Source: Planctomycetota bacterium (GTDB taxonomy: Bacteria; Planctomycetota; Phycisphaerae; UBA1845). Taken from it: 49,896 nucleotides of DNA. Positions within the stretch are counted from its first letter, which is position 1. Each line of letters starts with the position of its first letter. Position numbers and translations under genes: made by a program. This document shows, one piece after another, positions 1-49,896 of the stretch. Under the pieces are notes generated by a model. It saw only the letters and a program-made list of their open reading frames with translations, made no database searches and was not told the origin of the DNA. The stretch is taken from the NCBI GenBank assembly GCA_024280855.1, contig JAJRPG010000045.1, forward strand, positions 1-49,896, read 5' to 3'.

Positions 1-139
1 GGACTGGTTACGCGAGTTTCTAGTTCATCGAATCCAATTGCCCAATTTTTGGCCTCAGAAATTGAAATGGGCTACGCCAGCTTACACGTCCGCCCATATC
101 TGAACGATGGCTGAAAATGAGGATTCTTCAACAGGCTGA
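1..139. mobile_element. Possible insertion-sequence end (partial, cut by window edge)
   Basis: No complete gene is visible here. The segment ends with TTCAACAGGCTG at about 132-143, which resembles the terminal bases of several insertion-sequence families (IS1182-type ends often carry TTCAACAG). Two plus-strand frames stay open from base 1 to about 100-114, as would be expected for the tail of a transposase entering from the left, but I recognise neither peptide. The neighbouring beta-helix gene stops exactly inside this sequence. The IS assignment is an inference from end similarity and from the truncation. Confidence 0.25.
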
Positions 140-1102
140 TAGGATGCAGTTGGTTAATGTTGGATTAGAGGAATGGGCGTTGTACAGCCCCGCGCCAGTA
201 ACGGCCAAGTTACCACTGAACGTGCAATTTGTTATCTTCGGGCTGGCGAATTTATAAAGGTATATTCCGCCTCCTAATCTAGCGGTATTTCCGCTGAATG
301 TGCAATTGGTTATGGGGGGATTAGTGCCGCCAATGTAGATCGCGCCACCCAATCCGAATGTATTGGTATTGTCGATGGCCGAGTTACCTATGAAAGAGCA
401 GTCAGTTACAGAGAGTCCTTCGCCTAAGACAGCGTTGAGCATCCCACCGCCAACTTGGGCGATGTTTCCTCGGAACGTGGAATTTTTAATAACCGGATAT
501 GATTCCAGGTAGTTGAACATCCCTCCGCCGCTCCTAACAGCTGTGTTCTCACTGAACGAGCAGTTGGTTACTATCGGGCTAGCAGAGATATTGCACATGC
601 CGCCACCAAAATCGGCAGTATTTCGACTGAACGTGCAATTGGTGACTGTCGGGCTTGCAGGGTAGGAGTTGAGCATTCCGCCGCCAATAGGTTCTACGAA
701 AACTGATGTATCCCCCGTCCCGCCCGTAATCGTAAACCCATCCAACACCGTCGCTGCCGTCTCTCCGTTTACGCACCGAACCACTGTAACGCCGCTACCC
801 AAATCAGGCACAGTTGTCGCGTCGATGATTGTTGTGGCCGGGCCGTCTGCGCTGCGCAAAGTGATGGCTTTGCCGATGAAATCTATAGCTTCGTGGTAGG
901 TGCCGGGCGCGACCTCGATAGTGTCGGTGTCTACAGATGCGTCGATGGCATCTTGAATGGAGCAAAATGGATCGACCAAGCTGCCGGTTCCGGGGGTTGG
1001 GCAGTTGTTGACATCGACGTAGATGGTTGTCTGAGCGCTAGCTGCACACGTCAAAGCCAAAGAGATAGCCAAGGTTGTCCATGCACGCATTAGTCTTGCC
1101 AT
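128..1102 (-). CDS. Exported right-handed beta-helix repeat protein, C-terminally truncated
   Basis: About 325 residues from the ATG at 1102; an earlier in-frame TTG at 1141 is less likely because it sits before the signal peptide. The N-terminus is a Sec signal peptide ending near A-S-A-Q. It is followed by the planctomycete-type opening Y-V-D-V-N-N-C with C-S-I-Q-D-A-I-D and V-A-P-G-T-Y-H. The rest is parallel beta-helix: about seven rungs built on N-C-T/S-F-S/R-x-N-T-A and G-G-G-M, alternating with P-x-I/V-T-N-C. Such proteins are secreted or surface proteins of unknown ligand. The frame ends abruptly in a rung (L-T-N-C-I-L-S-A-C), with no dockerin or membrane anchor, unlike the related gene at 26825-28189. 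The last codons coincide with the IS-like end, so this is probably a broken gene. Confidence 0.8.
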   Translation of the reverse strand: MARLMRAWTTLAISLALTCAASAQTTIYVDVNNCPTPGTGSLVDPFCSIQDAIDASVDTDTIEVAPGTYHEAIDFIGKAITLRSADGPATTIIDATTVPDLGSGVTVVRCVNGETAATVLDGFTITGGTGDTSVFVEPIGGGMLNSYPASPTVTNCTFSRNTADFGGGMCNISASPIVTNCSFSENTAVRSGGGMFNYLESYPVIKNSTFRGNIAQVGGGMLNAVLGEGLSVTDCSFIGNSAIDNTNTFGLGGAIYIGGTNPPITNCTFSGNTARLGGGIYLYKFASPKITNCTFSGNLAVTGAGLYNAHSSNPTLTNCILSAC

Positions 1103-1342
1103 GCGAGGTTGGCTATTGGTTGCACTTCTAATAATTCTCAAAACCTACCCCTCAATTACATATAGAACACGTCTGAACTGTGAACGTCCATGCTATCAGT
1201 TGCCGCGTTTGATAACAAGGGAATTCGTAGGGATTCTATTGCATCGGGCTTATAGGCTGATTAAGGGGTGGAGTCAGGTTAGGGCCGGCGCACGAAAAAC
1301 GCCGGTTTCGATTTTTTCGTCTTAGACCAGTTGTGGAACTGG

Positions 1343-1362
1343 ATTCCTGCCTGCGCGGGAAT
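1343..1362. repeat. Short palindromic repeat (REP-like)
   Basis: An inverted repeat with arms ATTCCTGC and GCGGGAAT around a CTGC loop (one G-T type mismatch). Very similar units, with arms ATTCCCGC/GCGGGAAT, are widespread intergenic repeats in many bacterial genomes. Only this copy was seen in the window. Confidence 0.5.
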
Positions 1363-1404
1363 GAGGGATGAGGTGGTTGGCGAGACTGTTCACTTCAATC
1401 CATT

Positions 1405-1436
1405 CCCCACCCTTTGCCAGTAGGCAAAGAATGGGG
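1405..1436 (+). repeat. Palindromic repeat family B, copy 1
   Basis: Imperfect inverted repeat with outer arms CCCCA/TGGGG, inner arms CTTTGCC/GGCAAAG and the loop AGTA. Related copies lie at 5492-5522 (same orientation, inner arms CTTCGGG/CCCGAAG) and 49856-49887 (opposite orientation). The paired changes between copies 1 and 2 keep the stem intact, so the folded form seems to be what is conserved. Confidence 0.75.
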
Positions 1437-1509
1437 TACCAGCACCAGATTGGAGACCCCACGCCAATGCCAATTGGCAACGGGGGGGGACTCCATGGCT
1501 CGCAGTGGT

Positions 1510-2145
1510 TTATTTTCTTCTCGTGTAGCTAAGCTCTATCACTTTGTAATTTTCGCCGGCGTGGAGGTCTATGATGGCGAAGGTGAATTTGTCGTCGCCA
1601 TCTGGTGTCGAAACATATTTCACGGTCCGGCCATGGACGTTGAGTTGTGGTTCGTCCATCGTGCCGTACATTGTGGTCACGCCAGTCTTGGGGTGACGGG
1701 AACCTGACATTTTCAATAACTCAGTACTCATGTTCGAGTGCCATGTGCTGACATAAAGATTTTTGTAATTGTCGTATCCCATCATGCCTACGCCTTCATA
1801 GGGCATACCCATCATGGAGCCTGTGTGCTGTTCCATAATCCAGTTTCCGCCGAGTACGGATTTGAAGGTTGAGACGCCGGTCGATTCCATTGGGGGTGAA
1901 CCTGGCCCGCCCATCCACATTTTGGTTACTGTATCCCATGTGCCTACCATTTTTTGTAAATGCTTGTGGGCATCGCCCGGCTGCATGAGCTTCATGTAAT
2001 CCTGCATTTGGGCCATCTCTTCCGCCGACATTTTAGGCATACCTGCTGGTGGCTTTCCGCCGTTATCCTGAGATAGTACACGGTTCGTAGCTACGGCACA
2101 AAGGCCAATCGCAAGCACGGTTAGCCAAGTCTTTTTCGAGTGCAT
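1510..2145 (-). CDS. Exported DUF1579-like protein
   Basis: About 211 residues. I chose the ATG at 2145 because GAGGAG lies seven bases upstream; the longer TTG start at 2160 would place this ribosome site inside the gene. A signal peptide (residues 1 to about 27) is followed by a Met/Gln-rich stretch and then a domain with K-M-V-G-T-W-D, S-V-L-G-G-N-W-I-M-E-Q and G-x-G-M-M-G-Y-D-N-Y-K, which I associate with DUF1579. This family is a small beta-barrel-like, probably lipocalin-related fold of unknown function. The C-terminal half carries paired strands ending K-V-I-E-L-S-Y. Family naming is from memory of the motif pattern; substrate and role are unknown. The gene stands alone between repeat-containing spacers. 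Confidence 0.75.
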   Translation of the reverse strand: MHSKKTWLTVLAIGLCAVATNRVLSQDNGGKPPAGMPKMSAEEMAQMQDYMKLMQPGDAHKHLQKMVGTWDTVTKMWMGGPGSPPMESTGVSTFKSVLGGNWIMEQHTGSMMGMPYEGVGMMGYDNYKNLYVSTWHSNMSTELLKMSGSRHPKTGVTTMYGTMDEPQLNVHGRTVKYVSTPDGDDKFTFAIIDLHAGENYKVIELSYTRRK

Positions 2146-2309
2146 ATTTTTTCTCCTCAATAGTAGGGGGTGATTAATGGCACGAACTCTGGCTACAATG
2201 ATAACAGGGCAGGGATGCGATTCAAGTTAGGGCATATCCGGTGTTGATTATGATCTTAAAGATGGCTTGTGGATTCCATAACCCAGGGCGGCTTACATCC
2301 ATATTTTCG

Positions 2310-2338
2310 TTGAGTTAGAAGTGGGAATTTGTTACAAT
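2310..2338 (+). promoter_or_regulatory. Putative sigma-70 type promoter
   Basis: TTGAGT at 2310-2315 and TACAAT at 2333-2338 are separated by exactly 17 bases. They lie 22 bases upstream of the ATG at 2361, which has a GGGGAAG ribosome site. It would drive the truncated leader copy and, through it, the intact TSP3 gene that starts 39 bases after the leader stop. Confidence 0.55.
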
Positions 2339-2360
2339 GCGATGCGAAGGGGAAGTGGAT

Positions 2361-2531
2361 ATGAACCATTTCAAGCTATTGGGCATAGTTGTCTCACTGA
2401 TGTTGAGTTCATCTGTCTATGCGGATGATTTTTTGCAACGATACGAAGGCGATGTTTTACCCATCGATCCTGCTGCCGACTTGAAGACTAAGTTGGCGAT
2501 AGTTTTCAAGTTCGTAGCGACCGAGATTTAG
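2361..2531 (+). pseudogene. Truncated tandem duplicate of the downstream TSP3 protein
   Basis: A 56-codon reading frame with a good ribosome site (GGGGAAG) and a signal peptide, followed by A-D-D-F-L-Q-R-Y-E-G-D-V-L-P-I-D-P-A-A. The next gene has A-D-E-A-L-Y-R-Y-E-G-D-V-I-P-Q-N-P-S-A at the equivalent place, so the two are paralogous. After this point the frame is lost, but nucleotide similarity seems to continue briefly: GTTGG, then AGTTTTCAAG here against GTTGGACAGTTTTTCAG downstream. The copy is therefore a 5' remnant of a tandem duplication with an indel. It might still be translated as a short exported peptide or leader. Confidence 0.7.
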
Positions 2532-2570
2532 TGGGTAGTCTTGTTGCAAGTAATATTTAGGAACTCCGTC

Positions 2571-3911
2571 ATGCAAACTGCATATAAACCAATTGTATTC
2601 GCCGCGTGGGCAGTTGCCCTGTTCGCCGTCAGCATTCGAGCCGACGAAGCACTGTACCGTTACGAAGGTGATGTTATTCCACAGAACCCTTCTGCCGGTT
2701 GGACAGTTTTTCAGCCATGCGTCGAGACGTGCCAGGAATTGTTAGAGGACGGGCACTTCGTGCTTGAATGGAGCGGTGGATATCCCTTTGCTAATTATTC
2801 GCTTCAGATAAGCGAGTCGCCTTCAGTACCACCGCCCACATTATGGGTCGAATGGCGTTACAGATCTAATCAACCCAAACCGCCGTTTGATAGCTCTTGC
2901 GATGGCGTTTTCAGCCTCTTTTACCGTGACATTAACGAAATAATCCGATTGTTCGCCGATACGGCGTTGACACCGTTTGGACAAGGGTTCATAAACAATT
3001 TGAGTATCGAGGATTTTCATCTGTATCGTTTTGAAACTACAGATGGAGTGAATTACCGCGTTTCAGTAGATGGCAATGTGCTTGTCAACTCAGTAGGCGT
3101 CAATAACCTTGGTGATTTTGCATCGCTACGCTTTGGCGGCCAAGGCGGTTGTGACGCGGCGTTTTTTCCAACGCGCAACGAATGGGATTTCATTCGCTAT
3201 GGCACGGTTTCCTTTGGCGAACAAATTGTGGCTACGGACCCGCCCAGCGGGTTCGTTAGTCCGTTACAGTATCCCAATTTGGATCAATTTCACATAACAT
3301 TCGACTCTGCGAACTATATATTTGTGGATGATATAACTGTCACATCCACGGCATTTACCACTCCTCAAGTTCTGGAAACCCGTCGGCGCGAAAACGATGA
3401 GCCGAGCATGGTTGAGGTCGTTTTGGATCAACCGATCCCGCTGGGCCAAACAACCACATTCACTATTACCGATGGTGTCACAACCAATATCGTGTCCTAC
3501 ACCTACGGTTGCCCGCTTGTTGCTGACAATGTTGACTCCGACGGAGACACGATCCTCGACTGCGTGGATCAGTGCCCAGGTCAAGACGATACGATCGACA
3601 CCGACTCCGATGGCACACCTGATTGCTTGGACGGCTGCCCCGCCGACCCTAACAAGATAGACCCCGGCCAATGCGGCTGCGGCCAACCAGAAGACAATAT
3701 CGGTGATAGCGATGGCGACTCCGTAGCCGACTGCATAGATCAATGTCCGGGAGGAAACGACACGATCGACCTAAACGAAAACAACACCCCCGACTGCGCC
3801 GAAGCTATCCCGGCTGTATCAACTTGGGGGTTGGTGGTTTTGACCTTGCTGCTGCTAACTATGGCTAAGTGCGCTCTGCGACACACAACAGCCGAAAATG
3901 GCAGGCAATAG
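2571..3911 (+). CDS. Exported thrombospondin type 3 repeat protein with IPTL-like C-terminal anchor
   Basis: 447 residues from the ATG at 2571, which has AGGA eight bases upstream; the longer TTG frame start at 2541 is unsupported. It has a signal peptide (1 to about 25), then a beta-rich domain of about 290 residues that I do not recognise (Trp/Tyr-rich, lectin/glucanase-like in texture, weak evidence). Next come acidic calcium-binding repeats: D-S-D-G-D-T-I-L-D-C-V-D-Q-C-P, D-S-D-G-T-P-D-C and D-S-D-G-D-S-V-A-D-C. The C-terminus is I-P-A-V-S-T-W-G, a hydrophobic helix and a short basic tail. This matches the IPTL-CTERM type of sorting signal (usual I-P-T-L/V-S-x-W-G), so the protein is probably processed and held at the outer surface. 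A decayed paralogue lies directly upstream. Confidence 0.85.
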   Translation: MQTAYKPIVFAAWAVALFAVSIRADEALYRYEGDVIPQNPSAGWTVFQPCVETCQELLEDGHFVLEWSGGYPFANYSLQISESPSVPPPTLWVEWRYRSNQPKPPFDSSCDGVFSLFYRDINEIIRLFADTALTPFGQGFINNLSIEDFHLYRFETTDGVNYRVSVDGNVLVNSVGVNNLGDFASLRFGGQGGCDAAFFPTRNEWDFIRYGTVSFGEQIVATDPPSGFVSPLQYPNLDQFHITFDSANYIFVDDITVTSTAFTTPQVLETRRRENDEPSMVEVVLDQPIPLGQTTTFTITDGVTTNIVSYTYGCPLVADNVDSDGDTILDCVDQCPGQDDTIDTDSDGTPDCLDGCPADPNKIDPGQCGCGQPEDNIGDSDGDSVADCIDQCPGGNDTIDLNENNTPDCAEAIPAVSTWGLVVLTLLLLTMAKCALRHTTAENGRQ

Positions 3912-3951
3912 CCATGCCCTACACGGGATGGGCGTCGGGACTAACCTTGGG

Positions 3952-5412
3952 TTATTTCATCGCCCGAAAGTTTTCGACGAACACGCCGCCGCGATGTTCG
4001 TAATTGTTGTATTGATCGAAGCTCGGTGCGCCGGGTGAAAATAAAACGGCGTCACCAGCGATGGCCACTTCGCGGGCAAATAATAATGCCGATTTCAGGG
4101 AGTCGCATTCTTTCACTTCGCAACCGTTGTTAGGATGTCGCAAGTCCGCGCGGGCTGAAGCCCGCGGCTCGTTTAGTAAGGCGCATTGCTGCATAATGGC
4201 TTGGGCGAATTCCGGGCCTGATTCTCCTATGCAAATGATGACGCGACATTTGCTTGTCATGACCTTGGCCCAGTCGGTTAGGGGGTGTGGTTTTTGTTGG
4301 CCTCCTACGATGGCGATGATGGGGCGGTCTAATGATTGGACGGCGCTGAGGGTAGCTGTGGGGGCGGTTGATTTTGAGTCGTTGTAATAATCTACGCCTT
4401 CGATTGTGCCTATATGTTCAAGGCGATGGGGTAGGCCTGGGAACGAGGCTAAGGTTTCTCGGATTGGTGCATTTCCTAAGCCGAGTAACTGACACGCGGA
4501 TAGCGCTGTTGATGCGTTAGTCTGGTTGTGAGCGCCGGGGATACAAAGTTCGATTTCGTCATGCTTCATAGCTGGGCGAATGATGCGGCTCCTTGGCGTG
4601 TTGATATTTTTCGTGAACATGGATTCGGTTTCACCATCTAGTGGCCCTAGTACGATTCCTTTTTTCAAGTGTCCATCGCCTAAGATGTTGCGTTTAGCTA
4701 GGGCGTATCGTTCAAATGTTCCGTGGCGGTCGAGGTGCTGGGGGGAGAGGTTGGTGATGATAGCTAGGTCCGGCTGCCAGTTGATGGTTGGGAGGTCTTC
4801 GAGTTGGGCGCTGGATAATTCGAGAATGACCAGGTCGCTCGGAAGCATCTCGCCGAGCAGTGGTAAAAGTGAACGTCCGATGTTTCCTCCCAGATGCACG
4901 TTGGTGAACGGTGTGAGAGAGGCTACGAGTTGGTGGCTTAGCACATGGGCTAGTATGGCGCAGGTCGTGCTTTTGCCGAATGTTCCGGTTACGCCGATGA
5001 CGGTAGCTGGGCATCGTTGGCAAAATAGGTTGATTTCCGTCGTCCAGGGGATTTCGCGTTTTATGATTTCGTTAAAAAAATCAGATCGTCGTTTGTTCAC
5101 GGCGGGGTTGATGATAGCTAGGTCGATGTCGGTGAGGACGCTGGTGTCGTGGCCTCCTAGTTGAGTTTTGATGTTTAGGCCCTCCAAGCTGGCGAGGGAA
5201 GCCTGTAAGGTGTCGGCGTGGGCCCGATCTGTCACGGTGACTTGTGCCCCTTGCCCTGCGAGCCAGCGCGAGACAGCGACGCCTCCCTGGAATCGGCCTA
5301 GTCCGACGACCAGGATGCGGCTATTTTTTAACGAGCCTAAACTGGGTAGTGGTTGAGTCTGTACCGACACCGGGTTTGATTCGTTCAGGGGCTTTGAGCT
5401 GTCATTTCGCAT
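3952..5412 (-). CDS. murD: UDP-N-acetylmuramoyl-L-alanine--D-glutamate ligase
   Basis: The ATP-dependent ligase that adds D-glutamate to UDP-MurNAc-L-Ala in cytoplasmic peptidoglycan synthesis. It has 486 residues, slightly longer than usual (about 440-460). An N-terminal Rossmann segment (V-V-G-L-G-R-F-Q-G-G) is followed by the Mur ligase P-loop G-V-T-G-T-F-G-K-S-T-T, L-E-L-S-S-A-Q-L-E, T-N-L-S-P-Q-H-L-D-R-H, the D-S-K-S-T-A-P motif and the C-terminal F-S-P-G-A-P-S-F-D-Q-Y. A roughly 30-residue unstructured N-terminal extension precedes the fold. Near the C-terminus about 16 extra residues are encoded by a palindromic repeat inserted in frame (4146-4170). The gene is solitary, outside any division/cell-wall cluster, and converges on the TSP3 gene with a 40-base gap. 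It shows that this organism makes peptidoglycan precursors. Confidence 0.95.
   Translation of the reverse strand: MRNDSSKPLNESNPVSVQTQPLPSLGSLKNSRILVVGLGRFQGGVAVSRWLAGQGAQVTVTDRAHADTLQASLASLEGLNIKTQLGGHDTSVLTDIDLAIINPAVNKRRSDFFNEIIKREIPWTTEINLFCQRCPATVIGVTGTFGKSTTCAILAHVLSHQLVASLTPFTNVHLGGNIGRSLLPLLGEMLPSDLVILELSSAQLEDLPTINWQPDLAIITNLSPQHLDRHGTFERYALAKRNILGDGHLKKGIVLGPLDGETESMFTKNINTPRSRIIRPAMKHDEIELCIPGAHNQTNASTALSACQLLGLGNAPIRETLASFPGLPHRLEHIGTIEGVDYYNDSKSTAPTATLSAVQSLDRPIIAIVGGQQKPHPLTDWAKVMTSKCRVIICIGESGPEFAQAIMQQCALLNEPRASARADLRHPNNGCEVKECDSLKSALLFAREVAIAGDAVLFSPGAPSFDQYNNYEHRGGVFVENFRAMK
4146..4170 (-). repeat. Palindromic repeat family A, copy inside murD
   Basis: On the minus strand this reads GAGCCGCGGGCTTCAGCCCG then CGCGG, with a perfect core of arms GCGGGCT/AGCCCGC around two bases (4150-4165). 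Related copies lie at 24692-24718 and 31203-31228, both intergenic. Here it is translated in frame within murD (N-E-P-R-A-S-A-R-A-D-L-R), in a loop before the final beta-strands of the ligase. Confidence 0.75.
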
Positions 5413-5491
5413 AAGGGTATTTTACGGCTGTGATGGTTTGCTTCAACCGGGGGCTGGGTTCTGGGATAATTTCCCATTCTCGAATATCTTT

Positions 5492-5522
5492 CCCCACCCT
5501 TCGGGAGTACCCGAAGAATGGG
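5492..5522 (+). repeat. Palindromic repeat family B, copy 2
   Basis: Outer arms CCCCAcC/GaaTGGG and inner arms CTTCGGG/CCCGAAG around the loop AGTA. Compared with copy 1 the inner stem has different but still complementary bases. It is followed by CACCCGGC, comparable to TACCAGC after copy 1. It lies between murD and the promoter of the next lipoprotein. Confidence 0.75.
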
Positions 5523-5580
5523 CACCCGGCAGCCAATCGTGACTATCGCGTGATTTAGGGTCTCAAGAGGGGGCGATTTG

Positions 5581-5610
5581 TTGACAGGCCTCTTGGCGTA
5601 CCCGTATAAC
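5581..5610 (+). promoter_or_regulatory. Putative sigma-70 type promoter
   Basis: A perfect TTGACA at 5581-5586 and TATAAC at 5605-5610 with an 18-base spacer. It lies 64 bases upstream of the lipoprotein start at 5675, which has its own GAGGAG ribosome site. This is the best consensus promoter in the window. Confidence 0.65.
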
Positions 5611-5674
5611 TAGCTTGTGTCTAAAGGGTCGCCGGGGGTGGTGACAGGATTTGACGAGCAAGTGAGGAGTACGC

Positions 5675-6883
5675 ATGGCTGGGATACCAAATACTTGGTT
5701 TAGAGCGTTTTCAATATGGCGTCCGCTGGTTTTGGTGGTCTTAGCCGTGGTTTTGGCTGGGTGTCCTGCGGCTGTTGAGCCAACACCTGACGGCGGTGGG
5801 GGCGATCCGGGTACTGATGTTCCCGTGACTGCTTCAATTGTGAATTTTACGGCTGACACGCAAGTCGATTTGACGCTTCCTTTTGTCTCGGTGCTATACA
5901 CGGTTGGTAATTTGTCGGATGGCGCGACGATTTCGACATTTTTTGTGCCAGTTATCGGCGTTTCGCCTAATGTGCTGGAAGATGGCGATCGTGTTGTGAT
6001 TGATGAGGCTAGTGCGTTAATCGCTAGCGAGGGTGCTTTTGAGTTTGTGCCAGCTACTGCTGGTTCGGGCAATTTCCTGGCTGGAGTTACGATCGTTTCG
6101 GCTGATGGCATGACGACGGTGGATGCGCTTAGTAGTGGTCGCATTACGGTCGAGGGACTTCCTGATCCGCAATTCATTTTGCCCATGGCGGATGCCGGAG
6201 AAGACTTTTTCTCTGTGGACCGTGAGGATGATGTGCTAATCACGTTTGACGCTGGCGATCCGGAAAACGATGTACAGTGGCGTGTGTTTTATCTTGAATT
6301 GACGGATTGTGTGCGAACGTCGGATATTCCTGGTGTAGCTTTGGATGAGCTAGGTACACAGGTTGGATCACCTGGTACTGGAAATGTTGGTGCGGTTACG
6401 CTGCCCACAGCGGATCTGGAAGGCGGCTGTTATCAGCTTGGTATTTCAGCTACGGATAGCGGTAGTTCTATCGCTACGACCGTGGATCGGGGTAATGACG
6501 AGCTAATCATAACGAACATTGCAGGCCCTATTGTGCTTGTTATCGACGTGTTAGGCGTTTCTCCACCGAGCGTGACATTTACTGCGCCGGGTTCGCTGGA
6601 CGAAACGATTACGGTGGGCGCAAGCTTCTCAATTCGATTTGACGCAACAGTCAATCAGCCTAATGCTACGGGCGATATTACGTTGTTTTATGATGACGAT
6701 CGTGATGGTACGAACGGTTTTACTTCGATTATTTCGGGCTTGGTTCATACCGATTCGCCTTTTGTAGTCTCATTGCCCACGGACGTGGCTGAAGGGATTA
6801 TCAACATAGGGGCAGCTATCGACGATGGTGTCAATCCGGTTCAGTACGACTACGCTGTTGGAACGATAACGGTCTCGAATTGA
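5675..6883 (+). CDS. Lipoprotein with tandem beta-sandwich (Ig-like) domains
   Basis: 402 residues; the ATG at 5675 follows GAGGAG by five bases. The N-terminus is a lipoprotein signal with lipobox L-A-G-C (Cys near residue 30), followed by a Pro/Gly linker (P-D-G-G-G-G-D-P-G). The mature part appears to be three successive beta-sandwich segments of about 100-130 residues. Each is Asp/Thr/Val-rich with patterns such as I-T-F-D-A-G-D-P-E-N-D and I-R-F-D-A-T-V-N-Q-P. The last contains a D-D-D-R-D-G-T-N-G loop that could bind calcium. I recognise no enzymatic motif. It precedes the giant protease on the same strand, but a 550-base spacer argues against a common transcript. It is probably an outer-membrane-attached surface protein. 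Confidence 0.8.
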   Translation: MAGIPNTWFRAFSIWRPLVLVVLAVVLAGCPAAVEPTPDGGGGDPGTDVPVTASIVNFTADTQVDLTLPFVSVLYTVGNLSDGATISTFFVPVIGVSPNVLEDGDRVVIDEASALIASEGAFEFVPATAGSGNFLAGVTIVSADGMTTVDALSSGRITVEGLPDPQFILPMADAGEDFFSVDREDDVLITFDAGDPENDVQWRVFYLELTDCVRTSDIPGVALDELGTQVGSPGTGNVGAVTLPTADLEGGCYQLGISATDSGSSIATTVDRGNDELIITNIAGPIVLVIDVLGVSPPSVTFTAPGSLDETITVGASFSIRFDATVNQPNATGDITLFYDDDRDGTNGFTSIISGLVHTDSPFVVSLPTDVAEGIINIGAAIDDGVNPVQYDYAVGTITVSN

Positions 6884-7434
6884 GTGATCTTTTGGTATCC
6901 AAATCCAGCTAGTCAGGGCCACGGGGATGGCACTGCTTCATTATTCGCCTTGATGTATCTATATTCCAGCTTGGATAATTGCCTAATTACCCGGCGGCGT
7001 CAGATGCTGGCAAGTTGATAATATGGCAATCGCTCACTCAGGTTATAGACACCTGCCCCGATAATTCTGGGGCTTATCACCACTGGCGCTGCTGTATCAA
7101 GGGTTTTAGTTGACAGACACTTAGCCAGAGCGATACGATTGCTGCGGTGCTATGTAGGAGAGACGCGCAGAGTGCAGTTGTCCAGGGCGATTCCCAGGGT
7201 GACATGCTTGAGACGTTCGTCGATCCGGCTTCGTTGTTGGCTGATCTAATTAGTCATCAGGGGCAGTGGGGCAGAGGCATGGCGTGAGGTATGATTGGTT
7301 TTCTTCGCGGGTGAGAAGGGGGATATGCTTTCTACCGCGACGGCAAATTGTGGTATGGCGAACTGGCTGACGCCGGGTCGTTGGTTTCGAAGTGTTTAGA
7401 AGCACTTTGGGCGTATTAGGGAGTGGCAGCAACT
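6884..7434. other. Long spacer with hairpin, weak promoter and possible gene remnants
   Basis: About 550 bases without a convincing gene. It contains a hairpin at 7055-7073 (arms GCCCC/GGGGC, no T-run) and a possible promoter at 7110-7139. Short coding-like stretches appear at 7206-7289 (M-L-E-T-F-V-D-P-A-S-L-L-A-D-L) and at about 7322-7420 (Y-A-F-Y-R-D-G-K-L-W-Y-G-E-L). They are in different frames and separated by stops, so they could be fragments of a decayed gene. Confidence 0.4.
7110..7139 (+). promoter_or_regulatory. Weak candidate promoter before the protease gene
   Basis: TTGACA at 7110-7115 is perfect. The best -10 candidate, TACGAT at 7134-7139, matches only four of six bases at an 18-base spacing. 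It would leave an untranslated leader of about 290 bases before the start at 7435. Confidence 0.3.
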
Positions 7435-10400
7435 ATGTTTACTGATTCAAAGGCAAGGCAGTCCTGGGTTCGAATTATAGCCTCGTTGATCGCGGTGGTT
7501 ATCGTTTGGTCCGCAGGCACACCTGACGTCCAAGCCGGTGAGAGAAAATTCATCGTCATGCTGGCTCATTCCCCCAAGCAGTTTGGCGGAAATCTACCTC
7601 CGGGCGGGCTAGTAGATAGAGCTGTCATCGACAATGCTTATTTCAAGTTAGACCCAAACGATGGTGTCGATACTTTTGTCGAGTATTGGGAAGAGGTTAG
7701 CTATGGTGATGTCACCGCGGCTGGTATTACGACGGACTGGATAAATCTTCCATGGGCGATTCAGGGGACGGCTGGTAATACGCCGTCTGATTTTACTTTT
7801 CTACGGACAGGGGTTTCTATACTGACACCATTTTTCTATGGGGTATCTGAGACGTTTGCTAATTCCCAGTCGATGATCATCACCGATATTGATGGCGATC
7901 CTAACACTGTTGACAATGGGCCTTTCCCTGGAGCTTTCGGGCCAGGAGGAAGCGATACTGGGAAAAGGAGCGGAGTGGCTGTTTATATGCCCGGTCAGCG
8001 ATTCCTGGATATGGATGGCGATGGCAGGTGGGATGGCCTGGACGAAGCTAATAATCAGATGGACCACGATAGAAACAGCATTCCTGACCTGGGAGGTGCG
8101 TGGATCGATATTGATGGTAACGGTCAGCCTAATAACGCTGTTGGCTGCATTTTTCATGACGATTCAGACAATGATCAACGCCCAGACTGCTGTCCGGATG
8201 GACCAGGCCTGTTAAGCTGTGGCGGTCTGCGGGAGGAAGAAATTCCTACTGCGACAAGTACCGTACTTATCACAGCTTGTCCACCAACGACTTCTATGGT
8301 TACAGTTCGTGGTCAGATGGTAACGGTGAATGACTGTAACGGAAACGGGATTCCGGACGCTTGCGACGTATTAAGCATGACCACAGGTCTGGCGTGTGCG
8401 GGGTCTCCTGAGTGCGTAGCCACTGGATGGTTGGATGATCTTGATTTTTTTGACGTACCGATCAATCCTTGTGGTGTTAGACCGGGTACAACCGACAGTA
8501 TCCTAAGTCCGGATTTGTTGCCGCGTGTAACAGTGGCCAATTCTTGCACAGGTGTTCCTGATGGTATTCCTGACGAATGCCAGTTCGAAAATTGGGACAT
8601 GAGTCTCAACATTTCGAATCAATCAGCGCTATGCACGAGTGAAATGCCTAACATGTCGGGCATGCCGTCACCAGGTTGTCCCGATGACAATTTGGATATG
8701 TGCATTGTACGCTTGCAAAGTGGGCCAGCTACGCCTATGCGGTGTGAATATGATGATAGCAATGGCGACAACATACTCGATGTGGTTGAACCGTACGAGA
8801 GTTTCCTGAGGATTGGTCACCATCTTGCGGTGGGGCCTACTGGCGATCCTGATCCGGGAATTGAACTTGATGTGAACACGTCTTTTGGACGTGAATACAT
8901 CACTAACAATTATCCAGGAAATGCAGATAAAATTATTGATCAATCACTAACGAGAAAACTCTGGGCAGTACACGATCCGATGGGAAACACAGTCAGTTGT
9001 GTATGTAAGGATGGTCGACCTTGCCGGACGTTGGGTAGGTGTATTGGTACTTTCTTGCTGTGTGAAACTTCTTCGGACTGCGCCCCAGGACGAAGCTGCG
9101 ACAATAGTACGGTGGTATCAGGTATGTGCCCGGCCGGCGAGCATATATCTTATACCTCACCTGATCGTTGGTTTGAATCTGGAATAACCACGAAAATGGT
9201 GAACGTGAATTTCAATGGCATAGGTAAAGGCACAGCAGAACCTAGTTGGTACAAAGATGCTTGGAAGGACCGGTATCCAAGTTCTATACATGGTAGTTGT
9301 ATGTCCAGTTGTACGCCGAATTGTCAACCGGATGAATGCGTGCCTGTTTGGGATGCCGTTCGCGCTGCCAATCCGACTTCTTTTGGCAGCCCCAGTCAAC
9401 GTATCGACGTACCTAATATGACTGAATTCCAAGGAAACCAACGTCGTTATTTTGATGCTAATCGAGGCGGTCTTAAAGGAGGGGGTATCGGTTGGACCGG
9501 AATGGGCAATCAGGATGTGGATTTTTCTACTCGCTTTTTTGAGGCCAACTTTGGTGCCGTTACCATTATGCCCGAAGAAATGAACGGCTTGAACACGCCG
9601 CTAGTGCTTTTTGATAGTTTGGTTGAACATGATGATTTGCCGTCATCCAAATATCATCAAGGTGGCGATCAGCGACTGGGTGAAGTGACTTCACCGTCGA
9701 ATAATGACATCTGGGGACAGGACTTGTCCCCAGCCAATGGGGTTGATGGTTTCATTGCCGCTGCTGGCCCTTATGCCGGTGCTGGAAACGGGAACCTAAA
9801 TACTGACGCCGGTAATGTGCTTTCTATGGAGCTATTGACCTGGCGCTGGGAAGAGCCGTTTAACGATGCCCAGGCGTGGGAGGGACAGGCTGGCAGACTC
9901 TATGTCAGACCAAGCCCAGATCATCCTTATGCCGGACAGCTTGGTGAAGGTCTTGGCTTCCGAGATTTCAATTTGGATGGTTTGCTGGATCAAGGAGAAG
10001 TGCGTCCTGTTGGCTCTGAAAACTATTTGGTTGATTCATTTATAGAACGAGCTCGTATACCTGGAACTCAAACCGCGTATCCATTCAATCGTCAGCGTCT
10101 CATGGAGGAATGCGTGGAGTCGTTGGACAGCATTATCGACTTTGATCTTTTCGTCGATTCCAATGCGCTTGATGCCGCAGGGTGTGCAAATGCTGTTTGG
10201 CCTGCTTTCGCACCTGCTCAATATGGTAGTCATTTTGTGAGTCCTGCAGGAGCGGTGTCTGGCATTGTTTTGTTGCCAAACGGGTCGCATAACCCCGGAG
10301 ACTTTCTATTAGCACCTTTATTTTATTCCATTCACAATGATGATAGCAGCAATTCAAGTACAGTGGTCTCTCCAGAATTGAACTGGAATTTAGCCTTCCA

Positions 10401-13400
10401 TGATCTTGTTATAGAACTCGCTCCAGGAGGTGCTGCTAACGATCAACAGGTAGCCTATTCCGCTCACGAGTACTTGCATTCCTGGGAAGGATACCCCGAT
10501 CTATACGACTACGATATCTTTCTTCCAACTAATGCCGGTGCGCAAATTAATGCACCCGCAGGCGGATGGGATATTATGGCGGTTAGTGGTATAACCACTC
10601 AGGGCTACGTCCATCCATCACCCATCTTGAAAGAAAGTCCGTGTAGTCAGTGGATTGAGCCAGTTGACTTGTCCACGATTCTTACACCAGGTGTTGACCA
10701 GCGTATCACGTTGCCTCCGTCAGAGTTTGTTCGTGATGAAAGCCACTTCTTCCTGGAGAACGAAGACATTCTAGGCGAGCGGTATTATTTCTGGTCGGTA
10801 GGAAGTGGGCTAAACAGGAATATGCCAGGTCCGGGCATGCTCATTCAACATACGGATGTTGGCGGAAACCCTGAGGCGCTTCCATCTGGCCAACAAAGTG
10901 CTACGCGGTTCCAATTTTTAATTGTTCAAGCTGACGGGCTGCGTCAACTTGAGGATGGCGTGACTCCTAACGGCGATGCTGGTGATCCGTTCCCTGGCAC
11001 TACGAACAATACGTCGTTTACTTGTGATACGACTCCGCCTAGTCAGTGGTATAATTTCAATACCTGCAACGGGTTATCTGTGACTGATATTCAGGTAGAC
11101 GGTAACGGTTCAGCCAGCGGCGTATTTAACTTGGTACCGACCAGCATTCCCAGCTTGCGTTTTTTGCAGCCCACTGGCGGTGAAACTAATAACAATGGCG
11201 TCTATTCGATTCGTACAAGAGTGGCGGATTCCTTTGGCGGAACGACCGTGCGTTTGTACTATACGACTGACAAAAATGATGTTTCAATTGGTAGCAATTT
11301 AATTGGCCTATTCAAGACTACCACACCAGGTACTAACGAATTTGATGTTGACTGGGATATTAACGGATTGTCGGATGGCCAATACTTCGTGTTTGCCGAG
11401 TTGGCCCCGGGTGTTGGTGCGGACAATCGAACGGAAAAAACAAATACCGCTCCGCGTAATGGCCGTAATAACAAAGGCGATGGTTCGCTAGTCGTGGACG
11501 ATGTGAACATCGCGGGCAATGTGGCTCGCTTTGAGACCTGGGTCGTCCGTGCAACCAATGCGGCTGGGACTGATTGGGTAGTCAATAGTTCTTTATCTCA
11601 GCCGGATATTGGCTTGTGTGTTGGCGGTAGCGATAGTGGTGAAGCGTGCGATGTAGATGCTGACTGCGCCAGTAGCAACTGCGATACAGATCGCTTCGCT
11701 CATGCGACTACAGGCGTGCAGTACACGTCTGTTAATGGCGAAGTTATGTTTACGATCAACGAAGGTGCGATTCCTTTTACGATCGATGATACGGTAGCAT
11801 TTAGTACCACCGGTATTACGGCTGCTAGTGCGCCGGTTACGATCCTCGGCGGAGCAATCTCTGAAGATCCAATTGCCGTCATCGTAGCTGCGCCGCTTTC
11901 TGGTACGTCGCCGCTAACGGTAGAATTTGATGGTCGTCAATCTACGGACCCTCGTGCCAGCCAGGCTTTGGGTTTTGAGTGGGACTTCGGTGATGGTTCG
12001 CCCACGGTGTCTGGTACGGCTGTGACAACTCATACTTATTCAGGAGCGCAGACGTTTACGGCGATACTAACAGTCACTAATTCGCAAACTACCCGTTCCG
12101 GCGAAGCTAGCGTTGATATTGTGTTGACCAACAATTCACCTAACGCTCAGATGTCAGTGACTCCTTTGAGTGGGCCTTCTCCATTGACCGTAGCGTTCAA
12201 TTCGGCAGGCTCGTCGGATAACGAATCTGCGACGTCTGACCTGGTGTTTGAATGGGATTTCGGTGACGGCCAAACCGCTGGCACGGGTGTGCCTGGCGAA
12301 TTCAATTCCGTTAATCATATTTATTTTGATGAGGGTGACTTTACGGCGTCACTGACGGTGACTGATCCAGGTGGGAAAAGAGACACCGTAACGCTTGATT
12401 TACTCGTGGGTAATACCAGGCCTGTTGCGGCGATTACGACGTCGTTACTGTTAGGTACGGACCCGCTAAGGGTTTCATTCGATGCGACTCGTTCAACGGA
12501 TGCTGATGGCGATGCTCTTACGGTTGTGTGGACATTTGATGTGAACAATCCTTCCGATACGATCACGCAGGATTTGTCAGCGATAGCTTCGGATGCGGAT
12601 GGCTCGGTTGAGCATACTTATCGCACGGCCACGGGCCAATCGTCGGCGAGCTTTACGGCGACGGCGGTGATCATGGATGCACGGGGCGCATCAGTTAAAA
12701 CGAGCTTTAATATCGTCGTGAATGAAGCGCCGTTTGGTGCGGACCAGCCTCGGGCCAGATTCTCGATCGCTCCGAACCCACCGTTGCAAGGCGTTGCGTT
12801 CACGGGGGATGCTTCGGCGTCGTTTGATAGCCCCGACCCAGATGTTGCGTTAGCCGCCTACGATTGGAATTGGGGTGATAACTCCACTAGCTCTGGTATG
12901 CTGGTCAGCCACACATTTGTCAATTCTGGTCGCTATGCGATCACGCTATCGGTGACAGATGCCGACGGAAACGTGAACAGTAACACGCAGATTGTTGCGG
13001 TAGCTGCGGGTCGTGGTGGGGATTCCGACAATCGTGATCCTGTGGCGATTATTGGTACTGGCCCGCGTTCGGGTAGTGTGCCCTTGACTATTGAGTTTAA
13101 CGGTTTGAATTCGTTCGATCTTGATGGCGATCCGCTTGAGTTTACATGGCAGATACATTTTGAGAATACGCTAGTGAATACGCTGGCAGGGCCTATCGTG
13201 ACGGAAACCTTTGAAACTGCCGGCGTTTACACCGTGACGCTTTTGGTGAGTGATGGCCAAGGTGGGCTTGGAATCAGTGAGGCCAGGGTTGTCGAAGTGG
13301 ACCCACGGGTGGGCGCGCCAGGTCAAGCTGATCCCGGAGCTGGCCAGGCTACGCCGGGTGATACGACTGGCACGACGCCGGGCATTTGCGGCTTAGGTAT

Positions 13401-13476
13401 GGTGACAAGCATGTTTGGTTCGCTCGTTGGGCTGCTAGGTATGATGGTTTCACGGCGACGTAGTTTTTGGTCGTAA
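7435..13476 (+). CDS. Giant secreted M6-like metalloprotease with PKD repeats
   Basis: 2013 residues from the ATG at 7435, with GGAG upstream; a GTG at 7423 is in frame but lies within that site. Signal peptide 1 to about 34. Then a long region with calcium-loop repeats (D-I-D-G-D-P-N, D-M-D-G-D-G-R-W-D-G, D-C-N-G-N-G-I-P-D) and Cys-rich stretches. The catalytic core is H-E-Y-L-H-S-W-E-G-Y-P-D-L-Y-D (His1011, Glu1012, His1015) with G-G-W-D-I-M downstream, as in immune-inhibitor-A (M6) proteases. About five PKD domains follow (around 1490-1960) with W-D-F-G-D-G cores. The end is Gly/Pro-rich, then C-G-L-G, a hydrophobic helix and R-R-R, a C-terminal surface-anchor design. The zinc motif has one residue more than the usual HExxHxxGxxD spacing. 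A secreted protein degrader is the likely role. Confidence 0.88.
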   Translation: MFTDSKARQSWVRIIASLIAVVIVWSAGTPDVQAGERKFIVMLAHSPKQFGGNLPPGGLVDRAVIDNAYFKLDPNDGVDTFVEYWEEVSYGDVTAAGITTDWINLPWAIQGTAGNTPSDFTFLRTGVSILTPFFYGVSETFANSQSMIITDIDGDPNTVDNGPFPGAFGPGGSDTGKRSGVAVYMPGQRFLDMDGDGRWDGLDEANNQMDHDRNSIPDLGGAWIDIDGNGQPNNAVGCIFHDDSDNDQRPDCCPDGPGLLSCGGLREEEIPTATSTVLITACPPTTSMVTVRGQMVTVNDCNGNGIPDACDVLSMTTGLACAGSPECVATGWLDDLDFFDVPINPCGVRPGTTDSILSPDLLPRVTVANSCTGVPDGIPDECQFENWDMSLNISNQSALCTSEMPNMSGMPSPGCPDDNLDMCIVRLQSGPATPMRCEYDDSNGDNILDVVEPYESFLRIGHHLAVGPTGDPDPGIELDVNTSFGREYITNNYPGNADKIIDQSLTRKLWAVHDPMGNTVSCVCKDGRPCRTLGRCIGTFLLCETSSDCAPGRSCDNSTVVSGMCPAGEHISYTSPDRWFESGITTKMVNVNFNGIGKGTAEPSWYKDAWKDRYPSSIHGSCMSSCTPNCQPDECVPVWDAVRAANPTSFGSPSQRIDVPNMTEFQGNQRRYFDANRGGLKGGGIGWTGMGNQDVDFSTRFFEANFGAVTIMPEEMNGLNTPLVLFDSLVEHDDLPSSKYHQGGDQRLGEVTSPSNNDIWGQDLSPANGVDGFIAAAGPYAGAGNGNLNTDAGNVLSMELLTWRWEEPFNDAQAWEGQAGRLYVRPSPDHPYAGQLGEGLGFRDFNLDGLLDQGEVRPVGSENYLVDSFIERARIPGTQTAYPFNRQRLMEECVESLDSIIDFDLFVDSNALDAAGCANAVWPAFAPAQYGSHFVSPAGAVSGIVLLPNGSHNPGDFLLAPLFYSIHNDDSSNSSTVVSPELNWNLAFHDLVIELAPGGAANDQQVAYSAHEYLHSWEGYPDLYDYDIFLPTNAGAQINAPAGGWDIMAVSGITTQGYVHPSPILKESPCSQWIEPVDLSTILTPGVDQRITLPPSEFVRDESHFFLENEDILGERYYFWSVGSGLNRNMPGPGMLIQHTDVGGNPEALPSGQQSATRFQFLIVQADGLRQLEDGVTPNGDAGDPFPGTTNNTSFTCDTTPPSQWYNFNTCNGLSVTDIQVDGNGSASGVFNLVPTSIPSLRFLQPTGGETNNNGVYSIRTRVADSFGGTTVRLYYTTDKNDVSIGSNLIGLFKTTTPGTNEFDVDWDINGLSDGQYFVFAELAPGVGADNRTEKTNTAPRNGRNNKGDGSLVVDDVNIAGNVARFETWVVRATNAAGTDWVVNSSLSQPDIGLCVGGSDSGEACDVDADCASSNCDTDRFAHATTGVQYTSVNGEVMFTINEGAIPFTIDDTVAFSTTGITAASAPVTILGGAISEDPIAVIVAAPLSGTSPLTVEFDGRQSTDPRASQALGFEWDFGDGSPTVSGTAVTTHTYSGAQTFTAILTVTNSQTTRSGEASVDIVLTNNSPNAQMSVTPLSGPSPLTVAFNSAGSSDNESATSDLVFEWDFGDGQTAGTGVPGEFNSVNHIYFDEGDFTASLTVTDPGGKRDTVTLDLLVGNTRPVAAITTSLLLGTDPLRVSFDATRSTDADGDALTVVWTFDVNNPSDTITQDLSAIASDADGSVEHTYRTATGQSSASFTATAVIMDARGASVKTSFNIVVNEAPFGADQPRARFSIAPNPPLQGVAFTGDASASFDSPDPDVALAAYDWNWGDNSTSSGMLVSHTFVNSGRYAITLSVTDADGNVNSNTQIVAVAAGRGGDSDNRDPVAIIGTGPRSGSVPLTIEFNGLNSFDLDGDPLEFTWQIHFENTLVNTLAGPIVTETFETAGVYTVTLLVSDGQGGLGISEARVVEVDPRVGAPGQADPGAGQATPGDTTGTTPGICGLGMVTSMFGSLVGLLGMMVSRRRSFWS

Positions 13477-13506
13477 ATAAGCCTTCTCAGGTTAAACAAC
13501 ACGCAT

Positions 13507-13552
13507 CGCCCTGGTCTAATCTTTATTGATTGGGCCAGGGCGTTTTATTTTT
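13507..13552 (+). terminator. Intrinsic terminator of the protease gene
   Basis: Perfect 8-bp arms CGCCCTGG (13507-13514) and CCAGGGCG (13535-13542), immediately followed by a T-rich run (TTTTATTTTT). It lies 31 bases after the protease stop codon. Confidence 0.85.
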
Positions 13553-13575
13553 GGCGGAGTTGTATATAATCCCCC

Positions 13576-13925
13576 GTGTGGAAACGTTGCCTCAGACATC
13601 TCAATCGCCTCCTGAGCATGGTCGACGCTGGCTAGGCATCTGGCTTGCGCCTGGGGTTGCCCTGACGGCGTCACTCGTCTTGTTTGTTTGCGCTCAGCCT
13701 CAGCGATGTTGCTCCGTAATATCGAGTGGTGCTGCGGACCGGGCGGTCTCCTGGGCATCAGCCTCTCCTGTCCTTGCTTGCGCGGCTACGCATGATTACA
13801 TCAATGACATAATGGTGACACCTCATATACGGCAGGTTTTTTGTGGTCGTAGTTCTGGGGCCATTGTGGCGGCTGCTTCTCGTCAGAATTTCCTCGCTCA
13901 CATGGGTGGGCTGCACGGTCCATAG
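13576..13925 (+). CDS. Doubtful small membrane protein
   Basis: A possible 116-residue protein from a GTG at 13576. The sequence TATAAT ends six bases before the GTG, which would suit a leaderless transcript, and no Shine-Dalgarno is visible. One hydrophobic segment (W-L-A-P-G-V-A-L-T-A-S-L-V-L-F-V) would span the membrane. The rest is Ala/Ser/Cys-rich and unlike anything I know. The frame could be extended back into the terminator, which is clearly not coding. It may equally be spurious. The bases from 13926 to the secA start hold nothing that I can support. Confidence 0.3.
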
Positions 13926-14014
13926 CTCGTTTGCCCATAGCCGCACCGTATTCCGTTCGTCATCCGTTCATCTGGTTTGAAATTAGATTGTATTACGCAA
14001 GATAGGGTAGTTGT

Positions 14015-17000
14015 ATGTCAGTAGGCGCACTCACATCATCGATGATTAAGTCGGTGAAATCGCTTCCAAGAAAATTATTCGGTACACGCAATGATAGGTT
14101 GCTGAAAGTTTATCATCGTCACATACCGGCTATCGGTGATTTTGAAGATCAAATATCCGCTGATTTCGATCAGCGATTCGCAACTGCATTAGAACAAGAA
14201 ACAACAGATGATTTGTCAGACGAGCAGATAGTCGCCTTGCAACAGCGGATACGTGTGGATGAAAGTGGCGATCTTCGTGAGCGCTGCGATAGCCTTCGTG
14301 AGCGCATCGTGCCACAGATGCAGGCGTTCGAAGAGTGGTGGCTAAGTGTTCCCGATGAAAAACGTCAGGATAGTTATCTCAAGGAAGAGTTTCGTAAACG
14401 ATTCGCAATTTTCTTGGAATTATTGGACCGCGAAAGTATTATTGCGGAGTCTTTTGCTGTGTTACGTGAAGCGTCACGAAGGGCGCAGGCGCATCGTCAT
14501 TTCGATAGCCAACTGATTGGGGGGCGCGTTCTTTTTGAAGGTAAAATCGCCGAAATGAAAACCGGCGAAGGGAAGACGATTGTATGCCATCTAGCTGCGT
14601 TTGTTCGCGTTTTATGTGGGCATAAGATTCATGTGGTGACGGTCAACGACTATCTGGTCCAGCGAGATGCGGAATTTGCCGCGCCCATTTTTGAGCTGTT
14701 AGGCATCACCGTGGGTTTCATTCAATCGCAACTCGATCCTTCCGGTCGTGAAGGTATGCGTCAACATGCGTATGGTTGTGATGTGACGTATGGGACCAAT
14801 AGCGAATTCGGTTTCGATTATCTTCGCGACAATATGAAAACGCGGTATGAGGATCAAGTGCAAGGCCCGCTGGACTTTGTTATTGTTGATGAAGTCGATT
14901 CGATTCTGATCGACGAAGCGCGGACGCCGCTGATTATTTCAGGCCCAGCCGAGGACGACGTTACCCGTTATGGCCGATCGAATCATGTGGCGGAGGAGCT
15001 TGTCCGACGTCAGGTGACATGGGATCGCAAAGTTCGGGCGACGGTGAGTAAGTACGACGGTCAGGCGAGAAGCATTCCCAAGCTCGATGATGCGATGGGC
15101 ATCCTTGGTTATAAAAAGAAAAAAGATTCATCAGCTAAAGGTGGAGATAGCAGCGACGACAAAAAAGATGCCACCAATGCGGCACCGGAGAAATTTCTTC
15201 TAGGCCCGGATTTTCTTACTGACGATCAGGTCGAAGCTATTCAGATTTATGAAAACGATATTTTGCAAATCCCGCCTGCCGAGCAATATCGACGTTATTT
15301 CATTACGCAAATGGAGCGCAAGCAGGTCGGTTTGACGCATGAAGGCGTGACCATTGCCCAAGAGCTATTGGACATGGGAAGTCTTTATAGCGGCGCAAAT
15401 ATGGAATGGCCTCACTTGATTGAAAATTCGTTGCGTGCTCATAAGGTCTATCAGCGAGATACTGATTATGTCGTGCAAAATGGCGAAATCATTATTGTCG
15501 ATCAGTTTACCGGCAGGCTCATGCACGGACGGCAGTGGTCGGATGGTTTGCACCAGTCCGTAGAGGCGCGTGAGCATGTTCAGGTCAAAGAGGAAACGCA
15601 AACGCTAGCTACGATTACCATCCAAAACTTTATTAAGCTTTACAAGACTAAGGCCGGCATGACGGGAACTGCGTTGACTGAAGCTTCTGAGTTTGACAAA
15701 ATTTATCAGCTTGAAGTGATAGAAATACCGACGAATCGTCCGGTCAATCGAGTCGACCATAACGATAAGATGTATCGTGACGTTGACGAGAAATATAATG
15801 CGATTGTTGAAGAAGTAAGAGAAATCCACAGGCGTGGCCGACCGGCCGATCCTTTTTTGATGAACGACGTGCTCACCGCGCTCAAGCCGATTATGAAACG
15901 TCAAAACCAGGACACGACCCAGCTTGAGGAGGCTTTGAAGCAGTTCAATAATGCTGAACTTGGCGATCGAAAAGTTATTCAGTTTATGGTTGAGACTTAC
16001 GACGATTGCATGGGAGATATCGCGCGAGGACGGCCTGTGCTTGTGGGTACGACGAGCGTTGAGAATTCCGAAAAACTTTCTAATTTATTGACTAGCCGTT
16101 ATGGCATTGACCATGAAGTGCTAAACGCGAAAAACCACTCGCGCGAAGCGGAGATTGTTGCGAAGGCTGGGTTTTCTACTGTTCCAGACAAAGGCTCCGA
16201 CCGCACGCCGCTGGGGAACGTCACCATTGCTACCAATATGGCTGGTCGTGGCACGGACATTAAACTTGGCCCAGACGTGGTCTATCAGACGTGTAAAGTG
16301 CCTGAAACACTACCTGATGGCATCGCTTCAAGTACACTATATCCCGCTAATTCTAGTAAATGCTGCATCCATTGCGAGGAGTACGACGCATCAACAAATT
16401 GCGCCCACTGTTATAAGCCAAAACTAGACCCCCGTTTTCCGGAGTTGGGGCGTAAGGTTTGTTCGCTTAATGTGCCATGTGGGTTGCACATTATCGCGAC
16501 AGAGCGTCATGAATCGCGTCGAATTGATAATCAGCTTCGCGGTCGTTCTGGTCGTCAGGGTGATCCTGGTTCGTCTCGCTTTTCTCTCTCGTTAGCCGAT
16601 GAGTTGTTGAAATTGTTCATGTCCGATTGGATGCTCAAAATGATGGAGCGTCTGGGCTTTACTGACGGATCAAGCCTGGAGGATAAACGTCTTACCAAGG
16701 GGATTGAACGTGCGCAGCGAAAAGTTGAAGAGCGAAATTTCTCCACGCGAAAACATTTGCTCGAATGGGACGAGCCTATGGACTTTCAGCGTAAGGAATT
16801 TTATTCTTCCCGGCAGCGCATTCTGGAGCAGCGTGATCTGCCCGGTTTAATTTTTAACACCACATTAGATTCAATCTCGGCGACCCTCGACCAGTTTCTT
16901 GGCGGTGGGTATATGCGCTTGTGCATCGCTGAGTGGTGTCGGTCGCAGTTCAATATCGTGATCGAGGAGGATAATGTAGACGATAGCGAACTAGAATCTG

Positions 17001-18253
17001 CGCAAAAAAGTGTGCGGCGCAAAGCGATTGACGATGCCACGGACGAAATTCGCACTTCGCTGGGTGAGTATATTGATCCTGAAGAGTCATCTGCTAACTG
17101 GGACGTTGGCGGTTTGTTGCATTGGGCGCAGCGATCGTACAAGATTTCATTGTCGCAAAATCAAATGCGTAAAATGGAACCACGAGACATCGAGGATGCG
17201 CTGTGTGAAGCTGCTCAGCGACATTTCAACGAACTCGACCTAAGTGGGTTAGCCATATTTTTAGACGCCCATTATCCGTATCGTGCACTAGCGGAGTGGA
17301 CGCGTAGTAAGTTTGACATCAAACTTGACGAAAGCGAATTAGCCGAGATGCCTGTCGATGAAATCGGAACGCTGGTTGAGACTCGTGTAGAGCAGGCTTA
17401 TGAACATCGTCAGTTATCCTACCCTATCGAGTGGTGTATGGAGCGTGCATTCGGAGATGCGAATCCTGACCTTGCGACTGCGCCAGCGTTGGTGGTGAAC
17501 TGGGCCAATGCTAAATACGATGCGGATTGGACCGTTGAAGATGTGCAAGATCTGAAACCCCAGGCTGTTCAAGAAAAACTTTTAGATGTAGCCAAAGCGT
17601 ATCTTGAGACAGGCTTAGCTGAGCAAATAGATCAGCAAATAGCCAATGGTGATGAAGCGTCTGTGGTCGAGTGGGCTAAGCAGCGTTTCGGTGCTGCATG
17701 GAATCAAAAGCAGTTCGACGCGGATTCTTCTGATCTTTCCGAGGCGATTTTCAAGCAAGGCAAGGAAATGCTTCGTTGGGAACTTACTCGATTAGAGCAA
17801 TTTGTATTACTGCGCATTTACGACCAGGCCTGGAAAGATCACCTGCTCGAAATGGATCATCTTAAAAGCTCGATCATGCAACGGCCTCTTGGCGGGGACC
17901 AATCTCACCCTCAAAGTCAGTATTCAATTGAAGGCCGAGATTTATTTCGTCAGATGTGGGTGCGCATCGCCAATCGCGTGACGGACGTTATTTTCAAAGT
18001 GCGGGCTACGGCGTCACCACAGCAAACTACTCGAACCAGTTCTGCCGCACAGCGCATGACGTTTGGCCACGCGGATTCGACGGGGGCAGGGTTTACGGGG
18101 ACGTCGCGCGATGAATCGGCTGCGATGAAGGCTCAAGGTGCGGAAACTAAAACGGAGCCTATTCGTAGAGACCAGCCAAAGGTTAAGCGGAACGATCCAT
18201 GCCCGTGCGGTAGTGGGAAAAAATATAAACAGTGTCACGGCAAAAATCCGTAA
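14015..18253 (+). CDS. secA: Preprotein translocase ATPase SecA, enlarged
   Basis: The ATPase motor that pushes unfolded preproteins through SecYEG at the inner membrane. It has 1412 residues against about 840-900 usually. Core features are intact: N-terminal [10 protein letters not shown], Walker A T-G-E-G-K-T (183-188), D-E-V-D (292-295) with [25 protein letters not shown] (from 840) and a C-terminal SEC-C zinc motif C-P-C-x8-C-H (1396-1408). Extra parts are a Lys/Asp-rich insert near 365-395 and a cysteine-pair insert in the second nucleotide-binding fold (C784-x2-C787, C796-x2-C799). There is also a region of about 285 residues (965-1250) of repeats with a W-x4-F/Y core in the helical scaffold/wing area. 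The start ATG has only a weak AGGG upstream. The gene is solitary and converges on the next gene. Confidence 0.97.
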
Positions 18254-18281
18254 GGATCAGTGACGCGGTCTTGGCATGAAT

Positions 18282-20330
18282 CTAAGGGCCAATACGAATA
18301 GGCTCGTTACGCAGGAATTTTTCCAGGCGTTTTGAAAGTTCTCGCAGTAGCCGGTCCTCATCATGTTTTTCTGCGAGAATCATCGCCCGCTGAATAGTGT
18401 CGATCGCCAGGTCAAATTGATTGGATTCAGCTTGAGCGGTGGCTAATGTCATTAGCGCGATCGGATTGTACGGCGTGCGTCGAACAACGGATGACGCCAG
18501 CTTAGTTGCTTGTTCGCCATTACGAATGGCTTCGTCGGGGTGCATGGACAAAACATTTGCTAAATATGTTTTCGCTTTCAAATATTCTGGATGGCGACGC
18601 ACGGTATCGTACAAAATGACGACCGCGTCCTTCTCTCGATTTTTTCCCAGCAATAATTGAGCCAGTGAAAAAGAGGCTCTGCCGCGATTGGGATCAATGC
18701 GTAATGAGGCAAAATATAACTGAATAGCAGCCTCGGTATATCCCGCGTCACGTTGCAAATCTCCGAAATGATGGAGGGCTACGACGTCTTTTGGGTCAAG
18801 TTCTAACGCCTGTTGATAATGCTTCGCGGCGTCTTGCGACTTCAACCGATCTTTGAGTGCGTCTGCATAATTGGTATGGGCGATAGCGCTGTTGGGAGAA
18901 ATTTTTACTCCGCGTTGCCACAAGGAATGATCTGATGACCAGTAGTAGCATTGAACGATGGTCGCCTGAGTCAGGATGGTAGAGATGCTCACCAGCATAA
19001 GGGCTGCGAGATAACGGAATTCGCGTTTGTCACGCCACCATCGAGAATTGAAAACTTGTAGCACGCCCGCGCCAGCGAACACCGCAAACCCCATGCAGGA
19101 AAGATAGCTGTAACGGTCTGCCACCAGTTGAGGCCCGCTTTGTGCAATACCCAGTACCGGCGAAACGCTTACGGCATACACCGCCAGTACCGCTAACAAG
19201 GCGGGTACTTTCTTGCGTAACCAAATGCTGGCTACGACGGTTGAAAATAAAATGATACCGCTAATGAAAAACATGGAGCCTAGCAGTATTTCTCTCGACG
19301 GAATGGGATACAAAGGCCCAAGCCCAAACGGCAGTAAAGTCTTTTGTAAATAAAACACCAGTCCATAACAAGCTTGTGCGATCCTGGCTAAAGCGTCATG
19401 ATTTTCCATTGTATAAAGAGCGCCGCCTTCTTCCTGAGCAATGATCGCGCGCACGCCAGCCAGTATCGCAATAAGAAGGAACGGTAACTTTTCGAGAATC
19501 ATGTGTCGCAAATGGATACGTTGATGATGCGCTCTTGGTACATGTCGCCTTAGCGGAAAGCGGTCTATGGCAAGTAGTACCAGTGGCAAGGTCATCGCGG
19601 AGGCTTTGGCTAATAGCGATACCATGCAACTGATTATGGACAAAACAAACATGACGCGGGCGAGTGACTTTGATTGCCTTGTTGGTAGAGGATTTGTCTC
19701 GTCATGAAAAGCTACATATCGTAAGTATAGCCATATTGATGTCACATAGAAAAATCCACTAAGCACATCTCGACGTTCTGCAATCCAAGCCACCGATTCC
19801 ACGCGTAGCGGATGCACCGCAAACCATAACGCTGCCAACCCTGCCGCAATAACCGTTCGATGATTTCGGCGATCCGAAGTACGATTGGTGCCTTCCCAAA
19901 TGAGTCTTCGAGCGACAAAATAAAAGGCCAAGGCGGTCAGGATATGCCATTGAACATTTGTCAGGTGATAAAGAAATGCATCAGGCCCCCAAAGCGCAAA
20001 ATCGACGGTGTAGCTCCACCAGGTCAGGGGATGAAAGTGCCCGCCGAAGGACGTGGTCCACATCCATTTGACATTGTCCCATGAGATATTTTCGATGTGT
20101 CGGTTGTAGGATACGAGTTTATCGTCGTCCCATTCAACATAGCCAGCCATCAGCGCAGGCAGATAGGCCATGATGATCACCAGCACGAGCGCCGCAGGCG
20201 TTAGTAAGCGCCACCAGGAGGCACGATCGACTTGCTTCTCCAGACGAAAGGTTCGCATGGAACCACTCTGCGAGAGCAGGGGATCAGGAGGCGGGGAAGC
20301 GAACGGGTCCAAAGGGTCAGCGTTTGTCAC
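18282..20330 (-). CDS. GT-C-type membrane protein with C-terminal TPR repeats
   Basis: 682 residues from a GTG at 20330, with no clear ribosome site. Residues 1-40 are Pro/Ser-rich and cytosolic. About ten to eleven membrane helices follow (from 43). The first external loop has the acidic motif E-W-D-D-D (67-70), then H-F-H-P-L-T-W-W-S-Y and F-A-V-H-P-L-R-V-E-S-V-A-W-I-A-E-R. This architecture matches TMTC-like/GT-C glycosyltransferase relatives common in Planctomycetota and Verrucomicrobiota. The C-terminal 200 residues contain four to five TPR units (for example A-L-E-L-D-P-K-D and L-R-I-D-P-N-R-G). GT-C enzymes use lipid-linked sugars to glycosylate exported proteins, and the D-D motif suggests the same here, but activity is unproven. 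It is convergent with secA (28-base gap). Confidence 0.75.
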   Translation of the reverse strand: MTNADPLDPFASPPPDPLLSQSGSMRTFRLEKQVDRASWWRLLTPAALVLVIIMAYLPALMAGYVEWDDDKLVSYNRHIENISWDNVKWMWTTSFGGHFHPLTWWSYTVDFALWGPDAFLYHLTNVQWHILTALAFYFVARRLIWEGTNRTSDRRNHRTVIAAGLAALWFAVHPLRVESVAWIAERRDVLSGFFYVTSIWLYLRYVAFHDETNPLPTRQSKSLARVMFVLSIISCMVSLLAKASAMTLPLVLLAIDRFPLRRHVPRAHHQRIHLRHMILEKLPFLLIAILAGVRAIIAQEEGGALYTMENHDALARIAQACYGLVFYLQKTLLPFGLGPLYPIPSREILLGSMFFISGIILFSTVVASIWLRKKVPALLAVLAVYAVSVSPVLGIAQSGPQLVADRYSYLSCMGFAVFAGAGVLQVFNSRWWRDKREFRYLAALMLVSISTILTQATIVQCYYWSSDHSLWQRGVKISPNSAIAHTNYADALKDRLKSQDAAKHYQQALELDPKDVVALHHFGDLQRDAGYTEAAIQLYFASLRIDPNRGRASFSLAQLLLGKNREKDAVVILYDTVRRHPEYLKAKTYLANVLSMHPDEAIRNGEQATKLASSVVRRTPYNPIALMTLATAQAESNQFDLAIDTIQRAMILAEKHDEDRLLRELSKRLEKFLRNEPIRIGP

Positions 20331-20454
20331 GCGGATATGATAGGGCGGATGTACAACATCGCCAAGATCAGTGAAATTATGGTAGGATTGAGCAAAGAAC
20401 TATCAACGTGCATCCATGTATGAACTTGAAGAGCGGGCCATGGGAGTCGTGCAA

Positions 20455-21093
20455 ATGAAAACAAGATCAATATCTGGTGCGATATTGTTGCTACTTACGG
20501 GATGCGGTTTCACGCATCAATTACCACTATATTCTGATTATCAATCCATACGATTAAATCAGCCTGTACCAGCCAAGTATGACCAAAGCGATACCACATC
20601 TATTTCGAGACTCACGGATTGGGAGTACGCGACTGGAGCTGACGAATCCTTTGGAATTATTGTTAACGATGCAGGTGATGTAGTTGGCAAGAAATACCAA
20701 ATGAGTGGGGAAGAAGGATCGCTATTGACAATGATGTTTAAGAGGCGAGAAAAGACTGAGTGGGAGATTGATATAAAAGCATCTACTCAGGAGAAGGTCT
20801 ATCAGGCTTTGAGAAGCAAAATAAATCAACTCCAATTTGTTGGAAGTAAACGCGACTGGGAAGGGTTGCTGCAATCTGCTGAGGCGCGGGGCGATATAGC
20901 CGATCGTTCGTTCAGGTATCAGGTGGTGAAAGACGTTAAATTATTCCCTGCCATTCGCTCGACTTGTTGGATGCTGTACTGGGAAAAGCCAAATATCCTT
21001 AAAATCGCTATAGAAGAAAGAATAGATATTTCTCCTGTCGTCTGGACTGTGTTGGGTTGGGGGTACTGGTTGGTGACCGGAAAGATTAATTGA
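20455..21093 (+). CDS. Small lipoprotein of unknown function
   Basis: 212 residues from the ATG at 20455 (GGGAG eight bases upstream). An ATG at 20440 is also possible but would lengthen the signal. The signal peptide ends in the lipobox L-L-T-G-C (Cys17). The mature protein is charged and mixed alpha/beta, with no motif that I recognise. A hydrophobic patch occurs near the C-terminus (W-T-V-L-G-W-G-Y-W-L-V). It opens a plus-strand series of exported proteins that leads to tatC; the next gene follows after 143 bases. Confidence 0.7.
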   Translation: MKTRSISGAILLLLTGCGFTHQLPLYSDYQSIRLNQPVPAKYDQSDTTSISRLTDWEYATGADESFGIIVNDAGDVVGKKYQMSGEEGSLLTMMFKRREKTEWEIDIKASTQEKVYQALRSKINQLQFVGSKRDWEGLLQSAEARGDIADRSFRYQVVKDVKLFPAIRSTCWMLYWEKPNILKIAIEERIDISPVVWTVLGWGYWLVTGKIN

Positions 21094-21236
21094 ATTAGGG
21101 GGGCGTTGTCCAAAGGATATTACCGACTCTGACCCTTGAGCCAAAGTTGTAGACGCATGTTGGCCGACTTATACTTCATGGGCGTAATGTAAGGCCGAGT
21201 ATATACGCTATTGGGATGCTGCGAGGATTGTTGTTG

Positions 21237-22172
21237 ATGAACAAAATCTATTGGCTAAGTTTATTGCCCTTGTTCGCGCTTTGTAGTGGAGGGTGTAGCA
21301 CGACGGATTTGATTTGGAATCCATTTGAGCTTGAGACTATCATTCCCTTCGCTGGCAAGCCCATCCACATTGCAATCGCCGATGCCAATAGCGGAGTTTT
21401 TGATGCCAACGACTGGGCATTAATAAAGCGGCAGTCTCCCTGGGACATGTTACAGCAAGATATCTCGGCTGATTTGTTGCGCTTAGTTACTGTTGAGCCT
21501 CTCAAGCCGTTTCAAATTGCGGCGATGCTGCAATCTGGAAGATGTCAGTATGCCATTCTGAGGCAGGCGGATGTAGCCGAATTTCTTGCCGGCGAACAAG
21601 AAGTGGATGTCTTGGCTAAGGGGAAGGTGTTAAGGCGGCAGGGCGTACTTGTCGCCAATAAGGAAAGCGGCATCACATCGCTAGCTACGCTTAAAGATAA
21701 ACAGTTTGCGTTTGGCCCGCGCCACGACCCGGTTCTCTTTTTTGATGCGCTAAGAGTGTTGGATGAAGCGGGTGTTTCGCCTTCGGATATTCAACAGGAA
21801 TTTGCGATCACTGGTTTCGAGGGATCGTTGCAAAATCATATTTCCTCTAGAGAAGCCGCCAAGGAAATCGTCTATAGGCCTGGAACGCCAGCCGGGGTTA
21901 TTGAAGCTGCTGAATACGACGCTTATCCCGAAACTGGCGGCCTTTGGTTGCCGATATTATTCACGTTCAGTAAGGACCAGTTTGTGGAGCTGGGACGCAC
22001 GGAAGTGATTGAAATGGAAAGTATTCCCGATGCAGTATTCGTGGCTAGTGCCTTAGCGGATAAACGCACTACGGAGAAAATCCGGCGACTACTACTCTCG
22101 CTCCATGAGCGTCATATAGAAGCTGTTCATTCGTTGGGGTTTTCCAAGTTTGAAGCCGGGAAAAGTGAGTAA
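21237..22172 (+). CDS. PhnD-like substrate-binding lipoprotein
   Basis: 311 residues. I chose the ATG at 21237, nine bases after GAGGA, over the ATG at 21216. The signal peptide ends in a weak lipobox (S-G-G-C, Cys20). The body has the pattern of periplasmic phosphate/phosphonate-binding (PhnD-like) proteins: residues near 45 form the first strand, then P-F-Q-I-A-A-M-L-Q-S-G, Y-A-I-L-R, the strand V-L-V-A-N-K-E-S-G-I, L-K-D-K-Q-F-A-F-G and D-E-A-G-V. These proteins are two-lobed binding folds, and the sequence keeps both lobes. No ABC permease or ATPase gene lies beside it, so it may be a sensor or a solitary binding protein. The ligand cannot be read from the sequence. Confidence 0.7.
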   Translation: MNKIYWLSLLPLFALCSGGCSTTDLIWNPFELETIIPFAGKPIHIAIADANSGVFDANDWALIKRQSPWDMLQQDISADLLRLVTVEPLKPFQIAAMLQSGRCQYAILRQADVAEFLAGEQEVDVLAKGKVLRRQGVLVANKESGITSLATLKDKQFAFGPRHDPVLFFDALRVLDEAGVSPSDIQQEFAITGFEGSLQNHISSREAAKEIVYRPGTPAGVIEAAEYDAYPETGGLWLPILFTFSKDQFVELGRTEVIEMESIPDAVFVASALADKRTTEKIRRLLLSLHERHIEAVHSLGFSKFEAGKSE

Positions 22173-22220
22173 TAGTATCCGCGCTAAAGCGTGAGCGATG
22201 TGCGATCAAGGAAGATCATC

Positions 22221-23528
22221 ATGCGACGTAAACAAATACAATTCACGGCTGGCATCATCTTGTTAGCCATGACACCTGCTTGGACGATTGCCCAGGAAAA
22301 CAAGCAAGATGACACACCTGCGGCGGAGTCCGCGATGCGTCAGCTCATAGATCAGCTCGGCGACGCCAGTTTCGAGGTGCGGGCAGAGGCTACGCGACGC
22401 ATTTGCAAGATGGGCCTGGTCGCAAGCGAGTATCTCAAACAAGCCGCAGCTACCGGGCAAGCTGAAATTTCCTTACGAGCGAAGCATCTACTAAAAACAT
22501 TAGACGCACTCATGTTCAGTGGCGTGGAAGTTTCTTTAGCCGTCTCAGCTTCGACGGTGCGCTGGCACGAACCTGTGGATATTAAAATGACATTCACAAA
22601 TCATTCTCCCGTGCCAGCTAGAGTTCCGTTTGAGCTTGGCTCGAAATCTTTAGCTAAAAGTCTGGAAGGGCGACAGGTCGGTGACATGTTAGACGCGGCG
22701 GAATATTTGCACATCACCGCACCGGATGGCTCTGACGTAAACATCATGCTGGACGATATTTCGGAGCATCCCGACGTAACTAATATCGTTGAGCATCGCG
22801 TGCAAGGTGGTACGGTTAGTACATTGGCTCCGGGAGAAAAGGCCGAGCTGACGCTTCGAGGTTTTAATCGAGGGTGGGCGCGGTATCCATTATACGAAAA
22901 AGGGGCGTATCGCATTTCGTTCGATTATACGCCTCAATGGAGCGACGATTCGCTGTTATCAGAAAAGGTGGGGCGGGTGGTTAGTAATGATGTGCAGATA
23001 AACATCTCCGAAGCTGCGCCGCTTTCGGTGTCTCGCCATCAGATTATGGGCGCTTTCAGTATTGCGTTAGAGAACGACCAATTTATAGCGCGGGCACATT
23101 GCCGGTCTGACAAGCCCATATTCATTAACAAAAATTTTGGCCTAAGGTTGCCCTTGTCTCAGGCTCGATGGGAATTCAGTACGCAGACCAAAATTATCGA
23201 AATCCCCGTAACGCCTGCGAGAGAAATTTTTGATCCGAATCTGATCGAAAAAATAGATGTAGACGAGTCGATTGTTGTTGCGAAAATTTCCCGGCAGGCA
23301 TTGCAAGATTGGCTAACTCAGCGAAATGCTTCATTGGATGAGCCGGATGCGAAAATATGTTTTACATACGCCAATTGGTGTAATCGTACCTGGCAACTGC
23401 GCGAACAAATTCGCTCAAGCAAAAAAGGGACGAAGCCTCAGATTGCGGATGTCGCATTACCACGGCGCATTCTTTCAGCTAGACATGCGAGCAAGCCGCT
23501 AGCTTTGACGGTGGCGAATCATCAATGA
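22221..23528 (+). CDS. Exported protein with N-terminal HEAT-like segment
   Basis: 435 residues from the ATG at 22221 (AAGGAAG six bases upstream); the frame opens earlier without support. A signal peptide ends near I-A-Q-E. Residues around 40-100 form a HEAT-like helical pair (L-I-D-Q-L-G-D-A-S-F-E-V-R-A-E-A-T-R-R-I). This motif is common in planctomycete periplasmic proteins, where it often introduces C-terminal domains of unknown role. The remainder is beta-rich with a strand pattern like that of transglutaminase-associated or Ig-like folds (V-D-I-K-M-T-F-T-N-H-S and Y-R-I-S-F-D-Y). No catalytic residues stand out. It lies 48 bases after the PhnD-like gene and 48 before tatC, so it is probably in the same operon. 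Confidence 0.75.
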   Translation: MRRKQIQFTAGIILLAMTPAWTIAQENKQDDTPAAESAMRQLIDQLGDASFEVRAEATRRICKMGLVASEYLKQAAATGQAEISLRAKHLLKTLDALMFSGVEVSLAVSASTVRWHEPVDIKMTFTNHSPVPARVPFELGSKSLAKSLEGRQVGDMLDAAEYLHITAPDGSDVNIMLDDISEHPDVTNIVEHRVQGGTVSTLAPGEKAELTLRGFNRGWARYPLYEKGAYRISFDYTPQWSDDSLLSEKVGRVVSNDVQINISEAAPLSVSRHQIMGAFSIALENDQFIARAHCRSDKPIFINKNFGLRLPLSQARWEFSTQTKIIEIPVTPAREIFDPNLIEKIDVDESIVVAKISRQALQDWLTQRNASLDEPDAKICFTYANWCNRTWQLREQIRSSKKGTKPQIADVALPRRILSARHASKPLALTVANHQ

Positions 23529-23576
23529 TGGCTATGACTTATCGTTTTCCGTTTACATGGGTAGAATAAGTAAAGT

Positions 23577-24596
23577 ATGACGCAGGACACGCAACAATCT
23601 GGTTCGCCTACATCGACTGATGCCGCGCAAGACCCTTTTGCGGTTTCGCGTATGTCATTTGGCGATCACCTGGATGAATTGCGTCGAAGTCTTATCCGCG
23701 CACTCATCGGCGTATTGTTAGCTACGATTTTAGCTTTTGCGATAGGTGACCAAATTCTTGGGATTGTCATTAAGCCGTTACTTACCGTTCAATATGCCAA
23801 CGGTCTTCAGCCTAGCCTGACGGTCCTTTCGCCGATGGGCGGCTTCACGGCTTATTTGAAAATTTCCTTCCTGTCGGGTTTGATTCTTGCGATGCCTTGG
23901 GCGCTTTATCAATTGTGGTCATTCATTGCCTCCGGTTTGCATAGTCATGAAAGGCGGTTCATCCGCACGCTCGCCCCGGCGTCGCTTGGTCTTTTTGTGG
24001 TTGGGGTGTTGTTTCTTTATTATATTGTGTTGCCGATCGTCTTGCATTTTTTCATCACTTTTAACAGCAGCTTTGGTCTGCCAAATTTAGAGTTATCACG
24101 ATTTGAGAAAATGGTGCTTCCTGAGCATGTTGAAGGTCCGGCTGTCGCTGATGCAATCACTCCGGGAACCATGTCAGCTATGACAACTGACCCGACATCG
24201 CCCAAGCCGGGTGATTGGTGGATCAATACGACGACTCGTCGCATCATGTTCAAAACAGCTACGGACGTCTGGTCGGTTCCCTTGCAGCAGGGGGCGTTAG
24301 CTGCGCCCATGACAAGCCAATTCGCCCTGGATTCATATATCTCTTTCGTATTGATGCTTGCACTGGCCTTTGGAATTGCGTTTGAGACCCCCATCGCTGT
24401 CTTTTTCCTTTCCTGGTCGGGTATTGTGCCAATTGAGACGATGAAACGAGGCCGGCGATATGTGTTGTTAGCTATGGTATTCGTGTCAGCCGTTCTGACC
24501 CCGCCCGATGTCATCAGCCAAATTTTGCTAGCCGGGCCAATGTATCTTCTGTTTGAGATTGGCCTGTTCGTGTCCAAGATGACCCAGCGACCATAA
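23577..24596 (+). CDS. tatC: Twin-arginine translocase subunit TatC with long periplasmic insert
   Basis: 339 residues against about 250 usually. TatC is the inner-membrane receptor for folded Tat substrates. The N-terminus carries the family motif M-S-F-G-D-H-L-D-E-L-R-R. Six helices are visible: 39-63, about 90-120, about 128-163, then two after residue 256 and a last one ending F-E-I-G-L-F-V. The motif P-W-A-L-Y-Q-L-W-S-F and the C-terminal F-V-S-A-V-L-T-P-P-D-V-I-S-Q are typical. Between helices 3 and 4 the second periplasmic loop is about 90 residues instead of about 30. It contains G-D-W-W-I-N-T-T-T-R-R-I-M and M-F-K-T-A-T-D-V-W. No tatA/B lies next to it. Confidence 0.93.
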   Translation: MTQDTQQSGSPTSTDAAQDPFAVSRMSFGDHLDELRRSLIRALIGVLLATILAFAIGDQILGIVIKPLLTVQYANGLQPSLTVLSPMGGFTAYLKISFLSGLILAMPWALYQLWSFIASGLHSHERRFIRTLAPASLGLFVVGVLFLYYIVLPIVLHFFITFNSSFGLPNLELSRFEKMVLPEHVEGPAVADAITPGTMSAMTTDPTSPKPGDWWINTTTRRIMFKTATDVWSVPLQQGALAAPMTSQFALDSYISFVLMLALAFGIAFETPIAVFFLSWSGIVPIETMKRGRRYVLLAMVFVSAVLTPPDVISQILLAGPMYLLFEIGLFVSKMTQRP

Positions 24597-24691
24597 TTTC
24601 CTCGCAGAATTGAAACCATTTTGGCTTTCGGCTTGCACAATACCGTTGCAGGACATACGCTGCCTAACTTGTGTATTTTACGAGATAAAAC

Positions 24692-24718
24692 GAGCCGCAG
24701 GCTTTAGCCTGCGCGGTG
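24692..24718 (+). repeat. Palindromic repeat family A, intergenic copy
   Basis: GAGCCGCAGGCTTTAGCCTG then CGCGG; perfect core arms GCAGGCT/AGCCTGC around two bases (24697-24712). The flanks GAGCC and GCGG match the copy inside murD, while the stem bases differ in a paired way (GCAGGCT/AGCCTGC against GCGGGCT/AGCCCGC). It lies between tatC and the CLC gene. Confidence 0.75.
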
Positions 24719-24777
24719 GCACGATGGTCTAAATTGCCGGTAATTTTTTGACTCGCTGCTTGAGAGTAGGAACGTCT

Positions 24778-26604
24778 TTGACAACTAAAACAAAACGATT
24801 GGCTGTGCGTGGTCAGCGTACCCGCAACCGCCTCGCGAGTCTGCTTGCTCGGGTAGGCTTTGGTGACGAGTATTTTCTTATTATCGTTTCCATCTTCATC
24901 GGTGGCTTGACCGGCGCTTTTGCGCATCTGTTTTATAACCTTATCGAGGCGGCTCACGCATTCGCTTATGGTCACGGAGACTCAGCTGGTCTTTATAATG
25001 GCCGAGTCTGGATGCTAGTTCTTCTGCCCGCAGTTGGTGGTTTAGCCGTGGGTATCATCACCGTGGCCTTTGCCAAGGAGGCCAAAGGTCATGGCGTGCC
25101 TGAAGTCATGGACGCCATGTCACGAAAGTCCGGCATCATCCGAGGTCGGGTCGCCGCCGCGAAAGCTGTCGCCTCTGCGCTGACCATCGGAACAGGAGGC
25201 TCAGCGGGTACCGAAGGACCAATTGTTCAGATTGGCGCTGCTATTGGTAGCCGACTCGGTCAATTTTTACATATTCATCCACGACAGATGGGCATCGTTG
25301 TAGCCTGTGGCGTATCCGCTGGTATTGCGGCTATTTTTAATGCGCCTATCGCCGGCGTGATGTTTGCCCTGGAAATTTTCCTCCGCGACTTTTCTTTCAA
25401 AACTTTTTCGCCCATCGTATTTAGCAGTGTGATTAGCTGTTCTGTGATGCACGCGCTTCGTTCTGACGATACGGCTATTTTTGAAGTGAACACGCTTCGT
25501 GACGCGGGGTACTTATTTTCAGGATATGAACTGCCGTTTTTTCTTGTACTTGGTGTTCTCTCTGCTATCGTAGCGGTTGGCTTTATTCGCGCTCTTTATA
25601 TCACTGAAGACTTTTCCGATTGGCTGCGCGTGCCTGAATTCTCCAAGCCAGCCATTGGTGCCGCGTTGCTGGGATTATGTGGCGTGATATATGTTTCCTT
25701 ATCTCACGACAACGCCGTCCCCGCGTTTTTCGGTAACGGTTACTCCGCGATTAATTTCCTCTTGGAATCAAGCGTGTTGACGAGTTCTGTGGGCTGGCTG
25801 CTGCTGATATGTGGCTTAAAAGCATTAGCCACCTGTTTAACGCTGGGCAGTGGCGGGTCTGGTGGTGTCTTTGCTCCGTCACTGTTGCTAGGCGCTACGC
25901 TCGGCGCAGCTTTTGGCATGACTCTGGCTTGGCTGGGTTGGATAGATACATCAGCCGTCAGCGCGTACGCGCTGGTTGGGATGGCTGCCCTCGTTGCAGG
26001 AACCACTCATGCGCCGCTAACCGCTATTGTCATGCTTTATGAAATCACGCGTGAACCCAAAGTGATTTTGCCCGTCATGTTCGCAGCTATCGTCGCCACC
26101 GCTGGGGCACAGCTTATGTTGCGCGACAGCATTTACACGCTTAAACTGCGACGGCGTGGCGTGCGTGTGGGGTCTGTGACTGACTTGACCATCTTGCGAA
26201 GAGTTACAGTGTCAGATGTACGACGCATCGACGCCGAATTCGTTCACCCTGCAGACCCACTACAAAACCTTCTGGACTTAGCCGGGCGGACCGAGGCCAC
26301 AGATTTTGTTGTCGTAGACGACCACGACGCATTGCTGGGCGTAGTGACAGGTCGTGATATTCGCACCGCACTATTACAGCCGGAAGCCGTGTCACTTTTG
26401 ATTGTTCAGGAACTGATGCGTTCCAATCTGACGCCTGTAACACCGGATGAAACCCTTGACGTCGTCCTGGATAAATTCGCTCGCAGCGATGTCGAATCCC
26501 TTCCCGTGGTGAGCGACCTTGAGACCGGCCCCGTTTTAGGTCTCATCACCCGCCGAGCGGTTATGCATAGCTATCAGCAGGAGCTTGACCGCCAGTCCCA
26601 ATAA
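24778..26604 (+). CDS. CLC chloride channel/transporter with two CBS domains
   Basis: 608 residues from a TTG at 24778, chosen because AGGA lies six bases upstream; the TTG at 24748 has none. It is an inner-membrane anion channel or transporter. Family motifs are present: G-H-G-V-P-E (104-109), G-T-E-G-P (144-148, gating Glu146) and G-G-V-F-A-P-S (362-368), followed by the pore helices. The position of the proton glutamate of E. coli ClcA (Glu203) appears to be Ile200 here, next to Glu199. This suggests passive channel behaviour or altered coupling (inference). Two CBS domains occupy about 485-600 (F-V-V-V-D-D-H-D-A-L-L-G-V-V-T-G-R-D, L-P-V-V-S-D) and are likely to bind adenine nucleotides. 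No fluoride-riboswitch-like sequence was seen upstream. Confidence 0.92.
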   Translation: MTTKTKRLAVRGQRTRNRLASLLARVGFGDEYFLIIVSIFIGGLTGAFAHLFYNLIEAAHAFAYGHGDSAGLYNGRVWMLVLLPAVGGLAVGIITVAFAKEAKGHGVPEVMDAMSRKSGIIRGRVAAAKAVASALTIGTGGSAGTEGPIVQIGAAIGSRLGQFLHIHPRQMGIVVACGVSAGIAAIFNAPIAGVMFALEIFLRDFSFKTFSPIVFSSVISCSVMHALRSDDTAIFEVNTLRDAGYLFSGYELPFFLVLGVLSAIVAVGFIRALYITEDFSDWLRVPEFSKPAIGAALLGLCGVIYVSLSHDNAVPAFFGNGYSAINFLLESSVLTSSVGWLLLICGLKALATCLTLGSGGSGGVFAPSLLLGATLGAAFGMTLAWLGWIDTSAVSAYALVGMAALVAGTTHAPLTAIVMLYEITREPKVILPVMFAAIVATAGAQLMLRDSIYTLKLRRRGVRVGSVTDLTILRRVTVSDVRRIDAEFVHPADPLQNLLDLAGRTEATDFVVVDDHDALLGVVTGRDIRTALLQPEAVSLLIVQELMRSNLTPVTPDETLDVVLDKFARSDVESLPVVSDLETGPVLGLITRRAVMHSYQQELDRQSQ

Positions 26605-26824
26605 TTTTGCGGACAATTATTTCGCCTGATTAAGCCAAAATGCCTATAGTATAAGCGTTAATTAGCTTCACCAGCTTGCATTATCGGTCGAAAATTTCGC
26701 TTAGAGAAAACCCCTAGATACAAAAACAGCACTTGTAAGAGAGGGGGGGATTTTGGTACGCTGTTACTGATTCTATTTTAAACGCCACGAATGGTTGCGA
26801 CTGCAAGCTTGGGTTTCTTCGTTG

Positions 26825-28189
26825 ATGAATAGCCGTGTGAAAGTGAAAACATTTATAACAAAAATTACGCTAGGGACGATTTGCGTATTGTCTTGGCTGC
26901 CTGCTGATGTGCAAGCCGGTCGCGTGATTTTTGTAGACCAGAATGCTGACGCATTTATAAGAGATGGATTTTCCTGGTGTACCGCTTTCCTAGAGCTAGG
27001 CCCTGCATTAGACCTCGCCGCGAATGCAGGTGGGGAGATTTCAGAAATTCGCGTCGCTCAGGGAGTATACACGCCGCCGCCGACTATCTTACCAGACGCA
27101 CGGGACGCCACCGTGCAACTTATCAACGGCGTGGCTTTGATCGGTGGGTATGCCGGTTGTAGCGGTGCGATTCCCGACCAGCGAGACTTCTCGCGTTTTG
27201 AAACCACAATCTCCGGCGATCGGAACCGCGACGACGATCTACAGGCCTTAAGTGAAAACAGTTTTCACGTCGTCACCGGAGACGGCACTGACGCAACTGC
27301 GATCATTGATGGCTTCACCATTACCGCCGGATTCGCGCATGGAGACAGTCGATTCTCTTCACGTACCGGCGACCGCAACATCGGCGCGGGGATGGTCAAT
27401 GATGGTGGAAGCCCCACCGTGAGAAACTGTATTTTTCAAGGTAATGACGCTGACATCGGTGGGGGGATGAAAAACCGCAACAGCAGCGTAACAGTCATCA
27501 ACTCAATCTTTCGTGACAACGTCGCGGCATTTCTAAACGGTGGCGGCTTCGGCGGCGGCATGGACAATGAAAACAGTACGCCGACTATCATCAACTGCAC
27601 TTTTGTTCGCAATACTTCAGGCGGGACGGGTGGGGGCATGTGCGTTCTCGGTAGCGACGTCAACATCTACAACAGCATTTTCTGGGACAACGCAGACAGT
27701 GGCCCGCAAGACGAGACGGCCCAAATTGAAGTTAGCTTTGGTAGCACCGTCAACGTTTTGCATTCCTGCATTCAGGACATTGCCCCTAATGACGCTCTGA
27801 TCGCTTTCGGTGGGTCAGCTAATAACAACATCGATGATGATCCATTATTCGTGACGCTGCCTGACGACCTACACCTGACAACCGACTCGCCTTGTAGAGA
27901 TACTGGCAATCAAAAACTGCTCTCAGCAGACATCCTTACGGACCTTGATGGCCACGCCAGGGTATTGTGCGATGACGTGGATATGGGCGCGTATGAATTT
28001 GGCGTTGGCGATCAGAATTGTGATGCTGTGGTGAACCTCTTTGACTTTGCGTCTTGGCCTGTGTGCATGAATGGACCTGACTTTGGTGTCATACCTATGA
28101 CATGCCAGGCCTTTGATTATGCCACCGACCGCGACGTAGACCTGCTCGATTACGCCGCCTTTCAGCTTGCAATTACCGCAGCAAACTAA
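26825..28189 (+). CDS. Exported beta-helix protein with dockerin-like C-terminus
   Basis: 454 residues from the ATG at 26825 (no good ribosome site; the frame extends to a TTG at 26795). The signal peptide ends near V-Q-A-G. The mature start is V-I-F-V-D-Q-N-A-D, then R-V-A-Q-G-V-Y-T-P. Several rungs with G-G-G-M and V-R-N-C-I-F-Q-G-N, I-I-N-C-T-F-V-R-N and Y-N-S-I-F-W-D-N form a right-handed beta-helix. These rungs are followed by D-x-D-x-G-A-Y-E-F, the typical close of the helix in this family. The last 50 residues contain dockerin-like calcium loops (D-A-V-V-N-L-F-D-F-A and D-R-D-V-D-L-L-D-Y-A-A-F). It is the intact counterpart of the truncated gene at 128-1102 and probably a surface or matrix protein. 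Its stop overlaps the convergent gene by 17 bases. Confidence 0.85.
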   Translation: MNSRVKVKTFITKITLGTICVLSWLPADVQAGRVIFVDQNADAFIRDGFSWCTAFLELGPALDLAANAGGEISEIRVAQGVYTPPPTILPDARDATVQLINGVALIGGYAGCSGAIPDQRDFSRFETTISGDRNRDDDLQALSENSFHVVTGDGTDATAIIDGFTITAGFAHGDSRFSSRTGDRNIGAGMVNDGGSPTVRNCIFQGNDADIGGGMKNRNSSVTVINSIFRDNVAAFLNGGGFGGGMDNENSTPTIINCTFVRNTSGGTGGGMCVLGSDVNIYNSIFWDNADSGPQDETAQIEVSFGSTVNVLHSCIQDIAPNDALIAFGGSANNNIDDDPLFVTLPDDLHLTTDSPCRDTGNQKLLSADILTDLDGHARVLCDDVDMGAYEFGVGDQNCDAVVNLFDFASWPVCMNGPDFGVIPMTCQAFDYATDRDVDLLDYAAFQLAITAAN

Positions 28190-30581
28190 GAATGCTTGTT
28201 CGTTGATCCGTCCACAGCGCAATCTTTTGATCGCTACGCAAAGCAAGCCAGCCGTCTTTCGACTGCAACGCCTTCAATCGTTCATTCGAGTGAGCCATCA
28301 CAACATACTCAGCTGACAATCGCCCTGCGTTACCCGAATCAGTATAATCGACCGCGTCTTGTTTACTCCGCCCGACCATGCCCGCATCCTCAGCAAGGCG
28401 AGCGAGCAAGGGAATCAATTCAAGATATCGGTTTGAAACATGAAAGGCAATCACGCCATCAGGTTTTAGTTTTTGCCTGTACAGTTGCAGCGCTTCCCGT
28501 GTCAGCAGATGGGCTGGGATTGCGTCAGAACTAAACGCATCTAAAATTATTATATCAAAGGAGTCGTTCTCCTCCGTCGCCATTGTCAGCCGACCGTCAC
28601 CCAGGACCACATCGCACGTTCCCTGGCAGTCTTCAAGAAACGTAAAATAATTTGGATCACGCGCGATGCGTTCTACATCCGGGTCGATTTCATAAAACCG
28701 AAACGTCTGCCCTGTTTTTGCATAAGCCGCAATCGCACCAGCGCCCAAGCCAATGATGCCTACGCGCGTTTGGGGTTGTGTTGGCACAAGGGTTTTGAAT
28801 ACGTCTCCCAAAGGCCCGCTACGATGGTAATAGGCCAATGGCTCACTGCGCCTTGCAGCATCTGTAAACTGCATTCCGTGATTAGTGGTCCCATGAATAA
28901 GTTTAATCACGCCGCCATCTTGCTCTGCTACTACGCGCTTTACACCGAAAAAGTTTCGACAGGTCTCCAACGGTTGGCCTTGCTCAAGCGAACGATACGT
29001 CGCTATCGTCGCAAAAAACACGCCAAGTCCCAAGGCAAACCGAATCGGCTTTTCTTTGAATGCAAAGCAAACAAACGCCAGCGGCGCGAACAACGCAAAC
29101 CACACGGCCCACGGGGGTGTGTCCGTCGCATTGCGCAGGCCATAAGTTAATCCCGCCGCTAGTCCTGCAAGCAGCAGGGGATGCGTAACATCTTTCAAAT
29201 CAAACGCTCGTTCGTTCTTGTCTGTCGCTAACTTTGGCAATAGTAAACAAGCGAACATGACAGCCAATGGGTATTCCACAATGCTTGAGAAAATCGAAGG
29301 CGCAATCAACGCATTAAACACGCCGCCCATTACCCCGCCGAATGACATCCAAAGATAAAACTCGGTGAGATGATTAGCCGTCGGACGACTCTGAGCCAAA
29401 CGCCCATGACAAACCAGCGTCGCAACAAAAAACGCAGTCAGATGGATGGCTATGGTTATCCAATGCAGCTTGGGGAATCCTACAAACGTAAAGACAACCA
29501 ACGGAATCAGTAAGAAGGGCATTAGCGTAGAAGCACGAGACTGCGAGATGATCGGCTTGCGCGAAAACACAATTACGAAAGTCAACAGATACAGCGCAAG
29601 CGGCAGTACCCACAAAAGTGGAATGGGCGCTAAGTTACTGGTGATATGCGTCGTCACGCCAAGCATTAAGCTGGATGGTACAAATGCAGCAAAAATCCAA
29701 AAACCTCTGCTACGCCAATTGATGGACGCATCAGGCATTCGAAATTCATCAGGTTTTATTACTAACTTTTGAGTCGTTGCCGGTTGGCGGTTTATCATTA
29801 GCCAAGCACAAATCACTATCATGACAAGGAGAATGCCATAACCTATCCGCCATGCGTCGCTCTGTCCGGACAATGACATCATCGGCTCAAGCACAAGCGG
29901 GTAGGCCAGGAGCGCCAGCAAGCTACCCGCGTTGCTTGCGCCATATAAAAAATAAGGGTCTTTTGCATCAGGATGACCGCTGACTGCGAACCATTTTTGC
30001 AACAAAGGTCCAGTAGTCGATACCACGAAAAACGGCAAGCCCACTACCATCAGTAGTTTCATCAATAGCCAACCGACTGGATGCACGTCCGCCGATGGCG
30101 CATCTGAACCATTTATCACGATGGGCAACACCAGTAGTGGAAGGCAAAGTACCACGAGATGCGCAAGGCCTTGCTTTCGCACGCCCAGCCAAGACGTTGT
30201 AAAATGACTATACGCATATCCCGCTAGCAGCACCGCCTGAAAGAACAACATGCATGTATTCCATGTGGCCGGCGTTCCTCCGAAAAGAGGTAGAATCATC
30301 TTGCCGACCATAGGCTGAACCAAAAAAAGTAGCGTCGCACTGGCAAATAGAGTAATCGCAAAAGTCCACAAGATAGCCGACTGCGCCGGAGCGGCGACCG
30401 ATAACTCGCATTGAGACGAGCTAACCGAAACGTCACTCATCGCTGCAGAGAAAGAATCATCTCGCGTATCAGCACAGCTTGTTTCAGGTACGGTCTTGGA
30501 TGATGGGGGAGGCTGGACGTCGGGCGGCAATTTTGAACTTGGGGATATTGGTGTTGTCATATTGCCTATTGATCGGCCCAT
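28173..30581 (-). CDS. Membrane protein fused to a spermidine-synthase-like domain
   Basis: About 802 residues from the ATG at 30581 (a TTG at 30596 is also in frame). The N-terminal 50 residues are Pro/Ser-rich. About 12-14 helices follow in an MFS-like layout. The C-terminal 230 residues are a Rossmann methyltransferase-type fold with the nucleotide loop G-L-G-A-G-A, the acidic E-I-D-P-D-V and the motif I-L-D-A-F-S-S-D-A-I-P-A-H-L-L-T. This is the pattern of membrane-fused SpeE homologues. Aminopropyl transfer is possible, but these fusions are mostly uncharacterised. In this window the polyamine genes lie 17 kb away, so no operon link is visible. Its stop overlaps the beta-helix gene (28173-28189). 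Confidence 0.8.
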   Translation of the reverse strand: MGRSIGNMTTPISPSSKLPPDVQPPPSSKTVPETSCADTRDDSFSAAMSDVSVSSSQCELSVAAPAQSAILWTFAITLFASATLLFLVQPMVGKMILPLFGGTPATWNTCMLFFQAVLLAGYAYSHFTTSWLGVRKQGLAHLVVLCLPLLVLPIVINGSDAPSADVHPVGWLLMKLLMVVGLPFFVVSTTGPLLQKWFAVSGHPDAKDPYFLYGASNAGSLLALLAYPLVLEPMMSLSGQSDAWRIGYGILLVMIVICAWLMINRQPATTQKLVIKPDEFRMPDASINWRSRGFWIFAAFVPSSLMLGVTTHITSNLAPIPLLWVLPLALYLLTFVIVFSRKPIISQSRASTLMPFLLIPLVVFTFVGFPKLHWITIAIHLTAFFVATLVCHGRLAQSRPTANHLTEFYLWMSFGGVMGGVFNALIAPSIFSSIVEYPLAVMFACLLLPKLATDKNERAFDLKDVTHPLLLAGLAAGLTYGLRNATDTPPWAVWFALFAPLAFVCFAFKEKPIRFALGLGVFFATIATYRSLEQGQPLETCRNFFGVKRVVAEQDGGVIKLIHGTTNHGMQFTDAARRSEPLAYYHRSGPLGDVFKTLVPTQPQTRVGIIGLGAGAIAAYAKTGQTFRFYEIDPDVERIARDPNYFTFLEDCQGTCDVVLGDGRLTMATEENDSFDIIILDAFSSDAIPAHLLTREALQLYRQKLKPDGVIAFHVSNRYLELIPLLARLAEDAGMVGRSKQDAVDYTDSGNAGRLSAEYVVMAHSNERLKALQSKDGWLALRSDQKIALWTDQRTSILSLLR

Positions 30582-30733
30582 GACGATGAAAACCAAAGGC
30601 CTAAGCAGGTAGAATTAGCCTACATGCAATCGTCAGGCGAATTCGCTATATATCTGAAAGAATTACCGGACGCTCCAGAAGATTTTCGAGTCTGGAAACT
30701 GCCTGAGTAAAAACGTGTTTAAGATTTACCAAT

Positions 30734-31183
30734 CTAAAAAAGCCGCCGCGAATCCATGAGAATGCAAATCGGCCCATCGTTGCTGGATTCGACCTCCATG
30801 TGGTTGCCGAACGATCCTTTTTCGATTTGAACACCCTTATTTCTCAGGCCTTCGCACACCAGCCCATACCAAATAGACGCGCGGTCCGCAGAGGCCGCTA
30901 CGTCCAGACTAGGGCGTCGGCCTCGTCGCGCGTCTGCCTGCACCGTGAAAGCGCTCACGATGAGCATCTGTCCGCCGACCTGAATCACATCCAAATTCAT
31001 GTGCCCGGCGCTATCTTCGAAAATGCGTAAATGGCGTAGCTTATCGACGAGATAGGCTACGTCGTGTTCGCCATCATCGCGATGAATACCAAGGTACACG
31101 AGTAACCCTTGACTGATTGAGCTGCAGACCTGCTCGTTGACTGTGACGCTAGCACGATGGACTCTTTGGATAATGGCCCGCAT
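30734..31183 (-). CDS. dtd: D-aminoacyl-tRNA deacylase
   Basis: 149 residues, full length. It hydrolyses D-amino acids (and Gly) mischarged on tRNA, in the cytoplasm as a dimer. The start M-R-A-I-I-Q-R-V, then G-L-L-V-Y-L-G-I, K-L-R-H-L-R-I-F-E-D and R-R-P-S are family features. The two chiral-proofreading motifs appear as S-A-F-T (77-80, usually S-Q-F-T) and N-D-G-P-I (135-139, with the Gly-Pro pair). The Gln to Ala change in the first motif is unusual. The ATG at 31183 is followed at once by the family start sequence, so the start is secure. A family-A palindromic repeat lies 20 bases upstream of it. Confidence 0.93.
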   Translation of the reverse strand: MRAIIQRVHRASVTVNEQVCSSISQGLLVYLGIHRDDGEHDVAYLVDKLRHLRIFEDSAGHMNLDVIQVGGQMLIVSAFTVQADARRGRRPSLDVAASADRASIWYGLVCEGLRNKGVQIEKGSFGNHMEVESSNDGPICILMDSRRLF

Positions 31184-31202
31184 AAATTATCTCCCGTATT
31201 GT

Positions 31203-31228
31203 GAGCCGCATGCTATAGCTTGCGCGGC
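31203..31228 (+). repeat. Palindromic repeat family A, diverged copy
   Basis: GAGCCGCATGCTATAGCTTG then CGCGGC. The flanks match the other two copies, and the stem arms GCAtGCT/AGCtTGC keep seven pairs with one mismatch. It lies in the dtd upstream region, where it could affect the minus-strand transcript. Confidence 0.65.
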
Positions 31229-31294
31229 GTTAGGAATTTATTGCACTCAATACTATACCGATTACAAAGGGGGACAACGCCACGTTTATTCTAA

Positions 31295-32263
31295 TTATGA
31301 GTCATACATATTCAGCATACGCTGCGCATGCCCCGCAATCATGTCACGAAGTTCTGGCGGCTCCAGAATCTCCGCTTGGTCGCCATAGCCAAGAATCCAC
31401 CAGGATATTTCATTTAGCCCTTCGACATCGACTTCAAATGTCAGGCTGCCTTCTTCATCAAATTGAGTCCGTTGCGTTCGATGCCACCGTATTTCATCAA
31501 CATTCGCCGCAACTTTTTTCAGAAATTTTATTTTTACATGATATCGCTTATCGCCGCGAATCATCTGCCAGGCATCGCCAAAATAGGCGTCAAGATCAAA
31601 ATCCTTATCCATCTCATAGGTTAGGTTCAGGACTTTTCCTTTGATAATTCGTTCAACTTTATAAGTGCGCATCTCACTTTCAGTTTCCGAAAAAGCGATC
31701 AAATACCAGCCGCGATGAATATAGGTTAATCGATACGGTTGAACCACCACATCGAGCACCTTCCCCTCGTAATACGAATCATAGCTAATGCCTAGCTTCT
31801 GTTTATTCACTAACGATTCCTGAATAACAGGCATAAAACCGTTAATCGACTGATGGTCCGAGGCTGGTCCCTCTCGGATGGGCATTTTCTCGATCAATGG
31901 GCCAAGATAATCTCTGATCGATACGGGCAGCAAACCCTCGATTTTCATGCCCGCCGACGCCGCAGCTTGAGCGTCCGAAGAAATGCCCCGGCCCAGTAAA
32001 TATCTTGCAGCTAATAGTAGTGACAATGCCTCGGCGTGGGACAATGTAACCGGCGGCAGCAGCACATGTTTTTGTGGTGCGTATTGTTTGCTTGACCGAT
32101 CAAACCGATAGGCTACTCCAGCTTCGTAAAGTAAATCCAAATCTCGAAATACGGTACGACGAGAGACACCGGCATCCTTCGCCATGTCGTCGACGGAGGT
32201 CTCTGTATTAGTTTGTAGTAATTGAATAAGTCGTAAAAGACGCTTGACTCGTTGGCTATTCAA
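31295..32263 (-). CDS. WYL-domain transcriptional regulator
   Basis: 322 residues. The N-terminal winged helix-turn-helix (R-V-K-R-L-L-R-L-I-Q-L-L, V-S-R-R-T-V-F-R-D-L-D-L-L) is the DeoR/HTH_11 type. The middle linker has the L-S-H-A-E-A-L-S-L-L-L-A-A pattern. The C-terminal WYL domain has Q-P-Y-R-L and H-R-G-W-Y-L-I-A-F, then Y-K-V-E-R-I. WYL domains bind nucleic-acid-type or other small ligands and switch DNA binding. It is the third gene of a minus-strand run (21 bases after the 14-helix protein) and may regulate that run; no operator was identified. Confidence 0.9.
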   Translation of the reverse strand: MNSQRVKRLLRLIQLLQTNTETSVDDMAKDAGVSRRTVFRDLDLLYEAGVAYRFDRSSKQYAPQKHVLLPPVTLSHAEALSLLLAARYLLGRGISSDAQAAASAGMKIEGLLPVSIRDYLGPLIEKMPIREGPASDHQSINGFMPVIQESLVNKQKLGISYDSYYEGKVLDVVVQPYRLTYIHRGWYLIAFSETESEMRTYKVERIIKGKVLNLTYEMDKDFDLDAYFGDAWQMIRGDKRYHVKIKFLKKVAANVDEIRWHRTQRTQFDEEGSLTFEVDVEGLNEISWWILGYGDQAEILEPPELRDMIAGHAQRMLNMYDS

Positions 32264-32284
32264 GGGCGTGACCTCGTGATAAAA

Positions 32285-33814
32285 CTACCTCGCATACTCT
32301 GAAAAGGGTAACATGCGCAAGATCATAAAGCCAGCTGTCGAAACAATCGAGAGAATCGTAAGCATATGGAACGTATGGCGTCGCAGTCGCCTTGCCGTCC
32401 AAAGAAAAATGAGCAATAAAAATAAATTGCCACCTAACCCTGACGTGATGCGCCCAAGCGAAGCATCGCCCGTGCCAACAATTCGCAAGTGAGGCCAAAT
32501 AGCCATCATGCCGCCTGAGGTAATAGCCAGCACGGCACAAAGAAACGAGATGCGTTTCGCATGGCGAATCAGATACCCCTCAGTCGTCCAGGGCTTGCCG
32601 TCGTCGAGTTGCTGCTGCCAGACTAGTGACAGCCAGGCCCAAAGCCCCGTGCCGAAGCCAAAGCCTATCATAAGTACATTAAAAATAATCGGGTAATAAT
32701 CAGTCAGAGTTGCATGGCGAGGCGGTAATAAAGTAAACATCAGACAGCAAATGCTCAGCGACAACAGCCCAAGCCCGGCGTCAGCAAAGTTCGGATGCCA
32801 CTTACGCATCGCCAGAATCAAACTTGCGTACCCTGCAGCACCGGCTGACGTGCCAAGCACCAACGCAATCAATCTGTTATGTTCGCCAGTTAAAGAGACG
32901 GGGACAACCAAATGGTTCGACACCAGTAATAGCAGGATAGCGATAAGTCCACCACAGACTTCACGATAGCCAGGCCAAGGGGCCGCTGGGGTAGCTAGCC
33001 CGTCTGGTGATGACAGGGCGACGCGCCATCGATCGCGCAAAACGACGGCGCCTTGAATCATCACCGCCGTCAGCGTCAGCACCGCCAACACCCCCACCAA
33101 CACCACAGGCCCGTTCGTCCGGACCAATCCGAATTGCGGTGATAATTCGATCGGTCGCCATAGTAAGGCAAACCATGTGGCGATCATCGTCGAAATAATT
33201 AGTCCCCAGGTGCGTAGGCGGACCGCATGAGTGGCTCGCTCCGCGCAGAGAGTCGCTAGCAATACGAACAGCAGTGACCACAGACCCGCAGCGCTAAAAC
33301 CGTAAGAGTTTTCTGTCGCACGAGGAACATCCGATACAACATCCAATAAACAAGCAATGGCGCGGACGCCCAATACATAAGACTGAATTATGATAGCTAC
33401 TACCGCGCTAAATAAGCTTATCAAGTGCGACACCGACACAAACCAATCGTTGTCGTTAGCTGAGTGTAGCTGTTTGTTGCGATGAGAAATTAGTAAAGAT
33501 GCGATCCAAGCGGCTACCAATGAGAGAACCGCGCACGACCAAGCCATGATTTGTCCCAGAGACCGATGATCGTGCATGAAAGCGAGCGTCGCACAAACAC
33601 CTGCACCTATCGATACGAGGGCTGACCATCGCCAAAAAGGCCCGCGCCGACGAGACGCAGCTAGTTGCAACAAGATGGCCACGACGACGAAAACGACAGC
33701 GAAGATATCTGCGGATAAGACTAAACGTGCAAATGCTGAGAGGACACCCCCAGCCTCTGAAGCTACACTCACAGGCATCTCCACTTCAAGCGAAAAACGG
33801 ATCAAATGAAACAT
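32285..33814 (-). CDS. Polytopic membrane protein of unknown function
   Basis: 509 residues with about 14 predicted membrane helices of 18-22 residues separated by short loops, some with conserved-looking Trp/Arg ends (for example R-R-G-P-F-W-R-W, L-W-A-W-L-S-L-V-W). It has no soluble domain, and I recognise no transporter motif (no Walker, no GT-C acidic loop). It is sandwiched between a sugar-isomerase-like gene (20-base gap) and a WYL regulator (21-base gap), so transport or sensing linked to the isomerase substrate is a possible but unproven role. The start ATG at 33814 lacks a visible ribosome site; a second ATG lies 36 bases downstream. Confidence 0.8.
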   Translation of the reverse strand: MFHLIRFSLEVEMPVSVASEAGGVLSAFARLVLSADIFAVVFVVVAILLQLAASRRRGPFWRWSALVSIGAGVCATLAFMHDHRSLGQIMAWSCAVLSLVAAWIASLLISHRNKQLHSANDNDWFVSVSHLISLFSAVVAIIIQSYVLGVRAIACLLDVVSDVPRATENSYGFSAAGLWSLLFVLLATLCAERATHAVRLRTWGLIISTMIATWFALLWRPIELSPQFGLVRTNGPVVLVGVLAVLTLTAVMIQGAVVLRDRWRVALSSPDGLATPAAPWPGYREVCGGLIAILLLLVSNHLVVPVSLTGEHNRLIALVLGTSAGAAGYASLILAMRKWHPNFADAGLGLLSLSICCLMFTLLPPRHATLTDYYPIIFNVLMIGFGFGTGLWAWLSLVWQQQLDDGKPWTTEGYLIRHAKRISFLCAVLAITSGGMMAIWPHLRIVGTGDASLGRITSGLGGNLFLLLIFLWTARRLRRHTFHMLTILSIVSTAGFMILRMLPFSEYAR

Positions 33815-33834
33815 GGCTCACACATAGCGTGAGA

Positions 33835-34728
33835 TTAGCTAGCCGGCGTGCTTGCGGCGGCATAGTTAGGTTTATTTTTATCCGCTTTATAAGCCGACAA
33901 GATATTTTGCTTCGCGGAAATTTGTGTTTGAAGCCACGACGCAGTTGTTGGTAATATCGATGCCGCGTTAGGTAAGGATTCCTGCCAAAGTTTTGGCCAA
34001 TCAAATACAAGATAACGATCATACGCCAAGCCGCGGAGCAATTCGATTTGCCGTGAAACTTCGACTTGCCCTTCGCCAAGCGCTTGATATTTTAGCAGTG
34101 TACCATCCCCGGAAAAATCTGCATCGCAAACGTGCATCATACCAATACGATTCCCCAGCCGCGGAATCGAAGTTGTCGGTCTTTCCAAATTCATCATGCC
34201 CGTACACTGGTTCCAACATATTTTAACCGCAGGATGGTTTGCCGCATCAGACAAGAACCACATATCATCGCTACCGAGAAAATCGCCGCCGTTTTCAACG
34301 AGCAGCGTGATTCCCGCTCGGCTTGCGACAGGAACCAGCGAAATCAACGCTTCCGCCACCCGGCTCATAGCCGCTCGTTTGTTATCTAATTCGCCAACGT
34401 CGCCTGCGAAAATGCGCACGAAAGGACATTCAAGCCGCTGGGCCAATTCGATGTATTCGGTGATGATGTCTTTTTGCTTGGCAAGTTCTCGGCGATTTTT
34501 AGAGGACAGCGTCGCAGAGCTGCTGACGCAAACCAATTCGATTTGGTGGTCTGCAAATTTGTTGCGTACCACTTGACTCGGGCCTGCCAACTCGCGCGAG
34601 CAGGGCAGATGAAGTTCACCCTGTAACCCGCGTAATTCGACACCGTCAAACCCCATCGACGAGGCATTGTCTATAATAGTAGTAAGATCCCAGCCGGGGC
34701 ACGCTAGTGAGCTAAATGCAATTTTCAT
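33835..34728 (-). CDS. Sugar phosphate isomerase/epimerase-like TIM-barrel protein
   Basis: 297 residues from the ATG at 34728, at the classical opening M-K-I-A-F-S-S-L-A-C-P; a GTG 24 bases upstream is possible. The fold is the AP-endonuclease-2/xylose isomerase TIM barrel. G-F-D-G-V-E-L-R-G forms the second strand, C-P-F-V-R-I-F-A-G-D the fourth, L-L-V-E-N-G-G-D carries the metal Glu, and the later strands have I-C-W-N-Q and M-M-H-V-C-D-A-D. The final metal Glu position looks like Asp (V-F-D-W instead of the more common F-E-W). Such proteins act on sugars or inositols in the cytoplasm; the substrate is not readable. It starts the minus-strand run of five genes. Confidence 0.85.
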   Translation of the reverse strand: MKIAFSSLACPGWDLTTIIDNASSMGFDGVELRGLQGELHLPCSRELAGPSQVVRNKFADHQIELVCVSSSATLSSKNRRELAKQKDIITEYIELAQRLECPFVRIFAGDVGELDNKRAAMSRVAEALISLVPVASRAGITLLVENGGDFLGSDDMWFLSDAANHPAVKICWNQCTGMMNLERPTTSIPRLGNRIGMMHVCDADFSGDGTLLKYQALGEGQVEVSRQIELLRGLAYDRYLVFDWPKLWQESLPNAASILPTTASWLQTQISAKQNILSAYKADKNKPNYAAASTPAS

Positions 34729-35284
34729 TAAGTAGGCCAACCTATTTTTCACCTATCCGATAACACGCCACCGCAGCAAGGGTAACATATCGCCAACACC
34801 AGGCAACTAGACTAAGGGTAGTGGGTGGGAGGCTCATTAACCAATCAATAAAATAAGCCAATTATGCCGTCTTACGCCGTCGTCGAATTCCCAAGCTTAA
34901 ACGCAATGGCTACAACCAGACTATGCCCTGTTCGCGTTTTCATAGTGTAGCGAATTATCAAATGTCACCAGGACATAAAGTTTAGAACACTATAAATAAA
35001 CTGAAAAGTTCAAATATGAAGTGGTAAACGAATTGTTGTCGGGGTATTAATTTTATCCTGTCCCAACGGGGAACCGAATGGCTGCGGCGTTCGTCTAATT
35101 TAATGACGCAGTGCCAAGGGTTATATTGATGCTGCTCGGCATGGTTTACGGGCCATACCCGGCCGGCATGGTCGTCAGTTTAGGCATTCGGGTTGACGCA
35201 TAGTCTAAGATGGCAGAAACTCCGACTTTGGGTTTTATGCGGTATTACATTAATCGCGGATTTGTGTGCTAGGAGGTTATTACG
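34729..35284. other. Long AT-rich spacer between divergent genes
   Basis: About 550 bases between the divergent isomerase-like gene and the small basic protein. I found no convincing gene; two plus-strand frames of 24-28 codons (from about 34864 and 35128) lack ribosome sites. The stretch 34960-35060 is AT-rich and may hold promoters. TTGACG at about 35192 is a possible -35 without a good partner. The octamer GGCATGGT occurs twice near 35138 and 35165. Confidence 0.4.
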
Positions 35285-35605
35285 GTGTCGGACGACAAGC
35301 GAAACAAGATTCTAATGGGTGCGTTAGCATTATTGGCGTTGGGTGCCGGAAGTTACTACTTCGTTTTCAGCGAAAAGGAGTCTGGACCAGAGGTTCAGGC
35401 GCAGACTACATCAGTTCGCAAGACGCGTGCTGTGAAAGAGGTTTCCAAAGCTAAGAAGAAAAAGAGAGCGGTCAAGGAAGACGCCCCCGAACGCGTTGAG
35501 CGTAAAGTACGGGAGCGCACTGAGCGAAGCTCGAGCCGAAAAAGACGTGGAAAGGGTCGAGGCCCTAAGAAAGTTACTAAACGTAAGCTTACTCCTGCGG
35601 CTTGA
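35285..35605 (+). CDS. Small basic membrane-anchored protein
   Basis: 106 residues, GTG start at 35285 with a near-perfect AGGAGG seven bases upstream. It has an N-terminal cytosolic stretch (D-D-K-R-N-K), one membrane helix (M-G-A-L-A-L-L-A-L-G-A-G) with a Y-Y-F-V-F end, then about 70 residues extremely rich in Lys and Arg (K-A-K-K-K-K-R-A-V-K; R-K-R-R-G-K-G-R-G-P-K-K). The tail resembles those of nucleic-acid-binding proteins, and it could bind DNA, RNA or anionic polymers at the membrane. By topology rules the basic tail would normally be cytosolic, yet the N-terminus is also charged, so orientation is uncertain. It is monocistronic with its own terminator, and the strong ribosome site suggests high expression. 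Confidence 0.75.
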   Translation: MSDDKRNKILMGALALLALGAGSYYFVFSEKESGPEVQAQTTSVRKTRAVKEVSKAKKKKRAVKEDAPERVERKVRERTERSSSRKRRGKGRGPKKVTKRKLTPAA

Positions 35606-35948
35606 TTTTGGTATTCCTGAGTGTGAATCCCGAAATTTGACCAGTAAATAAGCATTATTCGCCCGTCCGCATTAATAGCGGGCGGGCTTTTTTTATTAGC
35701 ATACAACTGTAGCTATAGGCAATACTCGCTTTTAAGGCTGGATCGGGAGCATGGCCCATCGGAATCCGCGGTTAGGCTTTTTCAGCCATACGCTCGATTA
35801 ACCCCACTTGCATGTTTCGTCATTCGCAGCATATTGGTGTCAAATCGCTTGATTGGTAGTATTGAATCATATTTTAGGACCATTAATCATAGATGGACAG
35901 GCAGGCGGAGTCGGCCTACAGTGCGGGTTTTGCAGGAACAATATTGAG
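35606..35948. other. Spacer between the basic protein and typA
   Basis: It contains the terminator at 35661-35696. A possible promoter region lies near 35849 (TTGATT), with no firm -10. The reading frame of typA is open upstream to 35853, but this part is not conserved in the family and is unlikely to be translated. Confidence 0.45.
35661..35696 (+). terminator. Intrinsic terminator
   Basis: Ten-base arms GCCCGTCCGC and GCGGGCGGGC with one wobble pair, a seven-base loop and a run of seven T. It lies 56 bases downstream of the small basic protein gene. Confidence 0.9.
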
Positions 35949-37766
35949 ATGAAGACCGAGAACGAGATTCGTAACATAGCCATAATCGCCCACGTCGATC
36001 ATGGGAAGACGACTTTAGTCGACCAAATGCTAAAACAAAGTGGCCAGTTCCGAGATTCGGAGTTGTCTCAGACCTGCATCCTGGATTCAAATGACCAGGA
36101 ACGAGAACGCGGCATCACCATCCTGGCTAAGAATATTTCGGTCAGATACAACGGCGTGCGCATCAATCTGATTGATACCCCAGGTCACGCGGATTTTGGC
36201 GGTGAGGTCGAGCGCGTTCTCAAAATGGCCGATGGCTGTTTGCTGCTCGTCGACGCTTTTGAAGGGGCGATGCCGCAGACGCGATTCGTTTTGCGAAAAG
36301 CCTTTGAGTTCGGACTTAAGCCGATCGTGGTTATCAACAAAATCGACCGTGAAGGTTCTCGCCCTAAAGATATCGTCAATGAAGTCTATGATTTGTTCAT
36401 AGAGTTGGGCGCTGACGATGAAATGTTAGAGTTTCCCACCCTTTACGCCTCGGCTATTCAAGGTCACGCCAGCTTAGACCCGGACGTACAAGGCATCGAC
36501 ATTAAACCGTTGTTCGATACGATCCTTAAGGAAATTCCAGCACCTATAGTAGATGCCAACGCGCCTTTGCAAATGCTCATTACGACTTTGGATTACAATG
36601 ATTATGTGGGCCGTATAGGCATCGGTCGTGTGTATGCCGGAACCATTAAGACCGGTCAGAACATCGTCGTGATTCATCGAGACGGCACTCACACGCAAGA
36701 ACGAATCAACGAGCTATTCATGTTTGAAGGACTGGGTCGCGTGCGCGTGGACGAGGTGCCCGCTGGCGATATTTGTGCTGTCATTGGATTGGAGTCTGTC
36801 GATATTGGCAACACCATCGCCGACGTCGATAACCCTAAGCCGCTCCCGATTATCTCGATTGACGAACCCACTTTGCACATGACGATTCGAATTAACGATT
36901 CGCCGGTAGCTGGTCGCTCAGGCAAGTTTGTCACTTCGCGTCAAATTCGTGATCGATTAGAGAAAGAATGCCAACACAATGTCGCTTTGCGCGTGGAGCC
37001 CGGCGCTTCCCCGGAAGAGTTTCATGTGTCAGGCCGGGGCATCTTGCATCTTTCCGTGTTGATCGAAACCATGCGTAGAGAAGGTTACGAAATAGCCGTG
37101 GGTAAGCCCAAAGTAATTTACCGGGAACTGGACGGGAAAAAAACAGAACCTATCGAATTGTGCATCATCGACGTACCTTCCAATCATGTCGGCCCAGTGA
37201 TGGAGCAATTGGGCGCACGACGTGGTATTTGCGACAAAATGGACAACGAGGGAGAGTTGACTCACCTTGAGTTTACGATTCCCTCTCGTGGTTTGATTGG
37301 TCTAAAGAATCGTTTGCTCACCGCTACTAACGGCACCGCTATGATTCATCACAATTTCTACGAATACGAATTTTTCCGTGGCTCGCTACCAGGCCGAAGT
37401 AACGGTGTGATGATTTCACTGGAAACAGGCATGGTTACGGGCTTCGCACTCGACGCCTTAGCTGACCGAGGCATCATGTTTGTTGAGCCAGGAGACCAGG
37501 TCTATTCTGGGCAGGTTATTGGCGAGCACTGCAAAGACGGCGACATCATTGTCAACATCTGCAAAGGCAAAAAGCTAACCAATATGCGTTCTTCAGGGAA
37601 TGACAAAAATGTCATGCTCAAACCCCCGGTGTTGATGTCTCTTGAAGAGGCTTTGGAATTTGTCGCAGAAGATGAGCTGGTTGAAGTAACGCCAGACGCC
37701 ATCCGGTTGCGAAAGAGAATTCTCGACGAAAATAAACGCAAGCGACACGCACGCGCCATGGCCTAG
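35949..37766 (+). CDS. typA: Ribosome-associated GTPase TypA/BipA
   Basis: 605 residues from the ATG at 35949, the family-typical start ([18 protein letters not shown]-loop 14-21). It is a translational GTPase of the EF-G superfamily that binds the ribosome and helps assembly and stress adaptation. It shows the G2/G3 elements E-R-G-I-T-I and [14 protein letters not shown], the N-K-I-D-R guanine motif, then an EF-Tu-like barrel, EF-G-type domains and the TypA-specific C-terminus ([16 protein letters not shown]). Length and all motifs are normal. It has only a weak AGGA about 11 bases upstream. The stop codon lies within an inverted repeat (37754-37775). Confidence 0.97.
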
Positions 37767-37775
37767 TCCATGGCG
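37754..37775 (+). repeat. Inverted repeat spanning the typA stop codon
   Basis: Perfect eight-base arms CGCCATGG/CCATGGCG around the six-base loop CCTAGT, which contains the typA TAG. A second weak hairpin follows at about 37777-37796 (GGTTCT/AGAACC). No T-run follows, so it is not a standard intrinsic terminator. It may protect the mRNA 3' end or be chance. Confidence 0.4.
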
Positions 37776-37923
37776 GGTTCTAAACAGAACCGCGCCCGTG
37801 AGGAAGTGGCCTCCGCTTGAAGTTGACAGGCCCAAGTAGATCGTAGAGGCTCAGCGCCGCCCGTCATGGTACGCGCTATCACGGACTTACGTTTTACACA
37901 TTGATGAGTTGGAGACGGATTCA

Positions 37924-38733
37924 ATGAACATGGGAATCAAAACGATCAACCTGATATGCCCGACGCACCAAATTGCGAAACGAATGGCATTAGCTATGTG
38001 CGCCATATCGGCTTTGAGCTGTGTAGGCTGCGCGGGATTTTCTTCCGGGCGAACCGAAGTCATCGTCATGGGCATGGTTCATAGCGAACACAAAACCAGC
38101 GAACTATATGGCATTGACACAATTCAAGATTATATTCGAGCCATCAACCCCGATTATATCTTATGCGAAATCCCCCCAGACCGATTGGACTTAGCCTACA
38201 GCGAATTTATGAATACGGGCTTCGTAACAGAGCCTCGCGTGCGCGTTTTTCCTGAATACGTTTTTGGGATTTTCCCGTTGTCCAAAGAAATGGATTTTAC
38301 GATTGTTCCGTGTGCAGGCTGGACATCGGAGATGGCGCTCAGTCGTCGCACAAAACTGAAGCGCTGGGCGACCACTCGGCCAGACGATATGGCTGAGGTT
38401 GAGCGGGCGGAGCAAGCAGCCGACGCCGAAATAAAAGAGAGAGGCCTTGGCGATAATCCCGAAGGCATTCATAGCGACGCCTACGACGAAATCGTGAAGC
38501 GAGGCCTGGAACCATATAACCGATTGTTCAACGAAGATTTGAACGCCGGCGGTTGGGATAATATCAACGCGGCTCATTATGCCAATATCGAGGCGGCTAT
38601 TGAGGCGCATAAAGGCGAAGGCAAGCGGTTCCTCATCACGTTTGGCGCGTGGCACAAGTATTGGTTTTTAGAAAAATTGCGTCAGCGAAAAGACATTACG
38701 CTGCGCAAACCGCAGGATTATCTTTCAAAATGA
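37924..38733 (+). CDS. TraB/ChaN-like lipoprotein
   Basis: 269 residues; the ATG at 37924 has GGAG nine bases upstream, while the frame start at 37909 is a TTG without one. The signal peptide ends at a lipobox-like L-S-C-V-G-C (Cys36). The mature part begins V-I-V-M-G-M-V-H-S-E-H (His53), then I-N-P-D-Y-I-L-C-E-I-P-P-D-R-L, and ends F-L-I-T-F-G-A-W-H-K-Y-W. An N-terminal G-x-x-H, a following Glu and a C-terminal G-x-W-H are shared by the TraB/ChaN/EreA superfamily, some members of which are metal-dependent hydrolases. The match is by motif layout only. A role as a periplasmic hydrolase is possible but unproven. Confidence 0.6.
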   Translation: MNMGIKTINLICPTHQIAKRMALAMCAISALSCVGCAGFSSGRTEVIVMGMVHSEHKTSELYGIDTIQDYIRAINPDYILCEIPPDRLDLAYSEFMNTGFVTEPRVRVFPEYVFGIFPLSKEMDFTIVPCAGWTSEMALSRRTKLKRWATTRPDDMAEVERAEQAADAEIKERGLGDNPEGIHSDAYDEIVKRGLEPYNRLFNEDLNAGGWDNINAAHYANIEAAIEAHKGEGKRFLITFGAWHKYWFLEKLRQRKDITLRKPQDYLSK

Positions 38734-38783
38734 TTTTCAGGCTCCGGGGATAGCCAGGCTTTTTGTTAGTCGGGAGAAATTTC

Positions 38784-40133
38784 GTGGGCGAGCATGACAG
38801 CGGTAATGACCTTGAAGCGATGCGTCGGGTAGTTTCCGTAGCCACGCAGTTAAGCGCCACCGTAGACCTCGACGAAATTTTGCACGTCATTGTAGATGCA
38901 CTTCGAGATACCCTTTCCGCAGAGCGAGCTTCTGTTTTTGTATACGACAATAAAACAAACGAATTAGTCACCACCATCGCCCACGGCGTTGGCGATACAT
39001 CGCAAGATTCGGATTCCTCTTCTTCGGTCAAAGAGATTCGTTTACCCCTAGGCAAAGGATTAGCTGGAGAAGCCGCCCGTACCCGCAAGCTCATTAACGT
39101 GCCGGACGCTTACAACGACGACCGCTTTGACACCGCTGTGGATAAAAAAACCGGGTTCCGCACACGGTCTATTCTTACCATTCCGCTCATTTCGTTTGGC
39201 GTAGACCTTGTCGGCGTCGCTCAGGTTTTGAACAAAAATCAGGGCTGCTTTGACGAGCATGACGAAGAAATCGCCGTCGCACTCGCTTCACAGGCAGCCG
39301 TCGCGATAAAGCGTGCGCGATTAATCGAAGACCGTTTGGTTCGACACAAGCTGGAACATGACCTGAGCATTGCCCGCAGTATTCAACGGGAAACATTTCC
39401 GTCATCCATGCCGGACATTCCAGGCTATGATGTAGCCGCTTGGTCAGACCCTGCCGATGAAACAGGCGGTGATATTTACGATGTTTTCGGGCTTCGGGTT
39501 AAGGATAATAGAAAAGTTATCGTTAGCGGAAAAGGCGAAGTCGAGCAGGCTTTATTGTTGCTAGCTGATGCCACCGGTCACGGGATTGGCCCAGCCCTAA
39601 CCGTCACCCAGCTCCGTGCGATGGTACGCATGGCCTCAAGGGCGGGCCTGGACCTTATTGAAAATATACGTCAGATTAATCGCCAATTAGTGCAAGACCT
39701 TCCCGATGGACGCTTTATCACCGCATGGTTTGGCCTGTTGACGGCTAATAGTGATTCACTACTAAGTTTTAGTGCGGGGCAAGCACCGCTCATTCACTAT
39801 CACGCCGCCGACGATTCCATGTCCGTCCTCAGGTCTGATACTTTTCCGCTTGGCATTTGCGAGGAGTTGCCAACTCAAATTGGCGTTTCTGCCAGCATGA
39901 GACCAGGCGATATTTTCGCGATTCTTTCGGACGGATTTTTCGAGGCCACAAACGCTGCGAAGGAATTCTACGGTGAACAAGCTGTCATGGACGTAATCCA
40001 AAATCATCACAACGAATCCCCCGCGAGCATGATCGAAGCGATTCGTACCTCATGCCAAAATTTCTCAGCAGGCGTACCAATCGCCGATGATCAAACAGCC
40101 GTGGTGATTAAACGCGATGAGGCCGATTCTTAA
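38784..40133 (+). CDS. GAF domain-SpoIIE (PP2C-type) serine phosphatase
   Basis: 449 residues from a GTG at 38784 (GGGAGA upstream; the TTG at 38763 precedes that site). Residues about 15-185 are a GAF sensor domain (V-D-L-D-E-I-L-H-V-I-V-D-A-L; A-S-V-F-V-Y-D; R-S-I-L-T-I-P-L). A short helical linker (S-I-A-R-S-I-Q-R-E-T-F-P) leads to the RsbU/SpoIIE domain with D-E-T-G-G-D-I-Y-D, D-A-T-G-H-G-I-G-P-A and I-L-S-D-G-F-F-E, whose Asp residues bind Mn/Mg. Such enzymes dephosphorylate anti-anti-sigma (STAS) proteins in partner-switching stress pathways. No STAS or anti-sigma gene is next to it. Its 3' end converges with the cytochrome-like gene, 15 bases apart. Confidence 0.92.
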   Translation: MGEHDSGNDLEAMRRVVSVATQLSATVDLDEILHVIVDALRDTLSAERASVFVYDNKTNELVTTIAHGVGDTSQDSDSSSSVKEIRLPLGKGLAGEAARTRKLINVPDAYNDDRFDTAVDKKTGFRTRSILTIPLISFGVDLVGVAQVLNKNQGCFDEHDEEIAVALASQAAVAIKRARLIEDRLVRHKLEHDLSIARSIQRETFPSSMPDIPGYDVAAWSDPADETGGDIYDVFGLRVKDNRKVIVSGKGEVEQALLLLADATGHGIGPALTVTQLRAMVRMASRAGLDLIENIRQINRQLVQDLPDGRFITAWFGLLTANSDSLLSFSAGQAPLIHYHAADDSMSVLRSDTFPLGICEELPTQIGVSASMRPGDIFAILSDGFFEATNAAKEFYGEQAVMDVIQNHHNESPASMIEAIRTSCQNFSAGVPIADDQTAVVIKRDEADS

Positions 40134-40148
40134 AGCATTAGCCCGACC

Positions 40149-40598
40149 CTATCGCAACTGATTATGACAAGTCTGACAATTTCCTTTGATCTTAGAAACT
40201 AACGCGAGCATTTCATCAGCATTCGCTGATTCCGACGTAGCATGGTCACGAAGCTTCAAAGAATCATCGCGAAGCGACCGGGAAAAACCACGGTACGCAG
40301 CTTCCTTGCCTTTGCCGACGGAATTCACGTTGGACAACTCAGCTAGCACTTCTGACAAATGAGCAATTTTTTCCAGGCTTTTGGGATTGGTCGGGTCGGA
40401 TTTCATGGCTTTGGATAGCTCTCCCATCATGATACGCTGACCTACCATCAGCGAGCTAATCGAAGCCACTGTCCGAATTTTCACCATCTTGGCCTTTTTA
40501 GCTCTTTTCTTCTTAGCCCTGCCTTCTCCGGCGAGAGCGACGATCGGAATAATCATGAGCAGGCAGAGCGTCGTGAAGCTTATCCATTTTCGAGTCAT
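40149..40598 (-). CDS. Cytochrome c-prime-like exported protein
   Basis: 149 residues; the ATG at 40598 has GGAG six bases upstream. A signal peptide ends near A-L-A-G, followed by a very Lys/Arg-rich stretch (A-K-K-K-R-A-K-K-A-K). The rest is four-helix-like, ending in C-Q-T-C-H (Cys141, Cys144, His145) four residues before the C-terminus. A single C-terminal C-x-x-C-H on a helical bundle is the pattern of cytochrome c-prime, so covalent heme in the periplasm is likely. The usual N-terminal-helix Met/Arg residues cannot be judged. The basic segment after the signal is unusual. Function (gas binding or electron transfer) is unknown. Confidence 0.7.
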   Translation of the reverse strand: MTRKWISFTTLCLLMIIPIVALAGEGRAKKKRAKKAKMVKIRTVASISSLMVGQRIMMGELSKAMKSDPTNPKSLEKIAHLSEVLAELSNVNSVGKGKEAAYRGFSRSLRDDSLKLRDHATSESANADEMLALVSKIKGNCQTCHNQLR

Positions 40599-40744
40599 AT
40601 TTTTCTCCATAAGTATTGTGATTCCCCTGATCTTTAATCCCAATATCCTAACAGATATTGCAAGAACTTGGCCAATTCAAAAATGTCATCAGTTGTTCAT
40701 CAGGCCCCCTTGACGATGCTCGGTAGACGCCGACACTTCATATT

Positions 40745-41446
40745 ATGGACCAAGGAGTGTCATATAGTGCCTTTGATAGCGTATCTGCGGCTTTCGCAGT
40801 GGATGGGCTGGAAATGCGTTCGCACAAAGGCCGTAGCGTGGAGCAGGTCATCGTTGAGGGGGGTGTCCACTATTTGAAGCGATATTGGCTAGCTGGCTCA
40901 CAAATTTTCCAGCGTCACGTCGCACGAGGCTATCACGAACTGCGAATGATCGATTGGCTAAATCAGCAGGGATTCACCGGGCCAAAAGTGGTGAGAAGGG
41001 GGGATAGTCGATGTCTGGGCATTGGCCTAAAACTTTTTTTCCTCATGGAAGAAGTCAAAGAAGAGCTTTCGCTGGAAACCGTTTGGCGAAAAAATCCTGA
41101 CGGCGCGAATAAGCTTCTACAAGAGCTAGCCAGTTTTACCGCTAAGTTGCACGAGGCTGGGTTCGTTCATATCGACTATTCGGAACGGCATATTTTAGTG
41201 GGTGGGGGAGAAGGTCGTCGAACGTTTCGATTGATAGATGTCGAGAGGGCGAGCATCGGTAAATCGACGCCTCAGTTACTAGCCAATGATCTGGCTACGT
41301 TGGTTGAAAGTATCGCGGACCATCGTTTACAATCGCTCGTGCGGGGGGATTTCATCGATATGTATATCGCAGAGCGCAGCACATTAACCAGCGGCGACGA
41401 ATTCCGAAGACTATTCAGCCAGGCTACCCCTACAAAGAGCTTCTAA
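40745..41446 (+). CDS. LPS kinase-like protein (WaaP/Kdo kinase family)
   Basis: 233 residues, ATG at 40745; the AAGGAG just after it would better suit a later start, so the start is uncertain. It has a short kinase fold with V-H-Y-L-K-R-Y-W (ATP Lys) and an early Glu (Y-H-E-L-R). A catalytic loop H-I-D-Y-S-E-R-H (142-149, Asp144) replaces the usual H-R-D, and the metal motif is D-V-E-R (165-168). This layout is characteristic of WaaP/KdkA-type kinases that phosphorylate heptose or Kdo of the LPS inner core at the cytoplasmic face. It is immediately followed by a second kinase (stop-to-start with no gap), then a GT4 enzyme and an MsbA-like exporter. Confidence 0.82.
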   Translation: MDQGVSYSAFDSVSAAFAVDGLEMRSHKGRSVEQVIVEGGVHYLKRYWLAGSQIFQRHVARGYHELRMIDWLNQQGFTGPKVVRRGDSRCLGIGLKLFFLMEEVKEELSLETVWRKNPDGANKLLQELASFTAKLHEAGFVHIDYSERHILVGGGEGRRTFRLIDVERASIGKSTPQLLANDLATLVESIADHRLQSLVRGDFIDMYIAERSTLTSGDEFRRLFSQATPTKSF

Positions 41447-42355
41447 ATGCCTCACGCGATAACATTTTCTTATCACGAAGTTCCCCTCGATGACGGCTGG
41501 TGCGCGACGGTCTTGTCATCGAATAGCGAGACAACCATGATCGTCAACATCACGACAGGGTTATCCGATCAGGAATGGAAATCCTTTTGCAAACAGCTTC
41601 TCAAAAAACCATCAGCGTTAGCAGGGTTCGCCTCCTTAAAAACTTCAAAAGATGGACAGGTGATTCAAGCGACAATCGCTGATGGCGTTCAAGTCGTGTG
41701 TAAACAAAGTCGCACCAGGGGAGTATTTCGTCGCATCGTAGCCAAGCTGTACCGATCCAGTGAACGTCAGCAATTCGACATTGCCAGAAAACTTCTAGGC
41801 TGCGGAATCTCAACGGCTTTGCCTTACGCATTACTTCACAAAAAAATTGTCAGCGAGGGCTGGCTCATCACACAATATCTTGAGAACAGCATCGACCTGG
41901 ACCAAGTCGCCTTAGCCGAGTTGCCGCGAATGCGAGGGGCTAAGCAGCGTCTGGCAAAAAACACGCTGATATCAGAACTTGCAGATTTAATCTCAAAATT
42001 GCACAAGCACCATATTTATCATCGAGACTTCAAAGCCTCCAACATCCTAGCCACGGGTTTGAACGGAGAAAACCTCGACGTCAAAGTCTGGCTAATCGAC
42101 ACTGAAGGCATTCAGTTTGATATCAACAGCCAGGCGAAAGATGACCGTTCCCTTATCCGCCTAATCGCCAGCTTATTAGACTATCGCAGCGTCACCCGGA
42201 CCGACCTCGCTCGCCTGCTCCGACAACTGGAAGTAATAGATGCCGCCGAGCAATGCCAGTGGAAGCCTCAGCTACGGGAGTTACTTCAGCAGGCAAGCGA
42301 GTACAACGAGCGGTCTCGAAATCGAAAATCTCACAAGCTAGATGGCTATCAATAG
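41447..42355 (+). CDS. Second LPS kinase/RIO-like kinase
   Basis: 302 residues; the ATG follows the previous stop codon directly (TAAATG), with AAAGAG eight bases upstream, suggesting translational coupling. A poorly conserved N-terminal region of about 75 residues is followed by a kinase fold with Y-H-R-D-F-K-A-S-N (His192, Arg193, Asp194, Asn199) and D-T-E-G (218-221) in place of D-F-G. This is typical of the WaaP/RIO-related small-kinase group. The glycine-rich loop is weak, as usual for this group. A likely role is phosphorylation of a lipid-linked sugar. Together with the first kinase it suggests two phosphate decorations or a sequential pair. Confidence 0.82.
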   Translation: MPHAITFSYHEVPLDDGWCATVLSSNSETTMIVNITTGLSDQEWKSFCKQLLKKPSALAGFASLKTSKDGQVIQATIADGVQVVCKQSRTRGVFRRIVAKLYRSSERQQFDIARKLLGCGISTALPYALLHKKIVSEGWLITQYLENSIDLDQVALAELPRMRGAKQRLAKNTLISELADLISKLHKHHIYHRDFKASNILATGLNGENLDVKVWLIDTEGIQFDINSQAKDDRSLIRLIASLLDYRSVTRTDLARLLRQLEVIDAAEQCQWKPQLRELLQQASEYNERSRNRKSHKLDGYQ

Positions 42356-42452
42356 TCACATTTCACATATACTCCTTCTTTCCAAAGCCTTAACGTCGCA
42401 TCGTGGGAAACTTTCAACAACCACAAGGATCGCATAGAATCCGCATCGCGCG

Positions 42453-43517
42453 ATGTTGTTACGCACACTCCATATCGCTGATTCCTTTGAAGCCAAGACC
42501 AGCAGCATAGCCGGGTCGTTGCTGGGGATGGATAGTGCGCTGCGGCAGCATGATCTCGAACCGTCTTTTTGTGCCCCAAACCGCGCGTCCGACTTAACCA
42601 TCGAGCCTCTTGACTCGTTAGACACACTCCTTGCCGACACAGAGCTTGTGCATATTCACGGCTGGGGCACGGATATATCCCGACGCGCCGTTCGCCGAGC
42701 GATCAAACTCGGTAAGCCTTATGTGATCTCATCGCTCGGAACCCTCGTACAACATCCCTTCACACGAGAATCCAGAATGGCCCGACTTCGATCTTGGCTT
42801 AGCGACAGAAGGCTAATTCGCGGTGCCTCTGCCATCATAGCCATGAACGATTCCGAACGCAGCGAGTTAGCCAACCGCTTTCCCGCCGATAAGGTTGAGA
42901 CCCTCGCCTATGGCTTAGACTTCGATCAATTTCGATCTCTTGTCTCAGATGAGCCTCCTACGCTGTCACTACCCGAAGGGAAAATCCTGCTACACCTAGG
43001 CCCGATTCATCCGCAGGAAGGGTTAGTGCCACTATTAAAATCATTCGCCGAGCTAGGCTTGGACAGTGAAGGCTGGGCCATCGTCTTCGCCGGCGAGGAC
43101 GCCGAAGGTTGGCAGGCCCAGCTCGAAGCAGCTGTGCGTAGAAAAGGAGCCAATCAGCAGGTAGCGTTCATCGCTCAGCCGGACCTCGCTACCCAGCGTT
43201 TTTTATTATCGCGGGCGTCAATTTTTATGGCTACGGGTCTTCATTTTCGATCGCCAGCGACTATCCTCCAGGCTATAGCTTGCGATGTACCGGTGTTAGC
43301 CTCGAAACAGTTGACACCGAACGGGCTTGAGCATGTGATTCGCGTTTGTGAGCCAACCCGCGAGTCCATTAGGCCCGCGCTTGGCGCATTGATGACCAGC
43401 GATGTCGATCAAAGAAAAACTATCGCTTCGACAGCGCTGAGCAGCGCAAAAGAAATAGCGGATTGGCATGTGTGTGCTAAATCGTGGGCATCATTATACG
43501 AGCAGATCATAAAGTAG
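42453..43517 (+). CDS. Glycosyltransferase family 4-type enzyme
   Basis: 354 residues from the ATG at 42453 (no clear ribosome site). It has a GT-B fold. The N-terminal domain has L-H-I-A-D-S-F, a V-H-I-H-G-W-G-T-D-I strand and P-Y-V-I-S-S-L-G-T-L. The C-terminal domain has I-L-L-H-L-G-P-I-H-P-Q-E-G, then W-A-I-V-F-A-G-E-D and a sugar-nucleotide region with C-D-V-P-V-L-A-S-K-Q. The usual E-x7-E motif is only partly recognisable (positions near 275-290 read as A-T-I-L-Q-A-I-A-C-D). It is probably a retaining enzyme adding a sugar to the lipid core or another envelope glycan. It lies between the kinases and the exporter (7-base gap to the latter). Confidence 0.82.
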   Translation: MLLRTLHIADSFEAKTSSIAGSLLGMDSALRQHDLEPSFCAPNRASDLTIEPLDSLDTLLADTELVHIHGWGTDISRRAVRRAIKLGKPYVISSLGTLVQHPFTRESRMARLRSWLSDRRLIRGASAIIAMNDSERSELANRFPADKVETLAYGLDFDQFRSLVSDEPPTLSLPEGKILLHLGPIHPQEGLVPLLKSFAELGLDSEGWAIVFAGEDAEGWQAQLEAAVRRKGANQQVAFIAQPDLATQRFLLSRASIFMATGLHFRSPATILQAIACDVPVLASKQLTPNGLEHVIRVCEPTRESIRPALGALMTSDVDQRKTIASTALSSAKEIADWHVCAKSWASLYEQIIK

Positions 43518-43524
43518 TCGTTTC

Positions 43525-45678
43525 ATGGGACCGGAATTATTGTCAGTTGATGCTCGGAAACCAAAGTCGAAGGACTCAGCCTTCCGCTACGCTGAGTTGC
43601 GCAGACTCTTTTCACTCATTTGGCCATTTCGTAACAGCCTGATATTAGGTCTATGCGCCACGCTAATCTACATAAGCTTGCACACGTTTAGCCTAGCCGC
43701 TGCTTTTCCGGTTTTCAAAGTCATGCTCGATAAAGAAGGCTTGGATGGTTGGATAAATCGAGAAGTCGTCAGCTCTCGCCTCGGTATAGATATTGCCCCC
43801 ATAGACGTTGGTGATGACACGAAAGAAATTGTTGTATCCCACGTTCAGGATGGAAGCGTAGCGGATATCGCTGGTGTGTTGCCCCTTGATATGTGGATAG
43901 CGCCAGATAGCCAAACGATGGCTGAGTACCAACATTTTACGGCCCGGTCTACCAAAGAAAAAATTGCCTTACACATTAAATCTGCAGAAACGGGAGAGCT
44001 TCGTGTAAAAACCGTTTCACTTCGCGCATTGGACTGGAAGACGCACGCGATGTTGTGGGGGAGGGGGCTGTTACCCGAAAATGCCTCTCAGTCTCCACTC
44101 GATTTGCTGAAATACATTTTGATTGTACTCATCATCGTCGTCGTATTAGCCAATGTCTTCCGCTATTTCGGAGAAATTTGGATCGCCTCAGCCGTGCTTA
44201 GGTCCATGATGTCATTACGCGCGACACTGTATGCCCACACATTGCATTTACCCGTAAGCTATTTTTCAGAGCAGTCCACATCAGACACCGTCACTCGGTT
44301 TATTCAGGACATTCAGGAAGTCCAGCGTGGCATGCTCACGCTCTTTGGCAAGTTTATTCGTGAGCCGTTGCGTGCTATTTTTATTCTGGCATTAGCTTTC
44401 GTTTTCGATTGGCGTATCACCCTAGCTATGGTCTTCGTCGCGCCTCTTACCGTGGTTATTTTCTGGGCAGTTGGCCGAAGCGTAAAAAAATCCAATCGAA
44501 AACTCTTGCAGGCCTACGGTAAAATGATCGGCGCTTTAACGACCTGCTTCCAAAACCTGCGCGTCGTCAAGGCCTACACCGCTGAAGATTACGAACACGA
44601 CCGCTTGCGATTGGTCGATCGATATATGTTCCGTCAGCAATTAAAGCTGGCTAAATTGCAGGCTTTCACAAGCCCCATGATCGAAACCCTCGCCGTAATC
44701 GCCGGTAGCTTCGCCACCGTTTGGCTGGCAAGCCGCGTCGTTTCCCAGGAAATCGACACCTCCCGCTTCGCCGCATTGGGCGTCATCCTTGCGTCACTGT
44801 TCGACCCGCTTCGCAAATTAACAGATGTGTATGTACGCGTGCAGCGCTCCACGGCAGGGCTGGAAAGAATCTTTCAAATACTAAATCAACCCATAGAGCA
44901 ACAGTCGGATGACGCTGGTGCGCGTTTGAAACCATTGGCGAAGTCTATCGACTTTGTTGAGGTCTCCTTTACCTATCCCGGCGCCGACAGGCCGTCTTTG
45001 CGAGACATAAATCTCAGTATTACGCAAGGTGAGACCGTGGCATTGGTGGGACCAAACGGGTGTGGCAAGACGACGCTCGTGAGTTTGTTGTCGCGCTTTT
45101 TTGATCCCGATGAAGGCAAAATTCTCTACGACGGACTAGACATCCAGGAGGCCAACCTGCGCACCTTGCGCGAGCAGGTGAGTTTAGTTAGCCAAGATGC
45201 TATCGTGTTCGAGGGAACGCCCGTCGAAAATATAACTTATGGCTCGATCAATAGTGCAATGGGTGAAGTTGAGAAAGCGGCCCAGCGAGCGCACGCCGAC
45301 GAGTTTATCAGCCGCTTACCCGGTGCATACTCCGCGACACTTGGCGAACGTGGTACCACGCTTTCCGGCGGCCAGCGACAACGGCTCGCCATTGCCCGCG
45401 CCATATTTCGTAACGCGCCACTGCTCATCTTCGACGAAGCCACCAGCCAAATTGACGCCGAGTCCGAGCTTGAAATTCAGCAGGCCTTGCGGGAATACGC
45501 TCTCGAGCGCACCACCATCATCATTGCTCATCGCCTAAGCACCATCCAATTCGCCTCACGCATCGTCGTGATGAACGAAGGTCACATCATCGACTCTGGT
45601 ACGCACGACGTGCTGTTTGAGCGTTGTCCGTTATACCGAACGCTGTGCGAAACTCAGCTAGTCTCAGCAAGTACTTAA
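43525..45678 (+). CDS. MsbA-like ABC exporter with embedded PDZ-like domain
   Basis: 717 residues against about 580-600 for MsbA. Helix 1 (about 35-60) is followed not by helix 2 but by an insert at about 86-170: I-V-V-S-H-V-Q-D-G-S-V-A-D-I-A-G-V, then L-D-M-W-I-A and I-A-L-H-I-K-S. This reads as a PDZ domain (a carboxylate-binding-loop analogue, the G-S-x-A-x-x-A-G signature and a closing strand). Helix 2 begins near 193 and the usual six-helix exporter continues. The nucleotide-binding domain is complete: Walker A G-P-N-G-C-G-K-T (509-516), L-S-G-G-Q (613-617), D-E in Walker B (637-638) and the I-A-H-R-L-S switch. With kinases and a GT4 upstream, lipid A-core export is the natural role. Confidence 0.93.
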   Translation: MGPELLSVDARKPKSKDSAFRYAELRRLFSLIWPFRNSLILGLCATLIYISLHTFSLAAAFPVFKVMLDKEGLDGWINREVVSSRLGIDIAPIDVGDDTKEIVVSHVQDGSVADIAGVLPLDMWIAPDSQTMAEYQHFTARSTKEKIALHIKSAETGELRVKTVSLRALDWKTHAMLWGRGLLPENASQSPLDLLKYILIVLIIVVVLANVFRYFGEIWIASAVLRSMMSLRATLYAHTLHLPVSYFSEQSTSDTVTRFIQDIQEVQRGMLTLFGKFIREPLRAIFILALAFVFDWRITLAMVFVAPLTVVIFWAVGRSVKKSNRKLLQAYGKMIGALTTCFQNLRVVKAYTAEDYEHDRLRLVDRYMFRQQLKLAKLQAFTSPMIETLAVIAGSFATVWLASRVVSQEIDTSRFAALGVILASLFDPLRKLTDVYVRVQRSTAGLERIFQILNQPIEQQSDDAGARLKPLAKSIDFVEVSFTYPGADRPSLRDINLSITQGETVALVGPNGCGKTTLVSLLSRFFDPDEGKILYDGLDIQEANLRTLREQVSLVSQDAIVFEGTPVENITYGSINSAMGEVEKAAQRAHADEFISRLPGAYSATLGERGTTLSGGQRQRLAIARAIFRNAPLLIFDEATSQIDAESELEIQQALREYALERTTIIIAHRLSTIQFASRIVVMNEGHIIDSGTHDVLFERCPLYRTLCETQLVSAST

Positions 45679-45753
45679 TTAATGAGCAGTATCACCAAGT
45701 AAGGTGGCCTAATGGTGCCACAAAACGCTAGCAAGCCAGGTCAAACAAGGAAA

Positions 45754-46068
45754 CTAAGCCATCGCGCCTGCGGTAGCCTTTCCTGGAAACTTATTCTCAT
45801 TGGTTTCCCATCCCGCGTCTGGCAATTCAACATGAGAAATGTTGTCCACGCGCACCATGACGGTATCCAGATGTTTTGACTTTCCTTGCTCAGTAATCGT
45901 CACATCGGACAAGAGAAGATACCCACCCTTAAAATCTCTAATCGCATCAAACGGTCGTGTCGCATCGCTACTACCTGCGGGCGTGTGAAAATGACCTTCC
46001 ACGCAATTGCCTGTGGACATACAAACCCTAATTTTACAACACTTTGTATTCTGATGAACTTGCAACAT
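45754..46068 (-). CDS. Small protein of unknown function
   Basis: 104 residues from the ATG at 46068 (GGAG seven bases upstream). No signal peptide. Its pattern C-V-E-G-H-F-H-T-P, R-P-F-D-A-I-R-D-F, Y-L-L-L-S-D-V-T-I and V-R-V-D-N-I-S-H-V-E reminds me of short beta-rich bacterial proteins (possibly DUF6812-like; from memory, unsure). A C-rich N-terminus (C-C-K-I-R-V-C) is notable. It may be a small cytoplasmic beta-barrel, ligand unknown. It is followed upstream by a HAMP-containing membrane protein on the same strand. Confidence 0.6.
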   Translation of the reverse strand: MLQVHQNTKCCKIRVCMSTGNCVEGHFHTPAGSSDATRPFDAIRDFKGGYLLLSDVTITEQGKSKHLDTVMVRVDNISHVELPDAGWETNENKFPGKATAGAMA

Positions 46069-46131
46069 TAGTTGGCTCCGAAAAAAATGACCCTGCATAA
46101 ATGATAAAATTTGCGAACTAACACGATTGGT

Positions 46132-46776
46132 TCAATTGACGTTAACACACTCACGCCGCTCTGTTGCGTCAGCCATGCAATCTTCCCCAAGAGAAACAGT
46201 GATATCGTTGCATAACTTGTCTAATTCTACTTTCGCCTGTTCCAGATTGGGACGTCGCTGATCATCGCAATCAGCCATCAAGACACCAAGCTTGTTCAAG
46301 GCTGCAGTGATGGCTTGTTTTTCCTGCAATCGCTGCGCTCGTAATTTGTCCATAGCCGTTGAGAATGTAGCAAAGAGTTCTTTTAGCTCATCTTTCTTGC
46401 GTAGCGAACGGACTTTAGGAATTCGATTCTCGCCAAGTTCGCCAAAATATTTTTCTAGTACGACTAGCGGACCACAAATCCGATGAGTCGCTAGTATACT
46501 CCAAACGCACACTCCCAACCCAGTCAGTGAAGCAAGACCCAATCCTGTTAGAAATGAAATAGTCGTGACTCTCGTATGTTCAGCTGCGGGAGTTATGGCG
46601 CGCAGTCGGGCCTGCTTATGCATGGCTCCAAATTGCACAGTGGACAGTATGGTACTCAAAACAAGTACCGACAGCGCTACAGATAAGGAGTATTTCCACT
46701 GAAACGATGAGTGCGTGACGTACTTGCGCCGCCGACTGCGAGATGTCGCAACTGGGTTCTGATTTGTATCTGACAT
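46132..46776 (-). CDS. Two-helix membrane protein with HAMP-like linker
   Basis: 214 residues from the ATG at 46776 (AGAGGA nine bases upstream). A basic N-terminus (R-S-R-R-R-K) and the first helix (L-S-V-A-L-S-V-L-V-L-S) are followed by a short external part and a second helix (L-G-L-A-S-L-T-G-L-G-V). After it comes a HAMP-like element: R-I-C-G-P-L-V-V-L-E-K-Y-F-G-E-L-G, then K-K-D-E-L-K-E-L-F-A-T-F. The C-terminal 80 residues are helical with charged coiled-coil periodicity. There is no methyl-accepting or kinase domain, so it is a truncated sensor-like protein. It precedes the small protein at 45754 and may be co-transcribed with it. Confidence 0.75.
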   Translation of the reverse strand: MSDTNQNPVATSRSRRRKYVTHSSFQWKYSLSVALSVLVLSTILSTVQFGAMHKQARLRAITPAAEHTRVTTISFLTGLGLASLTGLGVCVWSILATHRICGPLVVLEKYFGELGENRIPKVRSLRKKDELKELFATFSTAMDKLRAQRLQEKQAITAALNKLGVLMADCDDQRRPNLEQAKVELDKLCNDITVSLGEDCMADATERRECVNVN

Positions 46777-47121
46777 TTCAATTTTTCCTCTGCGGGACAT
46801 TCTGGTTCAAAGATTTATAGCGATTCATCACTCATTAAAACATTACGTTATAAAATCTCGGCTACAAAAATTTACTAAAATGAGATCGGACCTTAGCCGT
46901 CATCAAACCATAGGATTGTCCAAATAAAATCACTGAATTGATGTAGGCTGGTAAGTATTCAGTTTGAATATGTGAAACTGGTCACGATTGTGTCGTATTA
47001 TAGGAATGGTCCCAATACGTCGTTCGCATCGACCTGAATGCTGGTCATGCGATCTGCCTGGAGTTGAAAATAAGTGACAAAAAATTAAACCGCGCTAGAG
47101 CGGTAAATCAAAACTAGGTCT
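46777..47121. other. Spacer before the polyamine operon end
   Basis: About 345 bases between two minus-strand genes. It is AT-rich near 46800-46890, where a minus-strand promoter for the HAMP-like gene could lie (TATAAA at about 46816-46821, no clear -35). The far part contains the terminator of the polyamine operon at 47079-47104. No gene was seen. Confidence 0.5.
47079..47104 (-). terminator. Intrinsic terminator of the polyamine operon
   Basis: On the minus strand, arms ACCGC and GCGGT with a six-base loop are followed by TTTAATTTTTT. It lies 18 bases beyond the agmatinase stop. The stem is short (five pairs), so strength is moderate. Confidence 0.65.
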
Positions 47122-47991
47122 CTACGTCTGCGTCACATAACCAATCAGCTTGTACATCAATCTAGCCGCCAGATATTCAGTAACATGTTGACCCGGAATC
47201 GGCGATACTTCCACAATATCCGCAGCCACAATCTTTTTCTCCGCAGCGACCAACTGCAATATCCCCGTAATCTGATACCAGTCCAGCCCGCCAGGTTCCG
47301 GCGTACCCGTCCCCGGTGCAAGTGACGGATCAAACCCGTCAATATCAATCGTCACATAAACCGTATCCCCCAACTGATCCATCATGCGGTTTAGGCTATC
47401 CTCTTCAAACATGCACTCACGCGCGCTAATTGGCTTTATCTTATTCCTTTTCGCAAAGGTATGTTCTTCCAGGCTAACGCTACGAATCCCCACCGGCACG
47501 ACATTCGCCCCCAGCTCCAGCACCCGCCGCATCGCGCAGGCATGAGAAAATTTCGACTCTTGATATTTATCACGCAGGTCCAGATGAGCATCTATTTGCA
47601 ACACCGAAAGTTTTTTATGCTGGCTCATCACTGCCCGAACTAATCCAGACGTAATGCTATGTTCCCCGCCTACGCCAATCAAAAACTTGCCGTCATCAAC
47701 AACTCTTTTCGCCGCACGAAATATATCAGCGTGCATCGCCTCAGGACCAGACGCATTGGTCTCCAGCGGGTCCAGCGTCGCAATACCCACCTCATGATAT
47801 TCCCGCGCCAGTTCGTCGTCATAATACTCAACATGATGAGACGCAGCCATGATCGCAGAAGGCCCATTGCGACACCCCGTCTTAAAGGAAGCCGTCGCAT
47901 CATACGGAATCGGTAATATGACAAACTTAGCGCTATCGTAGCTGCTATGTTCAGCATCAATCGCAAAATAATTATTCGGTGTAGAAGTCAT
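47122..47991 (-). CDS. speB: Agmatinase (ureohydrolase)
   Basis: 289 residues, the usual length for the family. It hydrolyses agmatine to putrescine and urea with a binuclear Mn centre, in the cytoplasm. All ligands are visible: G-G-E-H-S (His111), D-A-H-L-D (Asp134, His136, Asp138) and T-I-D-I-D-G-F-D-P (Asp216, Asp218), then G-T-G-T-P-E-P-G-G. The short G-R-N-G-P style start (C-R-N-G-P-S-A-I) matches agmatinases. Arginase or another ureohydrolase cannot be excluded from motifs alone, but the upstream arginine decarboxylase supports agmatine. It is the last gene of the operon, 27 bases after the previous one. Confidence 0.93.
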   Translation of the reverse strand: MTSTPNNYFAIDAEHSSYDSAKFVILPIPYDATASFKTGCRNGPSAIMAASHHVEYYDDELAREYHEVGIATLDPLETNASGPEAMHADIFRAAKRVVDDGKFLIGVGGEHSITSGLVRAVMSQHKKLSVLQIDAHLDLRDKYQESKFSHACAMRRVLELGANVVPVGIRSVSLEEHTFAKRNKIKPISARECMFEEDSLNRMMDQLGDTVYVTIDIDGFDPSLAPGTGTPEPGGLDWYQITGILQLVAAEKKIVAADIVEVSPIPGQHVTEYLAARLMYKLIGYVTQT

Positions 47992-48018
47992 GATATATTC
48001 GCCAGGTAAGTGGGGCGA

Positions 48019-49155
48019 CTATCCAAAAAAGTCAGGATGGCTAGCCCGCAATTTCTCATTCTCATTCGCTGATTGACGAAGCGCGTCAGTCATCTCATCT
48101 ATTTTCGTAAACAATTTTTTCCCAGGCCGAGGTTTCGCACGACAAAGTGCATACTGCGCGATCAGCGGCAACGTCAGCGACGCGCACGAATACACCACCA
48201 CATTGTCCTTATAAGCATCCTTCAGCTTGCCCCAGCTCCTCGCTTCAGAAGGCGTCGCGCCAGACAGCCCGCCCCAATGCGGCGAGTCCGTCGTCAGCTG
48301 CAAAAAGTAATCATGCCCACCTTTCGACTCATCATAAAGAATCTGATGAAGCGTAGGCTGAGTCTGCAAGTAAAAATTCTTCGGAGACCCGCCACCAACC
48401 ACCACCACACCATTACGCTCAGCCGCACGAACAATAGCCGCTGTCTCAATCACATCTAACACCGGACTAAGCTGCACCGGCGACTTAAAAAGATGCGGCA
48501 TAATCAAATTCATACCAATCGACGAATCTCCAGGAGACGACGTATAAATAGGCACATCATGCGCAGCCGCGACAGCTACGAAAGATTTTTCAGGCTTGGC
48601 AGCCGTAGCTTGCACCGTCTTACCAAGATGATGATGAAGCGTCGCCGACGAAAATGGCTTGTCATATCCAATCTTTTCCACCGCATCAAGAATCACTCTG
48701 TCCGTCGCTTCAAGCGTGTCGTCATCATGAATAAAAACATCATAAATCCGCGCGATGCTCTTATCTGCCAGAATGTTGTCATCAATATCCGGGCTACCCT
48801 GAACCATGGGAAATTCAAATGGCCGATGCAGATCGTGATAAATGTTCGCCCCAGTAGACACGAAAAAATCTACAAAGCCTCGCTCAATCAACGTCTTGAA
48901 AATCCCGCTCATCCCAATCGGCGTCATCGCACCAGCCAACGTCATGCCCACCGTCGCACCTGAGTCGAGCATGCGCACATACAACTGCGCCGCCTCAGCT
49001 AACCGCCGGGCATTAAATCCGCTCTTCGCGTAAACGTTGTCAATTAAATCTGCAACCGCTTCGTTACCTTCTAACTCAAGCGGCTCAATCTGTGGCCCAT
49101 CCAGAAGGTCTTTCTTCTGCTGACACGGGTATGACTCATGACTATCTGAACTCAT
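48019..49155 (-). CDS. Deoxyhypusine-synthase-like enzyme (probable polyamine synthase)
   Basis: 378 residues from the ATG at 49155. Deoxyhypusine synthase folds use NAD and a catalytic Lys to transfer aminobutyl groups from spermidine. This protein keeps G-M-T-L-A-G-A-M-T-P (NAD site), the S-T-G-A-N segment, H-H-H-L-G-K, the Asp-rich P-G-D-S-S-I-G-M-N and S-E-A-R-S-W-G-K with Lys310 at the active position. Bacteria have no eIF5A, and relatives in bacteria are thought to make homospermidine or a related polyamine (inference from the family). Being between arginine decarboxylase and agmatinase genes fits a polyamine job. It is 29 bases downstream of the decarboxylase. Confidence 0.88.
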   Translation of the reverse strand: MSSDSHESYPCQQKKDLLDGPQIEPLELEGNEAVADLIDNVYAKSGFNARRLAEAAQLYVRMLDSGATVGMTLAGAMTPIGMSGIFKTLIERGFVDFFVSTGANIYHDLHRPFEFPMVQGSPDIDDNILADKSIARIYDVFIHDDDTLEATDRVILDAVEKIGYDKPFSSATLHHHLGKTVQATAAKPEKSFVAVAAAHDVPIYTSSPGDSSIGMNLIMPHLFKSPVQLSPVLDVIETAAIVRAAERNGVVVVGGGSPKNFYLQTQPTLHQILYDESKGGHDYFLQLTTDSPHWGGLSGATPSEARSWGKLKDAYKDNVVVYSCASLTLPLIAQYALCRAKPRPGKKLFTKIDEMTDALRQSANENEKLRASHPDFFG

Positions 49156-49184
49156 AGATTATTCTCGTTAATGGCAATGAAAAG

Positions 49185-49739
49185 TTAGAGGATCAAAACC
49201 GCAGCCGAAACCACAGTTGTCCACAGCCCGTTCTTATCGCCTTCCGCCGTTTGCGAAACCGCCCGTGTGCGAACCACTAGGCCCTTAGTTTTGTATTCGT
49301 CTTTGCGTTCGTTATAAGCTTTGTCCGGGTCCAAATCGATCCCTTGCGTCGTCGCTAACATAGACGCAGCCATATCTTCCACATAATCGCTCAACACGCG
49401 ATGAGTCATACCAAAGCCATGATGTTCACTGATATAGCCATGTTTGGTTTTATCACTCGGCAGCGCCAGTCCAATCCCCGCACACGTCAGCCGATTCGGC
49501 TCATTGGTCCGCGAGTCAGCCAGTACGCAAAAAACAATCTGCCCCGGCGTCAACATTTTCAGCCCGCGCTGTCGAGAAATAATGGTACAGTTCGGCGGGG
49601 AAATACTACTCACCCGAACTAAGTTGTACGAGGCTATGCCCGCATCGCGCAGGGCCTCTTCAAAGGATTGCAAGTTGTGTCGATGCTTACCGACGCCCTT
49701 AGTGAAAAACATTTTCTTGGGAACCAATTGATCGAACAA
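49185..49739 (-). CDS. pdaD: Pyruvoyl-dependent arginine decarboxylase
   Basis: 184 residues from a TTG at 49739 with GAGGAG eight bases upstream. It converts arginine to agmatine and CO2. The proenzyme self-cleaves between two serines to give a pyruvoyl cofactor; the site reads V-R-V-S-S-I-S-P-P-N (Ser44-Ser45). This matches the small archaeal/bacterial family, which is unrelated to the PLP-dependent SpeA. Other family features are A-G-I-G-L-A-L-P, G-Y-I-S-E-H-H-G and the C-terminal strands. It is the first gene of the operon and makes the agmatine used by the agmatinase. A putative promoter lies at 49794-49821. Confidence 0.93.
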   Translation of the reverse strand: MFDQLVPKKMFFTKGVGKHRHNLQSFEEALRDAGIASYNLVRVSSISPPNCTIISRQRGLKMLTPGQIVFCVLADSRTNEPNRLTCAGIGLALPSDKTKHGYISEHHGFGMTHRVLSDYVEDMAASMLATTQGIDLDPDKAYNERKDEYKTKGLVVRTRAVSQTAEGDKNGLWTTVVSAAVLIL

Positions 49740-49793
49740 CGACTATTCTCCTCAGATAACCAATACTGAAAAGCTCACAAAAACAGGCTGGGA

Positions 49794-49821
49794 ATTGTAT
49801 AGGGATTACGCCACGAAACAA
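49794..49821 (-). promoter_or_regulatory. Putative promoter of the polyamine operon
   Basis: On the minus strand, TTGTTT (49816-49821) and TACAAT (49794-49799) are separated by 16 bases. It gives a leader of about 50 bases to the TTG start at 49739. The -35 matches only TTG well. No riboswitch-like structure was seen in the short leader. Confidence 0.45.
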
Positions 49822-49855
49822 GCTGTATTGCGGTTCCCCATTCTCAATCCGGATG

Positions 49856-49887
49856 CCCCATTCTTTGCCTACTGGCAAAGGGTGGGG
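49856..49887 (-). repeat. Palindromic repeat family B, copy 3
   Basis: On the minus strand it reads CCCCAcc, CTTTGCC, AGTA, GGCAAAG, aaTGGGG, so it matches copy 1 (1405-1436) but in opposite orientation. The two lie close to opposite ends of the window and could recombine to invert the segment between them. The minus-strand reading frame through this hairpin towards pdaD is repeat-derived, not a gene. Confidence 0.75.
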
Positions 49888-49896
49888 GAAGGACAA

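Follow-up and report, generated by a model that had tools for sequence, protein, structure and literature searches.

Results

Organization of the locus

The window, meaning the whole stretch of 49,896 nucleotides that was analysed, carries near its end three minus-strand ORFs in the order decarboxylase, deoxyhypusine synthase (DHS)-like enzyme and agmatinase, with gaps of 29 and 27 bases between them, as the original prediction had described. The features of the locus, and one distant ORF that is considered later, are as follows.

49794..49821, minus strand: probable promoter, TTGTTT (49821-49816), a 16-base spacer and TACAAT (49799-49794); same in L002 and L003
49740..49753, minus strand: ribosome-binding region GAGGAGAATAGTCG before the TTG start; GGAGAA also in L002 and L003
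49185..49739, minus strand: pyruvoyl-dependent arginine decarboxylase (PvlArgDC), 184 aa, TTG start; PF01862, TIGR00286
48019..49155, minus strand: DHS-like enzyme, proposed SpeY-type homospermidine synthase, 378 aa; PF01916; catalytic K310, codon 48226-48228
47122..47991, minus strand: agmatinase (SpeB), 289 aa; TIGR01230; best PDB match 3pzl
47089..47104, minus strand: weak terminator-like hairpin of 5 pairs, then a T-run, from a sequence scan
28173-30596: 807-aa MFS_SpdSyn-type ORF in the window, a spermidine-synthase-model match

A promoter and a terminator had also been predicted to flank these genes. The arrangement TTGTTT-16 bases-TACAAT upstream of the decarboxylase, read by eye, is common to the window, L002 and L003, the DHS-like proteins of the latter two being 91% and 87% identical to that of the window, respectively. 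This similarity to two relatives is moderate evidence that the hexamers are a fair promoter candidate, since L002 and L003 are close relatives in which shared descent alone could keep them. A consensus promoter scan upstream of the decarboxylase found none, and the promoter is thus supported by the comparison of the three genomes but not by the scan. The GGAGAA site followed by the TTG start of the decarboxylase was likewise found by eye in L002 and L003. The terminator, on the other hand, is weak: 2 terminator-like sites occur in the scanned region against 3.5 (sd 1.9) in shuffled sequences, which is not above chance, and no hairpin equivalent to that at 47104-47089 was seen in L002 and L003.

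The decarboxylase scored 198 bits against PF01862 (cut-off 22.7) and 127.2 against TIGR00286 (cut-off 106.95), and narrowly missed the cut-off of the longer model PRK12398 (197.2 against 207). It aligns to PDB entries 1n2m (E 4.2e-8) and 2qqd. VSS(44-45)ISPP is proposed to be its self-processing site, the Ser pair of which we take to be the site of cleavage. By the PF01862 and TIGR00286 scores and the Ser-Ser site, this protein belongs to the PvlArgDC family. The agmatinase scored 239.6 bits against PF00491 (Arginase; cut-off 22) and 277 bits against TIGR01230 (cut-off 174.3), which places it in the agmatinase family with agmatine as the predicted substrate; its best PDB match is 3pzl, an agmatine ureohydrolase (E 2.7e-41). 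The motifs GGEHS, DAHLD and DIDGFDP, which presumably form the metal site, are all present.

Family and active-site residues of the DHS-like enzyme

The middle protein scored 256.1 bits against PF01916 (DS; cut-off 27) and carries K310 in a SWGK motif, so that it belongs to the DHS superfamily and retains the catalytic Lys, as had been predicted. Its PDB matches are 8put and 7cmc (probable DHS) and 1rlz (a DHS). The best NCBIfam model is PRK00770 (NF001980, homospermidine biosynthesis protein), with 414.7 bits under a cut-off of 450. Against PRK02492 (NF002699, the caldomycin synthase family, agmatine-homocoupling), the enzyme scored 180 bits versus a cut-off of 500 and thus lies outside that family. 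The same separation was found in a tree of 69 of the 115 aligned rows, which carried long-branch warnings: the PRK02492 rows cluster together (98/99), and the window enzyme falls in a separate clade, clade A (100/100), represented there by 35 of its 81 rows. The members of clade A come from planctomycetes, Anaeromyxobacter, Ktedonobacteria and others, and L108, L111 and L117 also fall in it. PRK00770 was over its cut-off in one of the five clade-A proteins scored (L056, 495.8 bits); those of the window, L060, L032 and L044 were under it.

The SWGK-column Lys is found in all 113 DHS-like rows and in both haloarchaeal DHS rows of the alignment. A76, M215, N260, L297, E304 and W308 of the window enzyme align with N106, D243, H288, D316, E323 and W327 of human DHS, respectively, where the A76/N106 pairing comes from our own alignment. 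In the column of human His288, all 113 DHS-like rows carry Asn, one from a Woesearchaeota assembly among them, and both haloarchaeal DHSs carry His. In the portion of PMC7226451 available to us, His288 is called invariant and a proton acceptor/donor; with Asn in all of the DHS-like rows, the proton-transfer step is probably served differently there.

The window enzyme was also compared with the substrate pocket modelled for the caldomycin synthase CdmS (TTHA1570) of Thermus thermophilus (PMC10981699); the CdmS numbering was transferred via the PRK02492 rows and not from the CdmS sequence itself. Two positions separate the groups. The S67 position is A in 81 of 81 clade-A rows (A76 in the window) and S in all 12 PRK02492 rows, and the F204 position is M in 78 and L in 3 of the 81 clade-A rows (M215 in the window) and F in all 12 PRK02492 rows; at neither does the window enzyme carry the residue of a caldomycin synthase. 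Four other positions were rejected as discriminating ones, as they do not separate the groups: L286 (L in 81/81 clade-A and 10/12 PRK02492 rows), E293 (E throughout the aligned rows; E304 in the window), E136 (D in 52, E in 25 and N in 4 of the 81 clade-A rows; D144 in the window) and D143 (D in 81/81 clade-A rows; D152 in the window). Two pocket positions are therefore unlike CdmS and the rest are broadly alike, so that the residues do not decide the substrate.

Conservation of the gene trio

The closest named relatives of the window are planctomycete metagenome genomes, several of them labelled Phycisphaerae, the class to which the window probably belongs as well. Adjacency was defined as a decarboxylase homologue upstream and an agmatinase homologue downstream of the DHS-like gene, on the same strand and within 600 bases, where homologues are those detected by the window proteins at E 1e-4. 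All three genes are adjacent in 29 of the 80 related loci, including 26 of the 42 loci with at least 60% DHS identity; the others have the decarboxylase only (8 loci), the agmatinase only (7 loci) or neither (36 loci). These counts are lower bounds, because the sequence of some loci stops a short way from the DHS gene and the search covered homologues of the window proteins only. The three genes are found in this order also in L102, the DHS-like protein of which sits outside the clade of the window. A title-level literature search for the trio of PvlArgDC, DHS and agmatinase found no title naming it, by which we do not claim that it is unpublished.

Other polyamine routes in the genome

The genome of the window (4.56 Mb, completeness 96.17) contains a single match to the DHS family. 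The original prediction had called for a check that spermidine genes are absent, and had named a eukaryote-like eIF5A homologue as an observation that would speak against it. Within this genome, no match was found for AdoMet decarboxylase (speD) or for eIF5A (PF01287), the latter search giving matches in 3 of 14 control genomes. The sole match of the carboxyspermidine decarboxylase (nspC) model is a diaminopimelate decarboxylase. PF03435 (saccharopine-dehydrogenase) matches three proteins, namely, a 381-aa saccharopine-dehydrogenase-like ORF, DapB and an ORF resembling inositol dehydrogenase. Their scores do not identify any of them as a carboxynorspermidine synthase, the best being that of the 381-aa ORF with 34.1 bits against a cut-off of 800. 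The carboxyspermidine route was rejected on this basis. The spermidine-synthase model matches two ORFs, which scored 56.4 and 19.9 bits to speE (cut-off 249.55): the former is a 288-aa ORF adjoining an MFS_SpdSyn-type ORF, and the other is the 807-aa ORF listed above. With no speD match and with these scores far below the cut-off, spermidine synthesis by SpeD/SpeE was rejected as well. As speD, nspC, carboxynorspermidine synthase and speE all lack support, no spermidine route is evident among those tested, and together with the family matches of the three genes this agrees with the predicted self-contained polyamine module. Since most of the genomes compared are metagenome assemblies, the absence of a gene is weak evidence.

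Replacement of agmatinase by AguA and AguB-like genes

A putrescine-using DHS-like enzyme could be supplied by agmatinase or by the AguA/AguB pair. We surveyed 50 of the 80 named genomes for AguA and agmatinase; these were selected, not drawn at random (32 without and 18 with an agmatinase match in the DHS locus), and the window's own genome stands outside this survey. AguA matches were found in 17 of them, and 6 were counted as strong (PF04371 at least 339.9 bits, next score 116.7), by a threshold set after the scores were seen. An agmatinase over the cut-off is absent in 5 of the 6 strong-AguA genomes versus 9 of the 44 others (Fisher p 0.005, uncorrected for kinship). The sixth, G177, has an agmatinase of 180.6 bits. 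In all five genomes without an agmatinase over the cut-off, AguA has an AguB-like neighbour (252-315 bits, cut-off 410.25). These five occupy three places in the tree (L032 and L060; L044; L063 and L072), and in the genomes of L032 and L060 the agmatinase model had no match at E 0.001. The ten aligned active-site positions of the five enzymes are the same as those of the window, except for E instead of D144 in four.

AguB matches over the cut-off were found in none of 61 genomes, and the best in the window's genome scored 168.1 bits (cut-off 410.25). Because genomes lacking a strong AguA can carry AguB-like genes too (246-279 bits), AguA is the informative marker. An AguA-AguB fusion next to the DHS-like gene was considered for L036 and L039 and rejected, since the ORFs concerned match only 4Fe-4S models. 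The replacement of agmatinase by AguA/AguB in the five genomes, with active-site positions the same apart from D/E at 144, favours putrescine as the shared intermediate. However, an agmatinase over the cut-off is present in only 6 of 10 planctomycete PRK02492 genomes; it is absent from G141, G110, G018 and G118, and G141 and G110 have AguA and AguB adjacent, as found by a search for AguA that was narrower than genome-wide. The same swap in G141 and G110 means that the argument does not cleanly separate the two chemistries.

Discussion

We consider the three genes to be a homospermidine operon leading from arginine through agmatine and putrescine to sym-homospermidine, in which the DHS-like enzyme would couple two putrescines, and we assign this reading a probability of about 0.65. 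The gene identities, their order and conservation, the catalytic Lys and the lack of AdoMet decarboxylase and eIF5A matches in the genome are observations. The chemistry of each step, and putrescine rather than agmatine as the substrate, are what we infer. PvlArgDC would decarboxylate arginine to agmatine, SpeB would split agmatine into putrescine and urea, and the DHS-like enzyme, as one of SpeY type, would convert two putrescines to sym-homospermidine. In the mechanism proposed for the last step by analogy with DHS, as outlined in parts of PMC9117371 and PMC7226451, NAD would oxidise one putrescine, the aminobutyl group would be held as an imine on K310 and pass from there to the second putrescine, and the NADH would then reduce it again.

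The operon is best filed among the SpeY-type homospermidine operons already described. Published gene clusters combine speB and speY with a pyruvoyl arginine decarboxylase of the SpeD family (PMC10407285, in the sections available), and SpeY is described as converting putrescine to homospermidine (PMC9992855, likewise in part). Like these speDA-speB-speY clusters, for which homospermidine is the proposed product, the present operon combines a DHS-like gene with an agmatinase and a pyruvoyl arginine decarboxylase; unlike them, its decarboxylase is of the PvlArgDC family and is not a SpeD homologue. The likeness to SpeY is by published description, and putrescine is the predicted substrate. The overall reaction proposed here, from two putrescines to homospermidine with NAD as the cofactor, is also that of the bacterial homospermidine synthase of the Blastochloris viridis type (PMC4725965), which is described as non-homologous to SpeY (PMC9992855).

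The original prediction asked whether the enzyme acts on putrescine or directly on agmatine. Both chemistries are described in the superfamily, in the available parts of PMC9992855 and PMC10981699, and the question is therefore a real one. The evidence leans toward putrescine without settling the matter, with the AguA/AguB swap on one side and the G141 and G110 genomes and the pocket likeness on the other. If agmatine were homocoupled first to caldomycin and SpeB acted last, the end product would be the same with steps 2 and 3 reversed. CdmS, for which this chemistry is reported, resembles the window enzyme in being a DHS-family protein with the catalytic Lys and a partner ureohydrolase (TtSpeBap), and in having Leu at human D316 and Glu at E323, according to the portion of PMC10981699 at hand. 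The changes of D243 to M and of D316 to L resemble F204 and L286 of CdmS; E304, D144 and D152 match its E293, E136 and D143 in kind; and the SpeB gene directly follows the DHS-like gene. Nevertheless, the clade of the window enzyme is separate from PRK02492, its score against that model is far below the cut-off, and A and M stand for S67 and F204. Moreover, L032 and L060, with 67% and 64% identity to the window enzyme, come from genomes with AguA and AguB-like genes and no agmatinase-model match, in which caldomycin would require an undescribed deguanidination. We therefore regard agmatine homocoupling as possible but rather unlikely here, and it is, a little more tentatively still, conceivable that the PRK00770-like clade is a second, sequence-distinct group of agmatine-homocoupling enzymes. 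Several observations run against our preferred reading: as in CdmS, hydrophobic residues (M215 and L297) occupy the positions of D243 and D316 of human DHS; D144 and D152 are the counterparts of CdmS E136 and D143; and the PRK00770 score and the AguB-like scores lie under their cut-offs, with the swap recurring in G141 and G110.

Mixed use, in which an aminobutyl group from putrescine or spermidine, or a guanidinobutyl group, is transferred to several amines to give both homospermidine and aminobutylagmatine, seems improbable to us. High promiscuity in vitro is ascribed to DHS (PMC7780104) and putrescine can serve human DHS as an acceptor (PMC9117371), but CdmS, a related bacterial enzyme, is reported to use agmatine only, as far as the accessible text of these sources and of PMC10981699 goes. 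It is very improbable that the enzyme is a genuine deoxyhypusine synthase with a lysine of a protein as its target, and we reject this reading. The family and the catalytic Lys are in common with human DHS, as are the counterparts of Lys329, Trp327, Glu323 and Asp238 (PMC7226451 and PMC9117371, both in part). However, the enzyme differs from it by Asn at His288, Met at Asp243 and Leu at Asp316, eIF5A was not found in the genome, the score is below the cut-off of all five matching DHS equivalog models, and the gene sits within a polyamine operon.

Published polyamine data cover planctomycetes that are relatives of the window at the level of the phylum and are not Phycisphaerae. Of the 8 Planctomycetales with data in the available part of PMC4334474 Table 8, 4 have sym-homospermidine as the sole listed polyamine, which speaks for the proposed product, and three more have it together with other polyamines. 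For Planctomyces limnophilus the table gives putrescine and spermidine and no homospermidine, and Stieleria maiorica is reported to be without homospermidine (PMC12254169, in part); these two species speak against our reading.

Homospermidine formation from two putrescines remains our preferred reading, and this three-gene system has the merit that the putrescine and agmatine routes to homospermidine are separable at one enzyme. The planctomycete PRK02492 genomes without an agmatinase (4 of 10), two of which have AguA and an AguB-like gene, call the NCBI family name into question: either the name is applied too broadly and agmatine is not the substrate of every member, or caldomycin can be a substrate of AguA. 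If the PRK00770-like clade did couple agmatine, the operon would form homospermidine by way of guanidino compounds; SpeB would catalyse the final step and free putrescine would not be an intermediate, in keeping with the Planctomycetes for which that part of PMC4334474 Table 8 lists no putrescine.

Features near the operon and elsewhere in the window

The regions on both sides of the decarboxylase, DHS-like enzyme and agmatinase genes carry an inverted repeat and an ORF, respectively, and another ORF is found elsewhere in the window:

49863-49880, inverted repeat CTTTGCC-AGTA-GGCAAAG, upstream of the decarboxylase gene and some 120 bases from its start
46132-46800, minus strand, 222-aa ORF a short way downstream of the operon
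28173-30596, minus strand, 807-aa ORF of the type in which MFS and spermidine synthase are fused; it scores 60.2 bits against NF037959, for which the cut-off is 40

The 222-aa ORF gave no match in the Pfam scan, and the speE score of the 807-aa ORF (19.9) was well below the speE cut-off.

DHS-like proteins across the genomes compared

In the alignment, a third DHS-like type was found in Planctomycetota (rows L103-L107, L109, L110 and L112-L116, among which L115 is divergent). Motifs such as STGALMAHGF, GGGVPRNWAQQ and SGCTYSEGVSWGK stand in those of its rows that were displayed. The one member scanned against NCBIfam, L103, missed every cut-off there. The position of the catalytic His288 of human DHS is occupied by Asn in all 113 of the 113 DHS-like rows. 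The gene order of the window (decarboxylase, DHS-like enzyme, agmatinase) also occurs at locus L102 of genome G001. The DHS-like protein encoded there does not belong to the window's clade, and its best segment shows 37% identity.

In genomes G141 and G110, the DHS-like enzymes (L131 and L133, respectively) score above the NCBI caldomycin-synthase cut-off. The agmatinase model search of these genomes found no agmatinase over the cut-off, and AguA adjoins AguB in both. The NCBI caldomycin-synthase name may be applied too broadly.
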